Source of the DNA: Flavobacterium xueshanense
GTDB taxonomy: Bacteria > Bacteroidota > Bacteroidia > Flavobacteriales > Flavobacteriaceae
Assembly (NCBI RefSeq): GCF_900112975.1
Contig: NZ_FONQ01000007.1
Coordinates: 1 to 64,000, forward strand
Direction of reading: 5' to 3'
DNA length: 64,000 nucleotides
Shown piece after piece: positions 1-64,000 of the stretch. Positions within the stretch are counted from its first letter, which is position 1, and each line of letters starts with the position of its first letter. A program made the position numbers and the translations under genes. The notes beneath the pieces were generated by a model. It was given only the letters and a program-made list of their open reading frames with translations, was not told the origin of the DNA and searched no databases.

Positions 1-15
1 TAAGCTTATGTACGC
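1..15 (+). rRNA. Possible last bases of 23S rRNA
   Basis: A 5S gene lies about 150 bases downstream on the same strand, so the 3' end of 23S rRNA is expected close to the window edge. The opening TAAGCTTATG is compatible with a 23S 3' tail. Bases 16-153 would then be 23S-5S spacer, including a short CCCCGGG-GTAA-CCCGGGG hairpin at 20-38. The exact end cannot be fixed from the sequence alone. Confidence 0.3.
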
Positions 16-153
16 TTTTCCCCGGGGTAACCCGGGGAAGAAACTTTCTAACACTTTTTATTTTCTTTATCTCAGTATGTTAAGATATTATGTAATTGAT
101 GTTTATAAGATGTAAACAACATTACAATAATTGCCCAAAGCAATTATAACCTC

Positions 154-264
154 TTAAGGTGGTTATTGCGGCGGGGCTCACCTCTTCCCTTCCCGAACAG
201 AGTAGTTAAGCCCGCCTGCGCAGATGGTACTGCAGTTATGTGGGAGAGTATGTCGTCGCCTTTC
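154..264 (+). rRNA. rrf: 5S ribosomal RNA
   Basis: Part of the large ribosomal subunit. The sequence has the conserved 5S core: a CCCGAACAGAGTAGTTAAGC-type loop near 195-215 and GATGGTACTGC near 223-233. The closing stem pairs AAGGTG at 156-161 with CGCCTT at 257-262. The length of about 110 bases is normal. It is followed at once by a strong hairpin terminator, so it is the last gene of an rRNA operon. Ends are good to a few bases. Confidence 0.95.
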
Positions 265-268
265 TTTG

Positions 269-298
269 AAAAGCCTATCTGAAAAGATAGGCTTTTTT
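269..298 (+). terminator. rRNA operon terminator
   Basis: The arms AAGCCTATCT and AGATAGGCTT around a short GAAA-type loop are followed by a run of T. It sits just after the 5S gene, as expected for the end of an rRNA operon. Confidence 0.9.
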
Positions 299-362
299 GT
301 TTTATATGTCCCGTCCTGAAATAGCGATAGGATCAAGTCGAAAACCTGTGGAGCGATAAAAA

Positions 363-1356
363 TTAAGAATAAATATTAGTTAGTCTAAAAAGGAAGAATT
401 CTATATTTCTAACGCCTCTAAATTGCGATCTAAATGCTTTTATTTTGGCATTGAAAGATTCAGCCGAAGCATTTGTGCTTCTGTTATCAAAATAGTTCAA
501 TATGGTGTGATAATGATTCATTATAGATCTTGAGATTGTATTGAAAGACTTAATCCCGGATTGATTTACTTTCTCATGCCATTTGGCTAACCTAGAAAGT
601 CCAATAATTTTAATCGGTTGTTTTCTCAAAGATATTTCTTAAATCTTGCGCTAAATTGTATGCTTTTTCGATATCGGGATACAATTCAAATAATAATGCG
701 GCACGGTCTATTTGGTTTTTAGACCATTTTGATTTGTTTTTATACAGAAAGTAACGGCTTCGGGCCAGTAACTGCTTAAGAGTATCTCCGTTAATTAAAG
801 TTTTCATCTCAAATTTCTTATTGGTTTTCTTGGCTTTCTCAATAGCCTCATTTTCCTGATCGATGGCTTGCCAACGGTATTTGATTCTAATTTCCTGTAA
901 TGCTTCCAAGGCTAGCTTTTGTACATGGAATCGGTCGGTTACCCGTATAGCATTTGGAAAACATTTCTTGGCAATTAATCCCATATTTGCTGCCATGTCC
1001 AATGTAATCTTTGTAACTTGATTGCGCGCTTTGAGAGGGATTTTTTCAATAATAGAAATTACAGTTTCAGCTTTAGTTCCGGCAATCATGGCAACTATGC
1101 TCCATTTCTTTCCCTTGCCTGCTTTGTTAGTTAAAAAAGTATAGAGTTCGCCATTGGAGAGTGAAGTTTCATCTATTGATAAACGTTTGCCTAAATTTTT
1201 GGCAAAAATCAGCCATTGTTTGGCATGTGATAGTTGATCCCAGGTTCTGAAATCACTTAAGAAATCTTTGTATTGATGTTGCAGTTTTTTACCTGTGACT
1301 CCGTAAAAGGTAGCAATAGCATTACAATCATTTGGCTTGGAATCTATTGATCTCTT
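363..1356 (-). pseudogene. ISAon1-type (ISL3-like) transposase, DDE part, frameshifted
   Basis: This is the catalytic part of an insertion-sequence transposase. Reading the minus strand from about 1356 gives one continuous protein with no ATG start in its first 90 codons. It carries RLSIDETSLSNGELYTFL (first catalytic Asp), ITLDMAANMG (second Asp) and DRFHVQKLALEALQEI. The frame breaks near 611-616: after IFEKTTD an extra base produces a stop, while the next frame continues with KIIGLSRLAKW and ends with ASAESFNAKIKAFRS, which holds the catalytic Glu. The single-base insertion separates D-D from E, so this copy should be inactive. It lies directly downstream of the companion N-terminal gene on the same strand. 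Family assignment is from recall of the Bacteroidota two-gene layout. Confidence 0.75.
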
Positions 1357-1693
1357 TTAAAAAAGACGCGAACTCCTGTGTTACCCGAGTTCCGTCTGCC
1401 ACTAAATTCCAATCTTTAAACACTACTTGCCCAGTATCTTCATTAAGCCATCTTCTGCGGGTGATGTGCAAGTACACCTGATGTCCACGAACTGGGAAAT
1501 CCGCAACGGTTATCTCCTCAAAGAATCCTGTGGAACTTAATTTGTGTGGACGATATTCTTTGGAAATGGAATTGACCTCTTTTAAGTAAAGATGAAGTAC
1601 TTCTTCTGCTTTTTCGTAACAAATTAGTTCAAAGTATTCTACTATTATTTCAGGTAATAATAATTTGATAAATTCGCTATATGAATCTGACAT
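1328..1693 (-). CDS. ISAon1-type transposase, N-terminal region protein
   Basis: A 121-residue protein forming the first gene of the insertion sequence. It looks like the N-terminal (DNA-recognition) part of the ISAon1-type transposase, with VRGHQVYLHITRRRW and EDTGQVVFKDWNLVADGTRV. The frame is intact. Its last codons overlap the start of the catalytic frame, which lies +1 relative to it. Whether the two parts are joined by programmed frameshifting or translated separately cannot be told here. Since the catalytic partner is frameshifted, this gene is probably non-functional in practice. Confidence 0.7.
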   Translation of the reverse strand: MSDSYSEFIKLLLPEIIVEYFELICYEKAEEVLHLYLKEVNSISKEYRPHKLSSTGFFEEITVADFPVRGHQVYLHITRRRWLNEDTGQVVFKDWNLVADGTRVTQEFASFLKEINRFQAK

Positions 1694-1728
1694 CGGTAGT
1701 TATTTATAAATGCAAATATCCCTTTTTT

Positions 1729-1866
1729 AATATTTCCCCACAATATTTAGGATTGAGCCATTTTATCCCTGTGATTGGATATATAGATGATATTTTTGTT
1801 TTAGGATTAGTTTTTAGTCAGGTAAAAGTAGATTTAGAAGAATATGAAATTTGGAAAAATGCTTAA
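1729..1866 (+). pseudogene. 3' fragment of a DUF1232 (YkvA-like) membrane protein gene
   Basis: The plus-strand reading frame ends HFIPVIGYIDDIFVLGLVF followed by a charged tail and a stop at 1864-1866. This matches the core of DUF1232, whose hallmark is (I/L)PDFIPVIGYIDD followed by a hydrophobic stretch. Only about 45 residues remain of a protein normally about 100-140 long, and the segment before FIPVIG does not fit the usual SPIDLIPD spacing. The 5' part is missing and the insertion sequence begins immediately upstream, so it is best read as a gene truncated by that insertion. Function of the family is unknown. Confidence 0.55.
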
Positions 1867-2068
1867 TGTTTAAATTTATTTTCTCTGAACTGACTACAAT
1901 ATCATATGTAAACCCTATTCCTTATCCAGAATAGGATTTTTCTATTCCACTCTGCGCACTATCTAAACTTTAACATTTGTTCCAATTAATAGGTTATTTT
2001 ATCTGGCAAAAAAAAACTACTTTAGTTTCTCGTTTAATAAATCGCTAACCAAATAAATAATTTTATCT

Positions 2069-3691
2069 ATGAAAAGAAGATCTTTTTTAACTACTGCAAC
2101 TCTTGCTTCAGCAGGGTTTACCACACTTTTGGTTACCGGTTGCACCTCCAGTACCAAAAAGAATGAAGATTCAGTACCATTAGGAGATTCTAATGAAGCC
2201 TTTGAACTGGATGAAGAAACCATTGGCAGTTTAAGAGAGAAATTAACTTCCGGAAAATATACTTCGGAACAATTAGTACAACTGTATTTGAAACGCATTG
2301 AAGCGGTAGATAAGAATGGTCCTCAATTGAATTCGGTTATCGAAATCAATCCGGATGCAGTAACTATTGCTGTTGCAATGGATAAAGAATTAAAATCAGG
2401 TAAAAGCAGAGGGCCTTTACACGGAATTCCTGTTTTGATAAAAGACAATATCGACACTGCCGATAAAATGCAAACAACTGCAGGATCTTTGGCAATGGCA
2501 GGAAATATTGCTTCAAAAGATGCTTTTGTAGTTAAAAAACTAAGAGAGGCTGGAGCAATAATCATTGGTAAAACCAATTTGAGCGAATGGGCAAATTTTC
2601 GTTCCACGCAATCGTGTTCCGGATGGAGTAGCAGAGGCGGGCAGACTAAAAATCCTTACATTTTAGATCACAATCCATGTGGTTCCAGTGCGGGATCAGG
2701 TACCGCTGTGTCAGCCAATCTTTGCGTAGTTGCTATTGGAACCGAGACGGATGGTTCTATTGTTTGTCCAGCTTCGGTAAACGGAATTGTGGGGATCAAA
2801 CCAACAGTAGGTTTGGTTAGCCGTTCAGGAATTATTCCAATTTCAAAAACACAAGATACAGCTGGTCCAATGGCTAGAACCGTAACCGATGCTGCCATTT
2901 TATTAGGAGCAATGGCTGCAATTGACCAAGATGATACTGTAACGCTTGAAAGCAAAGGGAAAGCTCATAAAGATTACACGACGTTTTTAGATGCAAACGC
3001 TTTGAAAGGAAAAAGGATTGGTATTGAGAAAAAACCACAAGGAAATAATAAATACATCAATGCCCTTTTAAACGATGCCCTTAACTTACTAAAAAAGCAA
3101 GGTGCCGTCATTGTCGAAATTGACTATTTCGATAAAATTAATGCTTTTGGTCAAGCCGAATTTGAAGTTTTACAATATGAATTTAAAGACGGATTGAACA
3201 GCTACTTGGCTACGGCCAATGCAAAAGTAAAAACTTTAAAGGATGTAATAGATTTTAATAGCAGTAATGAAGATAAAGCAATGCCTTATTTTAAACAAGA
3301 AACATTAGAGAGTTCTAACGCAAAAAAAGGTTTGGATGATAAAAAATACATAGAAGCATTAGCTGCAAGTTTCGAAGGAAGTAAAAGTGTTTTAAAAGCT
3401 GTTTTTGAAGAAAATAAGTTGGATGCCATCTGTGGAATAACCATGGGCCCTGCTTGCAGTATTGATATGATTTACGGGGATCGCTGGGGAGGATATTCTT
3501 TGACATCGCCAGCAGCGGCAAGTGGATATCCACATATTACTGTTCCAAATGGGATAGTGTATGACTTACCCGTTGGCTTATCTTTTTTTGGAACTCCGTA
3601 CACTGAAGGAGAATTAATCGGATTAGGTTATGCGTATGAACAAGCATCTAAAAAGCGACTAAAACCAGCATTTAAGCCTTCTTTTATATAA
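2069..3691 (+). CDS. Secreted/lipid-anchored amidase (amidase signature family)
   Basis: Hydrolyses an amide bond of an unknown substrate outside the cytoplasm. The 540 residues begin with a twin-arginine-like KRRSFL motif, a hydrophobic stretch and the lipobox LVTGC (Cys25), so the protein is probably exported folded and lipid-anchored. The Ser-cisSer-Lys triad of amidase signature enzymes is present: Lys125 in VLIKDNID, cis-Ser206 in CGSSAGSGTA and nucleophile Ser230 in ETDGSIVCPAS. The rest of the GatA-like fold follows, including GIKPTVGLVSRSGIIPIS. It is not the GatA of tRNA amidation, since it carries an export signal and stands alone. It has its own terminator downstream. Close relatives in Bacteroidota are simply called amidases. 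Confidence 0.9.
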   Translation: MKRRSFLTTATLASAGFTTLLVTGCTSSTKKNEDSVPLGDSNEAFELDEETIGSLREKLTSGKYTSEQLVQLYLKRIEAVDKNGPQLNSVIEINPDAVTIAVAMDKELKSGKSRGPLHGIPVLIKDNIDTADKMQTTAGSLAMAGNIASKDAFVVKKLREAGAIIIGKTNLSEWANFRSTQSCSGWSSRGGQTKNPYILDHNPCGSSAGSGTAVSANLCVVAIGTETDGSIVCPASVNGIVGIKPTVGLVSRSGIIPISKTQDTAGPMARTVTDAAILLGAMAAIDQDDTVTLESKGKAHKDYTTFLDANALKGKRIGIEKKPQGNNKYINALLNDALNLLKKQGAVIVEIDYFDKINAFGQAEFEVLQYEFKDGLNSYLATANAKVKTLKDVIDFNSSNEDKAMPYFKQETLESSNAKKGLDDKKYIEALAASFEGSKSVLKAVFEENKLDAICGITMGPACSIDMIYGDRWGGYSLTSPAAASGYPHITVPNGIVYDLPVGLSFFGTPYTEGELIGLGYAYEQASKKRLKPAFKPSFI

Positions 3692-3713
3692 TTATTTACA
3701 CAATAAAGAATAT

Positions 3714-3756
3714 TAAAAAGGGTAAAGAGTGAATCACTTTTTACCCTTTTATTTTT
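3714..3756 (+). terminator. Terminator after the amidase gene
   Basis: AAAAAGGGTAAA and TTTACCCTTTTT form a long stem around a GAGTGAATCACT inner hairpin, followed by ATTTTT. It starts about 20 bases after the amidase stop. Its own symmetry means it could also stop transcription arriving from the minus strand. Confidence 0.8.
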
Positions 3757-3781
3757 CTCTAATATTCTCAAATGGAGTTAA

Positions 3782-4385
3782 TTAAGTATTCTGGACATTT
3801 GAGTTATGGGCGGCAAATGTCTCTTCTAAAAAGGAAATAGCCATCCTAATTTCTCCCCAAAATTCTTTTGGTAACACTTGTATCAACTGTTTTTCAGCTT
3901 AAATTTCATCTTTGGTTTCTTTTACTGTTCCAATTCTTGGAGCTACTCTAATAATATGTAAATCGGTGATCATACCTACTGCAGGAACTTGTGCTTCTCG
4001 AAGAATTAGATTAGCGAATCATCTACCGATTTCTTTTAACGAAACTAAACCTTCCATGGTAAGTCGAATGTTTTCGTCTTTTTGGGTGGTTTGCGCTATT
4101 TTTAAAAGCCATTTTGCTTTGGTTCCAAAATTTCTGACTTTAGAGATACACAGGAATAATGTTTCCTGATTAGAAATCGTTACACTTTCCATATTTATGT
4201 ATGCTTCAAATACGATTGGGGCAATTTTATTAACATTGGCATCGGAATTCTGCGCTTACAAAACAATCGTCAAAATAAGTTGGTGTAAATTATGATACTC
4301 TAACTAATATTTTTTTCCCTACATATTTGTTATAATGGTTCTAAATTTTTAGCCCATTCCGTTGCGTTTTCAAATAAATCCGTAT
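3782..4385 (-). pseudogene. Decayed endonuclease III-family DNA glycosylase gene
   Basis: This stretch reads as a broken base-excision repair glycosylase on the minus strand. Recognisable pieces in order are DLFENATEWAKNLEPL, LHQLILTIVL-stop-AQNSDANVNK, KVRNFGTKAKWLLKIAQTT, LTMEGLVSLKEIGR-stop-FANLILREA, ITDLHIIRVAPRIG and EKQLIQVLPKEFWGEIRMAI. These align with the helix-hairpin-helix and catalytic Asp region of endonuclease III. Disruptions include stops at 4256-4258, 4019-4021 and 3899-3901 plus at least one frame break near 4300-4330. The 4019 stop falls exactly where the catalytic Lys of GxGRKxA should be. The C-terminal iron-sulfur cysteines are gone. It begins right after the msrB stop, suggesting it was once the next gene of that operon. 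Confidence 0.8.
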
Positions 4386-4387
4386 CA

Positions 4388-4777
4388 CTATTCTTTAAAG
4401 TCCACTGATAAAGAGTTTACGCAGTAGCGTTGTCCGGTTTTCGTAGGTCCGTCATCAAACACATGCCCTAAATGGCTGCCGCAATTTGCACAAAGGATTT
4501 CGGTACGTTTCATGGCATGTGTAACATCTGAAATATATTCAACTTTTCCAGGAATGGATTCATCAAATGATGGCCATCCACAATGAGCATCAAACTTAGA
4601 ATTGCTTTCGAACAAAGGTTCTCCACATGCGCCGCAGCAATAGGTTCCTTTTTCATAAAGCAAGTTATAAGTTCCCGCGTGCGGATATTCAGTCCCTTTT
4701 TGTCGAAGAATTCTATAGCGTTCCGCGCCTAATTGTTCTTTCCATTCTTGTTCGGTTTTTTCTACAGGATATTTCAT
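4388..4777 (-). CDS. msrB: Peptide-methionine (R)-S-oxide reductase
   Basis: Reduces the R form of methionine sulfoxide in proteins, repairing oxidative damage in the cytoplasm. The 129-residue form starting MKYPVEKTEQEWK matches the family start; a longer in-frame start at 4816 would abut the upstream stop and add 13 unrelated residues. Zinc-binding pairs are Cys48/Cys51 (CGAC) and Cys96/Cys99 (CANC). HCGWPSFD and HLGHVFDDGP are typical, and the catalytic Cys119 lies in RYCVNS. It follows the alpha/beta hydrolase on the same strand by about 40 bases and precedes the decayed endonuclease III gene. Confidence 0.96.
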   Translation of the reverse strand: MKYPVEKTEQEWKEQLGAERYRILRQKGTEYPHAGTYNLLYEKGTYCCGACGEPLFESNSKFDAHCGWPSFDESIPGKVEYISDVTHAMKRTEILCANCGSHLGHVFDDGPTKTGQRYCVNSLSVDFKE

Positions 4778-4816
4778 GATTATTTTTTTTATTAATTGTA
4801 TAGTGTTGTATTTCAA

Positions 4817-5683
4817 TTATTTATTTTGGATGAATTGAACTGTTTTTTCAATTACTTTAGGGTTGCCTAGAATCTTTCTATGTCCTAATCCGTCTGTTAA
4901 TAGTAACTCTCCATTTTTTAAATATTTATGAATGTGAATTCCAGCCTTTACAGGAACTTCAGGATCGTGATTGTCATGTATTACTAAAACTGGAATAGCA
5001 GTTTCCTTAGCGGCTAGGAAAGCAGAATAACTATTCATTTTTTCTCCATATTTTTTTTCGAAATAGAGTCGTAAAAGAGTGCTTACAGCTGGTTTTAATT
5101 CTAATTTTGCTACAAAATCATCCATAATATCTTCCACAATGTCTCCACTGCCAATTACTACGGCATGATTTACTTTTAAACCTTTTTTTATCGCATTTAA
5201 AACGGACATTCCTCCTAATGAATGACCAATAGCTGCTTCGAACGGTCCAAATTGCTTGTCTATTTCTAAAATTGTAGCGATGAAATCGACCATAATAGTA
5301 GTTTTACCGGGTGATTTTCCATGCGCTGGAGCATCAAAACTAATAGTTGAATATCCGGCTTTTAATAATTCGTCGGCTATTTTGAATAATTGAGTTCCGC
5401 GTCCTGACCAACCGTGTACTAATAAAATTTTCTTCTCGCTTTTTCCATATTGATACAAAACAACCTCCTTATCAATTGCGGGCACTCGGATTAATTTTTG
5501 AATGCTTTTGTAATCCATTTCTAATTCTCTTTTTGGAATTTTATGTTTTATCGGTGTCGTAAAGAGTTTAGCAGCAAATAATGTAATTAGTTTTGGAGAA
5601 ATAAAAGAGATTAATTTACTGGTTAATAAAATTATCTTAGGAATTTTCAATGATTGGGTATGATTAGAAGTTTTTTTTGTCAT
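4817..5683 (-). CDS. Alpha/beta hydrolase
   Basis: A 288-residue serine hydrolase of unknown substrate. The N-terminal 50 residues are basic and hydrophobic (KIILLTSKLISFISPKL), perhaps membrane-associating. The fold is clear: LLVHGWSGRG as the oxyanion loop, nucleophile Ser155 in GHSLGG, an acidic residue in VIHDNHDPEVP (Asp237 or Asp240) and His268 in DGLGHRKIL. The HDNHDPEVP sequence is typical of small lipase/esterase-like hydrolases. Same strand as msrB, about 40 bases apart, so probably co-transcribed. It is divergent from the glycogen operon. Confidence 0.85.
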   Translation of the reverse strand: MTKKTSNHTQSLKIPKIILLTSKLISFISPKLITLFAAKLFTTPIKHKIPKRELEMDYKSIQKLIRVPAIDKEVVLYQYGKSEKKILLVHGWSGRGTQLFKIADELLKAGYSTISFDAPAHGKSPGKTTIMVDFIATILEIDKQFGPFEAAIGHSLGGMSVLNAIKKGLKVNHAVVIGSGDIVEDIMDDFVAKLELKPAVSTLLRLYFEKKYGEKMNSYSAFLAAKETAIPVLVIHDNHDPEVPVKAGIHIHKYLKNGELLLTDGLGHRKILGNPKVIEKTVQFIQNK

Positions 5684-5851
5684 TTCAATAAATTTTTAAC
5701 CGAGTTATTATTCTATAAATTTTTTAGTAAATTTAGAAAAACATAAAAGTAGTATTTTTTATAAAGTTTTTTATTGGTATTAACATAAAAGACTCAAATA
5801 TTAAATATTCCAATCATAGAAGAATTTACTGAAAACATTAAAATTTCATAA

Positions 5852-7273
5852 ATGGAAATATTTCATATCAGCGCAGAATGTTATCCCGTTGCGAAAGTAG
5901 GAGGTTTAGCTGACGTTGTTGGCGCTTTGCCAAAATATCAAAATAATGCAGGAGATAAAGTACGTGTAGTGATGCCTTGCTATGACACAAAATTTAAAAA
6001 AGAAAATGATTTTGAATGTGTCTATTGGGGGCATGTAAAGTTGGGGGATTTCAATTTTCCTTTTAATATTCTTAAAGAAAAAACAGATAAGTTAGGATTT
6101 GAATTGTATTTGGTTGAAATCCAGGAATTATTTGATAGAAAAGATGTTTATGGATATCAAGACGATATCGAGCGTTTTTTATCTTTCCAAATTGCAACTT
6201 TGGATTGGATTTCAGGCAGAAGCGAAGTTGCTGATGTCATTAATTGTCACGATCATCATACGGGTTTGATTCCATTTATGATGTTGTATTGCCACAAATA
6301 CGAAAAATTACGGAATATTCCTTCTATGATTACCATTCATAATGGTTTGTATCAAGGTCAGTTTGGATTTGATAAATTGTATTATTTACCAGAATTTGAT
6401 TTGGCTCATGTCAACGTTTTAGAATGGGATAATTGCATCAATTCATTGGCAGTAGCCATTAAATGTGCTTGGGCTGTTACTACAGTTTCGCCTAATTATC
6501 TGAATGAAATCAATTCTTCAGCAAACGGACTAGAATCCTTATTTAATCTAGTGCGCTATAAATCCAGAGGAATTTTAAACGGAATTGATATCGAAGTTTG
6601 GGATCCGGCAAAAGATGCGATGCTGGAAAAAAACTATTCAATTAAAAATTTCGAAAAAGGAAAACAGGAAAATAAAGAAAAGTTATGTAACCTATTTAAT
6701 CTGGATCCAACAAAACCACTTTTTAGTTTCATAGGAAGATTATTAGAAGAAAAAGGAGGTGATTTATTACCACATGCCGCAGCGCTTGCGTTATCAGAAA
6801 ATTATCAACAAATCAATATTTTAATTTTAGGTTCTGGAGATAAAGTTATTGAAAATCAATTGAATAGTTTGTTACAAGATTATAAGGGAAATTACAATAC
6901 TTTCATTGGATACAATGAAGAACTAGCGCACTTGATTTACGCCGGTTCTGATTTTTTATTAATGCCTTCCAGAGTAGAACCTTGTGGTTTGAACCAAATG
7001 TATTCGTTACGCTACGGAACAATTCCTATTGTGAGACGAACGGGTGGACTAAGAGATACGGTAATTGATTTTGGCGATGACGGAAACGGGATTTGTCATG
7101 ATCAGGCCACAGTTGGCGATATATGTTATTCGATTCAGAGAGCAGTCGATTTATATGACGACAAAAAACATTTTAATAAAATTAGAAAAATAGGAATGAG
7201 CACGGACCATTCTTGGGAGCGTGTTTGTCAGGAATATATAGAAATGTACAAACTAATAATTAACAAGAAATGA
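5852..7273 (+). CDS. glgA: Glycogen synthase (ADP-glucose, GT5)
   Basis: Transfers glucose from ADP-glucose to the growing alpha-1,4-glucan in the cytoplasm. The 473 residues show the GT-B fold: KVGGLADVVG at residues 15-24 binds ADP-glucose, and SRVEPCGLNQMYSLRYG followed by RRTGGLRDTV form the C-terminal nucleotide and catalytic region. Length is normal. It is the first gene of the glycogen operon, and its stop overlaps the glgC start by four bases (ATGA), indicating translational coupling with the enzyme that makes its substrate. Confidence 0.97.
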   Translation: MEIFHISAECYPVAKVGGLADVVGALPKYQNNAGDKVRVVMPCYDTKFKKENDFECVYWGHVKLGDFNFPFNILKEKTDKLGFELYLVEIQELFDRKDVYGYQDDIERFLSFQIATLDWISGRSEVADVINCHDHHTGLIPFMMLYCHKYEKLRNIPSMITIHNGLYQGQFGFDKLYYLPEFDLAHVNVLEWDNCINSLAVAIKCAWAVTTVSPNYLNEINSSANGLESLFNLVRYKSRGILNGIDIEVWDPAKDAMLEKNYSIKNFEKGKQENKEKLCNLFNLDPTKPLFSFIGRLLEEKGGDLLPHAAALALSENYQQINILILGSGDKVIENQLNSLLQDYKGNYNTFIGYNEELAHLIYAGSDFLLMPSRVEPCGLNQMYSLRYGTIPIVRRTGGLRDTVIDFGDDGNGICHDQATVGDICYSIQRAVDLYDDKKHFNKIRKIGMSTDHSWERVCQEYIEMYKLIINKK

Positions 7274-8550
7274 AAGCCAAAAAGAAAAATGTAATTGCAA
7301 TAATTTTAGGTGGAGGACAAGGATCTAGATTATATCCGTTGACAGAATCAAGATCAAAACCAGCTGTGCCAATTGGAGGTAAATATAGATTGGTTGACAT
7401 TCCAATTTCAAATTGTATGAATTCAGATATTTACAGGATGTTTGTATTGACGCAGTTTAACTCCGCTTCCTTAAATGCGCACATCAAAAACACTTATAAC
7501 TTTAGTATTTTTAGCCATGCTTTTGTTGATATTCTTGCAGCAGAACAAACTCCTGACAATCCAACTTGGTTTCAAGGAACTGCTGATGCGGTAAGACAGT
7601 GTATGCCTCATTTCTTAAACCATGATTTCGATTATGCGTTGATACTTTCAGGAGATCAGTTGTACCAAATGGATTTCAACGATATGTTGGAAGAACACAT
7701 AAAGAACGAAGCTGATATCTCTATTGCTACTTTGCCAGTAAATGCTAAAGATGCGCCTGAATTTGGGATATTAAAAACAAACTCCGAAAGCTGTATTGAA
7801 TCTTTTATTGAAAAACCGGCTAAAGAATTGTTGCCAGACTGGGAATCAGATGTGAGTGAACAAATGAAAAGTGAAGGAAAAAATTACTTAGCTTCGATGG
7901 GAATCTACATTTTCAACAAAAAACTGTTAGTAGAGATAATGTCCAATAAAGAAACCAAAGATTTTGGCAAAGAAATTATTCCGCAAGCAGTAGGGCACAA
8001 AAAGATTTTAAGTTATCAATATGAAGGATATTGGACGGATATTGGTAATATTGATTCCTTTTTTGAAGCGAATATTGGATTAACAGATGACTTGCCAAAA
8101 TTTAATTTATTTGATAACGAGAATAAAATATTTACCAGACCAAGATTGTTGCCACCATCAAAATTCCAAAAAACAATGGTTGATAAATCATTGATTTCAG
8201 AAGGTTGCATTTTGAATGCGAAAGAAATTAATCGTTCTGTAATTGGTATTCGATCTAGAATAGGGGAAGGAACCATAATCCAAAACAGTTACGTAATGGG
8301 TAATGATTTCTATCAGAATATTGATGATATGAATGAAGATCTTAAAAGCGACAGACAATTGGTTGGAATTGGGGAAAGATGTTTTATAAGCAATGCTCTC
8401 GTGGATAAAAACTGCAGAATTGGTAATGATGTTTACATCAATGGTGGAAACCATTTAGAAGATTTTTCTAATGAGTTGTATGCCATAAAAGACGGAATTG
8501 TTGTTATCAAAAAAGGAGCAGTTATACCAGATAATTACATCATTAAGTAA
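7270..8550 (+). CDS. glgC: Glucose-1-phosphate adenylyltransferase
   Basis: Makes ADP-glucose from ATP and glucose 1-phosphate, the committed step of bacterial glycogen synthesis. The 426 residues begin with the nucleotidyltransferase motif GGGQGSRLYPLTESRSKPAVP. VDIPISNCMNSDI, WFQGTADAVRQ and SGDQLYQMDF follow in the catalytic domain, and the last third is a left-handed beta-helix used for allosteric control. It overlaps glgA by four bases. glgB starts 68 bases further on. Confidence 0.97.
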   Translation: MKAKKKNVIAIILGGGQGSRLYPLTESRSKPAVPIGGKYRLVDIPISNCMNSDIYRMFVLTQFNSASLNAHIKNTYNFSIFSHAFVDILAAEQTPDNPTWFQGTADAVRQCMPHFLNHDFDYALILSGDQLYQMDFNDMLEEHIKNEADISIATLPVNAKDAPEFGILKTNSESCIESFIEKPAKELLPDWESDVSEQMKSEGKNYLASMGIYIFNKKLLVEIMSNKETKDFGKEIIPQAVGHKKILSYQYEGYWTDIGNIDSFFEANIGLTDDLPKFNLFDNENKIFTRPRLLPPSKFQKTMVDKSLISEGCILNAKEINRSVIGIRSRIGEGTIIQNSYVMGNDFYQNIDDMNEDLKSDRQLVGIGERCFISNALVDKNCRIGNDVYINGGNHLEDFSNELYAIKDGIVVIKKGAVIPDNYIIK

Positions 8551-8618
8551 ACCTAAAAACTGTTTTTCTTATACTAATATTCTGATTTTTACACAAAGCA
8601 GAAGCATACAATTGTTAT

Positions 8619-10526
8619 ATGAGTAAAGTTATCTCGCATTCCCTTTTTACCGATTTTGATATTGATTTATTTAAAGCTGGAAAACATTTCTGCCTTTACG
8701 AAAAATTAGGTGCACATCTTATAACGATTGACGGAGTGAATGGTGTTTATTTTGCCGTTTGGGCACCAACAGCGCATTCCGTTTCTGTTGTTGGGGAATT
8801 TAATTTTTGGACACAAGGCGAGCATCTTTTAGAAGTTCGTTGGGATTCTTCCGGTATTTGGGAAGGATTTATTCCAAATGTAGAAAAAGGAACCACCTAT
8901 AAATATAAAATACAATCCAATAATGGTGGAATTATTACTGAGAAAGCCGACCCGTTTGCTTTTTATTGTGAGAAACCACCGCATACAGCATCAGTAGTTT
9001 GGGATTTAGAGTATAAATGGAAAGATGCTAGCTGGATGGAAACCCGTCAAAATCATAATGGTTTAGACAAACCTTATTCAGTGTATGAAGTACATTTAGG
9101 CTCGTGGAAACGTCACACAGATGAAAATCGGTTTTTAACTTATCTCGAATTTGCCGAAGATTTAGTAAACTATGTGAAAGAAACTGGATTTACTCATGTA
9201 GAGTTCATGCCAATAATGGAGTATCCTTACGATCCGTCTTGGGGATACCAATTAGTGGGATATTTTGCGCCAACTTCCCGTTTTGGGAATCCGCAGGAAT
9301 TCATGCATTTGGTAGATAAATTGCATGAAGCCGGGATTGGAGTAATTCTGGATTGGGTTCCTTCCCATTTTCCTGACGATGCTCATGGTTTAGGATTTTT
9401 TGACGGATCGAATCTTTTTGAACATCCAGATCGTAAAAAAGGATATCATCCTGATTGGAAAAGTTTAGTGTTCAATTATGGACGAAACGAAGTTCGTTCG
9501 TTCTTAATCAGTAATGCGTTATTTTGGTTGCAACATTATCATGCTGATGCGCTTCGCGTTGATGCTGTCGCGTCGATGTTGTATTTGGATTATTCCAGAA
9601 ATGATGGCGAATGGGAACCTAATATTTACGGTGGAAGAGAAAATCTAGATACTATCAGTTTCCTGAAAGAATTCAACGAAGCCGTTTATTCTAATTTTGA
9701 AGGCGTACAAACTATTGCCGAAGAAAGTACTTCGTTCCCAATGGTTTCGAGACCAACATCTATAGGTGGTTTGGGTTTTGGAATGAAATGGATGATGGGT
9801 TGGATGCACGATACTTTGGAATATTTTCAAAAAGACACGGTATACAGAAAGTACCATCAAAATGATTTGACTTTCTCGATGACCTATACTTTTTCGGAAA
9901 ATTTTATGTTACCGCTTTCGCATGACGAAGTGGTGTACGGAAAAAAATCCATAGCAGGAAGAATGCCAGGAGATGAATGGCAAAAATTCGCGAATTTAAG
10001 ATTACTGTATGGTTATATGTTTATGCATCCCGGAACAAAATTATTGTTTATGGGAAGTGAATTTGGACAAATCAGCGAATGGAATTTTTCAGAAAGTTTA
10101 GACTGGCATTTGTTACAATATCCGTTTCATGCCGGCGTCAAAAAATTGATTACGGACTTGAATAAACTCTACAAAACACAACCTGCATTACACGAAAAAC
10201 AATTCAGTTCTGAAGGTTTTGAATGGATTAATTACTCCGATCATCAAAATGCTGTGATGTTTTTCATTCGAAAAGGAAATGATCCAAAAGACGATGTAAT
10301 TGTAGTTTGTAATTTCACTCAAGTGGTGCGCTCTGATTATCGAATTGGTTTACCTAAAAAAGGTAAATTGACCGAAATTTTTAATAGTGATGCTTCAAAT
10401 TATGGAGGAAGCGGAGTTTCTAACTCTAAAAAAATAGCAATCGAGGCTATGCCTTATGATGGAAGAGATTATTCTACTAAGTTACTTTTACCTCCTTTGA
10501 GTGTGATTGTATTTAAAATTTCATAA
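8619..10526 (+). CDS. glgB: 1,4-alpha-glucan branching enzyme (GH13)
   Basis: Introduces alpha-1,6 branches into glycogen. The 635 residues hold an N-terminal CBM48-type beta-sandwich (about 35-125), a GH13 barrel and a C-terminal beta domain. Catalytic residues are visible: nucleophile Asp315 in DALRVDAVAS, acid/base Glu368 in TIAEEST, and Asp436 in PLSHDEVVYGKKS. HLGSWKR and EFMPIMEYPYDPSWGYQ are characteristic of branching enzymes. Third gene of the glycogen operon. A 13-bp perfect hairpin follows it. Confidence 0.96.
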   Translation: MSKVISHSLFTDFDIDLFKAGKHFCLYEKLGAHLITIDGVNGVYFAVWAPTAHSVSVVGEFNFWTQGEHLLEVRWDSSGIWEGFIPNVEKGTTYKYKIQSNNGGIITEKADPFAFYCEKPPHTASVVWDLEYKWKDASWMETRQNHNGLDKPYSVYEVHLGSWKRHTDENRFLTYLEFAEDLVNYVKETGFTHVEFMPIMEYPYDPSWGYQLVGYFAPTSRFGNPQEFMHLVDKLHEAGIGVILDWVPSHFPDDAHGLGFFDGSNLFEHPDRKKGYHPDWKSLVFNYGRNEVRSFLISNALFWLQHYHADALRVDAVASMLYLDYSRNDGEWEPNIYGGRENLDTISFLKEFNEAVYSNFEGVQTIAEESTSFPMVSRPTSIGGLGFGMKWMMGWMHDTLEYFQKDTVYRKYHQNDLTFSMTYTFSENFMLPLSHDEVVYGKKSIAGRMPGDEWQKFANLRLLYGYMFMHPGTKLLFMGSEFGQISEWNFSESLDWHLLQYPFHAGVKKLITDLNKLYKTQPALHEKQFSSEGFEWINYSDHQNAVMFFIRKGNDPKDDVIVVCNFTQVVRSDYRIGLPKKGKLTEIFNSDASNYGGSGVSNSKKIAIEAMPYDGRDYSTKLLLPPLSVIVFKIS

Positions 10527-10561
10527 GCGAAAAAATTCCTTTTTTTTAAAATAAGTATTAT

Positions 10562-10592
10562 TAATGGTTTTCATTTATAATGAAAACCATTA
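10562..10592. terminator. Hairpin after glgB
   Basis: TAATGGTTTTCAT and ATGAAAACCATTA form a perfect 13-bp stem with a five-base loop. There is no T-run after it on the plus strand, so it may be a weak terminator or an RNA-stabilising structure between glgB and the alpha-glucosidase gene. Confidence 0.5.
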
Positions 10593-10723
10593 GTATATAT
10601 TGCTGATTGTTAATTTGAAAAAAACTACAACGTTTTCGTTAATAAACATCAGATCTACATAAGCTTAAAAGTATTTTTGTATTTTTGGAAACCAAAAATT
10701 GATTAGAATTAATACCATAAAAC

Positions 10724-13123
10724 ATGATTACAAATACAGAATTAGAATACAAAGGAGATTTATATCCCACAAAAATAGTTTCTTTTGAACATGAGGTAGA
10801 TTCCATATGTTTTCACACTGAAAATAGTGTCATATTAAAAGTAACGGTATTAAGAGACAGTTTAATCCGATTTAGATTTACCACAAAAGGATATTTCAGT
10901 AATGATTTTTCTTATGCAATTGATAAAAGTCATTCTCATGGATATAATTTTCTTGAGGTTTCTGAAGTGGAAGAGTATTATCAGATAAAAACAAGTAAAG
11001 TAAAATGCAGAATTCAAAAAATAGATATGAGATTGTCTATTTATGATTTGGAGGATAATATTATTTTAGAGGATGAATTGGGGTTCCATTGGGAAGAAAG
11101 CTATGAATACGGTGGGAATATCGTAAAAATGAGTAAGGCTTCAAAAGATGGGGAATGTTTTTATGGACTTGGGGATAAAGCAACGCAACTGAATTTGAAA
11201 GGAAAGAGACTGGAGAATTTTGCTACAGATCAATATGCTTTTCAAAAAGATCAGGAACCATTATATAAAGTTGTTCCATTTTACATTGGACTACAAAACA
11301 AGCAGTCGTACGGTATATTCTTTGATAATACGTTCAGAACTTATTTTGATTTTTGTCACGAAAGAAGAAACGTAACCAGTTATTGGGCAGAAGGCGGAGA
11401 AATGAATTACTATTTCATTTATGGACCACAAATGCAAGATGTAGTTACCACTTATACTGATTTGACTGGAAAACCTGAATTACCGCCACTTTGGGCACTG
11501 GGATATCATCAATGTAAATGGAGTTATTATCCAGAAAGTAATTTAAAAGAAGTTGCTGCCAAATTTAGAGAGTTGAAGATTCCGTGCGATGCGTTGTATT
11601 TGGATATTGATTATATGGAAGGTTTTCGATGTTTTACTTGGAACAAAGAATATTTTCCAGATCCAAAGAGAATGGTGGCTGAATTAGCAGAAGATGGTTT
11701 CAAAACAGTTGTAATTATTGATCCAGGAATAAAAATAGACAAAGAATATGCCGTATATAAAGAAGCTTTAGAAAAAGATTATTTCTGTAAAAGAGCTGAC
11801 GGTCCATACATGAAAGGTAAAGTTTGGCCAGGAGAATGTAATTTTCCGGATTATACAAACCCTGCAGTACGAGAATGGTGGGCTGGACTATTTAAAGAAT
11901 TAATTTCGGAGATTGGAGTAAAAGGAGTGTGGAATGACATGAATGAACCCGCAGTAATGGAGGTTCCTAATAAAACATTTCCTATGGACGTACGCCATGA
12001 TTACGATGGAAATCCTTGTAGTCATAGAAAAGCACATAATATTTATGGTACTCAAATGGCCAGAGCCACCTACCACGGTGTAAAACGATTTGCTTATCCA
12101 AAAAGACCCTTTGTAATCACAAGATCAGCATACGCCGGAGCACAACGCTACACGTCTTCATGGACAGGAGATAATGTTGCCACTTGGGAGCATTTATGGA
12201 TTGCAAATATTCAAGTGCAACGAATGTCAATTTCCGGGATGGGTTTCACAGGCTCAGATATCGGTGGATTTGCTGAACAACCTTCCGGAGAATTATACGC
12301 TCGATGGATTCAATTGGGTGTTTTCCATCCTTTTTGCAGAACGCATTCGTCAGGAGATCACGGAGATCAAGAACCATGGGCTTTTGATGAAGAAGTAATT
12401 GATATTACCAGAAAATTTGTCAATTTGAGGTATCAATTATTGCCCTATTTATATACTATGTTTTGGCAATACATTGAGGAAGGAATTCCTATGTTGAAAC
12501 CATTAGTGTATTACGATCAAGAAGATATTCAGACGCACTACAGAAATGATGAATTTGTTTTTGGAAATCAAATATTAGTTTGTCCAATTTTAGAACCAAA
12601 TGCTTTGGGCAGAAGAATGTATATTCCTCGTGGAAACTGGTATAATTATTGGACCAACGAAAAAGTAAAAGGAGGAAAAGAAATTTGGGTAGACACTAAA
12701 TTTGATCAAATTCCAATTTTTGTAAAAGCGGGAGCAATTATCCCTAAATATCCTGTTCAACAGTATGTTGGAGAATTAGAATTTGATGAGTTAACGCTAG
12801 ATGTTTATTATAAAGAAGGAAAAGAAAAATCAGTAGTTTATGAAGATGCCCAAGATGGTTATGATTATAAAAAAGGACGTTACAGCTTTTTATCATTTCA
12901 AGCCACAGGTAAAGAGAAAGAGCTGATTATTCAGTTGCATAAAGAAGGGAAATACGAGACGAATTATACAAAATATAAAATAAATCTAATTGGTTTGCCA
13001 TTTAAAGTCAAAATGATCGAAATTGATAATGTAGAAGTATCATTTGATAGAAATACTTTAGAAAATGAAAGTTACTTAATTGTTGATAAAGGATTTACGG
13101 CATTTCATATTACAGGAGAATAA
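10724..13123 (+). CDS. Alpha-glucosidase, glycoside hydrolase family 31
   Basis: Releases glucose from the ends of alpha-glucans or oligosaccharides. The 799 residues lack a signal peptide, so it is probably cytoplasmic. GH31 signatures are KGVWNDMNEPAVM with nucleophile Asp405 and SSWTGDNVATWEHL with acid/base Asp483; FYGLGDKATQLN in the N-terminal beta domain and CRTHSSGDHGDQEPW near residue 540 fit the family. It lies 197 bases after glgB on the same strand with a hairpin and possible promoter between them, so it may be partly independent of the operon. Its job is likely recycling of glucan produced by GlgA and GlgB. Confidence 0.93.
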   Translation: MITNTELEYKGDLYPTKIVSFEHEVDSICFHTENSVILKVTVLRDSLIRFRFTTKGYFSNDFSYAIDKSHSHGYNFLEVSEVEEYYQIKTSKVKCRIQKIDMRLSIYDLEDNIILEDELGFHWEESYEYGGNIVKMSKASKDGECFYGLGDKATQLNLKGKRLENFATDQYAFQKDQEPLYKVVPFYIGLQNKQSYGIFFDNTFRTYFDFCHERRNVTSYWAEGGEMNYYFIYGPQMQDVVTTYTDLTGKPELPPLWALGYHQCKWSYYPESNLKEVAAKFRELKIPCDALYLDIDYMEGFRCFTWNKEYFPDPKRMVAELAEDGFKTVVIIDPGIKIDKEYAVYKEALEKDYFCKRADGPYMKGKVWPGECNFPDYTNPAVREWWAGLFKELISEIGVKGVWNDMNEPAVMEVPNKTFPMDVRHDYDGNPCSHRKAHNIYGTQMARATYHGVKRFAYPKRPFVITRSAYAGAQRYTSSWTGDNVATWEHLWIANIQVQRMSISGMGFTGSDIGGFAEQPSGELYARWIQLGVFHPFCRTHSSGDHGDQEPWAFDEEVIDITRKFVNLRYQLLPYLYTMFWQYIEEGIPMLKPLVYYDQEDIQTHYRNDEFVFGNQILVCPILEPNALGRRMYIPRGNWYNYWTNEKVKGGKEIWVDTKFDQIPIFVKAGAIIPKYPVQQYVGELEFDELTLDVYYKEGKEKSVVYEDAQDGYDYKKGRYSFLSFQATGKEKELIIQLHKEGKYETNYTKYKINLIGLPFKVKMIEIDNVEVSFDRNTLENESYLIVDKGFTAFHITGE

Positions 13124-13211
13124 CAAAAAAGATGATACTTTTACATTTAATTATATAAATTTAAATGTGTATAACAATTGTATTTTTGATAAATATATAA
13201 AATCTAAAATT

Positions 13212-14027
13212 ATGAAAAAGCATTTAATAGCAGGGATTTTTGCAGTAGGATTAGTTTATTCTTGTGCAACGAATCCTATAACAGGAAAGAAAAGTTTAAA
13301 TTTTGTTTCTAACAGTGCGTTGTTTCCAACCTCTTTTCAACAATATGGTACTTTCTTAAAGGAAAATAAAGTAATTACCGGAACTGCTGATGCCAGAAAA
13401 GTTGAAACAGTTGGGTTGCGAATTAAAGCTGCTGCTGAAAAGTATTTAACCTATTTGGGGCAATCGCAATATTTACAGGATTACCGTTGGGAATATAAAT
13501 TAATTGACAATAAAGAAGTGAATGCATGGTGTATGCCAGGTGGAAAAATTGTTGTTTATTCAGGAATTTTGCCAATCACTAAAGACGATTCAGGTTTAGC
13601 TACTGTAATTGGACATGAAGTTTCTCATGCATTGGCAAATCATGGAGCGCAACGTATGAGTGCTGCGCAATTGCAACAATTAGGAGCGGTAGGAGTCGCT
13701 GTTGCAACAGGTGGAAAAAGCGCTGAAAACCAACAAATCTGGCAACAAGCTTATGGTGTAACTACGCAATATGGAGCAATGCTTCCTTTTAGCAGAAATC
13801 ACGAAACGGAAGCGGATAAAATTGGTCTTACTTTAATGGCAATTGCAGGATATAATCCAGAACAATCTATTACCTTCTGGCAAAGAATGTCTGCGCAATC
13901 AGCCGGACAAGCACCACCAGAATTTATGAGTACACACCCGTCTGACGCTACAAGAATTGCAAACTTAAATGCATTAATTCCTGAAGCAAAAGCTTTAGCG
14001 GCTAAGGTTGGTATCACTAGAAGATAA
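13212..14027 (+). CDS. M48 family metalloprotease lipoprotein
   Basis: A zinc protease, probably anchored in the envelope. I start it at 13212 because MKKHLIAGIFAVGLVYSC is a lipoprotein signal with Cys18; a longer frame upstream runs back into the glucosidase gene. Of 271 residues, HEVSH gives zinc ligands His135 and His139 with catalytic Glu136, and HETEADKIGL provides the third ligand (Glu200). The family resembles LoiP/BepA-type proteases that handle envelope proteins. It ends in a good terminator. Confidence 0.92.
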   Translation: MKKHLIAGIFAVGLVYSCATNPITGKKSLNFVSNSALFPTSFQQYGTFLKENKVITGTADARKVETVGLRIKAAAEKYLTYLGQSQYLQDYRWEYKLIDNKEVNAWCMPGGKIVVYSGILPITKDDSGLATVIGHEVSHALANHGAQRMSAAQLQQLGAVGVAVATGGKSAENQQIWQQAYGVTTQYGAMLPFSRNHETEADKIGLTLMAIAGYNPEQSITFWQRMSAQSAGQAPPEFMSTHPSDATRIANLNALIPEAKALAAKVGITRR

Positions 14028-14058
14028 TATTTTAAAATTATTACATTTTTTAATATTT

Positions 14059-14098
14059 AAAAGGGCTATTCTCAAAAGGGGATAGCCCTTTTTTTAAT
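14059..14098 (+). terminator. Terminator after the M48 protease gene
   Basis: AAAAGGGCTAT and ATAGCCCTTTT pair around TCTCAAAAGGGG, followed by a run of T. It lies about 30 bases after the stop codon. Confidence 0.85.
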
Positions 14099-14216
14099 TG
14101 TTTTTTTTTCAAGCGAATGATTAATAGTAGTTAATGATTTGTTAATGTCGAATTATTTAAATTTTGAAAAATTCTAAGCAAAAAATAAATAAATTCGCAT
14201 CATAAAAAAATTAATC

Positions 14217-15545
14217 ATGGCAGATTTACAAAAAGGAAGCACCAAATTATTAAACGCTTGGGCTTTTTATGATTGGGCAAATTCAGTTTATACGCTTACC
14301 ATCGCATCTGCCGTATTTCCAATTTTTTACGAGGCTTTATTTTCGGAACGAGATCATTATATTGATGTTTTCGGTTTGCATCTGAAAAATTCAGCTTTAA
14401 TTAGTTTTGTAACCGCTTTTGCATTTTTATTGGTCGCTATTATTTCGCCATTATTATCTGGTATTGCTGATTATGTGGGGGATAAAAAATCATTTATGAA
14501 GTTCTTTTGTTATTTGGGAGCATTGTCTTGTATGGGATTATATTGGTTCAATCTGGAAAATATATACATTGGATTGGCATTTTATTTTTTTGGATTGATT
14601 GGATATTGGGGAAGTTTGGTTTTTTATAATTCCTATTTGCCTGATATAGCTTATGTGGAGCAACAAGATAAAATTAGTGCCAAAGGATATTCCTTAGGAT
14701 ACATTGGAAGTGTGATTTTATTGATTATCAATCTAGCGATGATTATGAAACCTAAACTTTTTGGAATCACAGGAACTGATGGAGAAGCAGCGATGAAAGC
14801 CATGCGATATTCCTTTGTAATGGTAGGTGTGTGGTGGATTATATTTAGTCAATACACGTATTATTTTTTACCAAAAGGCAATAAAAACGCCAATCGTAAA
14901 GTAACGCACCATGTTGTTTTTAATGGTTTTAAAGAGCTAAAAAAAGTATGGTTTTTATTAAAAGAAAACATTGCGTTAAAACGATATTTAGGAAGTTTCT
15001 TTGTTTCGAGTATGGCCGTACAAACAGTAATGCTTGTTGCCACTTACTTTGGCGCACAGGAAATTGCTTGGTCTTCAAAAGCCGAAAGTACTACGGGTTT
15101 AATTATTTGTATTTTAATCATTCAATTAGTGGCTGTTCTTGGGGCCATAATAACCTCAAGAGTTTCAGGAAAATTCGGAAATATTCCCACTTTAATTGGG
15201 ATCAATTTTATTTGGGCAGTATTTTGTGCACTTGCATTTTTTATTACTTTGCCCATACATTTTTATGTGATGGCATCTATTGCAGGTCTAGTGATGGGAG
15301 GGATTCAGGCGTTATCCCGCTCCACTTATTCAAAATTATTACCAGAAACGCAGGATACCGCTTCTTTTTTTAGTTTTTATGATGTTGCTGAAAAAATTGG
15401 AATTGTAATAGGCATGTTAGTGTATGGAATTATTGACCAAATTACCGGCAGCCCAAGACTTGCCATCGTGTTTTTGGGAGTATTCTTTGTTGTGGCTGTT
15501 GTTTTGTTGAGAAGAGTTCCAAAAAAAGGTGTCCTAAAGAAATAG
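14217..15545 (+). CDS. MFS transporter, UMF1 (Atg22-like) family
   Basis: A 442-residue inner-membrane protein with about 12 hydrophobic segments. NAWAFYDWANSVYTLTIASA at the N-terminus and GIQALSRSTYSKLLPE near residue 360 are hallmarks of the UMF1/Atg22-like branch of the major facilitator superfamily. The substrate is unknown; amino-acid export has been suggested for the yeast relative. A TAAATTCG sequence about 20 bases before the start resembles a Bacteroidota -7 box. Its terminator overlaps the stop codon. Confidence 0.88.
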   Translation: MADLQKGSTKLLNAWAFYDWANSVYTLTIASAVFPIFYEALFSERDHYIDVFGLHLKNSALISFVTAFAFLLVAIISPLLSGIADYVGDKKSFMKFFCYLGALSCMGLYWFNLENIYIGLAFYFFGLIGYWGSLVFYNSYLPDIAYVEQQDKISAKGYSLGYIGSVILLIINLAMIMKPKLFGITGTDGEAAMKAMRYSFVMVGVWWIIFSQYTYYFLPKGNKNANRKVTHHVVFNGFKELKKVWFLLKENIALKRYLGSFFVSSMAVQTVMLVATYFGAQEIAWSSKAESTTGLIICILIIQLVAVLGAIITSRVSGKFGNIPTLIGINFIWAVFCALAFFITLPIHFYVMASIAGLVMGGIQALSRSTYSKLLPETQDTASFFSFYDVAEKIGIVIGMLVYGIIDQITGSPRLAIVFLGVFFVVAVVLLRRVPKKGVLKK

Positions 15546-15560
15546 AACACCTTTACTTTA
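15525..15560. terminator. Terminator overlapping the MFS stop codon
   Basis: AAAGGTGT and ACACCTTT form a stem around CCTAAAGAAATAGA. The stop codon is inside the hairpin. It lies between convergent genes and may act in both directions. Confidence 0.65.
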
Positions 15561-15576
15561 AAAGAATATTGTCGAG

Positions 15577-15855
15577 TTAAGACTTAGAGATGGTACTGGA
15601 ACCATTCATTTTTATATCTTTTTTCTTAGGATCACCTTTATATTCAACATCTCCCGAGCCCGAAACTCTGGCATTAAGACTTTCACTGTAGAAAACTGTA
15701 CTGTCTCCTAAACCAGAAACTGTAATTTTTGCGTTTTTAGTTTTAAAATCACAATCAACATTAGCATTGTAATCCTTTAAATCACTGCTAAAATTGACGG
15801 TTCTCCCAGCTATTATCATATCACCCGAATCACTTAAGTAAGCATCAAAAAATGC
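15577..15855 (-). pseudogene. 3' fragment of a GIN-domain (DUF2807) adhesin-like gene
   Basis: About 90 residues of minus-strand coding sequence with repeated short beta-strand motifs: LSDSGDMIIAG, ITVSGLGDSTVFYSESL and ARVSGSGDVEYKGDP. The recurring GSGD motif is typical of DUF2807 proteins, which normally have a signal peptide and 200 or more residues. Here the frame opens at a stop near 15855 and there is no signal sequence upstream; 15860-16305 shows no further similarity. It is best read as the surviving end of a truncated gene, although a short start at 15819 would give an 80-residue protein. Confidence 0.55.
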
Positions 15856-15859
15856 TCAA

Positions 15860-16253
15860 TTGTTTTATTTGGTTGTTGTTTGTTGTATCTAAAATCAGCG
15901 GTCAAACGTATTAAAAATTGAACCATATAAAAACATAGAATTAATTTAATTTTTTGATTAAAAACTATTCTGAAAAGTCGAAATTTAGCTGATATTGAAA
16001 AAAAGCCAATACTTTTTTTTCTATTGTGAATTCAAATTACAATCAAAATTTATTTTTACAGGAATAAAAACTATTTTTCTATGAGGTTTAAATCTTTATT
16101 TATTTTGATGCTTTTGTTGTGTCTAAAATATCACTTTCTGATGAAAAATAGGATAAAGATAGTTTCTTTTGGCACAAAGATTGACTCATTCACCGTTATG
16201 CAGATAATGAAGATTAAACATTGCTTTTATCTAAAAAGAATATTTTGAAACCT
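15860..16253. other. Gene-poor gap between GIN fragment and lon
   Basis: AT-rich sequence with no convincing gene, RNA or repeat. A short plus-strand frame at 16081-16245 begins with a hydrophobic MRFKSLFILMLLLCLKYHF but has no recognisable continuation, so I do not call it. Confidence 0.4.
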
Positions 16254-16261
16254 TATATTTG
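16254..16261 (+). promoter_or_regulatory. Candidate -7 box for lon
   Basis: TATATTTG matches the Bacteroidota TAnnTTTG -7 consensus 45 bases before the lon start. No TTTG -33 box is found at the usual 19-21 base spacing. Confidence 0.4.
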
Positions 16262-16305
16262 CTTAAAGAATGAATTTTTTAATGACAAAAAGACTTAAAT
16301 AATAT

Positions 16306-18756
16306 ATGTCAAATCATAAAATACTTACTATTGACAATCTGTCACTTCAGGAATTTGATTCGGAAGCAGATTTAATTCCACTTTTGACTCCCGAGGATGA
16401 GGAGGAAATGAATAATGAGGCATTACCGGAATTATTGGCCATTTTACCTTTGCGAAATATGGTTTTATTTCCCGGAGTTGTGATACCAATTACTGCGGGA
16501 CGCGATAAATCAATAAAACTGATTAATGATGCTAATGCCGCTGGAAAAACTATTGGAGTTGTCGCTCAAATCAATGAGGAAGATGAAGATCCAACCAAAG
16601 ATGATATTCATAAAATAGGTACTGTAGCCCGTATTTTGCGTGTGCTTAAAATGCCTGATGGGAATGTAACCGTAATTCTTCAAGGTAAAAAACGTTTCGA
16701 AATTGATTCTGTTATTAATGAAACGCCTTATATTACAGCGAAAATTAAGGAAGTTCCTGAAAAAAGACCTAAGAAAAATGATACTGAATTTGTAGCGATT
16801 CTGGATTCAATCAAAGAATTAGCCATTCAGATTATCAAAGAAAGTCCAAATATTCCTAGTGAAGCTACTTTTGCTATTAAGAATATTGAAAGCCAATCGT
16901 TTTTAGTCAATTTTGTGACTTCTAATATGAATTTATCGGTTAAAGAGAAACAAGATTTATTAGCTATTAATGAATTGAAAGAAAGAGCATTAGAGACACT
17001 TCGTTATATGAATATTGAGTTGCAAAAACTTGAATTAAAAAACGACATTCAATCTAAAGTTCGTTTTGATTTAGACCAACAACAACGTGAATATTTCCTC
17101 CATCAACAAATGAAAACCATCCAGGAAGAATTGGGTGGCGTTTCTCAGGACGAAGAAATGGACGAAATGTTGCAGAAGTCTTTGACCAAAAAATGGGATG
17201 AGAAAACCAAAAAACATTTTGAAAAAGAATTGTCTAAAATGCGCCGCATGAATCCGCAAGCGCCAGATTTTGGAATTCAAAGAAACTATTTAGAGTTATT
17301 CTTAGAATTGCCTTGGAATGAATATTCTAAAGATAAATTCGATTTAAAAAGAGCACAGAAAATATTGGATAGAGATCATTTTGGTCTTGAAGATGTTAAG
17401 AAAAGAATGATAGAACATTTAGCAGTTTTAAAATTGCGAAATGATATGAAGTCTCCAATTATTTGTTTGACAGGACCTCCGGGAGTTGGAAAAACGTCTA
17501 TCGGGCGTTCTATTGCAGAAGCATTGGGTCGAAAATATGTTCGAATTTCGCTCGGTGGTTTACGTGATGAGGCGGAGATTCGAGGACACAGAAAAACCTA
17601 CATCGGTGCCATGCCAGGGCGAATTATTCAAAGTTTAAAAAAAGCAGGAACATCAAATCCGGTTTTTGTTTTGGATGAAATTGATAAGTTATCAAATAGT
17701 AATCAAGGAGATCCATCGTCAGCATTACTGGAAGTTTTAGATCCAGAGCAAAACAATTCGTTTTATGATAACTTCCTTGAAATGGGATATGATTTATCGA
17801 AAGTGATGTTTATTGCGACTTCAAATAATATGGCTGCGATTCAGCCAGCGTTGAAAGACAGAATGGAAATTATCAAAATGTCAGGTTATACGATTGAAGA
17901 AAAAGTAGAAATTGCGCGTCAGCATTTGTTTCCAAGACAATTGAAAGAACATGGTATGACTACGAAAGATTTGACTATTGGTAAAAAACAATTGGAGAAA
18001 ATTGTCGAAGGATACACACGTGAATCGGGCGTTCGTGGTTTAGAAGCCAAAATTGCTCAAGTAATCCGTAACGCAGCAAAATCTGTTGCAATGGAAGAAG
18101 AGTATAATAAAAAAGTGACGGACGAAGATATCATAAAAACGCTTGGGGTACCAAGATTAGAAAGAGATAAATACGAGAACAATGATGTTGCTGGTGTGGT
18201 AACTGGTTTGGCTTGGACTTCTGTTGGTGGTGACATTCTGTTTATAGAATCGTTGCTTTCTCCAGGAAAAGGCACCATGACCATAACTGGAAATTTAGGA
18301 ACGGTCATGAAAGAATCTGCAACCATTGCTTTAGAATATATTAAGGCAAATGCGAAACTTTTGGGGCTGGATTCAGAGATACTATCTAAATATAATATTC
18401 ACTTACACGTTCCTGAAGGAGCTACTCCAAAAGACGGTCCAAGTGCCGGAATTGCAATGTTAACTTCATTAGTTTCGTTGTTTACACAAAAACGAGTGAA
18501 GAAAAATATGGCTATGACAGGAGAGATCACGTTGCGTGGAAAAGTGTTGCCAGTAGGCGGAATTAAAGAAAAAATTCTTGCAGCCAAAAGAGCCAATATT
18601 AAAGAAATCATTTTGTGTCATGAAAACAAAAGTGATATTGATGAAATAAAACCAGAATATCTAGAAGGACTTTCTTTTCATTATGTGAAAGAAATGAGCG
18701 AAGTATTAAAATTTGCTTTAACCGATCAGAAAGTTAAAAATGCAAAGGATTTGTAA
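16306..18756 (+). CDS. lon: ATP-dependent protease Lon
   Basis: Degrades misfolded and regulatory proteins in the cytoplasm. The 816 residues show an N-terminal substrate-binding domain (about 40-240), a coiled region, an AAA+ ATPase with Walker A GPPGVGKT at 390-397 and Walker B VFVLDEIDK, and the Lon protease domain with catalytic Ser713 in DGPSAG and Lys756 in the GGIKEKILAAKRA region. Length is normal. porQ and cmk follow on the same strand, an arrangement I recall as common in flavobacteria. Confidence 0.98.
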   Translation: MSNHKILTIDNLSLQEFDSEADLIPLLTPEDEEEMNNEALPELLAILPLRNMVLFPGVVIPITAGRDKSIKLINDANAAGKTIGVVAQINEEDEDPTKDDIHKIGTVARILRVLKMPDGNVTVILQGKKRFEIDSVINETPYITAKIKEVPEKRPKKNDTEFVAILDSIKELAIQIIKESPNIPSEATFAIKNIESQSFLVNFVTSNMNLSVKEKQDLLAINELKERALETLRYMNIELQKLELKNDIQSKVRFDLDQQQREYFLHQQMKTIQEELGGVSQDEEMDEMLQKSLTKKWDEKTKKHFEKELSKMRRMNPQAPDFGIQRNYLELFLELPWNEYSKDKFDLKRAQKILDRDHFGLEDVKKRMIEHLAVLKLRNDMKSPIICLTGPPGVGKTSIGRSIAEALGRKYVRISLGGLRDEAEIRGHRKTYIGAMPGRIIQSLKKAGTSNPVFVLDEIDKLSNSNQGDPSSALLEVLDPEQNNSFYDNFLEMGYDLSKVMFIATSNNMAAIQPALKDRMEIIKMSGYTIEEKVEIARQHLFPRQLKEHGMTTKDLTIGKKQLEKIVEGYTRESGVRGLEAKIAQVIRNAAKSVAMEEEYNKKVTDEDIIKTLGVPRLERDKYENNDVAGVVTGLAWTSVGGDILFIESLLSPGKGTMTITGNLGTVMKESATIALEYIKANAKLLGLDSEILSKYNIHLHVPEGATPKDGPSAGIAMLTSLVSLFTQKRVKKNMAMTGEITLRGKVLPVGGIKEKILAAKRANIKEIILCHENKSDIDEIKPEYLEGLSFHYVKEMSEVLKFALTDQKVKNAKDL

Positions 18757-18852
18757 TCAATACAACCTGTAAATGTTAAAAATCCAACTTCCAAAACTTG
18801 ATTTTCAAGAGATGGAATTTGGATTTTTTATTTGCGATTACGAGTTTCAAAG

Positions 18853-18885
18853 TTGCCATTTATTGTATTTATAATTTTATCTTCG
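18853..18885 (+). promoter_or_regulatory. Candidate promoter for porQ
   Basis: TATCTTCG at 18878-18885 resembles the -7 box, and a TTG at 18853-18855 lies 22 bases before it, one base longer than the usual range. The porQ start is 40 bases downstream. Confidence 0.35.
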
Positions 18886-18924
18886 CAATTGCGTTTTTAT
18901 TTTACACCAACTGCAATTTAGAGC

Positions 18925-19944
18925 ATGTTAAAAAAACTTCTACAATACTGTTTCCTTATTATTTGCGCTGTTTCTTACAGTCAGATAGGAGGGAAGAATA
19001 CTTATCAGTTTTTAAACTTGGTCACGTCGCCAAGACAGGCAGCGTTGGGAGGAAAAGTAATTACGATTTATGATGATGACGTTAACCAGGTTCATTTTAA
19101 TCCGGCAACTATAAATGCAGAAATGGATAACCATCTAGCTTTGAATTATGGAAGTTATTTCAAAGAAGTGACTTACGGAACAGCTTCTTACGCGTATACA
19201 TATGACCGTCATTTGCAAACTTTTCAGGCTGGAGTAAATTACGTCAACTATGGCAATTTTGAAGGATATGACGAAAATGGTCAGCCAACAGCAGAATTTA
19301 CAGGAAGTGAAATAGCCCTTTCTTTTGGGTATGCTTACAACATTCCTTATACCGATATTCACATTGGAGCCAGTGCAAAACTGATTTCTTCCAGTTTAGA
19401 AACCTATCATTCTTTTGGAGGAGCGCTTGATATCGGTGCTTTGTATATTGATGAAAGAAACGATGTAAACTGGGGTTTAGCCATCAGAAACATTGGAACT
19501 CAATTTTCTACGTATAATGGTATTAACGAAAAGTTGCCACTCGAAATAATAGCTGGAGTTTCACAGGAATTAGAAAATGTGCCTGTTCGCTGGCATCTTA
19601 CATTGGAGAATTTACAGCAGTGGAATATTGCTTTTTCAAATCCTGCACGATCGGAATCTTCATTTAATGCAGAATCCACCGAAGAAAAAGTATCTTTTGT
19701 GAATAATACTTTACGACACGTAATTGTGGGTGTTGAACTCTTCCCTAAAAAAGCATTTAACCTTCGAATAGGATATAATTTTAGAAGAGCAGAGGAATTA
19801 CGACTTTTAGAACAACGGAATTTCTCAGGAGTTTCATTGGGGTTTGGACTCAAATTAAATAAACTAAAGTTCAATTATTCGTATTCCAGATATACATTGG
19901 CCGGAAATACAAGTCTTTTTGGATTGACAATTAATTTTCAATAA
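18925..19944 (+). CDS. porQ: Type IX secretion system protein PorQ
   Basis: An outer-membrane-associated component of the Bacteroidota type IX secretion/gliding system, related to PorV and linked to the PorU/PorV/PorZ attachment steps. The 339 residues start with a signal peptide (MLKKLLQYCFLIICAVSYSQ). A beta-barrel-like sequence follows, with family features TSPRQAALGGK and HFNPATINAEM near the N-terminus and a barrel-like C-terminus ending in Phe-Gln. It sits between lon and cmk. The cmk start is 37 bases after its stop. Confidence 0.9.
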   Translation: MLKKLLQYCFLIICAVSYSQIGGKNTYQFLNLVTSPRQAALGGKVITIYDDDVNQVHFNPATINAEMDNHLALNYGSYFKEVTYGTASYAYTYDRHLQTFQAGVNYVNYGNFEGYDENGQPTAEFTGSEIALSFGYAYNIPYTDIHIGASAKLISSSLETYHSFGGALDIGALYIDERNDVNWGLAIRNIGTQFSTYNGINEKLPLEIIAGVSQELENVPVRWHLTLENLQQWNIAFSNPARSESSFNAESTEEKVSFVNNTLRHVIVGVELFPKKAFNLRIGYNFRRAEELRLLEQRNFSGVSLGFGLKLNKLKFNYSYSRYTLAGNTSLFGLTINFQ

Positions 19945-19981
19945 GGATTTTGGTATAACATAAAACTTAAAATTAAAAATT

Positions 19982-20677
19982 TTGGATAAAAAAATTACTG
20001 TAGCTATTGATGGTTTCTCCTCTACAGGGAAAAGCACGTTGGCCAACCAACTAGCGAATCATTTAGGATTTATTTATGTTGATACGGGAGCGATGTATCG
20101 TGCAGTAACTTATTTTGCGATGCAAAACGGTTACATAAATGCGGATTCTTTTGATAAACAAACTTTAATAAATAGTCTGCCAAATATAAAATTGCAATTC
20201 AAATTCAATGCTGATTTGGGTTTCGCTGAAATGTATTTGAATGATGTCAATGTCGAAATCGAAATCAGAACGATTGAAGTGTCAAGCTTTGTGAGTAAAG
20301 TAGCCGAAGTTTCTGAGGTTCGTACCAAATTAGTGGAACAGCAAAAAGAAATGGGAAAAGATAAAGGAATTGTAATGGATGGTAGAGATATTGGTACCGT
20401 AGTTTTTCCGGATGCCGATCTTAAAATTTTCATGACTGCGAGTGCAACTACAAGAGCGCAAAGACGTTATGATGAGTTGGTCGCAAAAGTTGACACTGTA
20501 ACATTTGAAGAAGTTTTGGCAAATGTAGAGGAGCGTGATTACATTGATACGCATCGCGAAGATTCTCCTTTGGTTATGGCTGAAGATGCTATAGAAATTG
20601 ATAATTCACATTTGAATCGCGAGGAACAATTCAAGCTTGTTTTAGAATTGGTAAATGAAATTACTAAAACGATATAA
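19982..20677 (+). CDS. cmk: Cytidylate kinase (TTG start)
   Basis: Phosphorylates CMP and dCMP in pyrimidine nucleotide metabolism. The 231 residues begin MDKKITVAIDGFSSTGKSTL, with the P-loop at 10-18. VDTGAMYRAVTYFA and MDGRDIGTVVFPDADLKIFM are diagnostic. The gene must start at a TTG: in-frame codons back to the stop at 19961-19963 contain no ATG or GTG, and the protein start fits the family exactly. The rare start codon suggests modest translation, perhaps coupled to porQ upstream. Confidence 0.95.
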   Translation: MDKKITVAIDGFSSTGKSTLANQLANHLGFIYVDTGAMYRAVTYFAMQNGYINADSFDKQTLINSLPNIKLQFKFNADLGFAEMYLNDVNVEIEIRTIEVSSFVSKVAEVSEVRTKLVEQQKEMGKDKGIVMDGRDIGTVVFPDADLKIFMTASATTRAQRRYDELVAKVDTVTFEEVLANVEERDYIDTHREDSPLVMAEDAIEIDNSHLNREEQFKLVLELVNEITKTI

Positions 20678-20750
20678 TTATTTGCAGATCTCATTTTTAA
20701 TAGTAGATTTACGCCTTGTAAATTTTTTAAAATAAAAAAAAATTCGTCTC

Positions 20751-22127
20751 ATGGGAATTAAAAATAGATTGGTAATAATGAGTTTTCTTCAGTTTTTTGT
20801 TTGGGGAGCTTGGTTAATTACCATTGCGAATTACTGGTTTGGCACCAAAAATTGGGAAGGAACTCAGTTTGGGTTGGTTTTTGGAACAATGGGAATTGCC
20901 TCATTATTTATGCCAACACTGACCGGAATTATCGCTGACAGATGGGTGAATGCTGAAAAATTATACGGAATTCTTCATATTTTATATGCTGCAGTTCTAT
21001 TCTATATTCCACAAGTTTCCACTCCGGAAACCTTTATTTACATTATGCTTTTGGCAATGTGTTTTTACATGCCGACAATTGCCTTGAGCAATTCTATTTC
21101 TTACACCGCACTTAAACTAAATAATAAAGATGTTATTAAAGATTTTCCGCCCATTCGGGTTTGGGGAACAATTGGCTTTATTGTTGCGATGTGGATTACC
21201 AATTTAACGGGAAATAAAGCGACAGAGTATCAGTTTTACATCGCAGGTTTAGCGGCGATACTTTTGGGAATTTATTCTTTTACGTTACCAAAATGTAAAC
21301 CGCAACGCTTGTCTAAAGAGAATGCTTCTGTGATGGAAACATTAGGATTAGAATCGTTTAAATTATTTGCAGATTATAAAATGGCTTTGTTTTTTGTTTT
21401 CTCCATGTTTTTAGGAGGCGCTTTACAATTAACAAATGCGTATGGAGATGTTTTCTTGGATGAATTCAAACATTTTCCAAAATATGCGGATTCTTTCGTT
21501 GTGGAATATTCAACGATTATAATGTCAATTTCTCAAATTTCGGAGACTTTATTTATTCTCGCGATTCCTTTTTTTCTAAGACGTTTTGGTATCAAACAAG
21601 TGATGTTAATCAGTATGTTGGCTTGGGTATTGCGTTTTGGATTATTTGCTTACGGAAATCCAACAAGCGGATTATGGATGATTATTATGTCTTGCGTGGT
21701 TTATGGAATGGCATTTGATTTCTTTAATATATCAGGATCATTATTTGTTGAAACCACTACAGATCCAAAAAATCGTTCTTCGGCACAAGGATTGTTTATG
21801 ATGATGACCAATGGTTTTGGAGCGGTTTTAGGAAGTTTTACTTCCGGATGGGCAATTGATAAATACTTTACAAGATCATTTAATAATACTACAGATTTGG
21901 CTGGTTTTCTGGAAACAGAAACGACGAATTCAAAAATGTTGGAATTTGTTACTGGCCAAGGGAATACAATTACAGCCGATGGATTGTTTAGTAAAGCCAT
22001 TTTCATGAAAGACTGGCATACGATTTGGCTGGCTTTTGCTATTTACGCATTGATAATTGCTGTTGCATTTGCTGTTTTATTTAAACATAAACACAATCCT
22101 TTGGATGTTCAAAATGTAAGTCATTAA
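20751..22127 (+). CDS. Nucleoside:H+ symporter-type MFS transporter (NupG-like)
   Basis: A 458-residue inner-membrane protein with about 12 hydrophobic segments. The N-terminus MSFLQFFVWGAWLITIANYW and FPPIRVWGTIGFIVAMW match the nucleoside symporter branch of the major facilitator superfamily, and the C-terminal half contains FFNISGSLFVETTTDPKNR. It probably imports nucleosides, which fits with cytidylate kinase immediately upstream. A terminator follows. Confidence 0.88.
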   Translation: MGIKNRLVIMSFLQFFVWGAWLITIANYWFGTKNWEGTQFGLVFGTMGIASLFMPTLTGIIADRWVNAEKLYGILHILYAAVLFYIPQVSTPETFIYIMLLAMCFYMPTIALSNSISYTALKLNNKDVIKDFPPIRVWGTIGFIVAMWITNLTGNKATEYQFYIAGLAAILLGIYSFTLPKCKPQRLSKENASVMETLGLESFKLFADYKMALFFVFSMFLGGALQLTNAYGDVFLDEFKHFPKYADSFVVEYSTIIMSISQISETLFILAIPFFLRRFGIKQVMLISMLAWVLRFGLFAYGNPTSGLWMIIMSCVVYGMAFDFFNISGSLFVETTTDPKNRSSAQGLFMMMTNGFGAVLGSFTSGWAIDKYFTRSFNNTTDLAGFLETETTNSKMLEFVTGQGNTITADGLFSKAIFMKDWHTIWLAFAIYALIIAVAFAVLFKHKHNPLDVQNVSH

Positions 22128-22150
22128 AAAGTGACAGGAAAATAAATAGA

Positions 22151-22186
22151 ACCCGATAACTGAAAGATAGTTATCGGTTTTTTTTA
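22151..22186 (+). terminator. Terminator after the nucleoside transporter
   Basis: ACCCGATAACT and AGTTATCGGTT pair around GAAAGAT and are followed by seven T residues. Confidence 0.8.
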
Positions 22187-22212
22187 TGCTAAAAAATACC
22201 GATTTAAGCTAA

Positions 22213-22300
22213 CTAGCCCCGAGTGAAGCGGCATCCTTTTATACAGCTTCCAGCCCTCTGACGGCTGGAAGCTGTATAAAAGATATAGCGGAAAGCGGGA
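22213..22300. repeat. REP-like intergenic element with 20-bp hairpin
   Basis: The arms CTTTTATACAGCTTCCAGCC (22236-22255) and GGCTGGAAGCTGTATAAAAG (22263-22282) are perfect complements. Outside them are CTAGCCCCGAGTGAAGCGGC on the left and GATATAGCGGAAAGCGGGAA on the right. This outer frame is one I recall from scattered intergenic repeats in Flavobacterium. A second, degenerate copy in the opposite orientation lies after rpsA. Confidence 0.6.
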
Positions 22301-22367
22301 ACTTTACCTGCAAAAAAAACCAATTATTTCGCTCCTGATTTTCAATCGATTATCTTACCTGTAAAAT

Positions 22368-22398
22368 TTTGCTAATTAAGATAAATGTGTTACTTTTG
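22368..22398 (+). promoter_or_regulatory. Promoter of rpsA
   Basis: TTTG at 22368-22371 and TACTTTTG at 22391-22398 are separated by exactly 19 bases, a full match to the Bacteroidota TTTG-N19-21-TAnnTTTG promoter. Transcription should start near 22405, giving an untranslated leader of about 110 bases before rpsA. Confidence 0.75.
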
Positions 22399-22517
22399 CA
22401 GTCCTTTTGGTGAATAAGAGTTTCCTTTAGGGTTCAATAAATTATACAAACAACTTCTGTTGTTTTCTAGCACAGTAAGAAACTCGAGAGAATACAGAAT
22501 ACAAATTTTTAATCAGC

Positions 22518-24296
22518 ATGTCTGAACAAGTAAAATCACAAGAAGAGTTTTTAGCAAATTTTAACTGGCACAATTTCGAAGAAGGTATTGATGCTGTTGA
22601 TGAGAAAAACTTATTAGAATTCGAAGAACTAGTTTCAAAAACATTTATCGCTACTGATCAAGAAGAAGTGGTTGATGGTACAGTTGTTAGAATTACAGAT
22701 AGAGACGTTATCGTTGATATCAACGCAAAATCGGAAGGCGTTATTTCATTGAATGAATTCCGTTACAACCCAGCATTAAAAGTAGGTGATACTGTTGAGG
22801 TATTAATTGACATCCGTGAGGATAAAACAGGTCAATTAGTATTATCTCACAGAAAAGCACGTACTATCAAATCTTGGGATAGAGTTATTTCGGCTAACGA
22901 AACAGGAGAAATCGTTAATGGTTTTGTAAAATGCAGAACTAAAGGTGGTATGATCGTTGACGTTTTCGGAATTGAAGCGTTTTTACCAGGATCTCAAATT
23001 GATGTTAAGCCAATTAGAGACTACGATGTATATGTAAACAAAATGATGGAATTCAAAGTGGTAAAAATCAACCACGAATTCAAAAATGTTGTTGTTTCGC
23101 ATAAAGCACTTATTGAAGCGGATATCGAAATCCAGAAAAAAGAAATCATCGGTCAATTACAAAAAGGACAAGTATTAGAAGGTGTTGTTAAAAACATTAC
23201 TTCTTATGGTGTGTTTATTGATTTAGGTGGTGTTGATGGATTAATTCACATTACTGACCTTTCTTGGAGTCGTATTAACCACCCAAGTGAAGTTCTTGAA
23301 TTAGACCAAAAATTAAATGTTGTAATCCTTGATTTCGATGATGAGAAAACAAGAATTCAATTAGGATTGAAACAATTAAATGCTCACCCATGGGACGCTT
23401 TAGATGCTAACTTAAAAATTGGTGATAAAGTAAAAGGTAAAGTAGTTGTAATCGCTGATTACGGTGCTTTTATCGAAGTTGCTGAAGGTGTTGAAGGTTT
23501 AATCCACGTTTCTGAAATGTCTTGGTCTACTCATTTACGTTCTGCTCAAGATTTCGTAAAAGTAGGTGATGTTGTTGAAGCTGTTATCTTAACTTTAGAC
23601 AGAGATGACCGTAAAATGTCATTAGGTATCAAACAATTGTCTCAAGATCCTTGGACTGATATCACTGCTAAATACCCAATAGGGTCTAAACACTCAGGTA
23701 TCGTTAGAAACTTTACAAACTTTGGAATTTTTGTAGAATTAGAAGAAGGAATTGATGGATTAATTTACATCTCTGACTTGTCTTGGACTAAAAAAATCAA
23801 ACACCCATCTGAATTTGTAAACGTTGGTGAAAAACTTGACGTAGTAGTATTAGAATTAGATGTTGAAGGACGTAAATTATCTTTAGGTCATAAACAAACT
23901 ACTGCTAATCCTTGGGATCAGTATGAAGATTCTTTCGCTGTAGGAACTGTCCACACAGGTGAAATTTCTGAAATCGTTGACAAAGGAGCTACTGTAGAAT
24001 TCGGAGATGATATCGTTGCTTTCATTCCTACTCGTCACCTTGAAAAAGAAGACGGAAAGAAATTGAAAAAAGGAGAATCAGCTGATTTCAAAGTAATCGA
24101 ATTCAATAAAGAATTCAAAAGAGTAGTTGCATCTCACACTGCTATCTTCCGTGAAGAAGAAGAAAAAAATGTGAAAACAGCTACTGAAAATACTTCATCT
24201 AACGCATCTACAAATGCACCAGCTGCAACTTTAGGTGACAATAATGACGTATTAGCAGCATTGAAAGCTAAAATGGAAAAATCAGAGAAAAAATAA
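22518..24296 (+). CDS. rpsA: 30S ribosomal protein S1
   Basis: Binds mRNA on the small ribosomal subunit and helps initiation, important in a lineage with weak Shine-Dalgarno sites. The 592 residues contain about six S1 RNA-binding repeats, with clear units such as GVVKNITSYGVFIDLGGVDG, GKVVVIADYGAFIEVAEG and GIVRNFTNFGIFVELEEG. The C-terminal tail is low in complexity (Asn, Thr, Ala) and ends in lysines. It has its own promoter and terminator. Confidence 0.97.
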   Translation: MSEQVKSQEEFLANFNWHNFEEGIDAVDEKNLLEFEELVSKTFIATDQEEVVDGTVVRITDRDVIVDINAKSEGVISLNEFRYNPALKVGDTVEVLIDIREDKTGQLVLSHRKARTIKSWDRVISANETGEIVNGFVKCRTKGGMIVDVFGIEAFLPGSQIDVKPIRDYDVYVNKMMEFKVVKINHEFKNVVVSHKALIEADIEIQKKEIIGQLQKGQVLEGVVKNITSYGVFIDLGGVDGLIHITDLSWSRINHPSEVLELDQKLNVVILDFDDEKTRIQLGLKQLNAHPWDALDANLKIGDKVKGKVVVIADYGAFIEVAEGVEGLIHVSEMSWSTHLRSAQDFVKVGDVVEAVILTLDRDDRKMSLGIKQLSQDPWTDITAKYPIGSKHSGIVRNFTNFGIFVELEEGIDGLIYISDLSWTKKIKHPSEFVNVGEKLDVVVLELDVEGRKLSLGHKQTTANPWDQYEDSFAVGTVHTGEISEIVDKGATVEFGDDIVAFIPTRHLEKEDGKKLKKGESADFKVIEFNKEFKRVVASHTAIFREEEEKNVKTATENTSSNASTNAPAATLGDNNDVLAALKAKMEKSEKK

Positions 24297-24320
24297 TTTC
24301 TTGAAATTTTTTGAATATAG

Positions 24321-24351
24321 AAAACTCCGCAATTTGCGGAGTTTTTTTTTG
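24321..24351 (+). terminator. Terminator after rpsA
   Basis: AAAACTCCGCAA and TTGCGGAGTTTT form a tight stem followed by a run of T. Confidence 0.9.
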
Positions 24352-24389
24352 TTTAAAAATAAACAATTTCTTTTCGTTTAATTTTTTTT

Positions 24390-24525
24390 GGAGCAGAACT
24401 TCCAACTTACAAAAACAGATTCTCCCGCTGTACGGAGTATCTTTTTAGTGCGGAACTACTTTTGGAATCATAATGCGTATTTGTTTCCCGCCCTAAAAAG
24501 GATACTTCCTGCCATCAGGGCTATT
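24390..24525. repeat. Degenerate REP-like element, inverted copy
   Basis: TTCTCCCGCTGTACGGAGTA, then TCTTTTTAG and later CTAAAAAGGATACTTCCTGC followed by CATCAGGGCT, line up with the reverse complement of the element at 22213-22300 (TTCCCGCTTTCCGCTATATC ... AAAAGGATGCCGCTTCACTC and GGGGCTAG). The central hairpin has lost most of its pairing. The rest of the gap up to 24671 is AT-rich without a gene. Confidence 0.5.
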
Positions 24526-24671
24526 CACTACTTTTAGAGTAACAAATTTATATGAAATAAAATATTTATATAATTGATTATCAGTTTTTTAAAAAATAGT
24601 TTCATTTTTTTAAAACCAAAAGTAATTATAGTGCGTAAATGCTTTTATATAACTTAAAAAAAACAGATTTT

Positions 24672-25226
24672 ATGAAAACTAGAAAATTTTTATCAATTGC
24701 ATTTATGGCATTAGTATTTGGAGCAACTTCATTCGCTCAAAAAACAGTTATGGTTGGTGGAGCGGCTATGTATCCAACTAAAAATATTGTTGAAAATGCA
24801 CTAAACTCGAAAGACCATACCACATTAGTTGCAGCAGTAAAAGCAGCGGGATTAGTAGAAACATTACAAAGTAAAGGACCATTTACCGTTTTTGCCCCTA
24901 CAAATGCCGCATTCAATAAATTACCAAAAGGAACAGTGGAAACATTATTGATGCCAGAGAACATGAAAATGTTGCAATCAATATTAACCTATCATGTTGT
25001 TGCAGGAAAAATGAATGCTTCAGATATAGCGAAAGCTATTAAAAAAGGAAAAGGAAAAGCAACAATGAAAACAGTAAGTGGTGGAACTTTAACAGCTTGG
25101 ATGAAAGGGAAAGATTTATATATCTCCGATGAAAACATGAACAAAGCTAAAGTAACGATTGCTGATGTAAACCAATCAAATGGTGTAATTCATGTTATTA
25201 ACGCAGTAGTATTACCAAAAAAATAA
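24672..25226 (+). CDS. Secreted fasciclin (FAS1) domain protein
   Basis: A 184-residue exported protein with one fasciclin domain, a fold used in adhesion. The start at 24672 gives a clean signal peptide (MKTRKFLSIAFMALVFGATSFAQ); a longer frame begins 33 bases earlier. FAS1 motifs are GPFTVFAPTNAAFNKLP near residues 75-91, ILTYHVVAGKM and the C-terminal NGVIHVINAVVLPK. It stands alone between rpsA and pheT. Confidence 0.92.
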   Translation: MKTRKFLSIAFMALVFGATSFAQKTVMVGGAAMYPTKNIVENALNSKDHTTLVAAVKAAGLVETLQSKGPFTVFAPTNAAFNKLPKGTVETLLMPENMKMLQSILTYHVVAGKMNASDIAKAIKKGKGKATMKTVSGGTLTAWMKGKDLYISDENMNKAKVTIADVNQSNGVIHVINAVVLPKK

Positions 25227-25253
25227 TTTTAGAGGTTGATATTTTGTTAGTCT

Positions 25254-25284
25254 TAAGAGCTCTGCATTTGTAGGGCTCTTTTGT
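25254..25284 (+). terminator. Terminator after the fasciclin gene
   Basis: AAGAGCTC and GGGCTCTT form an imperfect stem around TGCATTTGTA, followed by TTGT. Confidence 0.5.
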
Positions 25285-25287
25285 ATA

Positions 25288-25326
25288 AAAAAAATCCCGA
25301 TTCTAATTTTAGAATCGGGATTTTCT
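25288..25326. terminator. Bidirectional terminator between fasciclin gene and pheT
   Basis: AAAATCCCGATTCTAA and TTAGAATCGGGATTTT form a perfect long stem with A-run on one side and T-run on the other, between convergent genes. It should serve pheT on the minus strand and the fasciclin gene on the plus strand. Confidence 0.85.
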
Positions 25327-25344
25327 CGAATATATAAATTGAAC

Positions 25345-27765
25345 TTATCTTAAACTAGCTCCAAGCTCCGTTTCAAAATTCTTTTGCAATTTGTTCATGA
25401 TTTTGTCAATTTGAACATCCGTTAAAGTTTTTGAATTGTCTTGTATAATAAAACTTAATGCATAAGATTTTTTACCTTCGGGAAGATTTTGTCCTTCATA
25501 AACATCAAATAAATCGATATCTTTTAATAATGATTTCTCGGTCTGACGGGCAATGTTATAAATGCTTTCGTACGTAACATTTTGATCTACTAGCAAGGCT
25601 AAATCTCTGCGAACTTCAGGGTATTTTGGAATCTCAACATATTTAATTTTAATAGAAATTTTCTTTAAAATTAAATCCCAATTAAAATCAGCATAAAATA
25701 CTTCTTGTTTAATTCCAAAATGTTTCAAAATAGATTTTTTTACTACTCCTAATTCAACGATTGTTTCATTACCAATTTCAATAGCTATTCCCTCTGAAAA
25801 CACATCAGATGTTACCGGCAAATTTTTTATTTTTTCAATACCTAATCTCGAAAGTATTCCAGAGACGTATCCTTTAAATAAAAAGAAATCGGACGTTTTT
25901 TGTACACTAGTCCAGTTTTCTTGATTTCTGTTTCCAGAAAGAAATAAGCTCATGTGCTTTTTTTCTTCATAACCGGCAAGATAGTTATGGTATGTTTTTC
26001 CGAATTCGAATAATTTCAAATCGGCGTTTTTGCGATTGATATTATAAGACACTGCTTCCAGTCCTGAAAACAATAACGATTGACGCATTGTTGATAGATC
26101 AGCACTTAATGGATTAAGCATAGTGACATTGTGAGAAGGATTCAATTGCTCTGAAAGGGCAACATAGGAAGCCGTAGTCAGTGAATTTGCCATCATTTCA
26201 TGAAATCCTTGTGAGTTCAATTGTGAGGCAATTGTGTTTTGAATTTTATAGTCCTCATTTCTTGGCGCATTGAAAACTGTAGCATTAAGTTTATTTGAAA
26301 AATTAATATTATTGTATCCATATACTCTTAATATTTCTTCAATAACATCAATTTCTCGTTGAACATCCACACGATAATTAGGAATTGTCAATCCAAGTCC
26401 CGCATCAGAAACACTATTAACTTTAATGTCTAATGAAACTAAAATTTTCTTAATAATATCTTTTGGTAACTGCTGACCTATAATCTTATCAACATTACTG
26501 AAATTTAAAAACACATTAAAATTTTCTATTTTTTTTGGATAAACATTAATTAAATCCGATGTGATTTCTCCGCCTGCCACTTCTTGAATCAATAAGGCAG
26601 CACGTTTCAAAGCATATTCCGTAATAGTTGGATCAATTCCTCTTTCAAAACGAAATGAGGCATCCGTATTCAATTGATGTCTTTTAGCCGTTTTTCGAAT
26701 GCTAACGGGATCAAAATACGCACTTTCCAGAAAAATAGAGTTAGTGTTTTCAGAAACTCCTGATTTTTTTCCGCCAAAAACACCAGCAATACACAAAGGA
26801 CCTTTTTCATCACAAATCATTAAATCTTCTTCGTGTAAGGTTCTTTCAACATCGTCTAGAGTAACAAATTTAGTTCCTGCAGGAAGAGTTTGCACTACTA
26901 TTTTTCCATTGATTTTTGCAGCATCAAAAGCATGAAGTGGCTGACCCAATTCATGCAAAACATAATTGGTAACATCTACAATATTATTTTTTGGATTTAA
27001 TCCAATGGCTTTCAATCTATTTTGTAACCAGGCTGGGGATGGTTTTACTTCTATTCCAGAAATAGTTACACCACAATAGCGGGGAGCAAGTTTCGGTTCT
27101 TTTAAATCGATATCAATTTTCAAAGTTCTTTTGTCAACTCTGAAATTACTTACGGATGGCGTAATCAGTTCCACACTAACGCCGCTTTGTAACATTCCTG
27201 CTCTCAAATCACGGGCAGTTCCCAAATGACTCATTGCATCGGCACGATTAGGGGTTAATCCAATTTCGAATACTTCATCATTCTCTATTTTGAAAACTGT
27301 TGCAGCAGGAGTTCCAGGTGACAAAGAATCATCTAAAATCATAATTCCGTCATGGCTTTCTCCAAGACCTAATTCATCTTCGGCGCAAATCATTCCGTGA
27401 CTTTCCTGTCCACGAATTTTTCCTTTTTTTATTGAAAAAGCGACTCCTTCTTTATCATACAATGTAGTTCCAATAGTAGCAACCGGCACCTTTTGTCCAG
27501 CAGCGACATTGCTGGCACCACATACAATCTGAACTGGAACGCCATTCCCTAAATCTACTGTAGTTATTTTCAATCTGTCGGCATCGGGATGTTGAATACA
27601 GGTAAGTACATGTCCTACAACGATGCCTTCTAATCCGCCTCTCACCGATTGGTATTTTTCAACAATTTCGACTTCCAGACCTAAATCGGTTAGTAATGCT
27701 GCTGTTTCTTCGGATTTCCAGTCTATTTTAATGAATTGTTTTAACCAGTTATAAGATATTTTCAT
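25345..27765 (-). CDS. pheT: Phenylalanine--tRNA ligase beta subunit
   Basis: The larger subunit of the alpha2-beta2 enzyme that charges tRNA-Phe. The 806 residues follow the family order: N-terminal tRNA-binding OB fold (about 40-150, with VCGASNVAAGQKVPVA), B3/B4 editing domain, B5 domain, core with PYRVDVQREIDVIEEILRVYGY-like sequence (residues read as NYRVDVQREID) and C-terminal FDX-ACB domain with RRDLALLVDQNVTY. Length is normal. pheS is not in the window. A TATATTTG -7 box lies about 50 bases upstream. Confidence 0.97.
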   Translation of the reverse strand: MKISYNWLKQFIKIDWKSEETAALLTDLGLEVEIVEKYQSVRGGLEGIVVGHVLTCIQHPDADRLKITTVDLGNGVPVQIVCGASNVAAGQKVPVATIGTTLYDKEGVAFSIKKGKIRGQESHGMICAEDELGLGESHDGIMILDDSLSPGTPAATVFKIENDEVFEIGLTPNRADAMSHLGTARDLRAGMLQSGVSVELITPSVSNFRVDKRTLKIDIDLKEPKLAPRYCGVTISGIEVKPSPAWLQNRLKAIGLNPKNNIVDVTNYVLHELGQPLHAFDAAKINGKIVVQTLPAGTKFVTLDDVERTLHEEDLMICDEKGPLCIAGVFGGKKSGVSENTNSIFLESAYFDPVSIRKTAKRHQLNTDASFRFERGIDPTITEYALKRAALLIQEVAGGEITSDLINVYPKKIENFNVFLNFSNVDKIIGQQLPKDIIKKILVSLDIKVNSVSDAGLGLTIPNYRVDVQREIDVIEEILRVYGYNNINFSNKLNATVFNAPRNEDYKIQNTIASQLNSQGFHEMMANSLTTASYVALSEQLNPSHNVTMLNPLSADLSTMRQSLLFSGLEAVSYNINRKNADLKLFEFGKTYHNYLAGYEEKKHMSLFLSGNRNQENWTSVQKTSDFFLFKGYVSGILSRLGIEKIKNLPVTSDVFSEGIAIEIGNETIVELGVVKKSILKHFGIKQEVFYADFNWDLILKKISIKIKYVEIPKYPEVRRDLALLVDQNVTYESIYNIARQTEKSLLKDIDLFDVYEGQNLPEGKKSYALSFIIQDNSKTLTDVQIDKIMNKLQKNFETELGASLR

Positions 27766-27816
27766 CTGTAAATTTTAATGAGATTACTTCGTCAGTTCGA
27801 CTTTCGGTCTCGGGTG

Positions 27817-27824
27817 CAAATATA
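27817..27824 (-). promoter_or_regulatory. Candidate -7 box for pheT
   Basis: On the minus strand this reads TATATTTG, matching TAnnTTTG, 52 bases before the pheT start. The nearest TTG upstream is 24 bases away rather than 19-21, so the -33 box is poor. Confidence 0.4.
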
Positions 27825-28060
27825 AGGATTGCAGGTTGGAGTAAGAAACAATTTTTTTGGTTTTTTACACCTGATTTGGGATATTAAGTACTTGTAAGAA
27901 ATATTGAATTGATAATGTTAAATATAAATAAATGTGAATTAAATAATAAAATTAGGTTAAAAAAACACAAATGAAAATTTAATGCTATTAGTTGGATGAA
28001 TTATGCTATTCTAACGAGAAATAGGAAACTAAATTTGATAAAATATAAAAAAATAATGAT

Positions 28061-29566
28061 ATGGATAACGTAGTGCAAAGACCTGAATTTAAGGCAAAAT
28101 ATGATAATTATATTGGAGGAAAATTCGTTGCACCAGTCAAAGGTGAATATTTTGATGTATTTTCTCCAATTGATGGAAAAGTATTTACTCAAGCGGCACA
28201 TTCAAGCAAAGAAGATTTAGATATTGCCGTTGATAAAGCATACGAAGCTTTTCAAACCTGGGGAAAAACATCTGTTACAGAGCGAAGTAATTTATTGAAT
28301 AAAATTGCTCAGGTTATTGAAGATAATTTAGAATATCTTGCAACCGTTGAGACTATTGATAATGGAAAAGCCATTCGAGAAACTTTAGCTGCCGATATGC
28401 CGCTAGCAGTTGATCATTTTAGGTACTTTGCAGGAGTAATTCGTGCTGAAGAAAGTTCAATAGCCGAATTAGATTCACAAACCGTTTCCATCGCTTTGAG
28501 CGAACCTTTAGGAGTTATTGCCCAAATTATTCCATGGAATTTTCCAATCTTAATGGCCGTTTGGAAACTCGCTCCAGCATTAGCCGCAGGAAATACGGTA
28601 GTTTTAAAACCAGCAGAAAGCACACCAATTTCTATTTTGATATTGATGGAATTGATTGGAGATATTCTTCCTCCTGGAGTCATAAATATTGTAAATGGTT
28701 TTGGTGCTGAACTTGGAAGAGCTTTGGTAACCAATAAAAAAGTGTCAAAAGCAGCTTTTACAGGTTCCACGCCAACCGGTCGTTTAGTAATGCAATATGC
28801 GACTGAAAACATTATTCCGGTAACATTAGAATTAGGCGGAAAATCTCCAAATATTTTCATGAAATCCGTTGGTGATGCTGATGATGATTTCTTCGATAAA
28901 GCGATCGAAGGAGCGGTAATGTTCGCTTTAAATCAAGGTGAAATTTGTACCTGTCCTTCTCGATTATTAGTTCACGAAGATATTTATGATAAATTTATCG
29001 CCCGTGTAATTGAAAGAACAGAAGCAATTAAAATGGGAAATCCATTGGACAAAACCACTATGATGGGAGCGCAGACATCATTAGTTCAAAAAGAAAAAAT
29101 TCTTTCTTACATTAAATTAGGAAAAGAAGAAGGTGCCGAACTTTTGACTGGTGGTGATGAAAATCATTTAGAAGGAAATTTATCGGAAGGATATTACATC
29201 AAACCAACACTTTTCAAAGGACACAACAAAATGCGTATTTTCCAAGAAGAAATTTTTGGACCTGTTTTGGCGGTAACTACTTTTAAGACCACTGAAGAAG
29301 CGATTGCTATTGCAAATGATACGATGTATGGTTTGGGGGCCGGGCTTTGGACACGTGATGCACATGAAATTTATCAGGTTCCAAGAGCAATTCAAGCAGG
29401 TCGTGTTTGGATTAATCAATTCCATTCTTATCCTGCCGGAGCTCCTTTTGGAGGGTACAAACAATCAGGAATTGGTCGTGAAAATCACAAAATGATGTTA
29501 GGTCACTACCGTCAAACCAAAAACATGTTGATTTCTTACGATAAAAAGAAATTAGGTTTCTTTTAG
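28061..29566 (+). CDS. NAD(P)-dependent aldehyde dehydrogenase (ExaC/acetaldehyde type)
   Basis: Oxidises an aldehyde to the acid in the cytoplasm. The 501 residues carry the family motifs: [20 protein letters not shown] for cofactor binding, Glu257 in [12 protein letters not shown] and nucleophile Cys296 in [11 protein letters not shown]. The second cysteine (CTC) is typical of the ExaC-like group. The DUF779 gene 74 bases downstream and the AraC gene after it are the usual partners of this group. A TAAATTTG -7-like box lies at 28030-28037, with no proper -33 box, consistent with activator control. Confidence 0.93.
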
Positions 29567-29589
29567 AAGTTACAGATTTTCGTTAATAA

Positions 29590-29625
29590 CTAACCTGGCA
29601 GATTTTAAAATTTGTCAGGTTTTAT
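29590..29625 (+). terminator. Hairpin between aldehyde dehydrogenase and DUF779 genes
   Basis: AACCTGGCAG and TTGTCAGGTT pair around ATTTTAAAAT and are followed by TTATTTT. It may be a partial terminator that lowers expression of the downstream gene. Confidence 0.45.
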
Positions 29626-29640
29626 TTTAAATAAAAAAAG

Positions 29641-30015
29641 ATGACAAAAAGAATTGATGCCACAAAAAAAGCAATAGAATTAATCAAAATATTGCAGGAA
29701 AAACATGGTGATTTGATGTTTTATCAAGCAGGAGGTTGTTGCGAAGGAACGCAGCCACAATGTTTTGAAAAAGGAGGTTTTTACCAAAGATTGGGTGATG
29801 TTTGCATTGGTACAATCGAAAATGCGGAGTTTTGGGTAGACAAGGATTTATTCGAATATTGGAAACACGCCCATTTTACTTTGGATGTAATTGATGCATT
29901 TGGCGTTGGGGGATTTTCCTTGGAAACACCATTGAAGAAAACATTCCGAATCGAATATCGCATTTTTACACCTGATGAAGAACTTTCACTGGAGCCTCTA
30001 ACCTACATTGAATAA
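29641..30015 (+). CDS. DUF779 domain protein
   Basis: A 124-residue cytoplasmic protein of unknown function. Cysteines cluster near the N-terminus in YQAGGCCEGTQPQCFEKGGF, suggesting metal or redox chemistry. RLGDVCIGTIENAEFWVDKD and SLETPLKKTFRIEYRIFTPDE match the family along its length. DUF779 genes commonly sit next to aldehyde dehydrogenases of the ExaC type, as here, so a role in aldehyde metabolism is likely but undefined. Confidence 0.88.
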   Translation: MTKRIDATKKAIELIKILQEKHGDLMFYQAGGCCEGTQPQCFEKGGFYQRLGDVCIGTIENAEFWVDKDLFEYWKHAHFTLDVIDAFGVGGFSLETPLKKTFRIEYRIFTPDEELSLEPLTYIE

Positions 30016-30018
30016 GAA

Positions 30019-30966
30019 CTAGTTCACAAACAATAATTGATATTGTTTAGGAGTAATTCCTTCGTGTTTTTTAAACAATCGAATAAAGTAATTACAATCT
30101 TCAAATCCGGATAAATAACAAACTTCATTGATTTGTATCGAAGGATTTTTGAGCAATTGTTTGGCACATCTCATTTTTTCTCCAATAACAAATTCAATAG
30201 GACTCATTCCTAATTCTCTTTTGAAAAAACGATAGAACGAAGTAGTGCTCATGCATGCTTTTTCGCTCAAATGTTTCATGCTGAAATTTTCTTTTAAATT
30301 CGACCGAATGAATTCGACTACTTGTGTAATAGGATTTTTTGGATCTGTAAATAATCCATCATCAATTGCTTTGGCAGTTTGTGTCTGAATAATCCGAATT
30401 AATAGCTCCTGTAACGTTAAATCAGCCAGAGCATCTTTTGTAATTGACGTGCTCATGCATTCTTTGATTAACTTATTAATTGTTGTTGCTAATTCGATAT
30501 TATTATAAAAAAAGTAATTTTGGTAGTTTAATTGCCAGAATTGATTGTTTCCTTCTTTTGGATATCGCTCATTCAAAAACTGTAATGTATCCGTGATTTT
30601 TGTTTGTTCTATCGCCAAAGCCAAACATTGCGTAGGATTATTTTTTGAAGCCTCCGGAAAATCAATTTTCATTTCCACATTCGAAGGAATCACAACGGTT
30701 TCTCCAGGTAAGTAAACAAATCCCGGATCATCAAAAAGGTGCATTACTTTTTTGCCACGTAACATGCTGGTCACCACAAAATCATTAAATTTCAAAGGAA
30801 CTAATGCAGAAGATTCATAAGTCTCAAAAAGATTCAATTCACAATGGTTCAACGAATAAACGGTTCTGTTTTCTACTAATGTCTTCAACGATTTCTCGTT
30901 AGATAAATGAGGTGGATTTATAAAAGCACGATTACTGTTCATAGTTTTAAACTTAAAGAAAGGCAA
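30019..30966 (-). CDS. AraC family transcriptional regulator
   Basis: A 315-residue activator-type regulator. The last 100 residues form the two-helix-turn-helix DNA-binding domain: NFSMKHLSEKACMSTTSFYR then ELGMSPIEFV, and SGFEDCNYFIRLFKKHEGIT with PKQY. The N-terminal 200 residues form an effector domain with VPSNVEMKIDFPEA, typical of regulators next to aldehyde/alcohol dehydrogenase genes. It is convergent with DUF779, three bases apart, and most likely controls the aldehyde dehydrogenase gene. Confidence 0.9.
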   Translation of the reverse strand: MPFFKFKTMNSNRAFINPPHLSNEKSLKTLVENRTVYSLNHCELNLFETYESSALVPLKFNDFVVTSMLRGKKVMHLFDDPGFVYLPGETVVIPSNVEMKIDFPEASKNNPTQCLALAIEQTKITDTLQFLNERYPKEGNNQFWQLNYQNYFFYNNIELATTINKLIKECMSTSITKDALADLTLQELLIRIIQTQTAKAIDDGLFTDPKNPITQVVEFIRSNLKENFSMKHLSEKACMSTTSFYRFFKRELGMSPIEFVIGEKMRCAKQLLKNPSIQINEVCYLSGFEDCNYFIRLFKKHEGITPKQYQLLFVN

Positions 30967-31016
30967 AATTTAAATTTAATGAAAATAATTTTAATCGAAG
31001 TGAAGTTTAACAAAAT

Positions 31017-31880
31017 TTAAATTAATTCTTCTACATGTTTTTTAATGTTCTCCGCAATTTTATGCGTTGGTAAATCGTTCGCATCGCTTCCAAAAGGATC
31101 TTCAATTTCCTCCGCAATCAACTCTAAACTCGCCAAAACATAAAATATAAATACGACCACAGGAACTACATAATAGCCCAGACTAAAAGCATATCCAAAA
31201 GGTAAAGTCATCACATAAAAGAAGATGAATTTTTTAAGAAAGGCACTGTAGGAATAGGGAATAGGGGTGTTTTTAATTCTTTCACAAGCACCACAAATAT
31301 CAGTAAACGATTTTACTTCTTCGTTTAAAATAATCAGTTGATCACCCGTTATTTTTTTGGAATCGTATAAATCATTAATCTTCTGAAATAACATTTTCGC
31401 GACCTGATTCGGTTTGTGTTTGTGATGATCAATTTCTAAATCGACATCGTCAAATAACTGTTTGCCGGTTTCTTCATCTTTTAAATGTTTGTTTAAAATA
31501 GAAGCGTAGCTGGGAATTAATTTTCTAAAATAAGCGAGGTCTTTTTCATCTGTTAAGATAACGGAAAGTTTGATGGCTAAATTACGACTGTTATTCACTA
31601 AAATGCCCCACATTTTGCGCCCTTCCCACCAACGATCATAAGCAGTATTGGTTCTGAAAACAAGCAATAATGAAATTACAAAACCAAGCATTCCGTGCAT
31701 GATTGTAATGTTCTTCACGTAACTATCGTCAGCTAATTTCAAGTATTCAACTTCTAAATAGCCTATAATTCCGGAATAAAGTCCAATAGCGAACATTAAG
31801 GGTATTAACGTTCTGAAGGTGTCCGCTTTGTGAAAGCGAAAAATGAATGTAAACCAGTCTTTTGTGTTGTACGAAATCAT
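31017..31880 (-). CDS. Bestrophin-like anion channel family protein
   Basis: A 287-residue integral membrane protein of the bestrophin/UPF0187 group. MLGFVISLLLVFRTNTAYDRWWEGRKMWG is the family hallmark (only part quoted here: FRTNTAYDRWWEGRKMWG, about residues 75-92). Hydrophobic segments lie at about 25-45, 65-80 and 215-255, and PFGSDANDLP near the C-terminus fits. Bacterial members are putative ion channels. It lies 28 bases downstream of the TolC-type gene on the same strand, so it may be co-transcribed with the efflux operon. Confidence 0.88.
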   Translation of the reverse strand: MISYNTKDWFTFIFRFHKADTFRTLIPLMFAIGLYSGIIGYLEVEYLKLADDSYVKNITIMHGMLGFVISLLLVFRTNTAYDRWWEGRKMWGILVNNSRNLAIKLSVILTDEKDLAYFRKLIPSYASILNKHLKDEETGKQLFDDVDLEIDHHKHKPNQVAKMLFQKINDLYDSKKITGDQLIILNEEVKSFTDICGACERIKNTPIPYSYSAFLKKFIFFYVMTLPFGYAFSLGYYVVPVVVFIFYVLASLELIAEEIEDPFGSDANDLPTHKIAENIKKHVEELI

Positions 31881-31908
31881 TTAAGATACTATTTTTAACA
31901 AAAATAAA

Positions 31909-33222
31909 TTAAAAAATAAGATTTCCTGCCAATTCTCGTAATGCGATTTCAGATAATTTCCCTTGAAATTGAGCATTGCTGTAACGCACTTTAGCATTCA
32001 CATAATTCAATTGCGCAGTTCTGAATTCTAAAGTAGTTATAGTTCCAATGCGGAATTTGTCTAATGTTATGTTCAGATTTTGTTTGGCAATCAATTCATT
32101 TTTTTCTTCCAAAGCAATCAATTCTAAATTTGTCAGATAGGTTTGATAAGAGGTCGCTAGCTGTGAATTTACAGCTAAATTTTGCTGATCTATATTTAAT
32201 TTCGAATTTTCAATTTGAATCTTGGCAATTTTTTCATTTCGGTTTTGCGCAAAACCATCAAATAAATTCAATGAAGCGTTGAAACCATAGTTCAAACCTC
32301 TGGATTGGGACTGTGCCAAAAAACCAAGACTGGATTGACTTTCTGAAAAATTATAGGCAGTATTTACTCGAACGGTAGGATAACGTGCCGCTTTTATCTG
32401 CTTCAATTCTAATTCCGCCACTCTCTTATTGATAATTTGCGCTTCTAATTGCGGATTTTGTTTTTCAGCTAAGGCTTTTAATTCTGGCAGTGATAATAAG
32501 GAATCTACTTTCAGAACATCAATTACTTTAAAATCCGTAGCAACATCTCTGGCCAGCAGTTGGTTTAATAAAATCTTACTGTTCGCGTACAATTCTTTTT
32601 GTCTTAACAATGCTACCTGATCTGTATTCAAATCAACTTGGGCATTCAAAACTTCTAACTTAGATGCTTTTCCAATGGTAAATCTGTTTTGGGCCAAAGT
32701 CAATCGCTGGTTAGAAATAACGATCGTTGTGTCCAAAGCGGCTAATTGTTGTTGCTGTTGTACCAAATCGTAATACGCAGCATTCACATCGCTGATTCTT
32801 GTGATGACGGTTAATTTTAATTGTGCTTCACCCAGTTTTTGCAACTCTTTTAACTGATCCATTCTGGCAAACATGCGCAGACCATCAAAAATGGTCCAAT
32901 TTAATCCAACGCCATAGTTTAAACTATTATTTTTAGCATTGTCTAATTCAGTTTCTGTTCCGTCCTGACGTATTTGTGAACTGTTCTGAATACTGTTGTT
33001 ATCAACAACATTAGCGGTAACAGTTGGTAACATTCCTGCATTTCCAATAGCTACATTTGTTTTTTGAATAGTCAAATTATTGGTCGCAATTTTTATTTCG
33101 TAATTGTTTTCCAAAGCGATTTTCACAGCGCTTTCTAATGTCAGCACTTGCTGCGCATTAGCATTTACTGCGCAGAGCAAGATTAGTATTAAGCTTTGAA
33201 AAATTATTTTATTATGTGTCAT
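31909..33222 (-). CDS. TolC-family outer membrane efflux protein
   Basis: The outer-membrane channel of the tripartite efflux pump encoded with it. The 437 residues start with a signal peptide (ILILLCAVNANAQQ) and show the two repeated helical halves of TolC proteins, with NRFTIGKASKLEVLNAQVDL and the matching LDKFRIGTITTLEFRTAQLN. It follows the RND gene by 65 bases on the same strand. Confidence 0.94.
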   Translation of the reverse strand: MTHNKIIFQSLILILLCAVNANAQQVLTLESAVKIALENNYEIKIATNNLTIQKTNVAIGNAGMLPTVTANVVDNNSIQNSSQIRQDGTETELDNAKNNSLNYGVGLNWTIFDGLRMFARMDQLKELQKLGEAQLKLTVITRISDVNAAYYDLVQQQQQLAALDTTIVISNQRLTLAQNRFTIGKASKLEVLNAQVDLNTDQVALLRQKELYANSKILLNQLLARDVATDFKVIDVLKVDSLLSLPELKALAEKQNPQLEAQIINKRVAELELKQIKAARYPTVRVNTAYNFSESQSSLGFLAQSQSRGLNYGFNASLNLFDGFAQNRNEKIAKIQIENSKLNIDQQNLAVNSQLATSYQTYLTNLELIALEEKNELIAKQNLNITLDKFRIGTITTLEFRTAQLNYVNAKVRYSNAQFQGKLSEIALRELAGNLIF

Positions 33223-33287
33223 AATTATATTTTTTTGATTCGGATCAATGAATTTCTTTAATCCGAATCATCAACGTTTCATTAAAA

Positions 33288-36200
33288 TTAATTGAACTCT
33301 TTTTCATATTCTTCAATATGATCAAATTCAGGATAATGTTTTCTAGCTCTTGACCACATCAAATACATCGCTGGAATAACGAATAATGTTAAAACTAGAG
33401 AGAAAATAGTACCACCTACAATTACAACTCCCATTCCAATTCTACTAGTTGATGCCGCACCCAGAGACATCGCAATTGGTAATGCGCCTAATGAAATAGC
33501 CAGACTCGTCATTAAAATTGGCCGTAATCTCGCTTCCGATGCTTCTAATATCGCTTCTAATTTTGGTTTGCCTTGTTCTCGAAGCTGATTCGCAAATTCA
33601 ACAATCAGGATTCCATTTTTGGTTACCAAACCAATAAGCATTACGGTTCCAATTTGGCTGAAAATATTCCAAGTCTGATCAAACAACCACAAGGAGAATA
33701 AAGCTCCCGCAACGGCCATTGGCACGGTCAAAATAATAATGAAAGGGTCAATAAAACTTTCAAATTGTGCCGCTAAAATTAAAAATATTAAAAGCAAAGC
33801 CAATCCAAACGCAAAAGCAGTATTCGAACTACTTTCGACAAAATCTCTGGATTCTCCACCTAAATCAGTGGTAAACGTATCGTCAAGGACTTTGGCTTTT
33901 ATTTCATTCATTGCATCGATTCCATCGCTGATACTTTTGCCCGGAGCAAGACCAGCAGAGACAGTGGCTGCCATATAGCGGTTATTGTGGTACAATTGTG
34001 GCGGGTTACTTTTTTCTTCAATCGTCACCACGTTGTCCATTTGGATTAATTGTCCCATATTATTTTTAACAAACATAGAAGTTAAATCCAATGGTTTCGA
34101 ACGGTCTTTTTGGTCGAATTGTCCAATAACCTGATATTGTTTTCCATTTCGCATAAAATAACCAAAACGCTGTCCGCTCAATGAAAGCTGTAACGTTTGT
34201 GCAATATCAATCACTGAAATTCCTAAACTTTCCGCTTTTTCTCTGTCAATGGTTACATTAATTTCTGGTTTGTTAAATTTTAAATTCACATCACTAACTG
34301 CAAAAGTTGGGTTTTTAGCAACTTCATCCATGAAAACAGGAATTTTTTCTTCCAGTTTTTTAAAGTTTGGTGCTTGAATAATGTATTGAATAGGCAATCC
34401 ACCGCGTCGATTTACGGCAATTGTTGGTTGCTCAATTACGGATGTTTTTGCGTCGGGATATTGCTTCGTCCATTTGGTAAGTTTCTCAGCAATTTCTTTT
34501 TGCGAATCGGCTCTTTCATTTGGTTGTACCAATGATACCCGAATAAAACCGCTGTTTACCGATGAAGATCCAAAACCTGGAGACGTAATTACCAAGGCTA
34601 CTTTTTTGCCCGGAATCGAGTCATCAACCAATCTCGATACTTCCTGCATGAAGCGATCCATGTATTCATAAGAAGAACCTTCAGGAGTAGACATACGAAG
34701 TACAAAACCACTACGGTCGTCATACGGAGCTGTTTCTTTTTGCAAAAGATTGAAAAACAAATAAATTAATCCAAAACAAGCAATCAAAATAGGGAAACTT
34801 AACCATTTTTTCTTCATGAAACGGCTTAATGAACTCGCATAACCACTGTTTAGTTTTTGAAAATAAGGTTCAGTGCGGATGTAAAATTTTGATTTTTTTT
34901 GTTCGCCGCCTTTCATCAAATAAGCGTTTAACATTGGGGTTAATGTCAACGATACAAAAGCTGAAATCAGTACCGCTGCGCCAATGACGACGCCAAATTC
35001 CCTAAAAAGTCGTCCCACAAATCCTTCGAGGAAAATTACAGGAAGAAAAACTGCTGCTAAAGTGATCGAAATTGAAATTACCGCAAAGAATATTTCGTTA
35101 GATCCTTTGATGGCTGCCTCGATAGGTGTCATGCCCTCTTCTACCTTTTTGAAAATATTCTCGGTGACCACAATTCCATCATCAACCACAAGTCCTGTTG
35201 CCAAAACGATTGCCAATAATGTCAACACATTTATAGAGAAACCAAAAAGCCACATGATAAAGAATGTAGCGATCAACGAAACTGGAATATCAATCAATGG
35301 TCTAAAAGCAATCGCCCAATCCCTAAAAAATAAATAGATAATCAAGATTACCAGAACAATAGAAATCCCTAATGTTTCCGCGACTTCAATAACTGATTTT
35401 TTTACAAAAATAGTATTATCAATGGCGATATTCAGTTTGATATCTTTTGGTAAATCCTTTTTTAATTTTTCGAATTCCTTGTAAAAAGCAGTAGAAATAT
35501 CTAAATAATTGGCTCCCGGAAGTGGCACAATAGCTACACCAACTAATGGCGTTCCGGATTGTGTCATTTTGGTTTCTGTGTTTTCAGGTCCAAGGCTTGC
35601 TAATCCAACATCGCTGAAACGCACTACTTTTTCGCCTTCGGTACGGATGATGATATTATTGAATTCTTCAGCAGTAGAGAGATTCCCCACTGTTTTTACA
35701 GTCAATTCGGTATTGTCCCCGGTTAGTTTTCCCGAAGGTAATTCAACGTTTTGTTTGTTTAATGCATCTCTCACTTCCGATACGGTACAACCGTAAGATG
35801 CCAACTTTATAGGATCGATCCACAAACGCATGGCGTATCTTTTTTGTCCCCAAATTTGGACGCCACTTACGCCAGGAATAGTCTCCAGACGTTGTGAAAT
35901 TACATTTTCAGCGTAATCACTAAGTTCTAACGCATTACGTGTATCACTTTGAACAGTCATCGAAATGATGGCATCACCATTTGCATCAGCTTTAGAAACT
36001 ACCGGTGGAGAATCAATATCCTGAGGAAGATTTCTAACAGCTTGCGATACTTTATCACGAACATCATTAGCAGCATCTTCCAGATTTTTATCCAAATTAA
36101 ACTCAATGGTAATGTTACTGCTTCCTTGCGCACTGGAAGAAGTTACATTTCTAATCCCGTCAATGGAATTGATAGCTTTTTCAAGCGGTTCCGTAATTTG

Positions 36201-36383
36201 GGATTCGATGATGTCAGCATTTGCACCGGCATAATTCGTACGAATCGAAACTTGTGCCGGATCAATCGAAGGAAATTCTCGAACGCCCAGAAAGGTGTAA
36301 CCAATTAATCCAAACAAAACGATGGCTAAATTGATTACTATGGTAAATACGGGTCTTCTAATACTTGTTGTGGATAAACTCAT
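33288..36383 (-). CDS. RND efflux pump, inner-membrane transporter
   Basis: The proton-driven pump of an AcrAB-TolC-like system. The 1031 residues have 12 expected membrane helices and two large periplasmic loops. GYTFLGVREFPSIDPAQVSI at the N-terminus and GLVVDDGIVVTENIF in helix 4, with its Asp-Asp proton relay, place it in the HAE1 group. GLVTKNGILIVEFANQLREQ is the C-terminal counterpart. Substrates cannot be told from sequence. Middle gene of the operon, after the membrane fusion protein (78-base gap). Confidence 0.96.
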   Translation of the reverse strand: MSLSTTSIRRPVFTIVINLAIVLFGLIGYTFLGVREFPSIDPAQVSIRTNYAGANADIIESQITEPLEKAINSIDGIRNVTSSSAQGSSNITIEFNLDKNLEDAANDVRDKVSQAVRNLPQDIDSPPVVSKADANGDAIISMTVQSDTRNALELSDYAENVISQRLETIPGVSGVQIWGQKRYAMRLWIDPIKLASYGCTVSEVRDALNKQNVELPSGKLTGDNTELTVKTVGNLSTAEEFNNIIIRTEGEKVVRFSDVGLASLGPENTETKMTQSGTPLVGVAIVPLPGANYLDISTAFYKEFEKLKKDLPKDIKLNIAIDNTIFVKKSVIEVAETLGISIVLVILIIYLFFRDWAIAFRPLIDIPVSLIATFFIMWLFGFSINVLTLLAIVLATGLVVDDGIVVTENIFKKVEEGMTPIEAAIKGSNEIFFAVISISITLAAVFLPVIFLEGFVGRLFREFGVVIGAAVLISAFVSLTLTPMLNAYLMKGGEQKKSKFYIRTEPYFQKLNSGYASSLSRFMKKKWLSFPILIACFGLIYLFFNLLQKETAPYDDRSGFVLRMSTPEGSSYEYMDRFMQEVSRLVDDSIPGKKVALVITSPGFGSSSVNSGFIRVSLVQPNERADSQKEIAEKLTKWTKQYPDAKTSVIEQPTIAVNRRGGLPIQYIIQAPNFKKLEEKIPVFMDEVAKNPTFAVSDVNLKFNKPEINVTIDREKAESLGISVIDIAQTLQLSLSGQRFGYFMRNGKQYQVIGQFDQKDRSKPLDLTSMFVKNNMGQLIQMDNVVTIEEKSNPPQLYHNNRYMAATVSAGLAPGKSISDGIDAMNEIKAKVLDDTFTTDLGGESRDFVESSSNTAFAFGLALLLIFLILAAQFESFIDPFIIILTVPMAVAGALFSLWLFDQTWNIFSQIGTVMLIGLVTKNGILIVEFANQLREQGKPKLEAILEASEARLRPILMTSLAISLGALPIAMSLGAASTSRIGMGVVIVGGTIFSLVLTLFVIPAMYLMWSRARKHYPEFDHIEEYEKEFN

Positions 36384-36461
36384 TTTTTTTAAATTATGAG
36401 TTATAAATTATTAATATGAGTACTGTGTAGATTCATAATTCATAATTTATAACTTTTAAAA

Positions 36462-37520
36462 TTATTTAATTTTAACAGTCACAGGAGTTTCATTTTTTAA
36501 TGACATAACACCACTCGTAATTACGGTATCGCCGGGTTTCAAGCCAGAAAGTACCAGAATGGAGGCATCTGTTCGTGTTGCGGTTTCTATCATCACTTCT
36601 TTGGCTTGACCATTACTGGAGATGAAAACTTTTTTACCGTTTTGAACTGGAATTACAGCTTCGGTAGGAACTACGATAGCGTCTTTTATGATGTCTAAAG
36701 GCAATTCGACATCAGCAAATGTTCCTGGTAATAATTTGCCGTTGCTATTTTCGGCAATTGCACGAACCTGTAAAGTTCTGGTTGCTACAGCCACTTCTGG
36801 CTCAATAGCGTATACTTTAGCAGTATATTTATCATCAGAACCTGCAACTTTGAAAGTTATATAGGTGTTTGTTTTTACTTGGCTGGCGTATTTTTCAGGA
36901 ATCGAAAAAGTGATTTTTAATTTTCCTGTGTTCACTAATTTTGCCACTAAAATTGCTGGTGTAATATAGGTTCCCGGAGAAATAGAACGCAATCCAATTC
37001 TTCCTGAAAATGGCGCTCTAACGGATGTTTTGGCGATTTGTGCTTTTATCAATTGACTTTGGGCTTGTGCCGATTTTAAATCAGCGCGTGCCAAATCATA
37101 TTCTTCTTGACTGATGGCTTCTTTTTGCAGTAATAATTTGGCTCTTCTTTCGTTTTCTGAAGCCAATCCTTCTCTGGTTGACGTTTGTCTCAATTGGGCT
37201 CTTAACTCTAAATCATTTACTTTAAAAAGTACTTGCCCTTTACTCACATTACTTCCTTCCTGAAAATAAATTCCTTCTACAATTCCTGAAACTTCACTGC
37301 GGATTTCGACTTGTTCATTTGCTTCAATAGAGCCGGAAAGTGATAAGTTATTATCAAAAGTTTGTGGTGATGCCACAATTCCGTTTACGCTCATCGATTT
37401 GCTTTTTCCTTTTGGGTCTTTAGAATCTGCGTTTTCGCTTTTATTTTCTGTGATTCTGTATCCAATAAATCCAATGATTCCAATGGTTAGCAAGGCATAG
37501 ACTAAGTATTTAATTTTCAT
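36462..37520 (-). CDS. RND efflux periplasmic adaptor (membrane fusion) protein
   Basis: Links the RND pump to the outer-membrane channel. The 352 residues have an N-terminal membrane anchor (YLVYALLTIGIIGFIGYRI). A lipoyl/barrel-sandwich follows (QVEIRSEVSGIVEGIYFQEG, VRAPFSGRIGLRSISPGTYI), then a helical hairpin and a beta-barrel. First gene of the efflux operon. An inverted repeat TTTGTA-CA-TACAAA lies about 100 bases upstream and could be a repressor site, but no regulator gene is adjacent. Confidence 0.94.
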   Translation of the reverse strand: MKIKYLVYALLTIGIIGFIGYRITENKSENADSKDPKGKSKSMSVNGIVASPQTFDNNLSLSGSIEANEQVEIRSEVSGIVEGIYFQEGSNVSKGQVLFKVNDLELRAQLRQTSTREGLASENERRAKLLLQKEAISQEEYDLARADLKSAQAQSQLIKAQIAKTSVRAPFSGRIGLRSISPGTYITPAILVAKLVNTGKLKITFSIPEKYASQVKTNTYITFKVAGSDDKYTAKVYAIEPEVAVATRTLQVRAIAENSNGKLLPGTFADVELPLDIIKDAIVVPTEAVIPVQNGKKVFISSNGQAKEVMIETATRTDASILVLSGLKPGDTVITSGVMSLKNETPVTVKIK

Positions 37521-37988
37521 AGGTATGGTATAAAGCAGGATTAGGTTTAAGTAATTTTAGTTAAAAAACAAATTTAGGTTTTAGAAACGGGAATTGTGAT
37601 ATTGTTAATTTTTATTTAACGTTTGTACATACAAATATTAACACTTAAAAATAAAGTATTTACAAATGAATACAATTCATTTTAAACACCAATAAATAGG
37701 ACTCCCAAAAACACAAATGGTTTAATCAAGAATTGAAAAAAATGATGTTTTTTTTTTTAAATAAATTTAGCAGCGTAATTATAAACACGTAAGAAATGTA
37801 AGTTTTTATAAGTTATACTATTGCTAAAAGGAGATTTGTAAAAATAAATAAAACAAACAAAGGTCTGATTTATAAAGTTTTAATGCGAATTTAAAATATG
37901 AATTAAGTATTATAAATTACAATAAATCAATTTCTTAAATGAACTTACATTTTTAACATAGTAAAAAAAATGCGTATTACAAATTGAT
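37521..37988. other. Gap upstream of the efflux operon
   Basis: 468 AT-rich bases without a gene. The minus strand carries TAAATTTG near 37570, resembling a -7 box for the efflux operon, and the palindrome TTTGTACATACAAA at 37622-37635. Nothing else is recognisable. Confidence 0.5.
37622..37635. promoter_or_regulatory. Candidate operator of the efflux operon
   Basis: TTTGTA and TACAAA form a perfect 6-bp inverted repeat with a two-base spacer, about 50 bases upstream of the TAAATTTG box. Position and symmetry suit a dimeric regulator; this is inference. Confidence 0.3.
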
Positions 37989-40094
37989 CTAACTAATATA
38001 ATTCCAAATATTTTTCTTTTTAGTCATTTCGATAAAAACAGCTCTTAAAGCAGCATGTTCCGGTTTTTGCAGCCCTGAATCTTCTTTCAAAAGTTTTAAA
38101 GCATAATTTCTGGCTAAAGCCAAAGTATCTCTGTCTCGAACCAAATCGGCAATTTGAAGATTTAAAACCCCGCTTTGTTGGGTTCCCATTAAATCTCCCG
38201 GGCCACGAAGTTTCAAATCTACTTCGGCAATTTCGAAACCATCGTTTGTTTGTACCATCGTTTCCATTCTGGTTTTACTATCAGAACTCAATTTATGGCT
38301 TGTCATCAGGATGCAATAACTTTGCTCCGCACCACGACCCACGCGACCACGAAGCTGATGCAGTTGCGATAATCCAAAACGTTCCGCACTTTCGATAATC
38401 ATCACACTGGCGTTAGGAACATTCACGCCAACTTCAATTACGGTTGTGGCAACCATAATATTGGTTTTCCCTTCCGAAAAACGTTTCATTTCAGCATCTT
38501 TATCCGCGGGTTTCATCTTACCGTGAAGAATGGAAATAGAATATTGCGGTAGTGGAAAATCTCTGGAAACACTTTCGTAACCGTCCATTAAATCCTTGAA
38601 ATCCATTTTCTCCGATTCTTGAATCAACGGATACACAATATAAATTTGTCTTCCTAAAGCGATTTCGTCCCGAAGGAATTTCCAAACCTTCAATCTGTTG
38701 CTGTCAAAACGATGAACGGTTTGAATTGGTTTTCGTCCGGGAGGCAGTTCATCAATAACTGAAATGTCTAAATCGCCATACAAACTCATCGCCAAGGTTC
38801 TGGGAATAGGCGTGGCGGTCATTACCAAAACGTGTGGCGGAATCACATTTTTCTTCCACAATTTAGAGCGTTGTTCTACTCCAAAACGGTGTTGTTCATC
38901 AATTACAGCGAGTCCTAAATTCTTGAATTTCACTTTGTCTTCCAGTAAAGCATGCGTTCCGATGAGAATATGTAACGTTCCGTTTTCCAGTTCTTCATGG
39001 ATAATTCTTCGTTGTGCTATTTTGGTAGAGCCCGTTAGGATTCTGATATTTATATTTAAAGTTTCAGCTAATTCGGATAAGCCAATAAAATGCTGGTTAG
39101 CCAAGATTTCCGTGGGCGCCATCAAGCAGGCTTGGAAGCCATTATCAAGCGCCAAAAGCATGCTCATAAAAGCCACAATTGTTTTTCCGGAACCTACATC
39201 GCCTTGCAGTAAGCGGTTCATTTGGGCGTTGCTACCCATGTCATTTCGGATTTCTTTGATTACTCTTTTTTGCGCACTAGTCAATTGAAAAGGCAAATGA
39301 TTGTGATAAAATTCATTGAAATTTTCGCCCACTGTTGCAAACGGATGTCCTTTTATTTTATGTTTCCGAATCAGGTTTTTTGTGATTAATTGCAATTGAA
39401 TAAAGAACAATTCTTCAAATATTAATCGGAATTTGGCTTTCGCCAAAACTTCAGCGCTTTTTGGAAAATGAATGTTGAATAAAGCCGTTTTTTTAGGAAT
39501 TAGCTTCAATTCGTTGATTAAATAATCCGGTAAGGTTTCCGTGAACAGCGCTTGTGTTTCCAAAAACAATTGTTCCATCAGTTTATTGATCACCCTGTTT
39601 GAAATCCCACGATTTGTCAAGGTTTCTGTCGAAGGATACACGGGTTGCATTGCAGAACGCAGACTTTTTTCATGCTCGCTCATCAATTCAATTTCCGGAT
39701 GTGCCATATTAAAAGTACTTCCAAAAGACGTGCATTTCCCGAAAATCACGCAAATTTCATTGAGCTTTAAACTCTCCCGAATCCATTTGTGACCTTGAAA
39801 CCAAACGAGTTCCATTTGGCCCGTATCATCTACAAAAGTCGCTACCAGTCGTTTTTGGTTTCGGCCAAATTCAACAGTTTTGATGTTGATGATTTTACCG
39901 ATAATCTGAACTTCGGCTATGTTATTCTGTAGTTCATTAATTTTGTAATACCGTGTTCTGTCAATGTATCTGTTTGGAAAAAAATTAACCAAATCTACAT
40001 ACTTATAAATTCCCAATTCCTTACGCAGCAATTCGCCCCGATTGGGACCAACGCCTTTGAGGTATTCAATGGGAGTGAGTAGGAGGTTTTGCAT
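37989..40094 (-). CDS. recG: ATP-dependent DNA helicase RecG
   Basis: Rescues stalled replication forks and processes Holliday junctions. The 701 residues show an N-terminal wedge/OB domain (about 60-150), Walker A in LLQGDVGSGKTIVAF, DEQHRFGVEQR as the DExH box, TATPIPRTLAMSLYGDLDIS, and the C-terminal helicase motifs VATTVIEVGVNVPNAS and QLRGRVGRG. Length is typical. It stands alone on the minus strand. Confidence 0.97.
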   Translation of the reverse strand: MQNLLLTPIEYLKGVGPNRGELLRKELGIYKYVDLVNFFPNRYIDRTRYYKINELQNNIAEVQIIGKIINIKTVEFGRNQKRLVATFVDDTGQMELVWFQGHKWIRESLKLNEICVIFGKCTSFGSTFNMAHPEIELMSEHEKSLRSAMQPVYPSTETLTNRGISNRVINKLMEQLFLETQALFTETLPDYLINELKLIPKKTALFNIHFPKSAEVLAKAKFRLIFEELFFIQLQLITKNLIRKHKIKGHPFATVGENFNEFYHNHLPFQLTSAQKRVIKEIRNDMGSNAQMNRLLQGDVGSGKTIVAFMSMLLALDNGFQACLMAPTEILANQHFIGLSELAETLNINIRILTGSTKIAQRRIIHEELENGTLHILIGTHALLEDKVKFKNLGLAVIDEQHRFGVEQRSKLWKKNVIPPHVLVMTATPIPRTLAMSLYGDLDISVIDELPPGRKPIQTVHRFDSNRLKVWKFLRDEIALGRQIYIVYPLIQESEKMDFKDLMDGYESVSRDFPLPQYSISILHGKMKPADKDAEMKRFSEGKTNIMVATTVIEVGVNVPNASVMIIESAERFGLSQLHQLRGRVGRGAEQSYCILMTSHKLSSDSKTRMETMVQTNDGFEIAEVDLKLRGPGDLMGTQQSGVLNLQIADLVRDRDTLALARNYALKLLKEDSGLQKPEHAALRAVFIEMTKKKNIWNYIS

Positions 40095-40265
40095 TTAATT
40101 TTTTTTTTGGCACGGATAAAACGGATTTGCTTCTCTCGACTTTGATCGAAATGACAAAACGCTGATTAAAACGGATTTTTAATTTGATGGAGCGAAGATA
40201 GTTTTTTGTTTGGAAATTTGGAAATGAGAATGTTTGGAAATCAAGTAGGAATATATAAGTACTGG

Positions 40266-41255
40266 TTAAGATTTAATGTCGTATTTTTTTCTAATATTAT
40301 TGAGTACAAAATTTAATTTTTCTTTGAGGTTTTGTAATGATTTATAAGTGTCAAAATCCAACCAGTAATACTTTATTCTCCGCTATAATTTTCTATAAGG
40401 TTCAATTCTTGAGAATATGGTTGTAGAAAGTAAATCCAGAAATCTTTTTCATTCCATTCTTCAATTTTAGCCAGAAATTTTTTTGACTTATGTATTGGTG
40501 ATTTATTAAGAATCACAATCGTTTTTTTGAAGGTTTGGTCAGCAAAATGATTCATAAAACTAATCATTTTATCAGAATTAAAAGTTGTTTCATGGCCTTC
40601 AAAGTAAAACTTGTTTTTAAAAGTCATTAATCCAATCACATTTAAATATTTTCCTTTAACAGAGTGTAATAATATCGAATTTTCTTTTGTTTGCCACACA
40701 TAAGGAACATTAGGAGTAAGTCCAAAATGACTTTGGTCTCCAAAATATAGGTCGATATATGCGGTGCCTTCCAATTTTTTCAGGCTTTCTATTTGCTCTT
40801 GTTTAAATTCAAATTGATTCTTGTTTCGTTTCCACTCTAAAGAACTTCGAGCTCTTTTCCACCTATAGCCTAGAATCTTTAAAAAAATTCTGAAAGGTCT
40901 TTTTGCAGATTATAATATTGTTCTGATCTTCAAAATAAATCAATGCATTTTTTAAATTCCTATTCTGAAGTTCTACTTTCTCTAAAACGTCTTTAAAATA
41001 GACTTTTAAACGGGTTTCAGCACCGCTTCCTTAGGCTATAATAAGGGAGTCAACCCTGATTTCGCTCCGACTATCATACCAACGTTTAATCGTTTTAAAA
41101 CTGACTTTAAAAATAGAATCCATGTCCTTTATCTTATGTCTTTGATATGATAAAACAAGGCATTGCCTACGTTTTCTTATAGTATTATTAGGGCTATTTC
41201 GAAGAAGGTATTCCAGTACCTCAATCTCTTTAATTTTTAGTGTTAGATATGTCAT
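40266..41255 (-). pseudogene. IS630-family transposase, multiply broken
   Basis: The minus strand reads as an IS630-type transposase in pieces. An N-terminal helix-turn-helix part (IRKRRQCLVLSYQRHKIKDM) runs to a stop at 41031-41033, and the same frame resumes with AETRLKVYFKDVLEKVELQN. A frameshift near 40870 follows, then YIDLYFGDQSHFGLTPNVPY (first Asp) and TIVILNKSPIHKSKKFLAKI, with Asn where IS630 enzymes have the second Asp (normally LDNAxxH). The frame breaks again at QELNLIENYSGE-stop, where LIExxWR is expected; the tail IKYYWLDFDTYKSLQNLKEK continues in another frame to 40266. No terminal repeats were identified. It is clearly dead. Confidence 0.75.
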
Positions 41256-41338
41256 AATGATAGAAATATTCGAAATTTATGAATTGTGAATAACAAAATA
41301 TGACATTATTTTATTTACTTAAGACTTTAATAGCAGCA

Positions 41339-41370
41339 CAAAAAGAAGGGCTGTTGTTTCCAACAGCCCT
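41339..41370 (-). terminator. Terminator after the OmpA-family gene
   Basis: AGGGCTGTTG and CAACAGCCCT pair around a four-base loop. On the minus strand the stem is followed by TCTTTTTGT. It lies about 40 bases after the stop of the gene at 41406. Confidence 0.85.
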
Positions 41371-41405
41371 CCAACTAACCAAACCAAAAACCCAACCTAA
41401 TCTTA

Positions 41406-42788
41406 CTATTTTTCGTAGGTCATTTTCAACTCTACTCTTCTGTTTTTAGCACGCCCTATAGCCGTTGCATTTGTAGCGATTGGTTTACTTTCTCCATAAC
41501 CAACTGCTGTAACTCTTGATCCGGAAACTCCTTTTTCCATTAAATAATTTTTAACAGATTCAGTACGTTTTTGAGATAATTCTAAATTTAAAGCATCGCT
41601 ACCATTGCTATCAGCATGTCCTTCGATAACTAAGTTAGAAGCACCATATTTATTGATGATATTAACTAATTCATCTAATTGAACTAATGAACCAACTTTT
41701 AATTTAGCACTATTGTTTTCAAAGAAAATTTTACTTCCTAAATAAGTTATTCTTTCAACATCTTGTTTTGTGATTTCAGGACATCCTTTGTTTTCCATAG
41801 TTCCTTTTACAGTAGGACAACGATCATCAATATCAGCTACACCATCACCGTCAGAATCTGGACAACCATTTAAACTCATTGGACCAGCAACATCTGGACA
41901 ACGGTCTAAATCATTAGTAATTCCATCTTTATCATTATCCATAGCACAACCAGTTGCATCTACTTTAGTTCCCAGTTTAGTATCTGGACATTTATCGTTT
42001 ACATCAGCAACTCCATCATTATCTGCATCTGGACAACCGTTTAATAATTCGGATCCTGCAACATCTGGACAAGTATCTAAATAATCAGCAACACCGTCTT
42101 TGTCTCTGTCTAACGGACAACCATTATTATCAACAATTACACCAGCCGGAGTTCCAGGACACGTGTCATTACGATCTGAAACACCATCATTATCAGCATC
42201 TTTTTTCTCTCCTAAATTGAAAGTCAAACCAGCCATGTGAGATAAATAAGCATCTTTTTTACCATTTATAACACCGTCTCTTCTGTCTTTGTTAGAAAAA
42301 CTAAATGTTTCTTGTAAATTCAATGTAATTACATCATTCAATCTGAAATTTAATCCACCACCCGCTGTAGGTAGTGCATAGTCAATTCTATCTTGATCAA
42401 AGTTTAATTCATTGTCAAATAACATAGCTCCAACACCCGCAAATGCATAAGGCCTTACAAAAGATTCAGGACCTGTCATGTTAAATCTTAAATTTAACGC
42501 AACCGAATTAAAATCGCTTTTAAAACTTCCTGAAGGACTGTTATTGTAACCAATGGTTCCTTTAGATGCTAAAAAGTTCAAATCGAAATAACGACCTAAA
42601 TATCTAGAAATGGAAACACCACCAAAACCGTAAAATGCTTTATCAGTTTTGTAAAAATTATTTCCTAAATCACCCTGGTATTGTGTTACACCACCATGAA
42701 GACCAACATTCCATTTCTTGTCCTCTGTTTGTGCTTTCGATATTAAAGTAAATGCTAGGCACGTACTTAATAATAGGATTTTTTTCAT
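41406..42788 (-). CDS. OmpA-family outer membrane protein with type-3 repeats
   Basis: Links the outer membrane to peptidoglycan. The 460 residues have a signal peptide (LLSTCLAFTLISKAQ) and an eight-strand barrel-like domain (about 25-195). A run of thrombospondin type-3 calcium-binding repeats follows (DADNDGVSDRNDTCPGTPAG and four similar units, about 197-335), then an OmpA peptidoglycan-binding domain with VIEGHADSNGSDALNLELSQ and RVTAVGYGESKP. It carries the shared 42-spaced promoter element found upstream of three other genes here, so it is likely stress-induced. Confidence 0.94.
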   Translation of the reverse strand: MKKILLLSTCLAFTLISKAQTEDKKWNVGLHGGVTQYQGDLGNNFYKTDKAFYGFGGVSISRYLGRYFDLNFLASKGTIGYNNSPSGSFKSDFNSVALNLRFNMTGPESFVRPYAFAGVGAMLFDNELNFDQDRIDYALPTAGGGLNFRLNDVITLNLQETFSFSNKDRRDGVINGKKDAYLSHMAGLTFNLGEKKDADNDGVSDRNDTCPGTPAGVIVDNNGCPLDRDKDGVADYLDTCPDVAGSELLNGCPDADNDGVADVNDKCPDTKLGTKVDATGCAMDNDKDGITNDLDRCPDVAGPMSLNGCPDSDGDGVADIDDRCPTVKGTMENKGCPEITKQDVERITYLGSKIFFENNSAKLKVGSLVQLDELVNIINKYGASNLVIEGHADSNGSDALNLELSQKRTESVKNYLMEKGVSGSRVTAVGYGESKPIATNATAIGRAKNRRVELKMTYEK

Positions 42789-42813
42789 TTTTATTTTTGT
42801 TACATTGTTTACA

Positions 42814-42878
42814 CAAAGGTCACTAACAGCGCAGGATTATTTGTTACAGAACTATGTCAATAAGTTGTATCATTCACA
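42814..42878 (-). promoter_or_regulatory. Activator box plus -7 box of the OmpA-family gene
   Basis: On the minus strand TGTGAATGATACAAC (42864-42878) is followed after exactly 42 bases by GACCTTTG (42814-42821). The gene starts 25 bases further on. No TTTG -33 box stands 19-21 bases before the -7 box. The same layout occurs upstream of dps, the DUF892 gene and the 64-residue membrane protein. Confidence 0.6.
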
Positions 42879-43106
42879 CATTTTGAAGCCTTTAGTTTTA
42901 CCAATTTAAGCAAAAATGTGAGTTAAATGAGAACACATAAAGCAAAAAAACCACCTAAAAAATTCTTTCTATTAACAGCTCAAGGAGACAGTTTTGAAAG
43001 TGTTTTTTAAATGGTTCTAAGTTGTTTAAAAAAAAGTGAAGCACTTTAATATATATACCATCGTCATAAAAGCAGAATGACACAGCATTTTCCTTTGACG
43101 TATTAG

Positions 43107-43229
43107 TCACTTTTGAGCATCTGTCTCTTCGATCAATTTATTTTCTTCAGCATATTTTCTAGCGGTTATTTTTCCAACTCTGCAATTACTTCTAGATGGT
43201 ACATAAACTTCTGATTCTAAATTTTCCAT
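43107..43229 (-). CDS. 40-residue small protein downstream of dps
   Basis: A minus-strand ATG frame of 40 codons that I do not recognise. The protein is charged and begins MENLESEVYVPSRSNCRVGK, with one Cys and a Lys/Glu-rich end. It starts 21 bases after the dps stop on the same strand, a normal operon spacing, and codon use looks like the neighbours. A role tied to Dps is only a guess from position. It could be a chance frame, but the spacing and ATG start support a real gene. Confidence 0.5.
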   Translation of the reverse strand: MENLESEVYVPSRSNCRVGKITARKYAEENKLIEETDAQK

Positions 43230-43250
43230 TAATATAATATTTTTTTTTAG

Positions 43251-43724
43251 TTATTCTAAATATCTTCTTAATGTCCAAGCCATTGTTTCGTGAGCTAGCA
43301 TCAAACCTGTTAAGAAATCAGCTGTTCCCGCATCATTGTTTTCATCAGCGCTTGCATTAACATCTTTTCTTAACTGAACAATTAGCGTTTCATGATCTTC
43401 TAATAATTCTCTAAGCATTTCTTTTTGACCCGGATACTGATTTGGAGATTCCTTGATAATCGTTAGCTCTGAAAACTCTTTCATTGTGCCAATTGTCTTT
43501 CCACCCAATTTGCTGATACGCTCTGCAGTTTCATCAATAGAAACTTCCAGCTGAGTATATTGTCCTTCAAACAATTTGTGAAGTTCCATAAAACTTTGAC
43601 CGGACACATTCCAATGAAATTTTCTTAATTTGATGTAAAAAGTCATTTCATTTGCCAAAATTGAAGACAAGATTGAAATGCTATTTTTTAAATGTGCTTC
43701 TGTAATTCCTATTTGAAGTTTCAT
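43251..43724 (-). CDS. dps: DNA-binding/ferritin-like protein Dps
   Basis: Oxidises and stores iron and protects DNA during starvation and oxidative stress. The 157 residues are one four-helix ferritin-like unit: KLRKFHWNVSGQSFMELHKL holds the ferroxidase His and VSIDETAERISKLGG the acidic ligands; LMLAHETMAWTLRRYL closes the fold. A short N-terminus without a Lys-rich tail suggests weak DNA binding. The promoter region has the shared activator box and -7 box. A 40-codon gene follows 21 bases downstream. Confidence 0.95.
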   Translation of the reverse strand: MKLQIGITEAHLKNSISILSSILANEMTFYIKLRKFHWNVSGQSFMELHKLFEGQYTQLEVSIDETAERISKLGGKTIGTMKEFSELTIIKESPNQYPGQKEMLRELLEDHETLIVQLRKDVNASADENNDAGTADFLTGLMLAHETMAWTLRRYLE

Positions 43725-43834
43725 ATTTTCTTAATTTTATTTGAATAATATTATCATTTTAAAAAATATAGTCTTTGTTCTACCATTAAAACATTTGGAG
43801 TTCGATTCCTGTTTACCGAAAGAATTCTACTGCA

Positions 43835-43899
43835 CAAAGGTCATTTTATTCATCAAAAAAAGTATTATAAAATTAGAAGAATAAGTTACATCTTTCACA
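43835..43899 (-). promoter_or_regulatory. Activator box plus -7 box of dps
   Basis: On the minus strand TGTGAAAGATGTAAC (43885-43899) precedes GACCTTTG (43835-43842) by exactly 42 bases. The predicted leader to the dps start is about 100 bases. The -7 box has the same sequence as that of the OmpA-family gene. The surrounding gap, 43725-44064, holds no gene. Confidence 0.6.
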
Positions 43900-44064
43900 C
43901 CTTTTTTTGTTTTAAAACAATGCTAATCAATATTTTTAAATATTTTATTTGTTTACTATTCATACTGCGATAAATTAAAAAAACAGCTTTTAAAATTTCA
44001 TCATCTTATATTTTAAAAATGTAATTTATGGCTGGTAATTTTAATTAAAAACTGAATCTCAGGA

Positions 44065-45126
44065 TTAGGCAATCGAAACTTCTTTGGATAAATAAATTTC
44101 TTGTACTGCCTGTATGAGTTGTACGCCTTCGCTAAAAGGTCTTTGAAAAGCTTTTCTACCCATAATTATTCCCGCTCCACCTGCTCTTTTATTTATTACA
44201 GCTGTTTTTACGGCTTCTGCCAAATCAGTTTCGCCTTTTGATTCTCCGCCGGAATTAATCATACTAATACGTCCTGAATAACAATTCATTACTTGATATC
44301 TGCATAAATCTATGGGATTTGAGCTGGATAACTTCGTATACATTTCCAGATTTGTTTTAGCAAATTGTATCGAACTAAAACCTCCATTATTGGTTGGTAG
44401 TTTTTGCTTAATGATATCGGCCTGAATAGAAACTCCCAAATAATTAGCTTGACCGGTAATGTCAGCCGCCGTATTATAATCGATGTTGTCTTTTATAAAT
44501 GCATCATTTCTGGAATAACACCAAAGAATAGTTGCCATTCCTAAAGTATGCGCTTCTTCAAAAGCCTTTGCCACTTCAATTATTTGCCTGTCGGATTCAG
44601 CTGAGCCAAAGTAAACGGTAGCTCCCACAGCCACAGCACCCATGTTCCAAGCATCTCGAACACTCCCAAACATGATTTGATCGTATTTATTGGGGTAAGT
44701 CATTAATTCGTTGTGATTAATTTTTACCACAAACGGAATTTTATGGGCATATTTTCTGGATAGCATTGCAAGACCACCCATAGTGGAAGCAACAGCATTA
44801 CATCCCGCTTCAATGGCTAACTTGACAATATTTTCCGGATCAAAATATATAGGATTCGGAGCAAAAGCACTTCCTGCAGTATGTTCAATTCCCTGATCAA
44901 CAGGCAAAATTGAAATATAGCCAGTGTCCGAAAGTTGGCCATGATGGTATAATTGTGTTAAACTCCGAATGGTTTGCCCGTTTCGATTGCTTTGTAAAAA
45001 AACATTATCGATATGGGAAGGATTCGGTAAATGAAGCTGATCTTTTGAAATTGTTTTACAAACGTGATTTAATAAAGCGTCTTTTTCATCTCCTAATAAA
45101 GCTAGCAATTGTGATACATCTTTCAT
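44065..45126 (-). CDS. fbaB: Fructose-bisphosphate aldolase class I, FbaB type
   Basis: Cleaves fructose 1,6-bisphosphate in glycolysis and runs backwards in gluconeogenesis through a lysine Schiff base. I start at 45126 (MKDVSQLLALLGDEKD), which matches the E. coli FbaB start; a further in-frame start at 45162 adds 12 unrelated residues. The 353-residue protein follows FbaB closely: GYISILPVDQGIEHTAGSAF, KLAIEAGCNAVASTMGGLAM, TGQANYLGVSIQADIIKQKL (probable Schiff-base Lys region) and VINKRAGGAGIIMGRKAF. It follows the ene-reductase gene by 63 bases, so probably one operon. Confidence 0.93.
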   Translation of the reverse strand: MKDVSQLLALLGDEKDALLNHVCKTISKDQLHLPNPSHIDNVFLQSNRNGQTIRSLTQLYHHGQLSDTGYISILPVDQGIEHTAGSAFAPNPIYFDPENIVKLAIEAGCNAVASTMGGLAMLSRKYAHKIPFVVKINHNELMTYPNKYDQIMFGSVRDAWNMGAVAVGATVYFGSAESDRQIIEVAKAFEEAHTLGMATILWCYSRNDAFIKDNIDYNTAADITGQANYLGVSIQADIIKQKLPTNNGGFSSIQFAKTNLEMYTKLSSSNPIDLCRYQVMNCYSGRISMINSGGESKGETDLAEAVKTAVINKRAGGAGIIMGRKAFQRPFSEGVQLIQAVQEIYLSKEVSIA

Positions 45127-45189
45127 TTTAATTACGCTTTTAAGAGTTTCTAAAAAAAACACTGATTAACAGCTAAAAATTTTTTGCAA

Positions 45190-46278
45190 TCAAATTTTAT
45201 AAAACTGATAATCAGTATATCCTATTTCATCTGCTGTGTAAAATAAATCCATATCGAGTTCCTCCGATAAAGGCCAATCATTTTGGAATCTTTCTACTAA
45301 ATCAGGATTATTAATGAAAGGTCTTCCAAAAGCTACAAGATCTGTAAGTCCGGATTCTAAAGCTGATTCGGCACTTTCTTTAGTATAACCACCGCAGGTA
45401 ATCAAGGTATTCTTGAAATTATGACGAATTAATTTTTTGATTTCCAAAGGAACTGCTGGAGCACCCATAGCGGAATGATCTACAAGATGAATGTAGGCAA
45501 TATCAAGTTTGTTCAGCTCTTTAGATAAATAGTCATAAGTAGCCTCAATTTCAGGATAATGTGGCATATCGCTGGCAACTCCGAAAGGCGATAGCCGTAT
45601 TCCGGTTTTTTCTTTTCCAATCGCTTTAGCAACGGCCGCAGCCACTTCTATTACAAATTTGCAACGGTTTTCTATACTTCCTCCATATTCATCTGTTCGA
45701 ATATTACTAACCGGTGAAAGAAATTCTTCTAATAAATATCCATTGGCAGCATGTAATTCTACGCCATCAAATCCTGCGAATAGCGCATTTTCAGCTGCAG
45801 AAATATATTCTGTTTTGGCGTGTAAAATATCTTGAAGGGTCATTTCATTAGGAACAACAAAATCTTGTAAACCATTTGCATCTGTCCACATTTGCCCAGC
45901 TGCTTTTACCTGAGAAGGTGCCATTATGTATGTGTCTTTTGGCATATTTAATGGATGGCTAATTCTTCCGGAGTGCATTAATTGAACTATTATCTTTCCT
46001 CCATTTTTATGAATGACAGCAGTAGTTTTTTTCCAGCCTTCTACTTGTTCAGCATTAAAAATACCAGGAATTCTAGCGTATCCTAATCCATTAGGCGAGG
46101 GTGATGTTCCTTCAGTTATAATAAGGCCGGCACTCGAACGCTGATTGTAATATTTAGCCATCAATTCATTAGGAACATTTCCAATCGCTCTGCATCGTGT
46201 CATTGGCGCCATCACAATTCTGTTTTTTAAATCGATGGAGCCTAATTTTTTTGGTGTAAATAATTCGTATGTTTTCAT
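45190..46278 (-). CDS. Old Yellow Enzyme family alkene reductase
   Basis: An FMN-dependent NAD(P)H reductase of activated C=C bonds and electrophiles, thought to detoxify reactive compounds. The 362 residues form a TIM barrel: NRIVMAPMTRCRAIGNVPNE, VQLMHSGRISHPLN, and DGVELHAANGYLLEEFLSPV with the substrate-binding His-Ala-Ala-Asn pair. TDLVAFGRPFINNPDLVER ends the FMN site. The sequence resembles NemA. It appears to head an operon with fbaB. Upstream, 46279-46774 holds a palindromic element. Confidence 0.92.
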   Translation of the reverse strand: MKTYELFTPKKLGSIDLKNRIVMAPMTRCRAIGNVPNELMAKYYNQRSSAGLIITEGTSPSPNGLGYARIPGIFNAEQVEGWKKTTAVIHKNGGKIIVQLMHSGRISHPLNMPKDTYIMAPSQVKAAGQMWTDANGLQDFVVPNEMTLQDILHAKTEYISAAENALFAGFDGVELHAANGYLLEEFLSPVSNIRTDEYGGSIENRCKFVIEVAAAVAKAIGKEKTGIRLSPFGVASDMPHYPEIEATYDYLSKELNKLDIAYIHLVDHSAMGAPAVPLEIKKLIRHNFKNTLITCGGYTKESAESALESGLTDLVAFGRPFINNPDLVERFQNDWPLSEELDMDLFYTADEIGYTDYQFYKI

Positions 46279-46602
46279 GTTTTTTAAGCTTATATTATTG
46301 ATATAAAGATACTTATATTTTATTAATTAAAAATATCTTTCAAAATAAAGTTGTGGTCTTGCAACATGGTTCTTAAGTTTTAAAAATCTTTGAGATATCA
46401 ATCGTTTCAAAAAATTTTTACTTACAGTTAGCTTTAATTCCGTTTCTATATGATTTTTATTATGTTTGGGAACTTTGATATTATACTTACAAAGGATGAA
46501 GTTTTAAACAGGTGTGGTTTTCATTAAAAAAATAATTTTAAACGAAATCCTTGCTAAAATTAAAAATTTATAGAAATTTTAAAATTTTTATTGAAAAATT
46601 AA
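46279..46602. other. Gap upstream of the ene-reductase gene
   Basis: AT-rich, without a gene. The minus strand has TATCTTTA (46304-46311), like a weak -7 box, and GTTGTGGTCTTGCAA at 46350-46364 resembles a degenerate form of the shared activator box, but the spacing is 38 rather than 42, so I do not count it. Confidence 0.4.
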
Positions 46603-46747
46603 GTTAGGCAACATTCTTTTTTTTATCCTGATTAACGGGTATCAAGCTCGTGTACCTATTCGTTGGTCATAGGCGGAAGATTGGAAAACCCCTATGTTCT
46701 TGATGCCGTTACGCCAATCTGGCAAATCAGAAAAAATGCTACCTAAC
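46603..46747. repeat. 145-bp imperfect palindrome, possible MITE
   Basis: The ends GTTAGGCAACATTCTTTTTT and (inverted) GTTAGGTAGCATTTTTTCTG match, and inner segments AACGGGTATCAAG and AACGGCATCAAG are again inverted copies. AAAATTA occurs just outside both ends (46595-46601 and 46748-46754), like a target duplication with one extra base on the left. It is more GC-rich than the flanks and has no coding potential. The nested symmetry fits a small non-autonomous element; a structured RNA or long terminator is the alternative. Confidence 0.5.
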
Positions 46748-46774
46748 AAAATTATATTTTTATTCTTATTAAAT

Positions 46775-48157
46775 CTACAAAGGATCTGAAAGCCCACTAA
46801 TACGTATTAGTTTTTTATTGACAAATTCTTGAATTCCTAATTCAGATAATTCTCTACCATATCCGGAACCTTTTGTACCTCCAAACGGTAAATCAGCTTG
46901 GGTCCAGGTTGGATGATTAATAAAAACCATTCCAGCATCAATCTTATCAGCAATGCGCTCACCACGCTCAGTGTCTTGAGTAAAAATAGAGCAACCAAGA
47001 CCAAAATCAGAATCATTCGCTAATATAATCGCAGCTTCTTCATCCTTCACTCTATAAAAAGATGCTACCGGACCGAAGATTTCTTCATAGTAAGCAGGAA
47101 CTTCCGGTTTTAAGTCTGTCAAAATAGTGGGCTGCACGAAAGCACCCTCTCTGTCAGAACGAGTTCCTCCCAACAAAATAGTGGCGCCTGCATCAACAGA
47201 CCTTTTTATTTGATCAATAATATGAACAGCAGCCGCTTCGCTGCTCATCGGACCTAATTCTGTTTTAGAATCCATTGGATCTCCAACAATTAAGTTAGAT
47301 AATTTTTCTTTAAACTTTTCAATAAATTTATCTGCTATGGCTTCTACAGCAATAAATCTTTTAGACGCAATACAAGATTCTCCATTATTATTAATTCTGC
47401 CTACAACTGCCCATTCTACAGCTTTGTCAATATCAGCATCTTCAAGAATTATGAAAGCATCACTACCTCCTAATTCGAGTACCGATTTTTTTAAATATTT
47501 TCCAGCTTCTTCGGCAATAGTAGCCCCGGCTGCTTCGCTTCCTGTTAATGACACACCTTTTATTCTCTTATCAGAAACTAATAACGACGCTCGTTTTCCA
47601 GAAATTAACAGGTTTGTATAAAGACCATTTGGCGCACTAGCCTCATTGAATAAATTTTCAATAGCAATAGCACATTGCGGTACCATAGATGCGTGTTTTA
47701 CGAGAACTGTATTTCCAACCATAATGTTTGGAGCCACAAATCTGGCCACTTGATAAAAAGGAAAATTCCATGGTTCAATACCAAAAATCGTTCCTATGGG
47801 ACTGCAGCGTACATAAGCACTTCCATATTTTGGTTCCAGATGTTTATCTGCCAAAAAAGTCTCCGCGTTAGTTGCATAATAATCAAAAATATCAGCACTT
47901 AATAAAATTTCACCTTCTGCTTGAGCAATTAATTTGCCCATTTCTAATGTTATAATTTTAGCTAAATGTTCTTTTTTATCACGCATCAAAGCAGCAACTT
48001 TATGCAATATTTCAGCACGTTGCTGATAACTAGTCTGTTTCCATGAATTAAATGTTTTTACAGATTGTGCAATTAACATGTCAACAGATTTATCAGTCAT
48101 TTCATCAAATGACCGCATGACTTTATTGGTAAATGGGTTTATGGTTTGAATAGCCAT
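46775..48157 (-). CDS. Aldehyde dehydrogenase, succinate-semialdehyde type
   Basis: Oxidises an aldehyde, most likely succinate semialdehyde or a similar small aldehyde, with NAD(P). The 460 residues carry INPFTNKVM at the start, GIEPWNFPFYQVARFVAPN for cofactor, KSVLELGGSDAFIILEDADI with the general-base Glu, and nucleophile Cys in NNNGESCIASKRFI. EEIFGPVASFYRVKDEEAA and the short C-terminus match the Sad/YneI group. It starts 42 bases after the DUF892 gene, so it probably shares that gene's activator-type promoter. Confidence 0.9.
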   Translation of the reverse strand: MAIQTINPFTNKVMRSFDEMTDKSVDMLIAQSVKTFNSWKQTSYQQRAEILHKVAALMRDKKEHLAKIITLEMGKLIAQAEGEILLSADIFDYYATNAETFLADKHLEPKYGSAYVRCSPIGTIFGIEPWNFPFYQVARFVAPNIMVGNTVLVKHASMVPQCAIAIENLFNEASAPNGLYTNLLISGKRASLLVSDKRIKGVSLTGSEAAGATIAEEAGKYLKKSVLELGGSDAFIILEDADIDKAVEWAVVGRINNNGESCIASKRFIAVEAIADKFIEKFKEKLSNLIVGDPMDSKTELGPMSSEAAAVHIIDQIKRSVDAGATILLGGTRSDREGAFVQPTILTDLKPEVPAYYEEIFGPVASFYRVKDEEAAIILANDSDFGLGCSIFTQDTERGERIADKIDAGMVFINHPTWTQADLPFGGTKGSGYGRELSELGIQEFVNKKLIRISGLSDPL

Positions 48158-48199
48158 TTTTTATTTTTTAAAAGAAATTATAATAGTTTCTTGCATTAT

Positions 48200-48538
48200 C
48201 TACGGAGTTGTTAAACCGTACATTGCCTCATATTTTGACATAATATCTATCTCACCTATGGAAGTAAAAAACTCTTCAAGGCGTTTAATATGATCAATTG
48301 TAAATTGTAAGTGTACTTTGAGTGCGTCAGCTAATTCTTCAGTAGCAGCATTTTTAATTAATATGGGAATTGAGATAATTAATGCTTTTTCAGAGAAGTA
48401 AATTTCTTTTAATTCCTCTAAAAAAACATTACGACAACCTTTACTGGTTTCAAGAATCGTTTCATCTGAATTTCCTTTCGATTTGTGCAACATGGTTTTT
48501 TTACCCATTTTGGTGATTGTACTTTTCAAGTGTTTCAA
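48200..48538 (-). CDS. DUF892 (YciE/YciF) ferritin-like protein, C-terminally shortened
   Basis: A stress-associated ferritin-like fold of unclear function. The 112 residues have GCRNVFLEELKEIYFSEKAL, the family's first helix, and HLQFTIDHIKRLEEFFTSIG, the second. The protein then stops after EAMYGLTTP, at the point where relatives continue with EGLIKEG and two more helices, so about one third is missing. It may be a pseudogene, yet the promoter region has the full shared activator arrangement. It is first in a likely operon with the aldehyde dehydrogenase. Confidence 0.75.
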   Translation of the reverse strand: MKHLKSTITKMGKKTMLHKSKGNSDETILETSKGCRNVFLEELKEIYFSEKALIISIPILIKNAATEELADALKVHLQFTIDHIKRLEEFFTSIGEIDIMSKYEAMYGLTTP

Positions 48539-48565
48539 TTTATGTTCTTTATTAATTTAATATAG

Positions 48566-48630
48566 TAAAGTTATTGTTTCACAATATTGAATTCATTACA
48601 TAATATTAAAAATCAATTGTAATATTCACA
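48566..48630 (-). promoter_or_regulatory. Activator box plus -7 box of the DUF892 gene
   Basis: On the minus strand TGTGAATATTACAAT (48616-48630) precedes TAACTTTA (48566-48573) by exactly 42 bases. It is the weakest of the four copies (three mismatches in the box, one in the -7 box) but the spacing is the same. It fits in the 122-base gap after the D-lactate dehydrogenase gene. Confidence 0.5.
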
Positions 48631-48660
48631 CATATCATCATGGAAATTTGCTATACATAT

Positions 48661-49653
48661 TTACTGTTTTACTTCATTTTTTAAGGGTAAACCCTGTTCA
48701 AAATCAGTGTAGTTTTTTAAAGTAGTAATAGCAATCTGGTCCAGTGCTTCATTGGTAAAAAATCCTTGGTGCGGTGTAATCAATACATTATGAAAAGCCA
48801 TTAATCGCTCAATTAAATCATCATGAATAATACTTTCCGATAAATCTTTAAAAAATAAATTCTCTTCTTGTTCATAAACGTCTATTCCTAAATAACCCAG
48901 TTGTTCTTTTTTTAAAGCTTCAATAGCATGCGATGTTTTGATCAAAGCGCCGCGGCTGGTATTTATCAACATAGCGCCTTTTTTAATTTTAGAAAATGCT
49001 TTCCGGTCAAAAAGATATTTTGTGTCAGTAGTAAGAGGACAGTGGAGGGAGATGATATCAGAATTTTTAATAAGTTCACCCAAAGTTCCATAAACAACTC
49101 CTATTTTTATTAATTTCTCTGATTCAGTAACATCATTTGCAATAACTTTGCAACCAAACCCCAACATTATTTGGCAAAAAGCAGCACCAATTTTCCCTGT
49201 TCCGATTACGCCAACCGTTTTTTCATAGAGATTAAATCCAGTAAGGTTTTCTAATGAAAAATTACCTTCCCGAACTCGATTGTATGTTTTATGAGTTTTG
49301 CGATTCAAAGTCAAAATCAATGCTACAGCATGTTCTGCAACAGCTTGAGGAGAGTAAGCGGGAACCCGCATGACTTTAATGTTGTATTTTGCTGCTGCTT
49401 CAAGATCAATGTTGTTAAAGCCTGCGCAACGCAAATCAATAAGTTTAATACCTATTTCTGCTAATTTTACGATTGTTTTTTTATCGATTGCGTCATTCAC
49501 GAAGACACAAACGGCTTCAAATCCTATCGCCAAATTGGTAGTCTTACTATTTAAAGGAGCATCAAAATAAACTAACTCGTGTTTATGATCCGTATTAAAC
49601 TTGTCTAAATATTCTCTGTCGTATGGTTTTGTACTTAAGACGGCTATTTTCAT
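48661..49653 (-). CDS. ldhA: D-lactate dehydrogenase (2-hydroxyacid dehydrogenase family)
   Basis: Reduces pyruvate to D-lactate with NADH, an outlet for reducing power when oxygen is low. The 330 residues match E. coli LdhA in layout: NAD-binding GVIGTGKIGAAFCQIM near 148-163, catalytic Arg234 in NTSRGALI, Glu263 in DVYEQEENLFF and His295 in ITPHQGFFTNEAL. LRCAGFNNIDLEAAAKYNI is also characteristic. It stands just upstream of the DUF892 operon, all on the minus strand. Confidence 0.93.
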   Translation of the reverse strand: MKIAVLSTKPYDREYLDKFNTDHKHELVYFDAPLNSKTTNLAIGFEAVCVFVNDAIDKKTIVKLAEIGIKLIDLRCAGFNNIDLEAAAKYNIKVMRVPAYSPQAVAEHAVALILTLNRKTHKTYNRVREGNFSLENLTGFNLYEKTVGVIGTGKIGAAFCQIMLGFGCKVIANDVTESEKLIKIGVVYGTLGELIKNSDIISLHCPLTTDTKYLFDRKAFSKIKKGAMLINTSRGALIKTSHAIEALKKEQLGYLGIDVYEQEENLFFKDLSESIIHDDLIERLMAFHNVLITPHQGFFTNEALDQIAITTLKNYTDFEQGLPLKNEVKQ

Positions 49654-49900
49654 GGTTTGATTTTAAATTCGATATTGAGAATTCTTATTATTTATTGTAA
49701 TTAATTTCTTGTTGACCGCAAATTGTAGCATCAAAACAAGTAAATTTTCTTAATGAGTTGGTTTCGTATAAAAATAAAAATGGCAAATCCAGTAAAAACG
49801 GTACGCTTGAAAGACTATGAAGATATGATATAAGGCGCAGTAAGAAATAGAAAGTATCTGTTTTAATGCGTAATTCAGGAAACAAATAAAGACGTTTTAG
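49654..49900. other. Gap upstream of ldhA
   Basis: No convincing gene. A minus-strand open frame covers part of it but is Phe/Leu/Cys-rich with no recognisable motif and looks like chance. No promoter could be identified with confidence. Confidence 0.4.
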
Positions 49901-49953
49901 CCTAAAAAATAAATTCTCCCTGCATATAAAAAACAGAGAGAATTTATTTTGTA
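49901..49953. terminator. Long hairpin terminator after the 64-residue membrane protein
   Basis: AAATAAATTCTCCCTG (49907-49922) and CAGAGAGAATTTATTT (49934-49949) pair at 15 of 16 positions. On the minus strand the stem is followed by TTTTTTAG. It lies about 160 bases beyond the 50111 stop and would separate that transcript from ldhA. Confidence 0.6.
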
Positions 49954-50110
49954 AAAATGATATCTGAGAATATTGTGTTTTACAAAAAAAACGCACAATA
50001 ATTATTTTAATGTAATATTAAATACTTTCGAACAAAAAAGCAATAAATTGTTTTTCTCCACAATTGAATTGGTTTTACATTCAGTAACAATTAAATTTGC
50101 AGAAAATAAT

Positions 50111-50305
50111 TTATGATTCGTCTTTTGTTGTACGCACTAAGCTGATTCCAGATATGAAGAAAAGTACACCAAGTACACCGTAAATGATTAACGATTTAAC
50201 ATCTGCTGTTTCACCTGAAGTACTTGCAAATATAACTGCAGTGTAAATAAGTCCACCTATTCCAAGAGCAGTAAGTAATGCTCCGAAGATTCTTTTTAGA
50301 TTCAT
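50111..50305 (-). CDS. Small two-helix membrane protein
   Basis: A 64-residue protein I do not recognise by name. Two hydrophobic helices are clear: FGALLTALGIGGLIYTAVIF (7-26) and the segment LIIYGVLGVLFFISGISLV (39-57), separated by a polar TSGETADVKS loop; the ends are charged. Similar small membrane proteins are common among stress-induced genes in flavobacteria. It is monocistronic by layout, with the shared activator box upstream and a long hairpin downstream. Confidence 0.75.
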   Translation of the reverse strand: MNLKRIFGALLTALGIGGLIYTAVIFASTSGETADVKSLIIYGVLGVLFFISGISLVRTTKDES

Positions 50306-50420
50306 GATTTTGATTTTTAAGATTTATACTTTTTTTAATGTTAGTTTTTAACTGAAATGGTTTTAAACAAACACTTTTAAATAATTAATATTTCGTTTTG
50401 AGAAGGTCATAATTATTTTA

Positions 50421-50485
50421 CAAATGTATTTTGATTGAACATGCAAAATGTTATACAATTGTCAATAAAAGTTATATCATTCACA
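50421..50485 (-). promoter_or_regulatory. Activator box plus -7 box of the 64-residue protein gene
   Basis: On the minus strand TGTGAATGATATAAC (50471-50485) precedes TACATTTG (50421-50428), a perfect TAnnTTTG box, by exactly 42 bases. The predicted leader is about 110 bases. This is the cleanest of the four copies. Confidence 0.65.
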
Positions 50486-50636
50486 GTTTAAAATTAATCT
50501 AACAAATCTTTACATAAAATATTTATTTATAAAATACTGATAATGAGAATAAAAGAAACTTAATTTTGTTGTATTGAAGTTGTTATTTGTTGGCTTCGTT
50601 TTTGGAAACGACTTAATCTTTTTATCTTTCTACACT

Positions 50637-53060
50637 TTAAATTGTGTTAAGTTCTTCCCGCAATTCGGTACAGGCTTGTAGGCAAACTTCTTCAAGTTGT
50701 AGCACTAATTCATGTATCTCTTTTGATTTTTCTGGTGCTGTGGCTAATTCCTGAATTTTTTTCGCCATGTTTTCAAAATTTGAACTAATTCCCATTATTG
50801 AAAAAGATGGTATCATTTTATGTGCAGAAGCGCCTAGCAATTGCCAATTTTGTTCCGCTAAACTTTGTTTCATTGTGCTTATTAATGAAGGTGTTTGTGC
50901 TAAATATAATGATATCATTTCCATCATTAATACTGGATTTGATTTTGTTCTTTGGTGTAAATATTCTAAATTAATACATTTTATATTTTCAACGATAGTA
51001 CTAATGCCTTCTTTTTTATCGAGTTTAGATTTTTTTAATGTTTCAATAATTTTTTTATATAATACTCTTTCATCGACTGGTTTAGCAATGTAATCATTCA
51101 TTCCCACGGCGATGCATTTAGCTACGTCAACTGTTGTAACATCAGCGGTTAATGCTATGATAGGAATTGTTGAATGCATCGTATTTCGTATATATTTTGT
51201 AGCTTCAAATCCATTCATTTCTGGCATTTGCAAATCCATGAGTACAATGCTATATTCTTTTTCTTTGAGTTTTTCTATCGCTATTTTACCATTTTCAGCA
51301 ATGTCAATTTCAAATCCAAAATCATCTATAAGTGTTTTCATAAGCAATTGGTTTAACGCAATATCTTCTACTACTAATACTTTTATATTTTTCATATCTG
51401 AATTTATTTCGACCAACTCATTTTCCAACTCTGCATTGGCATTTGTTTTTTGAAAAGCTAATGTAAAACTAAAAGTTGAACCTTGATCAATAGTACTATT
51501 TACCCGGATAGTACCACCTTGAGGCTCTATTAATTGCTTAACAATAGCGAGGCCTAGCCCAGTTCCGCCATACAATCTGGAAGTTCCGCTGGTTGCCTGT
51601 TGAAAATTTTCAAATATTGTTCCTATTTTTTCTTCGGAGATACCAATTCCTGTATCAATTACAGCAAATTCGAGTATCACTTTATCACTATCTTCATGCA
51701 GTAAAGCAACGCTTACAGTGATTTGTCCAATAGACGTAAATTTGATGGCATTACTAATTAAATTTAAAATGATTTGATGCAAACGGATAGGATCTCCCAC
51801 TAGTACTTCAGGGATTTTACTGTCGTATTCCTTTATTAGTTTTAAGTTTTTTTTCTGTATTTTTTTTTCAAACAAATGAATCATGGCTGAAATAGAAGAT
51901 TTCATCTTGAAAGGTGTTTTCTCAAATGTCATCTTACCTGCATCAACTTTTGCCAAATCGAGTATGTCGTTGATAAGTACAATTAATGCATCACCACTTA
52001 TCTTAATTGCGCTTAAATATTCTTTTTGTTTCTCTGTCAAAGATGTTCTAAGAATCACTTTTGTAAACCCGATAATTGCATTCATTGGTGTACGGATTTC
52101 GTGACTCATATTCGACAAGAATTGCTGTTTTGCTTTTACGGCATTTTCAGCTATGACAGTGGAATTTTGCGCATTTATTTTTGCTTCTTCTGCAATTTCT
52201 GTGGCTAATTCAGCAAAAAGTTTAGCTTCAATTAATTCTGTTTCAATTCTTTTTTGATTGGTCACATCTCTGGCAACCATTGCTGCTCCAAGCACATTCC
52301 TTTTATCATCTTTATATACTGCTCCATTGAATAATACATGAATTAATTTGCCGTTTTTATGGCGAAGGATTAATGGAGAATCGGCAACAAATCCTTTTTC
52401 AAACACTTTTTGATACACTTCTTGAGCCTTTTCCGGTTCAGTAAAATAATCAAAAAAATCAGTTCCAATTAATTTTGGACGTGCTATGCCAGTTACTTTT
52501 ACCGATGCATTATTCATATCGGTTATTTTCCCTTCAGGGCTAATTGCAAATAAAGGGTCATGACTTGCATTAATAAGACTAAGAGAATATTCAGAAAGCA
52601 ATTTTTGGGCTGTTAGATCAGTATTAAGTTTTTTCAGTTGTTCTGCCTGAACTAATAATTCCTGATTTTTTGTATGTAAATCTACAAAAACTGCCACTTT
52701 TGCTTTTAATATTTCAGGTGAAAGCGGTTTAATCATGTAATCTACTGCACCAGCCTGATAACCTTTGAAAATTTGCAGACAATTATCCATGTTGGCCGTT
52801 AAAAAAATAATCGGAACATGTTTCAGTTTATCGATTTGTCGAATTAACTCTACGGTTTCAAATCCATCCATCTTCGGCATTTGCACATCGATTAATATGA
52901 TGGCAAAATCTTGTTGGTGCAACAGAATTTTTAACGCTTCATTACCGGAATTTGCTTTGACACACAAATAATTTTCGTTAGAAAGTATTACTTCCAAGGA
53001 AAACAAATTTTCTGGTAAATCATCGACTAATAAAATTTTAACAGGGCTATTAATTTTCAT
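50637..53060 (-). CDS. Hybrid histidine kinase REC-PAS-HisKA-HATPase-REC-HPt
   Basis: A soluble multi-step phosphorelay protein of 807 residues. An N-terminal receiver (about 7-125, phospho-Asp58 in ILIDVQMPKMDG) is followed by a PAS domain (about 155-270). Next come the kinase core with His320 in FLSNMSHEIRTPMNAIIGF and an ATPase with GTGLGLAIVKQL. A second receiver (VLVVEDIALNQLLM, VLMDLQMPEMNGF) and a C-terminal HPt with AHKMIPSFSIMG end it. From the PAS domain on it is a close paralogue of the kinase at 58919. It follows the CHASE3 kinase gene on the same strand. Output is unknown. Confidence 0.92.
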   Translation of the reverse strand: MKINSPVKILLVDDLPENLFSLEVILSNENYLCVKANSGNEALKILLHQQDFAIILIDVQMPKMDGFETVELIRQIDKLKHVPIIFLTANMDNCLQIFKGYQAGAVDYMIKPLSPEILKAKVAVFVDLHTKNQELLVQAEQLKKLNTDLTAQKLLSEYSLSLINASHDPLFAISPEGKITDMNNASVKVTGIARPKLIGTDFFDYFTEPEKAQEVYQKVFEKGFVADSPLILRHKNGKLIHVLFNGAVYKDDKRNVLGAAMVARDVTNQKRIETELIEAKLFAELATEIAEEAKINAQNSTVIAENAVKAKQQFLSNMSHEIRTPMNAIIGFTKVILRTSLTEKQKEYLSAIKISGDALIVLINDILDLAKVDAGKMTFEKTPFKMKSSISAMIHLFEKKIQKKNLKLIKEYDSKIPEVLVGDPIRLHQIILNLISNAIKFTSIGQITVSVALLHEDSDKVILEFAVIDTGIGISEEKIGTIFENFQQATSGTSRLYGGTGLGLAIVKQLIEPQGGTIRVNSTIDQGSTFSFTLAFQKTNANAELENELVEINSDMKNIKVLVVEDIALNQLLMKTLIDDFGFEIDIAENGKIAIEKLKEKEYSIVLMDLQMPEMNGFEATKYIRNTMHSTIPIIALTADVTTVDVAKCIAVGMNDYIAKPVDERVLYKKIIETLKKSKLDKKEGISTIVENIKCINLEYLHQRTKSNPVLMMEMISLYLAQTPSLISTMKQSLAEQNWQLLGASAHKMIPSFSIMGISSNFENMAKKIQELATAPEKSKEIHELVLQLEEVCLQACTELREELNTI

Positions 53061-53179
53061 TTTTAATTGTAAAATAAAAGTTTAAAAGTTGAGTGTTAAT
53101 CAACGAATTTTAAAAACGCCAACAAAAAAATGTAACTTAAATAAGATAAGGGATATGCCGCGTTTTTGATGTTATTTTA

Positions 53180-56100
53180 TTATTTACTTAACCATACGCG
53201 CATCAATGATAACAGGCGTTCTACATCAATAGGCTTAGTGATATAATCGTTGGCACCTCCATCAATACATTTTTGTTTATCATCTTTCATAGCTTTCGCG
53301 GTAAGGGCAATTATTGGTAAATTTCTGAATTTCATCTGAGATCTTATCCGTTTCATTGCTTCGTAACCGTCCATTTCCGGCATCATGATATCCATTAATA
53401 CGAGATCAATGTCAGGATGTACTTCCAGCATATTCAATGCATTCTTGCCGTCTTCTGATTTTATGACTTCCATTCCGCGTTCTTGCAATATTTTAGATAA
53501 AGCAAAAACATTTCGCATGTCATCATCAACCAATAATATTTTTTTTGAATGGAATATTGCTTCTTTATCATGCAAATTATTAATCATCATTTGTTTCGAT
53601 TTTGGTAAATTGCTAATCGTTCGGTGAAGAAAAAGAGCAGTTTCATCCAGCAATCGTTCTTCGGATTTTATACCTTTTATAATAATGCTCTCGGCATATT
53701 TGTGCAGCAGATTATTTTCCTCTTTTGTAAGTTCTTTTCCGGTATAAACAACAATAGGAGGTAGGTTATGGCCTTTTATATCCCCCAGTTTTTGGATAAG
53801 GTCAAAGCCAGTCATATCAGGTAATCCAATGTCCAGAATGATACAATCAATGTGATTGTGCTCAAACAATTCCAAAGCTTCTTTTCCTGTTCCTGCTTCA
53901 TAACATTTCACATCTCCATTGCCAATAAGTACTTTCATTGCTTTTCTGGAATTTTCACTATCCTCAATAATCAACAGGTTTTTTATCTTTTTATTTACAA
54001 AATTTTCAATCCTGATGAAAGCTTCCTCTAGACCATCTTTAGATATCGGTTTCATAAGGTATTCTACTGCACCTTCTCTGATTGGTTTTAGCGAACGATC
54101 ATTTGCCGATATAATATGCACCGGTATATGTCTTACCGAAGGATTTACTTTTAGTTCATGCAATACTTGTTCTCCGTTGATTCCTGGTAAACCCATATCG
54201 AGAATTATTGCTTGAGGTTTGTATTTTGCTGCAAGCAATAAACCATCTTCTCCGGAAGAAGCTGATAAGCATTTGAATCCTTTTTTGTTAGCTTGTTTTA
54301 AAAGTATCGCAGCAAAATTCCGGTCATCTTCAATGATCAGGACTATTTTATCATCAGTTTTTATCGCATCTCTATCGTCTTTTATAGTTGGATAATTGAG
54401 GAATCTGATATCACTTTCAGAACGTGGCGCAATGGAAACAGGTTTCAATGGGATTTCGATTTCAGACTCTTCTGCAGCATAAATTTCAAATGGAATTGTC
54501 AGCGAAAAAGTAGAGCCTTTTTCTAAATTACTTTTCACTTTTATTTCTCCTTTTAATAATTTTGCAAGTTCCCGTGAAATAGAAAGGCCTAATCCAGTTC
54601 CACCATATTTTCTGGAAGTACCGCCTTCAGCTTGCTGAAAAGCTTCAAAGATTGCTGCCTGCTTGTCTTCTGATATTCCAATTCCGGTATCAGTAACTGA
54701 AATACTCAAAGTATTTTCGGTTTTAGGTTCAAGATGAATAATTACGCTTCCATTTTCGGTGAACTTTACAGCATTGGATAAAAGATTTCTCAAGATTTGA
54801 TTCAGACGCTGAGAATCAGTGTAAATAAATTCGGGTAAATTATCTGGCTGCTCGCAAAGTATTTCCAATCCTTTTTGTTCTGCTTGATGCTTAAAATCGC
54901 GAAGAAGATTAGCTGTAAAATTTCTCAGCGCTACTTTTTCAATATTAACAGCCATTTTTCCAGCCTCAATCTTGGAGAGATCCAGCACTTCATTAATTAA
55001 GACCAAAAGATCATGACCACTTTTATAAATTATTTCCGCACTTTCAACCTGAACATCATCCAGGTTTTTCTTCCTGTTTTCTGATAAATCTTTGGATAGA
55101 ATAAGCAAACTATTAAGGGGCGTTCTTAGCTCATGGGACATGTTTGCGAGAAATTCTGATTTGTACTTGCTGCTAATCTCCAGTTGTTTTGTTTTTTGTT
55201 CAATATCATTTTTAGAAGCTTCAACTTCTTTATTTTTCTCCTCCAATGATTGGGTTTGCTCTTCCAGTTCTTCATTGGTCATTCGTAGTTCCCCTTGCTG
55301 TTGCTTAAGATTTTGCGCCTGTTGTTCTAATTCTTCATTCAGCTGTCTAAGCTCTTCCTGCTGTATTTGAAATTCTTCGGCTTGTTTAGCAAGTTCCTGC
55401 ATTTGATTTTTCGTATCAGTAATATCAAATCGAATTGAAACATATTTTTCTATTTTACCGTCTATTCCCTTAAATGGAGTAATTGTTGTATCAACCCAAT
55501 AAAATGTTCCGTCTTTTGCTTTATTTAATATTTCTCCCTTCCAGATTCTTCCGTTACTTATGGTTTTCCACATGGCAACATGTATCAAGTCTGGTTGTTT
55601 TTCTGATTTCAAAATTCTGTGATTTTTCCCCAATAACTCTTCTCTAGTATATTTGGCAATCTCGCAAAATTTATCATTGGCATATATGATATCACCATTT
55701 ACGTCAGCAATGGAAACAATAGCTGCCTGATTTAGGGAATTAATTTGCTGATCGAGTTCCAAAGCTGCTATTTCCATTTCACTTTTTTGTGATTGTACCA
55801 TAGCCAGTAACTCTTTCAACGATTGTTGATTTATAGCCGTATTTATTGAAACAGCAATACTGTCCATTGAAACATTAAGGAATTCTTTTTCTGTTTCGTT
55901 GAAATCAGTTAGTCTGCCTATTTCTATTACGCCCACTGTTTTACCTTCAAACAAAAAAGGAGTAATGAGTAAATTTTTTGGTTTTGCATCAAGAACCGAT
56001 GAAGTGATGCGTATTTGATCTTCAGATATATCTGTTAAAGAAATCTGTTTTTGCTCCCATGCAGCCTGACCAATTAATCCCTCATTTAATTTAAAACTTT

Positions 56101-56962
56101 CCATAATGTCTTTAGCAGATGAAAAAGCAAATTTTCCACTGAGCATCAGAGTATCGTTTTTTTCATTAAATAGGTAAACCGCTCCTATATTGGCTTTCAG
56201 ATACGTACATAAAAAACTTATGGTACTGTTTGCTAATTGTGCTGTGCTTTGGTCTCCTATTAATTTTTTATTAAGTTCGGAATTCCCTGTAAGCAACCAG
56301 TTTTTGCCTGCAGTTTCCAACTCAGAATTTTTAAGCGCTTTTAAATTTGTAGCAACAATGGCATATACGACAATAAGAATGATGACAATGATTATCAATA
56401 AAATAGCAAAAACAACATTAAACTTGCTTGCATCGTCTTGACTATTTTGAATTCTTTGACCAAGTAAAGTGCGTTCTAATTCCTGCGACTCATCAATTAT
56501 TTTTCTTATTTCTTCTTGAATTTGTTTTCCTTCACCTGAAGCAATTAATGCTCTTGCTTTTTCATAATTACCTTTGCGAAGGGTAATGCATGTGTTTAAA
56601 TTCTCAAACCGCATTTTTAGTTGTTTCGCAAGTTCCTCAATATTGATTTGCTGATTGGGATCGTCTTTTGTCAATTGCTTAACTTTTTCAAGTTTCTCAA
56701 TTGCTTTTGAATTGGCAGTTGTAAAATGTTTTAAAAAGTCATCATCGCCCGTAATAACATAACCTCGAACGCCTGTTTCTGCATCAACGGAAGACATCAG
56801 TATTTGTTCGAATTCATATAGTACCTGATTGGAATGGTTTACAAGAGTATTTGAAGCAACAAATTTTTCACTGTTTTTAAAAGAGAAAACTGCAACTCCT
56901 GAAAGTACTACCGCACAAGCAATAAATCCTATTACTATTTTTCTTCCTAAGGTCATTTTCAT
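53180..56962 (-). CDS. CHASE3-GAF-PAS hybrid histidine kinase with three receivers
   Basis: A 1260-residue membrane sensor. A first helix (VIGFIACAVVLSGVAVF) and a second (VVFAILLIIIVIILIVVYAI) flank a CHASE3 extracytoplasmic domain (about 30-180). It continues with GAF (about 235-380), PAS (about 405-520), a Gln/Glu-rich coiled coil (520-600), the kinase core with His610 in FLANMSHELRTPLNSL and an ATPase with GTGLGLSISREL. Three receivers follow, marked by ILDMGLPGING, ILDIGLPDMTG and LMDIMMPEMDG. This build is typical of kinases encoded with CheB/CheR. Here cheR is intact upstream and cheB is decayed. Confidence 0.93.
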   Translation of the reverse strand: MKMTLGRKIVIGFIACAVVLSGVAVFSFKNSEKFVASNTLVNHSNQVLYEFEQILMSSVDAETGVRGYVITGDDDFLKHFTTANSKAIEKLEKVKQLTKDDPNQQINIEELAKQLKMRFENLNTCITLRKGNYEKARALIASGEGKQIQEEIRKIIDESQELERTLLGQRIQNSQDDASKFNVVFAILLIIIVIILIVVYAIVATNLKALKNSELETAGKNWLLTGNSELNKKLIGDQSTAQLANSTISFLCTYLKANIGAVYLFNEKNDTLMLSGKFAFSSAKDIMESFKLNEGLIGQAAWEQKQISLTDISEDQIRITSSVLDAKPKNLLITPFLFEGKTVGVIEIGRLTDFNETEKEFLNVSMDSIAVSINTAINQQSLKELLAMVQSQKSEMEIAALELDQQINSLNQAAIVSIADVNGDIIYANDKFCEIAKYTREELLGKNHRILKSEKQPDLIHVAMWKTISNGRIWKGEILNKAKDGTFYWVDTTITPFKGIDGKIEKYVSIRFDITDTKNQMQELAKQAEEFQIQQEELRQLNEELEQQAQNLKQQQGELRMTNEELEEQTQSLEEKNKEVEASKNDIEQKTKQLEISSKYKSEFLANMSHELRTPLNSLLILSKDLSENRKKNLDDVQVESAEIIYKSGHDLLVLINEVLDLSKIEAGKMAVNIEKVALRNFTANLLRDFKHQAEQKGLEILCEQPDNLPEFIYTDSQRLNQILRNLLSNAVKFTENGSVIIHLEPKTENTLSISVTDTGIGISEDKQAAIFEAFQQAEGGTSRKYGGTGLGLSISRELAKLLKGEIKVKSNLEKGSTFSLTIPFEIYAAEESEIEIPLKPVSIAPRSESDIRFLNYPTIKDDRDAIKTDDKIVLIIEDDRNFAAILLKQANKKGFKCLSASSGEDGLLLAAKYKPQAIILDMGLPGINGEQVLHELKVNPSVRHIPVHIISANDRSLKPIREGAVEYLMKPISKDGLEEAFIRIENFVNKKIKNLLIIEDSENSRKAMKVLIGNGDVKCYEAGTGKEALELFEHNHIDCIILDIGLPDMTGFDLIQKLGDIKGHNLPPIVVYTGKELTKEENNLLHKYAESIIIKGIKSEERLLDETALFLHRTISNLPKSKQMMINNLHDKEAIFHSKKILLVDDDMRNVFALSKILQERGMEVIKSEDGKNALNMLEVHPDIDLVLMDIMMPEMDGYEAMKRIRSQMKFRNLPIIALTAKAMKDDKQKCIDGGANDYITKPIDVERLLSLMRVWLSK

Positions 56963-56998
56963 TTTATTTATTTGTAAAATTGATGGCGATTATCTCTT

Positions 56999-57560
56999 TT
57001 AATGATTTATTTTTATTAATAACGCGACTTTCTCCTCCAATGATAAAAAGTAATTGGGTTTAATAGCCACAATTGCTGACTTTGGCATATAATTAGATTT
57101 TATGGTTTTTAAATCTTTTACAATGGACCGATCGCCGCATTCCTTTATTCTTTTAATTCCTTGGCTACCGCCACTAATAGATCCTGTAAGCACAATTTCA
57201 ATTAATTTATTTTTACAGGCTTCCGCCGCCTCTTCAAACAGTTAATTAATGGATGGTTTTACAAAATTTACACGTTAATCTTTAGTAAGGAAAAAAGTGT
57301 TATCCTTTTCAATCAGCAAATGATCGTTAAGAGTAGCAATATAAGTGTTTCCTTTTTCAATTTTCTCTTTTTATCTGCTTCTTTTAAATTAAGTTGATTT
57401 ATTTACTTAAAAGTTTTATCGAGTGATTAAAAGAATGAGCGCATAAATGCTGCGCAATGACAATTAGAGTATTAAAATCTGCCGGTTATGCTGCGGATAT
57501 AATTTTCAAAGTATTCATGCCTTGGTAAGAAACTCCTAATACAATTGCTTCATATTGCAT
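56999..57560 (-). pseudogene. Decayed CheB-type methylesterase gene
   Basis: The minus strand begins MQYEAIVLGVSYQGMNTLKI two bases after the cheR stop and continues with PADFNTLIVIAQHLCAHS, KGNTYIATLNDHLLIEKDNT, NKLIEIVLTGSISGGSQGIK and YMPKSAIVAIKPNYFLSLEE, the order of a CheB methylesterase domain. The frame is broken by several stops (first at 57486-57488) and at least one shift. The active-site serine motif GxSxGG has become GVSYQG. An intact tail frame of 64 codons survives at 56999-57193. It lies between cheR and the CHASE3 kinase, exactly where a working cheB would be. Confidence 0.8.
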
Positions 57561-57562
57561 TA

Positions 57563-58387
57563 TCAATATTTCTTTTTAAATATTCGTTCTTTTGTGTCTA
57601 ACTCAATATATTGCTCATATAAATCAGAAAAACGTAAGTTTTCTTGAGAGCCCAAACATAGTACACCACCATTTATTAAACTATCGTAAAAAAGATTTTG
57701 GACTTTATTTTGTAAATTTTTATCAAAATAAATCAGCACATTGCGACACAATATTAAGTTCACTTCCGCGAAAACACTATCAGTTACCAAATTATGATTG
57801 GCCCAAACAATATTTTTTTTTAAGGAATAATTCATTATGAAATTATCACAATCGGAAGTATAATAACTCGAAAACGATTCTTTTCCTCCGGTCAATTGAT
57901 AATTAGAAGTATACCCTTTTATCAATTTGTTCGAAAAAATTCCATCTTTTGCTCGGTTCAGAGCCATTTGATTAAAATCAGTAGCATAAATAGTTGTTCT
58001 GTCGTACAAGCCTTCTTCCTGCAAAAGAATAGCCATTGAGTAGGCTTCTTCTCCCGTTGCACAACCTGCATGCCATATTTTTATAAAAGGATATGTCTTT
58101 AAAATAGGGATAACATTTTCTCGTAATGACTTGTAGAAAACAGGGTCACGAAACATTTCGGTTACAGTTATTGACAAATCCTGTAAAAGTGCAGAAGCAA
58201 ATATTTTATCATTCAAAACCTTAGATTTCATTTCAGAAATATCTTCAAATTTTGATACTGCCATTCTGTTCATAATCCTGCGCCTGATATGACCTTGGGA
58301 ATACTCTCTGAAATCGTAACCGTATTCGTGATAGATTGCTTCTAACAACAATAAAATTTCCGAATCTGATGTTTCTTGATACTGCAT
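57563..58387 (-). CDS. CheR-type protein-glutamate O-methyltransferase
   Basis: Methylates glutamates, classically on chemoreceptors, using S-adenosylmethionine. The 274 residues have the N-terminal helical domain with YGYDFREYSQGHIRRRIMNR and LQDLSITVTEMFRDP. The methyltransferase domain follows with IKIWHAGCATGEEAYSMAIL and LILCRNVLIYFDKNLQNKVQ. No chemoreceptors are in the window, so it probably belongs to the CheR/CheB/hybrid-kinase sensor type rather than chemotaxis. Its partner cheB is decayed immediately downstream. Confidence 0.92.
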   Translation of the reverse strand: MQYQETSDSEILLLLEAIYHEYGYDFREYSQGHIRRRIMNRMAVSKFEDISEMKSKVLNDKIFASALLQDLSITVTEMFRDPVFYKSLRENVIPILKTYPFIKIWHAGCATGEEAYSMAILLQEEGLYDRTTIYATDFNQMALNRAKDGIFSNKLIKGYTSNYQLTGGKESFSSYYTSDCDNFIMNYSLKKNIVWANHNLVTDSVFAEVNLILCRNVLIYFDKNLQNKVQNLFYDSLINGGVLCLGSQENLRFSDLYEQYIELDTKERIFKKKY

Positions 58388-58481
58388 TTTAAAACAATTT
58401 TGGTTTTAATATTTAACCAAATCAGGTATAATTTATCCAACTCATAAATTAAATTTTATAAAAATTACATTGAAAAATGGA

Positions 58482-58919
58482 TTACATACGATCCATATAC
58501 CAATTTAATTCTTTTTCCATTTTTTGATATTTAAAAATAGCTGTAATTATTTTTTGCAGACGAACAAAAGCAGTCTCACTTTTTACCACATAATCAAATG
58601 CTTTGTGGTGCATACAGTTTACAGCCACTTCAATTTTATCTTGAGAAGACAGCATTACAACTGGAATTTCTGAATTGTAAGCCTTTACTTTATCTAAAGT
58701 TTCAAGACCGTTCATGGCGTTTTCTATAATACCGTCTAATTGATAATCTAATATCACCACATCCGGACTGCTAGATAAATTAGATATACAGAGCTCTCCC
58801 GTAGAATAAGTTTCTACTATAAAATCAGCATTTTCTAAGAATTCAATTTCTAACGATTTTAAAAATAATGCATCATCATCTACAAGAAATATTTTTACTT
58901 TATCATTGTTATTATTCAT
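58482..58919 (-). CDS. Single-domain response regulator
   Basis: A 145-residue lone receiver domain without an output domain. FLVDDDALFLKSLEIEFLEN gives the acidic pocket, VVILDYQLDG the phospho-Asp, MLSSQ the conserved Ser/Thr position and DYVVKSETAFVRL the Lys. It overlaps the start region of its own operon partner: its ATG overlaps the kinase stop by one base, showing tight coupling with the hybrid kinase upstream. Likely a phosphate shuttle between kinases. Confidence 0.9.
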   Translation of the reverse strand: MNNNNDKVKIFLVDDDALFLKSLEIEFLENADFIVETYSTGELCISNLSSSPDVVILDYQLDGIIENAMNGLETLDKVKAYNSEIPVVMLSSQDKIEVAVNCMHHKAFDYVVKSETAFVRLQKIITAIFKYQKMEKELNWYMDRM

Positions 58920-61519
58920 TAAAGAGTATTTTTAATTATGTTTAATTCTTCTTGTAATTCAATACATGCTTGCAAACAAATTTTTTCTAATTCTAGCACC
59001 AAAGTACCAATTCCATCTGTTTTTTGTTCTACTATTGCGAAATCTTGGATTTTTTTTGCCATGTTTTCAAAATCAACACTCATCCCCATGATTGCAAATG
59101 ATGGAATCATTTTATGTGCTGCTGCTCCTAATAAAGTCCAATTTTTTTCTGCTAAACTTTGTTTAATAGTATGTATCAAAGGAGGCGTTTGTTCTAAATA
59201 AAGAGATATCATCTCCATCATTAGTGTAGGATTCGATTTTGTTCTTTCGTTTAAATATACTAAGTCAATATATTTTATTTTTTTTGCTATAGTCACTTCC
59301 TCTTCTTTTAGTGTTTCTTTAAGTTTGGCAAGTTTTGGCTTTTTTAAGAGGCCTATAATTTTACTGTATAATATTTTTTCGTCAACAGGTTTTGCAATAT
59401 AATCGTTCATCCCCACAACTTTGCATTTAGCCAAATCGACTGTGGTCACATCAGCAGTTAAAGCAATGATTGGTACTTTTGAATTCATTGTGTTGCGAAT
59501 GTATTCTGTAGCTTCAAATCCATTCATTTCTGGCATTTGTAAGTCCATTAAAATGATATCATAAACGTCTGCTTTTAGTTTTTCGATCGCTACTTTACCA
59601 TTTTCGGCAATGTCCCAAATAAATCCAAAATCATCTAACAATGTTTTCATTAACAATTGATTCAAAGGAATATCTTCAACTACTAGAACTTTTATATTTT
59701 TTAATTTTGTATCCAGTTCGACGTCCTCATTTCCCAGTTCAGCATCAGAACTTGTTTTTTGAAAACTTAAAGTAAAACTAAATGTAGAACCAATATCAAT
59801 TGTGCTTTTTACACGAATGGTTCCACCTTGCTGTTCTATAAGTTGCTTAACTATCGCTAAACCTAATCCTGTCCCTCCATAAAGTCTTGAAGTTCCGCTA
59901 GAAGCTTGTTGAAAATTTTCAAATATTTTACCTATTTTATTTTCAGCAACTCCAATTCCATCATCAGTTATGGCAAATTCAATAATCGCTTTATCATCAT
60001 CTTCATGTATCAAATTTACACTTACGGTAATGTTTCCTTTGGATGTGAATTTAATGGCATTACTAACCAAATTTAAAATGATTTGGTGCAAACGAACCGA
60101 ATCGCCCAGAAGTACAGCAGGAATTTTATTGTCGTATTCTTTAACTAATTTTAAGTTTTTTTCCTGTATTTTGGTTTCAAATAAGTGAAGCATTGAAAAT
60201 ACAGAAGTTTTCATTTTGAAAGGAGTTTTTTCAAAGGTCATCTTTCCGGAATCTACTTTTGCTAAGTCCAAAATATCGTTTATGAGAACGATTAGTGCAT
60301 CACCACTCATTTTGATAGCATCTAAATATTCTTTTTGTTTAGAGCTCAATTCTGTTTTTAGTACCACTTTTGTAAAACCTATGATCGCATTCATCGGCGT
60401 ACGAATTTCATGGCTCATATTCGACAAAAATTGTTGCTTCGCTTTTACTGCATTTTCAGCTATAATGGTAGCACTTTCGGCGCTTTTTTTTGCTTCTTCA
60501 GCGATTTCTGTAGCTAATTCGGCAAAAACACGCGCCTCAATCAGTTCGGTAGCAATTCTCTTTTGTTCCGTCACATCTCGAGCAACAATTACAACACCAA
60601 TAACATTTCCTCTATAATCTTTATAAACGGAACCGTTGAATAAGACATCGGTTAATTTCCCGTCTTTATGACGAATGGTTAACGGAGAATCAGCAACAGA
60701 TCCTTTTTCGAAAACTTCTTGATATACTTCTCTTGCTTGTTGCTGCTGCGTAAAATAATCAAAAAAATCAGAGTCAGTAAGTTCCTCTCTTGTCATACCT
60801 GTGATATTTACCAATGCTTCGTTCATATCGGTAATTTTTCCTTTGGTATTTATCGTAACCAGTGGATCTTGGCTTGCTTCAATCAGACTCAGGGAATATT
60901 GAGAAGCTAATTTTGCAGAATTATTAATTTCTGTTAGTTCTTTATTTACAATTTCCCTTTTTTTGTTTTCTTTATTTTGAAATAGTAATTCTTCATTAGC
61001 AATCACTAACTCAGCAGCACGTTTTTCTTTTTCCTCGTTTTGATATGCCAATTCTTTGTTGGCAATCACTAGTTCCGCTGCGCGCTTTTCTTTTACTTTA
61101 TTTTGATGCGCGAGTTCTTTATTTGCGATTTTTAAATCCAATGCCCATTTTTGTTCGGCTATATTTCGAGATACTACAATCACTCCTGATGGATTTCCTT
61201 GATCATCTCTAAAAACAGTTCCGTTGAACAGTATATTTGTCAGTTTACCCTTTTTGTGATGTAGTGTGAGAGTGGAATCAACGACGAATCCATTGGTAAA
61301 GGCTTCTTGAAAAATATCCTTTGCTTTTTGGGGTTCGGTAAAATAATCAAAATAGTCAGTGCCAATCAAGCTGTCACGACTAATACCCGTTATATTTACT
61401 GTTGCCTCATTTACGTCCGTGATTTTCCCCGCAATATCAATTGAGATTGTAGGGTCTAAAATGGCTTCAATTAGACTTCTTGCATATTTTGATATTTGAT
61501 TATTTATGATTTCTATTTT
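58919..61519 (-). CDS. Hybrid histidine kinase PAS-coil-PAS-HisKA-HATPase-REC-HPt, start unclear
   Basis: A phosphorelay kinase paralogous to the one at 50637. Counting from the TTG at 61369 it has 816 residues, but 50 further in-frame codons up to the stop at 61520 complete the first PAS domain (ILDPTISIDIAGKITDVNEA), so the real protein is longer; no ATG, GTG or TTG is available at its head. A coiled coil follows with a 19-residue unit repeated about three times (ANKELAYQNEEKEKRAAEL). Then come a second PAS, His320 in FLSNMSHEIRTPMNAIIGF, an ATPase with GTGLGLAIVKQL, a receiver (ILMDLQMPEMNG) and an HPt (AHKMIPSFAIMG). It may have lost its original N-terminus or start codon. Confidence 0.85.
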   Translation of the reverse strand, partial: KIEIINNQISKYARSLIEAILDPTISIDIAGKITDVNEATVNITGISRDSLIGTDYFDYFTEPQKAKDIFQEAFTNGFVVDSTLTLHHKKGKLTNILFNGTVFRDDQGNPSGVIVVSRNIAEQKWALDLKIANKELAHQNKVKEKRAAELVIANKELAYQNEEKEKRAAELVIANEELLFQNKENKKREIVNKELTEINNSAKLASQYSLSLIEASQDPLVTINTKGKITDMNEALVNITGMTREELTDSDFFDYFTQQQQAREVYQEVFEKGSVADSPLTIRHKDGKLTDVLFNGSVYKDYRGNVIGVVIVARDVTEQKRIATELIEARVFAELATEIAEEAKKSAESATIIAENAVKAKQQFLSNMSHEIRTPMNAIIGFTKVVLKTELSSKQKEYLDAIKMSGDALIVLINDILDLAKVDSGKMTFEKTPFKMKTSVFSMLHLFETKIQEKNLKLVKEYDNKIPAVLLGDSVRLHQIILNLVSNAIKFTSKGNITVSVNLIHEDDDKAIIEFAITDDGIGVAENKIGKIFENFQQASSGTSRLYGGTGLGLAIVKQLIEQQGGTIRVKSTIDIGSTFSFTLSFQKTSSDAELGNEDVELDTKLKNIKVLVVEDIPLNQLLMKTLLDDFGFIWDIAENGKVAIEKLKADVYDIILMDLQMPEMNGFEATEYIRNTMNSKVPIIALTADVTTVDLAKCKVVGMNDYIAKPVDEKILYSKIIGLLKKPKLAKLKETLKEEEVTIAKKIKYIDLVYLNERTKSNPTLMMEMISLYLEQTPPLIHTIKQSLAEKNWTLLGAAAHKMIPSFAIMGMSVDFENMAKKIQDFAIVEQKTDGIGTLVLELEKICLQACIELQEELNIIKNTL

Positions 61520-61556
61520 TTATTAAATTTTTTGAAAAAATTGATTTAATTATATT

Positions 61557-62126
61557 TTATTGTTTGCCAATTTCCTCAATTGGGTTGCGCCTTTTGTCTT
61601 TTAATTGTTTAAAATGAGAAGGGGAAAGACCAGTCACTTTTTTAAATTGACTGGATAAATGAGCAACGCTGCTGTAGTTCATTTTCCAGGCAATTTCCGT
61701 GATATTTAATTCTCCGTAAATGATCAACTCTTTTATACGTTCTGTTTTATGGGAAATTATAAATTGTTCGATTGTAGTGCCTTGCACTTCCGAAAATAAG
61801 TTAGACAAGTAGGTGTAATCATGATCTAATTGTTGACTCAAATAATCTGAAAAATTAATTTTAATGGGTTCGACCGTATGGTGCACCATTTGTATAATCA
61901 CATTTTTAATTTTTTCGATTAGCATCGATTTTTTATCATCCATTAATTCAAGTCCTGAATCTAAAAGGGCCACTTTCAGGAGTTGTCTTTGATCCATAGA
62001 AATATTTTCCATGATTTCGACCTCTCCTAATTCAACAACCATAAAGTGAAGTTTAAGCTTTTTCAACTCTTCTTTGACCGCCATTTTACAGCGATTACTT
62101 ACCATGTATTTTATGTACAGTTTCAA
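61557..62126 (-). CDS. Small AraC family transcriptional regulator
   Basis: A 189-residue regulator. The C-terminal half is the AraC DNA-binding domain: DYLSQQLDHDYTYLSNLFSE, GTTIEQFIISHKTERIKELI and NITEIAWKMNYSSVAHLSSQ with FKKVTGLSPSHFKQLK. The N-terminal 80 residues (CKMAVKEELKKLKLHFMVVE, ELMDDKKSMLIEKIKNVIIQ) are of a type I recall from many flavobacterial genomes, of unknown ligand. It lies just upstream of the hybrid kinase gene on the same strand. It is the only DNA-binding regulator inside the stress block, so it is a candidate for the activator acting at the shared promoter element; this is inference. Confidence 0.9.
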   Translation of the reverse strand: MKLYIKYMVSNRCKMAVKEELKKLKLHFMVVELGEVEIMENISMDQRQLLKVALLDSGLELMDDKKSMLIEKIKNVIIQMVHHTVEPIKINFSDYLSQQLDHDYTYLSNLFSEVQGTTIEQFIISHKTERIKELIIYGELNITEIAWKMNYSSVAHLSSQFKKVTGLSPSHFKQLKDKRRNPIEEIGKQ

Positions 62127-62506
62127 ATATTTTAATTTTACAGTTTGAACAAAACTAGCTTTTCGTGTTAAAGGTACATTATAAAATTTAACAAATGTGT
62201 TATAAAATTTATTCTTGTTAAGCCAATTTGACTTATTTAGAAGTCATTTCATTGTGTTTACTTTTCGTAGTAATTTTGGATCAAAGGTAATTACCTAAAT
62301 CTGATTTTTGTTATATAATTATTTTAAATGCTTGTTTAATTACTATTGTTGATTTGGCTCTTAATCAGATGTGTTTGTAATAAATACCATCTTAATAATT
62401 AAAAAAGTAACCCTACAAATAATCATTGCCTTCATCTTATTTCATATTTGAAGAGGTGACGGTAACGCAAGATTTCTCAAATAAAAAAGAGAAATTTAAC
62501 TTAAAA
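62127..62506. other. Gap between the AraC gene and the lipoprotein gene
   Basis: 380 AT-rich bases without a gene. A hairpin, GATTTCTC and GAGAAATT around a ten-base A-rich loop (62471-62496), lies just after the lipoprotein stop and may help end that transcript. CAAAGGTA at 62285-62292 is a minus-strand -7-like box (TACCTTTG), about 160 bases before the AraC gene. Confidence 0.45.
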
Positions 62507-62986
62507 TTAATTTATAGGAAAAGAGTTAACCCAATCTAAAGACTTGATAGAGGATACTTTATTTTCTGAATTCATTGTGACACGGAGTTCTTTGTTTGCT
62601 ACTTTTTTTGAATACAAACCTTTGTAACGAAACACCGTTGATTTATCAAAATTATTTCTGTATGCTTCAACCAATTGAAGATCAATAAAAGTACCGTAGA
62701 ATTGACGAAAACGAGTGCAAGTTTTTGTCAATCTTTCCTCAGTAGTATTTTTAATAACAGAAGGAGTTGCTTCGTTTAATGTGAATGGTTTAAATTTAGA
62801 AGTATTGCAAGTCATCAAAACTCTTTTGCCAAGCTCATAAGCTTTACTCTTTTGACTTTCACTAATTTCAGATAATCCAAGTCTTTCAACTTTAACTACT
62901 TCCGGTTCTGCTGATGCAGCTACAACATTTTTTGATTTACATCCAATGAGCAAAAAAATACTCAAAACAATAATTAATTTTTTCAT
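62507..62986 (-). CDS. Lipoprotein of unknown function
   Basis: A 159-residue exported protein that I do not recognise. MKKLIIVLSIFLLIGCKSKN is a clear lipoprotein signal with Cys16. The mature part has two further cysteines (MTCNTSKFKPF and LTKTCTRFRQFYG) that could form a disulfide. RYKGLYSKKVANKELRVTMN and the end SSIKSLDWVN resemble small alpha-beta sheets of the NTF2-like kind, but this is only an impression. It follows the M23 peptidase gene by three bases, so the two are probably one operon. Confidence 0.75.
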   Translation of the reverse strand: MKKLIIVLSIFLLIGCKSKNVVAASAEPEVVKVERLGLSEISESQKSKAYELGKRVLMTCNTSKFKPFTLNEATPSVIKNTTEERLTKTCTRFRQFYGTFIDLQLVEAYRNNFDKSTVFRYKGLYSKKVANKELRVTMNSENKVSSIKSLDWVNSFPIN

Positions 62987-62989
62987 GAT

Positions 62990-63667
62990 CTATTTTATTT
63001 TTAATAAGATATTGGGGTCCGGACAGTTCTCTAAATAATGTTTCAGATTATTTTCACTGCAAACGCCAGGATAATCGCCAAAGGTATTCGAAATTTCTTT
63101 TATAATTTGAAAATGCAAATGAGGTGCATAATCCCCATTTACCGAAGCATCACCCAAAGTGGCTATTTGTTGCCCTTTTTCATAAACATCACCAATTTTG
63201 ATGTCACTAATACTTTCTAATGATAAATGGCCGTATAACGTGTAAAATTTCTGATCTTCAATTTTGTGTTCTAAAATTATTGTGGGACCATAATCGCCCA
63301 CACCAGTATTGTAATTAAAACTGTGAATAAATCCGTCAATTGCTGCCAAAACAGGTGTTCCTGCTTTAATCCATAAATCTAAACCGATGTGAATGTTGCG
63401 TTCTTCCGTTTTTGAATCGTTGAAAATTTCACTCCTTTGATACAAATTTCTAATTTCATTGTAGCCACCGTAAGCAACTTTTGCGTCATTATCTGTTAAA
63501 TAGCTTTCTATAAATTTTTCAAAATCGGTTGAATTATCGATCTTGTGTTTGCTAAAAGCTTCATTTTTAATGGATAAATCCAAAGGGATGTAGTGATTAT
63601 AATCAATTCTTTCATCTATAACTTTAACATTTTCAATGCCGTGTAAGATGGTTTCTAATGCTTTCAT
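62990..63667 (-). CDS. M23 family metallopeptidase (LytM-type)
   Basis: A peptidoglycan endopeptidase-like protein of 225 residues. The LytM zinc site is visible: HIGLDLWIKAGTPV (H..D, about residues 92-96), GPTIILEHKIEDQKFYTLYG then HLS, and HLHFQIIK near the C-terminus. There is no obvious signal peptide at the chosen start, unusual for the family, so it may act in the cytoplasm or be exported differently. It is followed three bases later by the lipoprotein gene. Confidence 0.87.
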   Translation of the reverse strand: MKALETILHGIENVKVIDERIDYNHYIPLDLSIKNEAFSKHKIDNSTDFEKFIESYLTDNDAKVAYGGYNEIRNLYQRSEIFNDSKTEERNIHIGLDLWIKAGTPVLAAIDGFIHSFNYNTGVGDYGPTIILEHKIEDQKFYTLYGHLSLESISDIKIGDVYEKGQQIATLGDASVNGDYAPHLHFQIIKEISNTFGDYPGVCSENNLKHYLENCPDPNILLKIK

Positions 63668-63896
63668 GTATTGTAAATTTTTAAAACATTAAAATTAAAT
63701 AAAAAATGCCAACATAAAAATTTTGCGCTGGGATTATAACTTTTAATTTTAATTTCTGCATTCAAATTTTGAACAAAAACTACTTAAGTATTAGCATTGC
63801 GCATCGTAATTGTATAAAATCAGCTTTCAATAAATTTTTTTTTTGGATACTACTTTTTCAAATCCTATGAAGGAATTTTTAGAAAATAATATTCTT

Positions 63897-64000
63897 TTAT
63901 TTTTTTATTTCAACTTTTGCTTCGCCACCAGAAACATTTATGCTAGTCTTCGTTTTTCCATCTTTGGTGGTAACGTTTACACCTTCTGTACTTATCGTTA
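63897..64000 (-). CDS. C-terminal end of an unidentified protein (partial)
   Basis: The minus strand from the window edge reads about 33 codons to a TAA at 63897-63899. The protein is rich in short beta-like motifs (EGVNVTTKDGKTKTSINVSG and EAKVEIKK). The alternating polar/hydrophobic pattern suggests a beta-rich extracellular domain, but the family cannot be named from this fragment. The gene continues beyond the window. Confidence 0.5.
   Translation of the reverse strand, partial: TISTEGVNVTTKDGKTKTSINVSGGEAKVEIKK

Follow-up and report, generated by a model that had tools for sequence, protein, structure and literature searches.

A cheB pseudogene beside open cheR and hybrid kinase genes in Flavobacterium xueshanense

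The cheR-kinase block and its cheB remnant

The window, i. e. the whole stretch of 64,000 nucleotides of F. xueshanense DNA that was analysed (contig NZ_FONQ01000007.1, positions 1 to 64,000), contains a block of signalling genes in the order AraC-type gene, PAS kinase, response regulator, cheR, cheB, CHASE3 kinase and PAS kinase (Table 1). By synteny with Flavobacterium relatives, this is a CheR-CheB-hybrid-kinase operon, but a functional cheB between cheR and the kinase is missing. The two Pfam domains of CheR (PF01739 and PF03705, E 7.6e-39 and 2.2e-9) lie in a single open frame and the motifs of the protein align with the solved CheR structures 5ftw, 1bc5 and 1af7; the product is a predicted glutamate methyltransferase. 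The kinase of 1260 residues is made up of CHASE3, GAF and PAS domains, a Glu/Gln-rich coil, HisKA and HATPase domains and three receiver domains. As stated in a preliminary description of the locus, both cheR and this kinase are open over their full length: Not a single lesion was found in their 1534 codons. For the upstream PAS kinase, the in-frame homology to F. yafengii (L037) extends past the TTG at 61369 to about 61459, and a usual start codon was not seen there (region 61369-61560).

Table 1. Position of the genes of the block and of the cheB remnant in the window.
Feature	Position	Strand	Description
AraC-type gene	61557..62126	minus	189 aa as listed; putative AraC-type helix-turn-helix-like C-terminus, assigned by eye; syntenic in relatives
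Upstream PAS hybrid kinase	58919..61369	minus	816 aa as listed, from TTG
Single-domain response regulator	58482..58919	minus	145 aa
cheR	57563..58387	minus	274 aa, open; CheR_N and CheR SAM-binding domains
cheB pseudogene	56990..57560	minus	Four in-frame TAA and two single-base deletions; Ser codon kept, Asp replaced by Gly
Hybrid kinase	53180..56962	minus	1260 aa, open; N-terminal half mosaic
Downstream receiver-PAS hybrid kinase	50637..53060	minus	807 aa

The cheB-like sequence opens with an ATG at 57560, two bases past the end of cheR on the minus strand. The coordinates proposed earlier for the remnant, 56999-57560, are right: they run from this ATG to the last base of the TAA at codon 188, the final in-frame stop, whereas the stop position of the relatives corresponds to 56990. 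A Pfam profile search matched PF01339 (CheB_methylest) to the remnant in two frames with stops inside, far above chance (57032-57385, E 1.5e-21, and 57336-57545, E 4.3e-4). Comparison with the intact cheB genes of relatives in a codon alignment of 190 codons bore out the idea of a pseudogene that has acquired several stops but kept its similarity: TAA codons are present at codons 25, 96, 107 and 188 (first bases 57488, 57277, 57244 and 57001), and single bases have been deleted at codons 53 and 64 (near 57402 and 57371). The TAA at codon 188 may be harmless on its own since it is very near the end of the gene, and the open cheB of the relative L043 stops at about the same place. Apart from its lesions, the length of the remnant is preserved: 604 bases separate the last CheR codon from the kinase start, as compared to 602-607 in the 14 Flavobacterium loci L036-L049.

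The CheB domain is thus not covered by a single open frame, and the catalytic residues are incomplete as well. The triad is formed by residues which we take to be S164, H190 and D286 in the numbering of chain 1a2o, with residue 11 of the CheB of a relative aligned to residue 164. The serine motif had been described as lost; its neighbouring residues have indeed changed (GVSYQG instead of GVSSGG in the relatives), but the codon for the catalytic serine itself is kept. The codon for the histidine is also retained, and it is the aspartate of the LTGSNSDG motif that has been replaced by glycine. In our view, cheB of the window is a genuine pseudogene, confined to this lineage, of a CheB methylesterase encoded by a separate gene, and the module has been without a CheB of its own for the time that it took six lesions to appear.

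The lesions are known from one assembly of 33 contigs, and errors of sequencing or assembly would be one way to explain them. This is very unlikely: four TAA codons, two deletions, the lost aspartate and a four- to six-fold rise of dN/dS (see below) coincide in one gene while its neighbours are clean, and the genome is listed as 100% complete and 0.16% contaminated. If the six lesions were scattered randomly across cheB and cheR, the probability that all of them hit cheB would be 0.005, and 2e-6 with the kinase included; the corresponding values for five lesions in cheB are 0.011 and 2e-5. A promoter pattern of the Bacteroidetes type does not occur in 56900-58450, and a new promoter inside the remnant is thus not indicated by this pattern; it occurs 4 times in the window as compared to 7.7 expected occurrences. 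The repeats that were found, namely two short families of two copies each and four inverted pairs with imperfect arms, are probably due to chance.

Conservation of cheB next to this cheR

A scan of genome contigs with CheR gave 164 loci, and the best 80 of these were inspected. In 77 of them, a stop-free cheB match adjoins cheR (the copy in L086 is cut by the contig end). Among the remaining three, the contig of L060 ends just past cheR, whereas L096 and L103, from metagenome-assembled genomes of Calditrichaceae and Nitrospinia, respectively, encode CheR proteins that are 59-60% identical and have no CheB match next to them. Their genomes carry CheB elsewhere (1 and 14 matches), and in contrast to the window no cheB remnant was noticed at these two loci, for which open frames only were listed. 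High identities were also found outside the Flavobacterium loci: CheR proteins 73-77% identical to that of the window are encoded next to a cheB in L058, L063, L071 and L072, from genomes named Paludibacter, Chitinophaga and Chryseolinea. Since this identity is high for such a distance, the module has perhaps spread horizontally to these genomes.

The same picture emerged within the genus. Of 398 Flavobacterium genomes, an even sample of a larger group, 17 (that of F. xueshanense among them) carry this cheR with an E-value of 1e-95 or lower, and all 16 others possess a stop-free adjacent cheB (these overlap with the 80 loci). CheB matches as such were obtained in at least 176 of the 398 genomes, among the matches listed best first. 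The CheR of the window is 80-89% identical to that of the Flavobacterium loci L036-L050. The gene order of the window is found in F. limicola (L036), F. yafengii and F. sinopsychrotolerans (L038), and of the 14 loci L036-L049, 12 contain the whole block. L048 is cut by a contig end, and in L042 the AraC-type gene and the response regulator are not separated by the upstream PAS kinase. In all 14 of these loci cheB is open, whereas it is broken in the window. In F. ranwuense (L042), two copies of the response regulator lie around the block (L042:17905-18342 and L042:9458-9895) and the kinase is absent from the upstream site, as if the pair had been moved or duplicated.

Selection on cheB and on its neighbours

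Ratios of dN/dS (omega) were estimated with our own two-ratio model, in which background branches are scaled, rather than with PAML, using codon alignments of the window and up to 14 relatives with the window branch as foreground. For the upstream kinase, the sequences of L042 and L048 are paralogous and were left out, as was the L042 sequence of the response regulator, which may be a paralogue. The results were alike with or without these rows, and the single-gene tests of cheB, cheR and the kinase on gene trees are independent of them. Synonymous distances on the window branch differ from gene to gene (about 0.2 to 0.9), a hint of recombination; each of the following omega values is therefore approximate.

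A comparison of dN/dS, which the preliminary description had proposed for cheR and the kinase, separates the three genes: on the window branch, omega is 0.40-0.54 for cheB, about 0.09 for cheR and about 0.15 for the kinase. For cheB, this is a four- to six-fold rise over a background of 0.09 (2dlnL 30-37), with values of 0.397 on the window branch and 0.089 on the rest of the gene tree (2dlnL 30.1) and 0.538 on the corrected concatenated tree (2dlnL 36.9). An omega of 1 was rejected on the gene tree (2dlnL 11.1) but not on the corrected concatenated tree (3.6). When each of the 15 taxa was taken as foreground, the window alone rose significantly for cheB and likewise for cheR, with L048 being uninformative for cheR due to a zero synonymous branch. 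Assuming that cheB evolved at the background rate before its loss and neutrally thereafter, arithmetic from the omega estimates gives a neutral phase of about 0.34-0.48 of the window branch; the likelihood profile of omega, about 0.24 to 0.67, corresponds to about 0.17 to 0.63. Over perhaps a third to one half of this branch, then, cheB has been nearly free of constraint.

CheR is mildly relaxed on the window branch and mostly still constrained. Its omega was 0.095 on the window branch versus 0.044 on the rest of the gene tree (2dlnL 8.0) and 0.091 on the corrected concatenated tree (2dlnL 5.9); across the trees, it rose from 0.044-0.046 to 0.09-0.095 (2dlnL 5.3-8.0). Moreover, CheR carries 12 changes at sites that are invariant in the other 14 taxa, as compared to 0-8 for each of those. 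For the whole kinase, omega was 0.150 versus 0.077 on the gene tree (2dlnL 27.0) and 0.164 on the corrected concatenated tree (26.2), with 2dlnL values of 24-27 across the trees and of 32 with L043 left out.

It is tempting to attribute the acceleration of the kinase to the loss of cheB, but we have set this idea aside for three reasons. First, with the kinase as the test gene, the window and L043 both rise as foreground, and cheB is open in L043. Second, the kinase is a mosaic: residues 1-210 are nearest to L038 (91%) and residues 211-400 to L043 (84%), and a stretch just before the coil is common only to the window and L043 among the 16 relatives aligned. Finally, the individual segments gave 2dlnL values of 3.3, 2.1, 5.5 and 0.1 on their own trees. 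Some signal speaks against this decision, i. e. that of residues 1-400 on one tree (2dlnL 15.8) and, on the whole-kinase tree, that of the GAF part (14.6) and the coil (6.0). Across the 17 aligned kinases, the Glu/Gln-rich coil that precedes HisKA hardly varies, and no compensatory changes from Glu to Gln were seen in the window as compared to the 16 relatives. The window has Phe at position 531 (Leu in 16/16 relatives), Gly at 557 (Glu in 15 of 16, Ala in L043) and Arg, shared with L048, at 560; these changes are too few to interpret.

The relaxation of CheR could represent slow decay. It had been suggested that the module may be in the first stage of decay. In this scenario, cheB was lost first, and CheR and the kinase, intact only through delay, would follow; the doubled omega of CheR and the overall value of the kinase (0.15 versus 0.08) would fit such a scenario, as would the losses of CheB-CheR fusions described below. 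However, cheR and the kinase do not share the fate of cheB: Fixing omega on the window branch at the 0.397 of cheB costs cheR 33 and the kinase 63 units of 2dlnL, and since both genes reject this value and are free of lesions, the decay of cheB is not joint with that of its neighbours. The rise of the kinase, as discussed, is common to L043 and largely an effect of the mosaic, and its receiver part has stayed at background (0.054 versus 0.048). So have the response regulator (0.041 versus 0.035, 2dlnL 0.1, paralogous row excluded) and the AraC-type gene (0.022 versus 0.022 on the gene tree, 2dlnL 0.0), and on gene trees also the upstream kinase (0.061 versus 0.056, 2dlnL 0.2, paralogous rows excluded) and the downstream kinase (0.090 versus 0.086, 2dlnL 0.1; 0.128 versus 0.083 on the corrected concatenated tree, 2dlnL 3.9). 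A gene for a protein of 225 aa had an omega of 0.061 versus 0.082 on the gene tree (2dlnL 0.6) and was below background on the corrected concatenated tree (0.030 versus 0.083, 2dlnL 7.2). The remaining genes were at background on the latter tree. The case for decay of the whole module is weakened by these results, and we regard it as distinctly unlikely.

Methylation after the loss of the local CheB

No match to methyl-accepting chemotaxis proteins (MCP, PF00015) or CheW (PF01584), two components of the MCP-CheW-CheA chemotaxis pathway, was found in the genome of F. xueshanense. The substrate of CheR is therefore probably not a chemoreceptor. In the intact module, the methyl groups that CheR would add and CheB remove would sit on glutamate residues of a signalling protein. 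Their most likely place is the coil or the signal helices of the adjacent kinase, as suggested by the lack of MCP and CheW matches and by the position in the operon; the coil before HisKA would be a reasonable place for methylation. CheB-CheR fusion kinases, which lie beside or apart from the block in genomes of the genus, resemble the module of the window in that they combine CheB and CheR with a coil and a kinase without an MCP, but they do so in one chain rather than in separate genes.

Such a fusion is also the only other source of CheB in F. xueshanense: Exactly one further CheB match was found (G000:C15:28369-28884), in a fusion (L130:4211-6286; called C15 fusion here) with an open frame of 691 aa from a TTG. 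The preliminary description had considered that another CheB may be in use, and the C15 domain might indeed remove the methyl groups set by CheR, making the local cheB redundant and the two loci complementary. The CheB motifs of the fusion (GASAGG, QH and SSDG) are intact, whereas in its CheR part, which is 27.5% identical to the CheR of the window, the CRN motif reads GSN and PGG is altered. However, out of 16 relatives with a further CheB match free of stops, 15 have retained the local cheB; replacement in trans is therefore not the rule. Moreover, the C15 fusion aligns to residues 1-662 of the orthologue of 1107 aa in L134, so that the coil-PAS-kinase end (about 445 aa) is gone, and the following gene begins about 1.3 kb sooner than in L134, as calculated by subtraction. 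Its CheB domain is itself accelerated on the branch of this genome (0.158 versus 0.051, 2dlnL 10.5), and the CheR part shows no significant rise (0.086 versus 0.054, 2dlnL 1.9). As a control, the CheR part of L134 was also raised (0.164 versus 0.054, 2dlnL 4.8), and such shifts are therefore not rare here. Finally, stops and frameshifts interrupt the orthologous fusion in the relatives L131 and L132, and in a third one, L133, it is either broken or truncated. Rescue in trans by C15 is thus doubtful, even if slightly more probable than decay of the whole module. In L132, the kinase next to the broken fusion is also split into several frames.

In 10 of the 16 relatives, a second CheB-CheR fusion is encoded by the same strand at a distance of about 7 kb from cheB; it has no match in the F. 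xueshanense genome. When two of these fusions (their first 921 and 754 aa) were compared with the window, only cheR, the cheB remnant and the kinases matched, and a remnant of the linked fusion was not seen in the window. The losses of fusions in the relatives and in this genome indicate that CheB and CheB-CheR genes turn over in the clade. F. xueshanense is at the poor end of this clade, with no open stand-alone CheB and one truncated fusion.

That cheB is a pseudogene and that CheR and the kinase have been retained is, in our opinion, nearly certain. It is also likely that a broken and nearly freely evolving cheB lies beside open, mostly constrained cheR and kinase genes with CheR still active. 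With the local eraser gone, CheR would still write and the methylation of the kinase would be set high; it may be reset only through turnover and growth or, at a slow rate, through the single remaining CheB domain, and CheR would now be under somewhat weaker selection. Given the pseudogene and the retained genes, the chances are about even that methylation proceeds without an eraser or nearly so; rescue by the distant CheB is rather improbable, and so, to the same degree, is the possibility that CheR has been kept for another reason or has not yet been lost. Only tentatively do we propose that a selected CheR sets a one-way glutamate mark on the hybrid kinase that is cleared only via growth and turnover or, alternatively, that reciprocal decay has produced a split pair, with CheR from one locus and CheB from a half-decayed fusion at another.

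CheR and CheB are usually regarded as a pair. In a literature search at the level of listings, no paper dealt with a kinase operon that has lost cheB and retained cheR, which is weak evidence of absence. The cheB deletion strains of E. coli (PMC12270135), in which the methyltransferase acts on chemoreceptors, resemble the window in that the methyltransferase is kept and the methylesterase is absent; the genome of F. xueshanense, in contrast, has no MCP match. In that study, E. coli without CheB is described as having excess receptor methylation and hyperactivity, and strains that lacked both cheR and cheB spread slightly better than strains that lacked one of the two. On this account, the loss of CheB should favour the loss of CheR, and nonetheless CheR has been kept in the window.

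The loss of cheB removes the local half of a two-way control. In itself, it is ordinary gene decay, and its moderate interest comes from the surviving writer: The local eraser was lost some time ago and the writer is mostly constrained, i. e. the writer has outlived its local eraser. With sister species that have an open cheB available for comparison, the locus offers a natural experiment on whether methylation of the CheR type, when it is not part of chemotaxis, has to be reversible.
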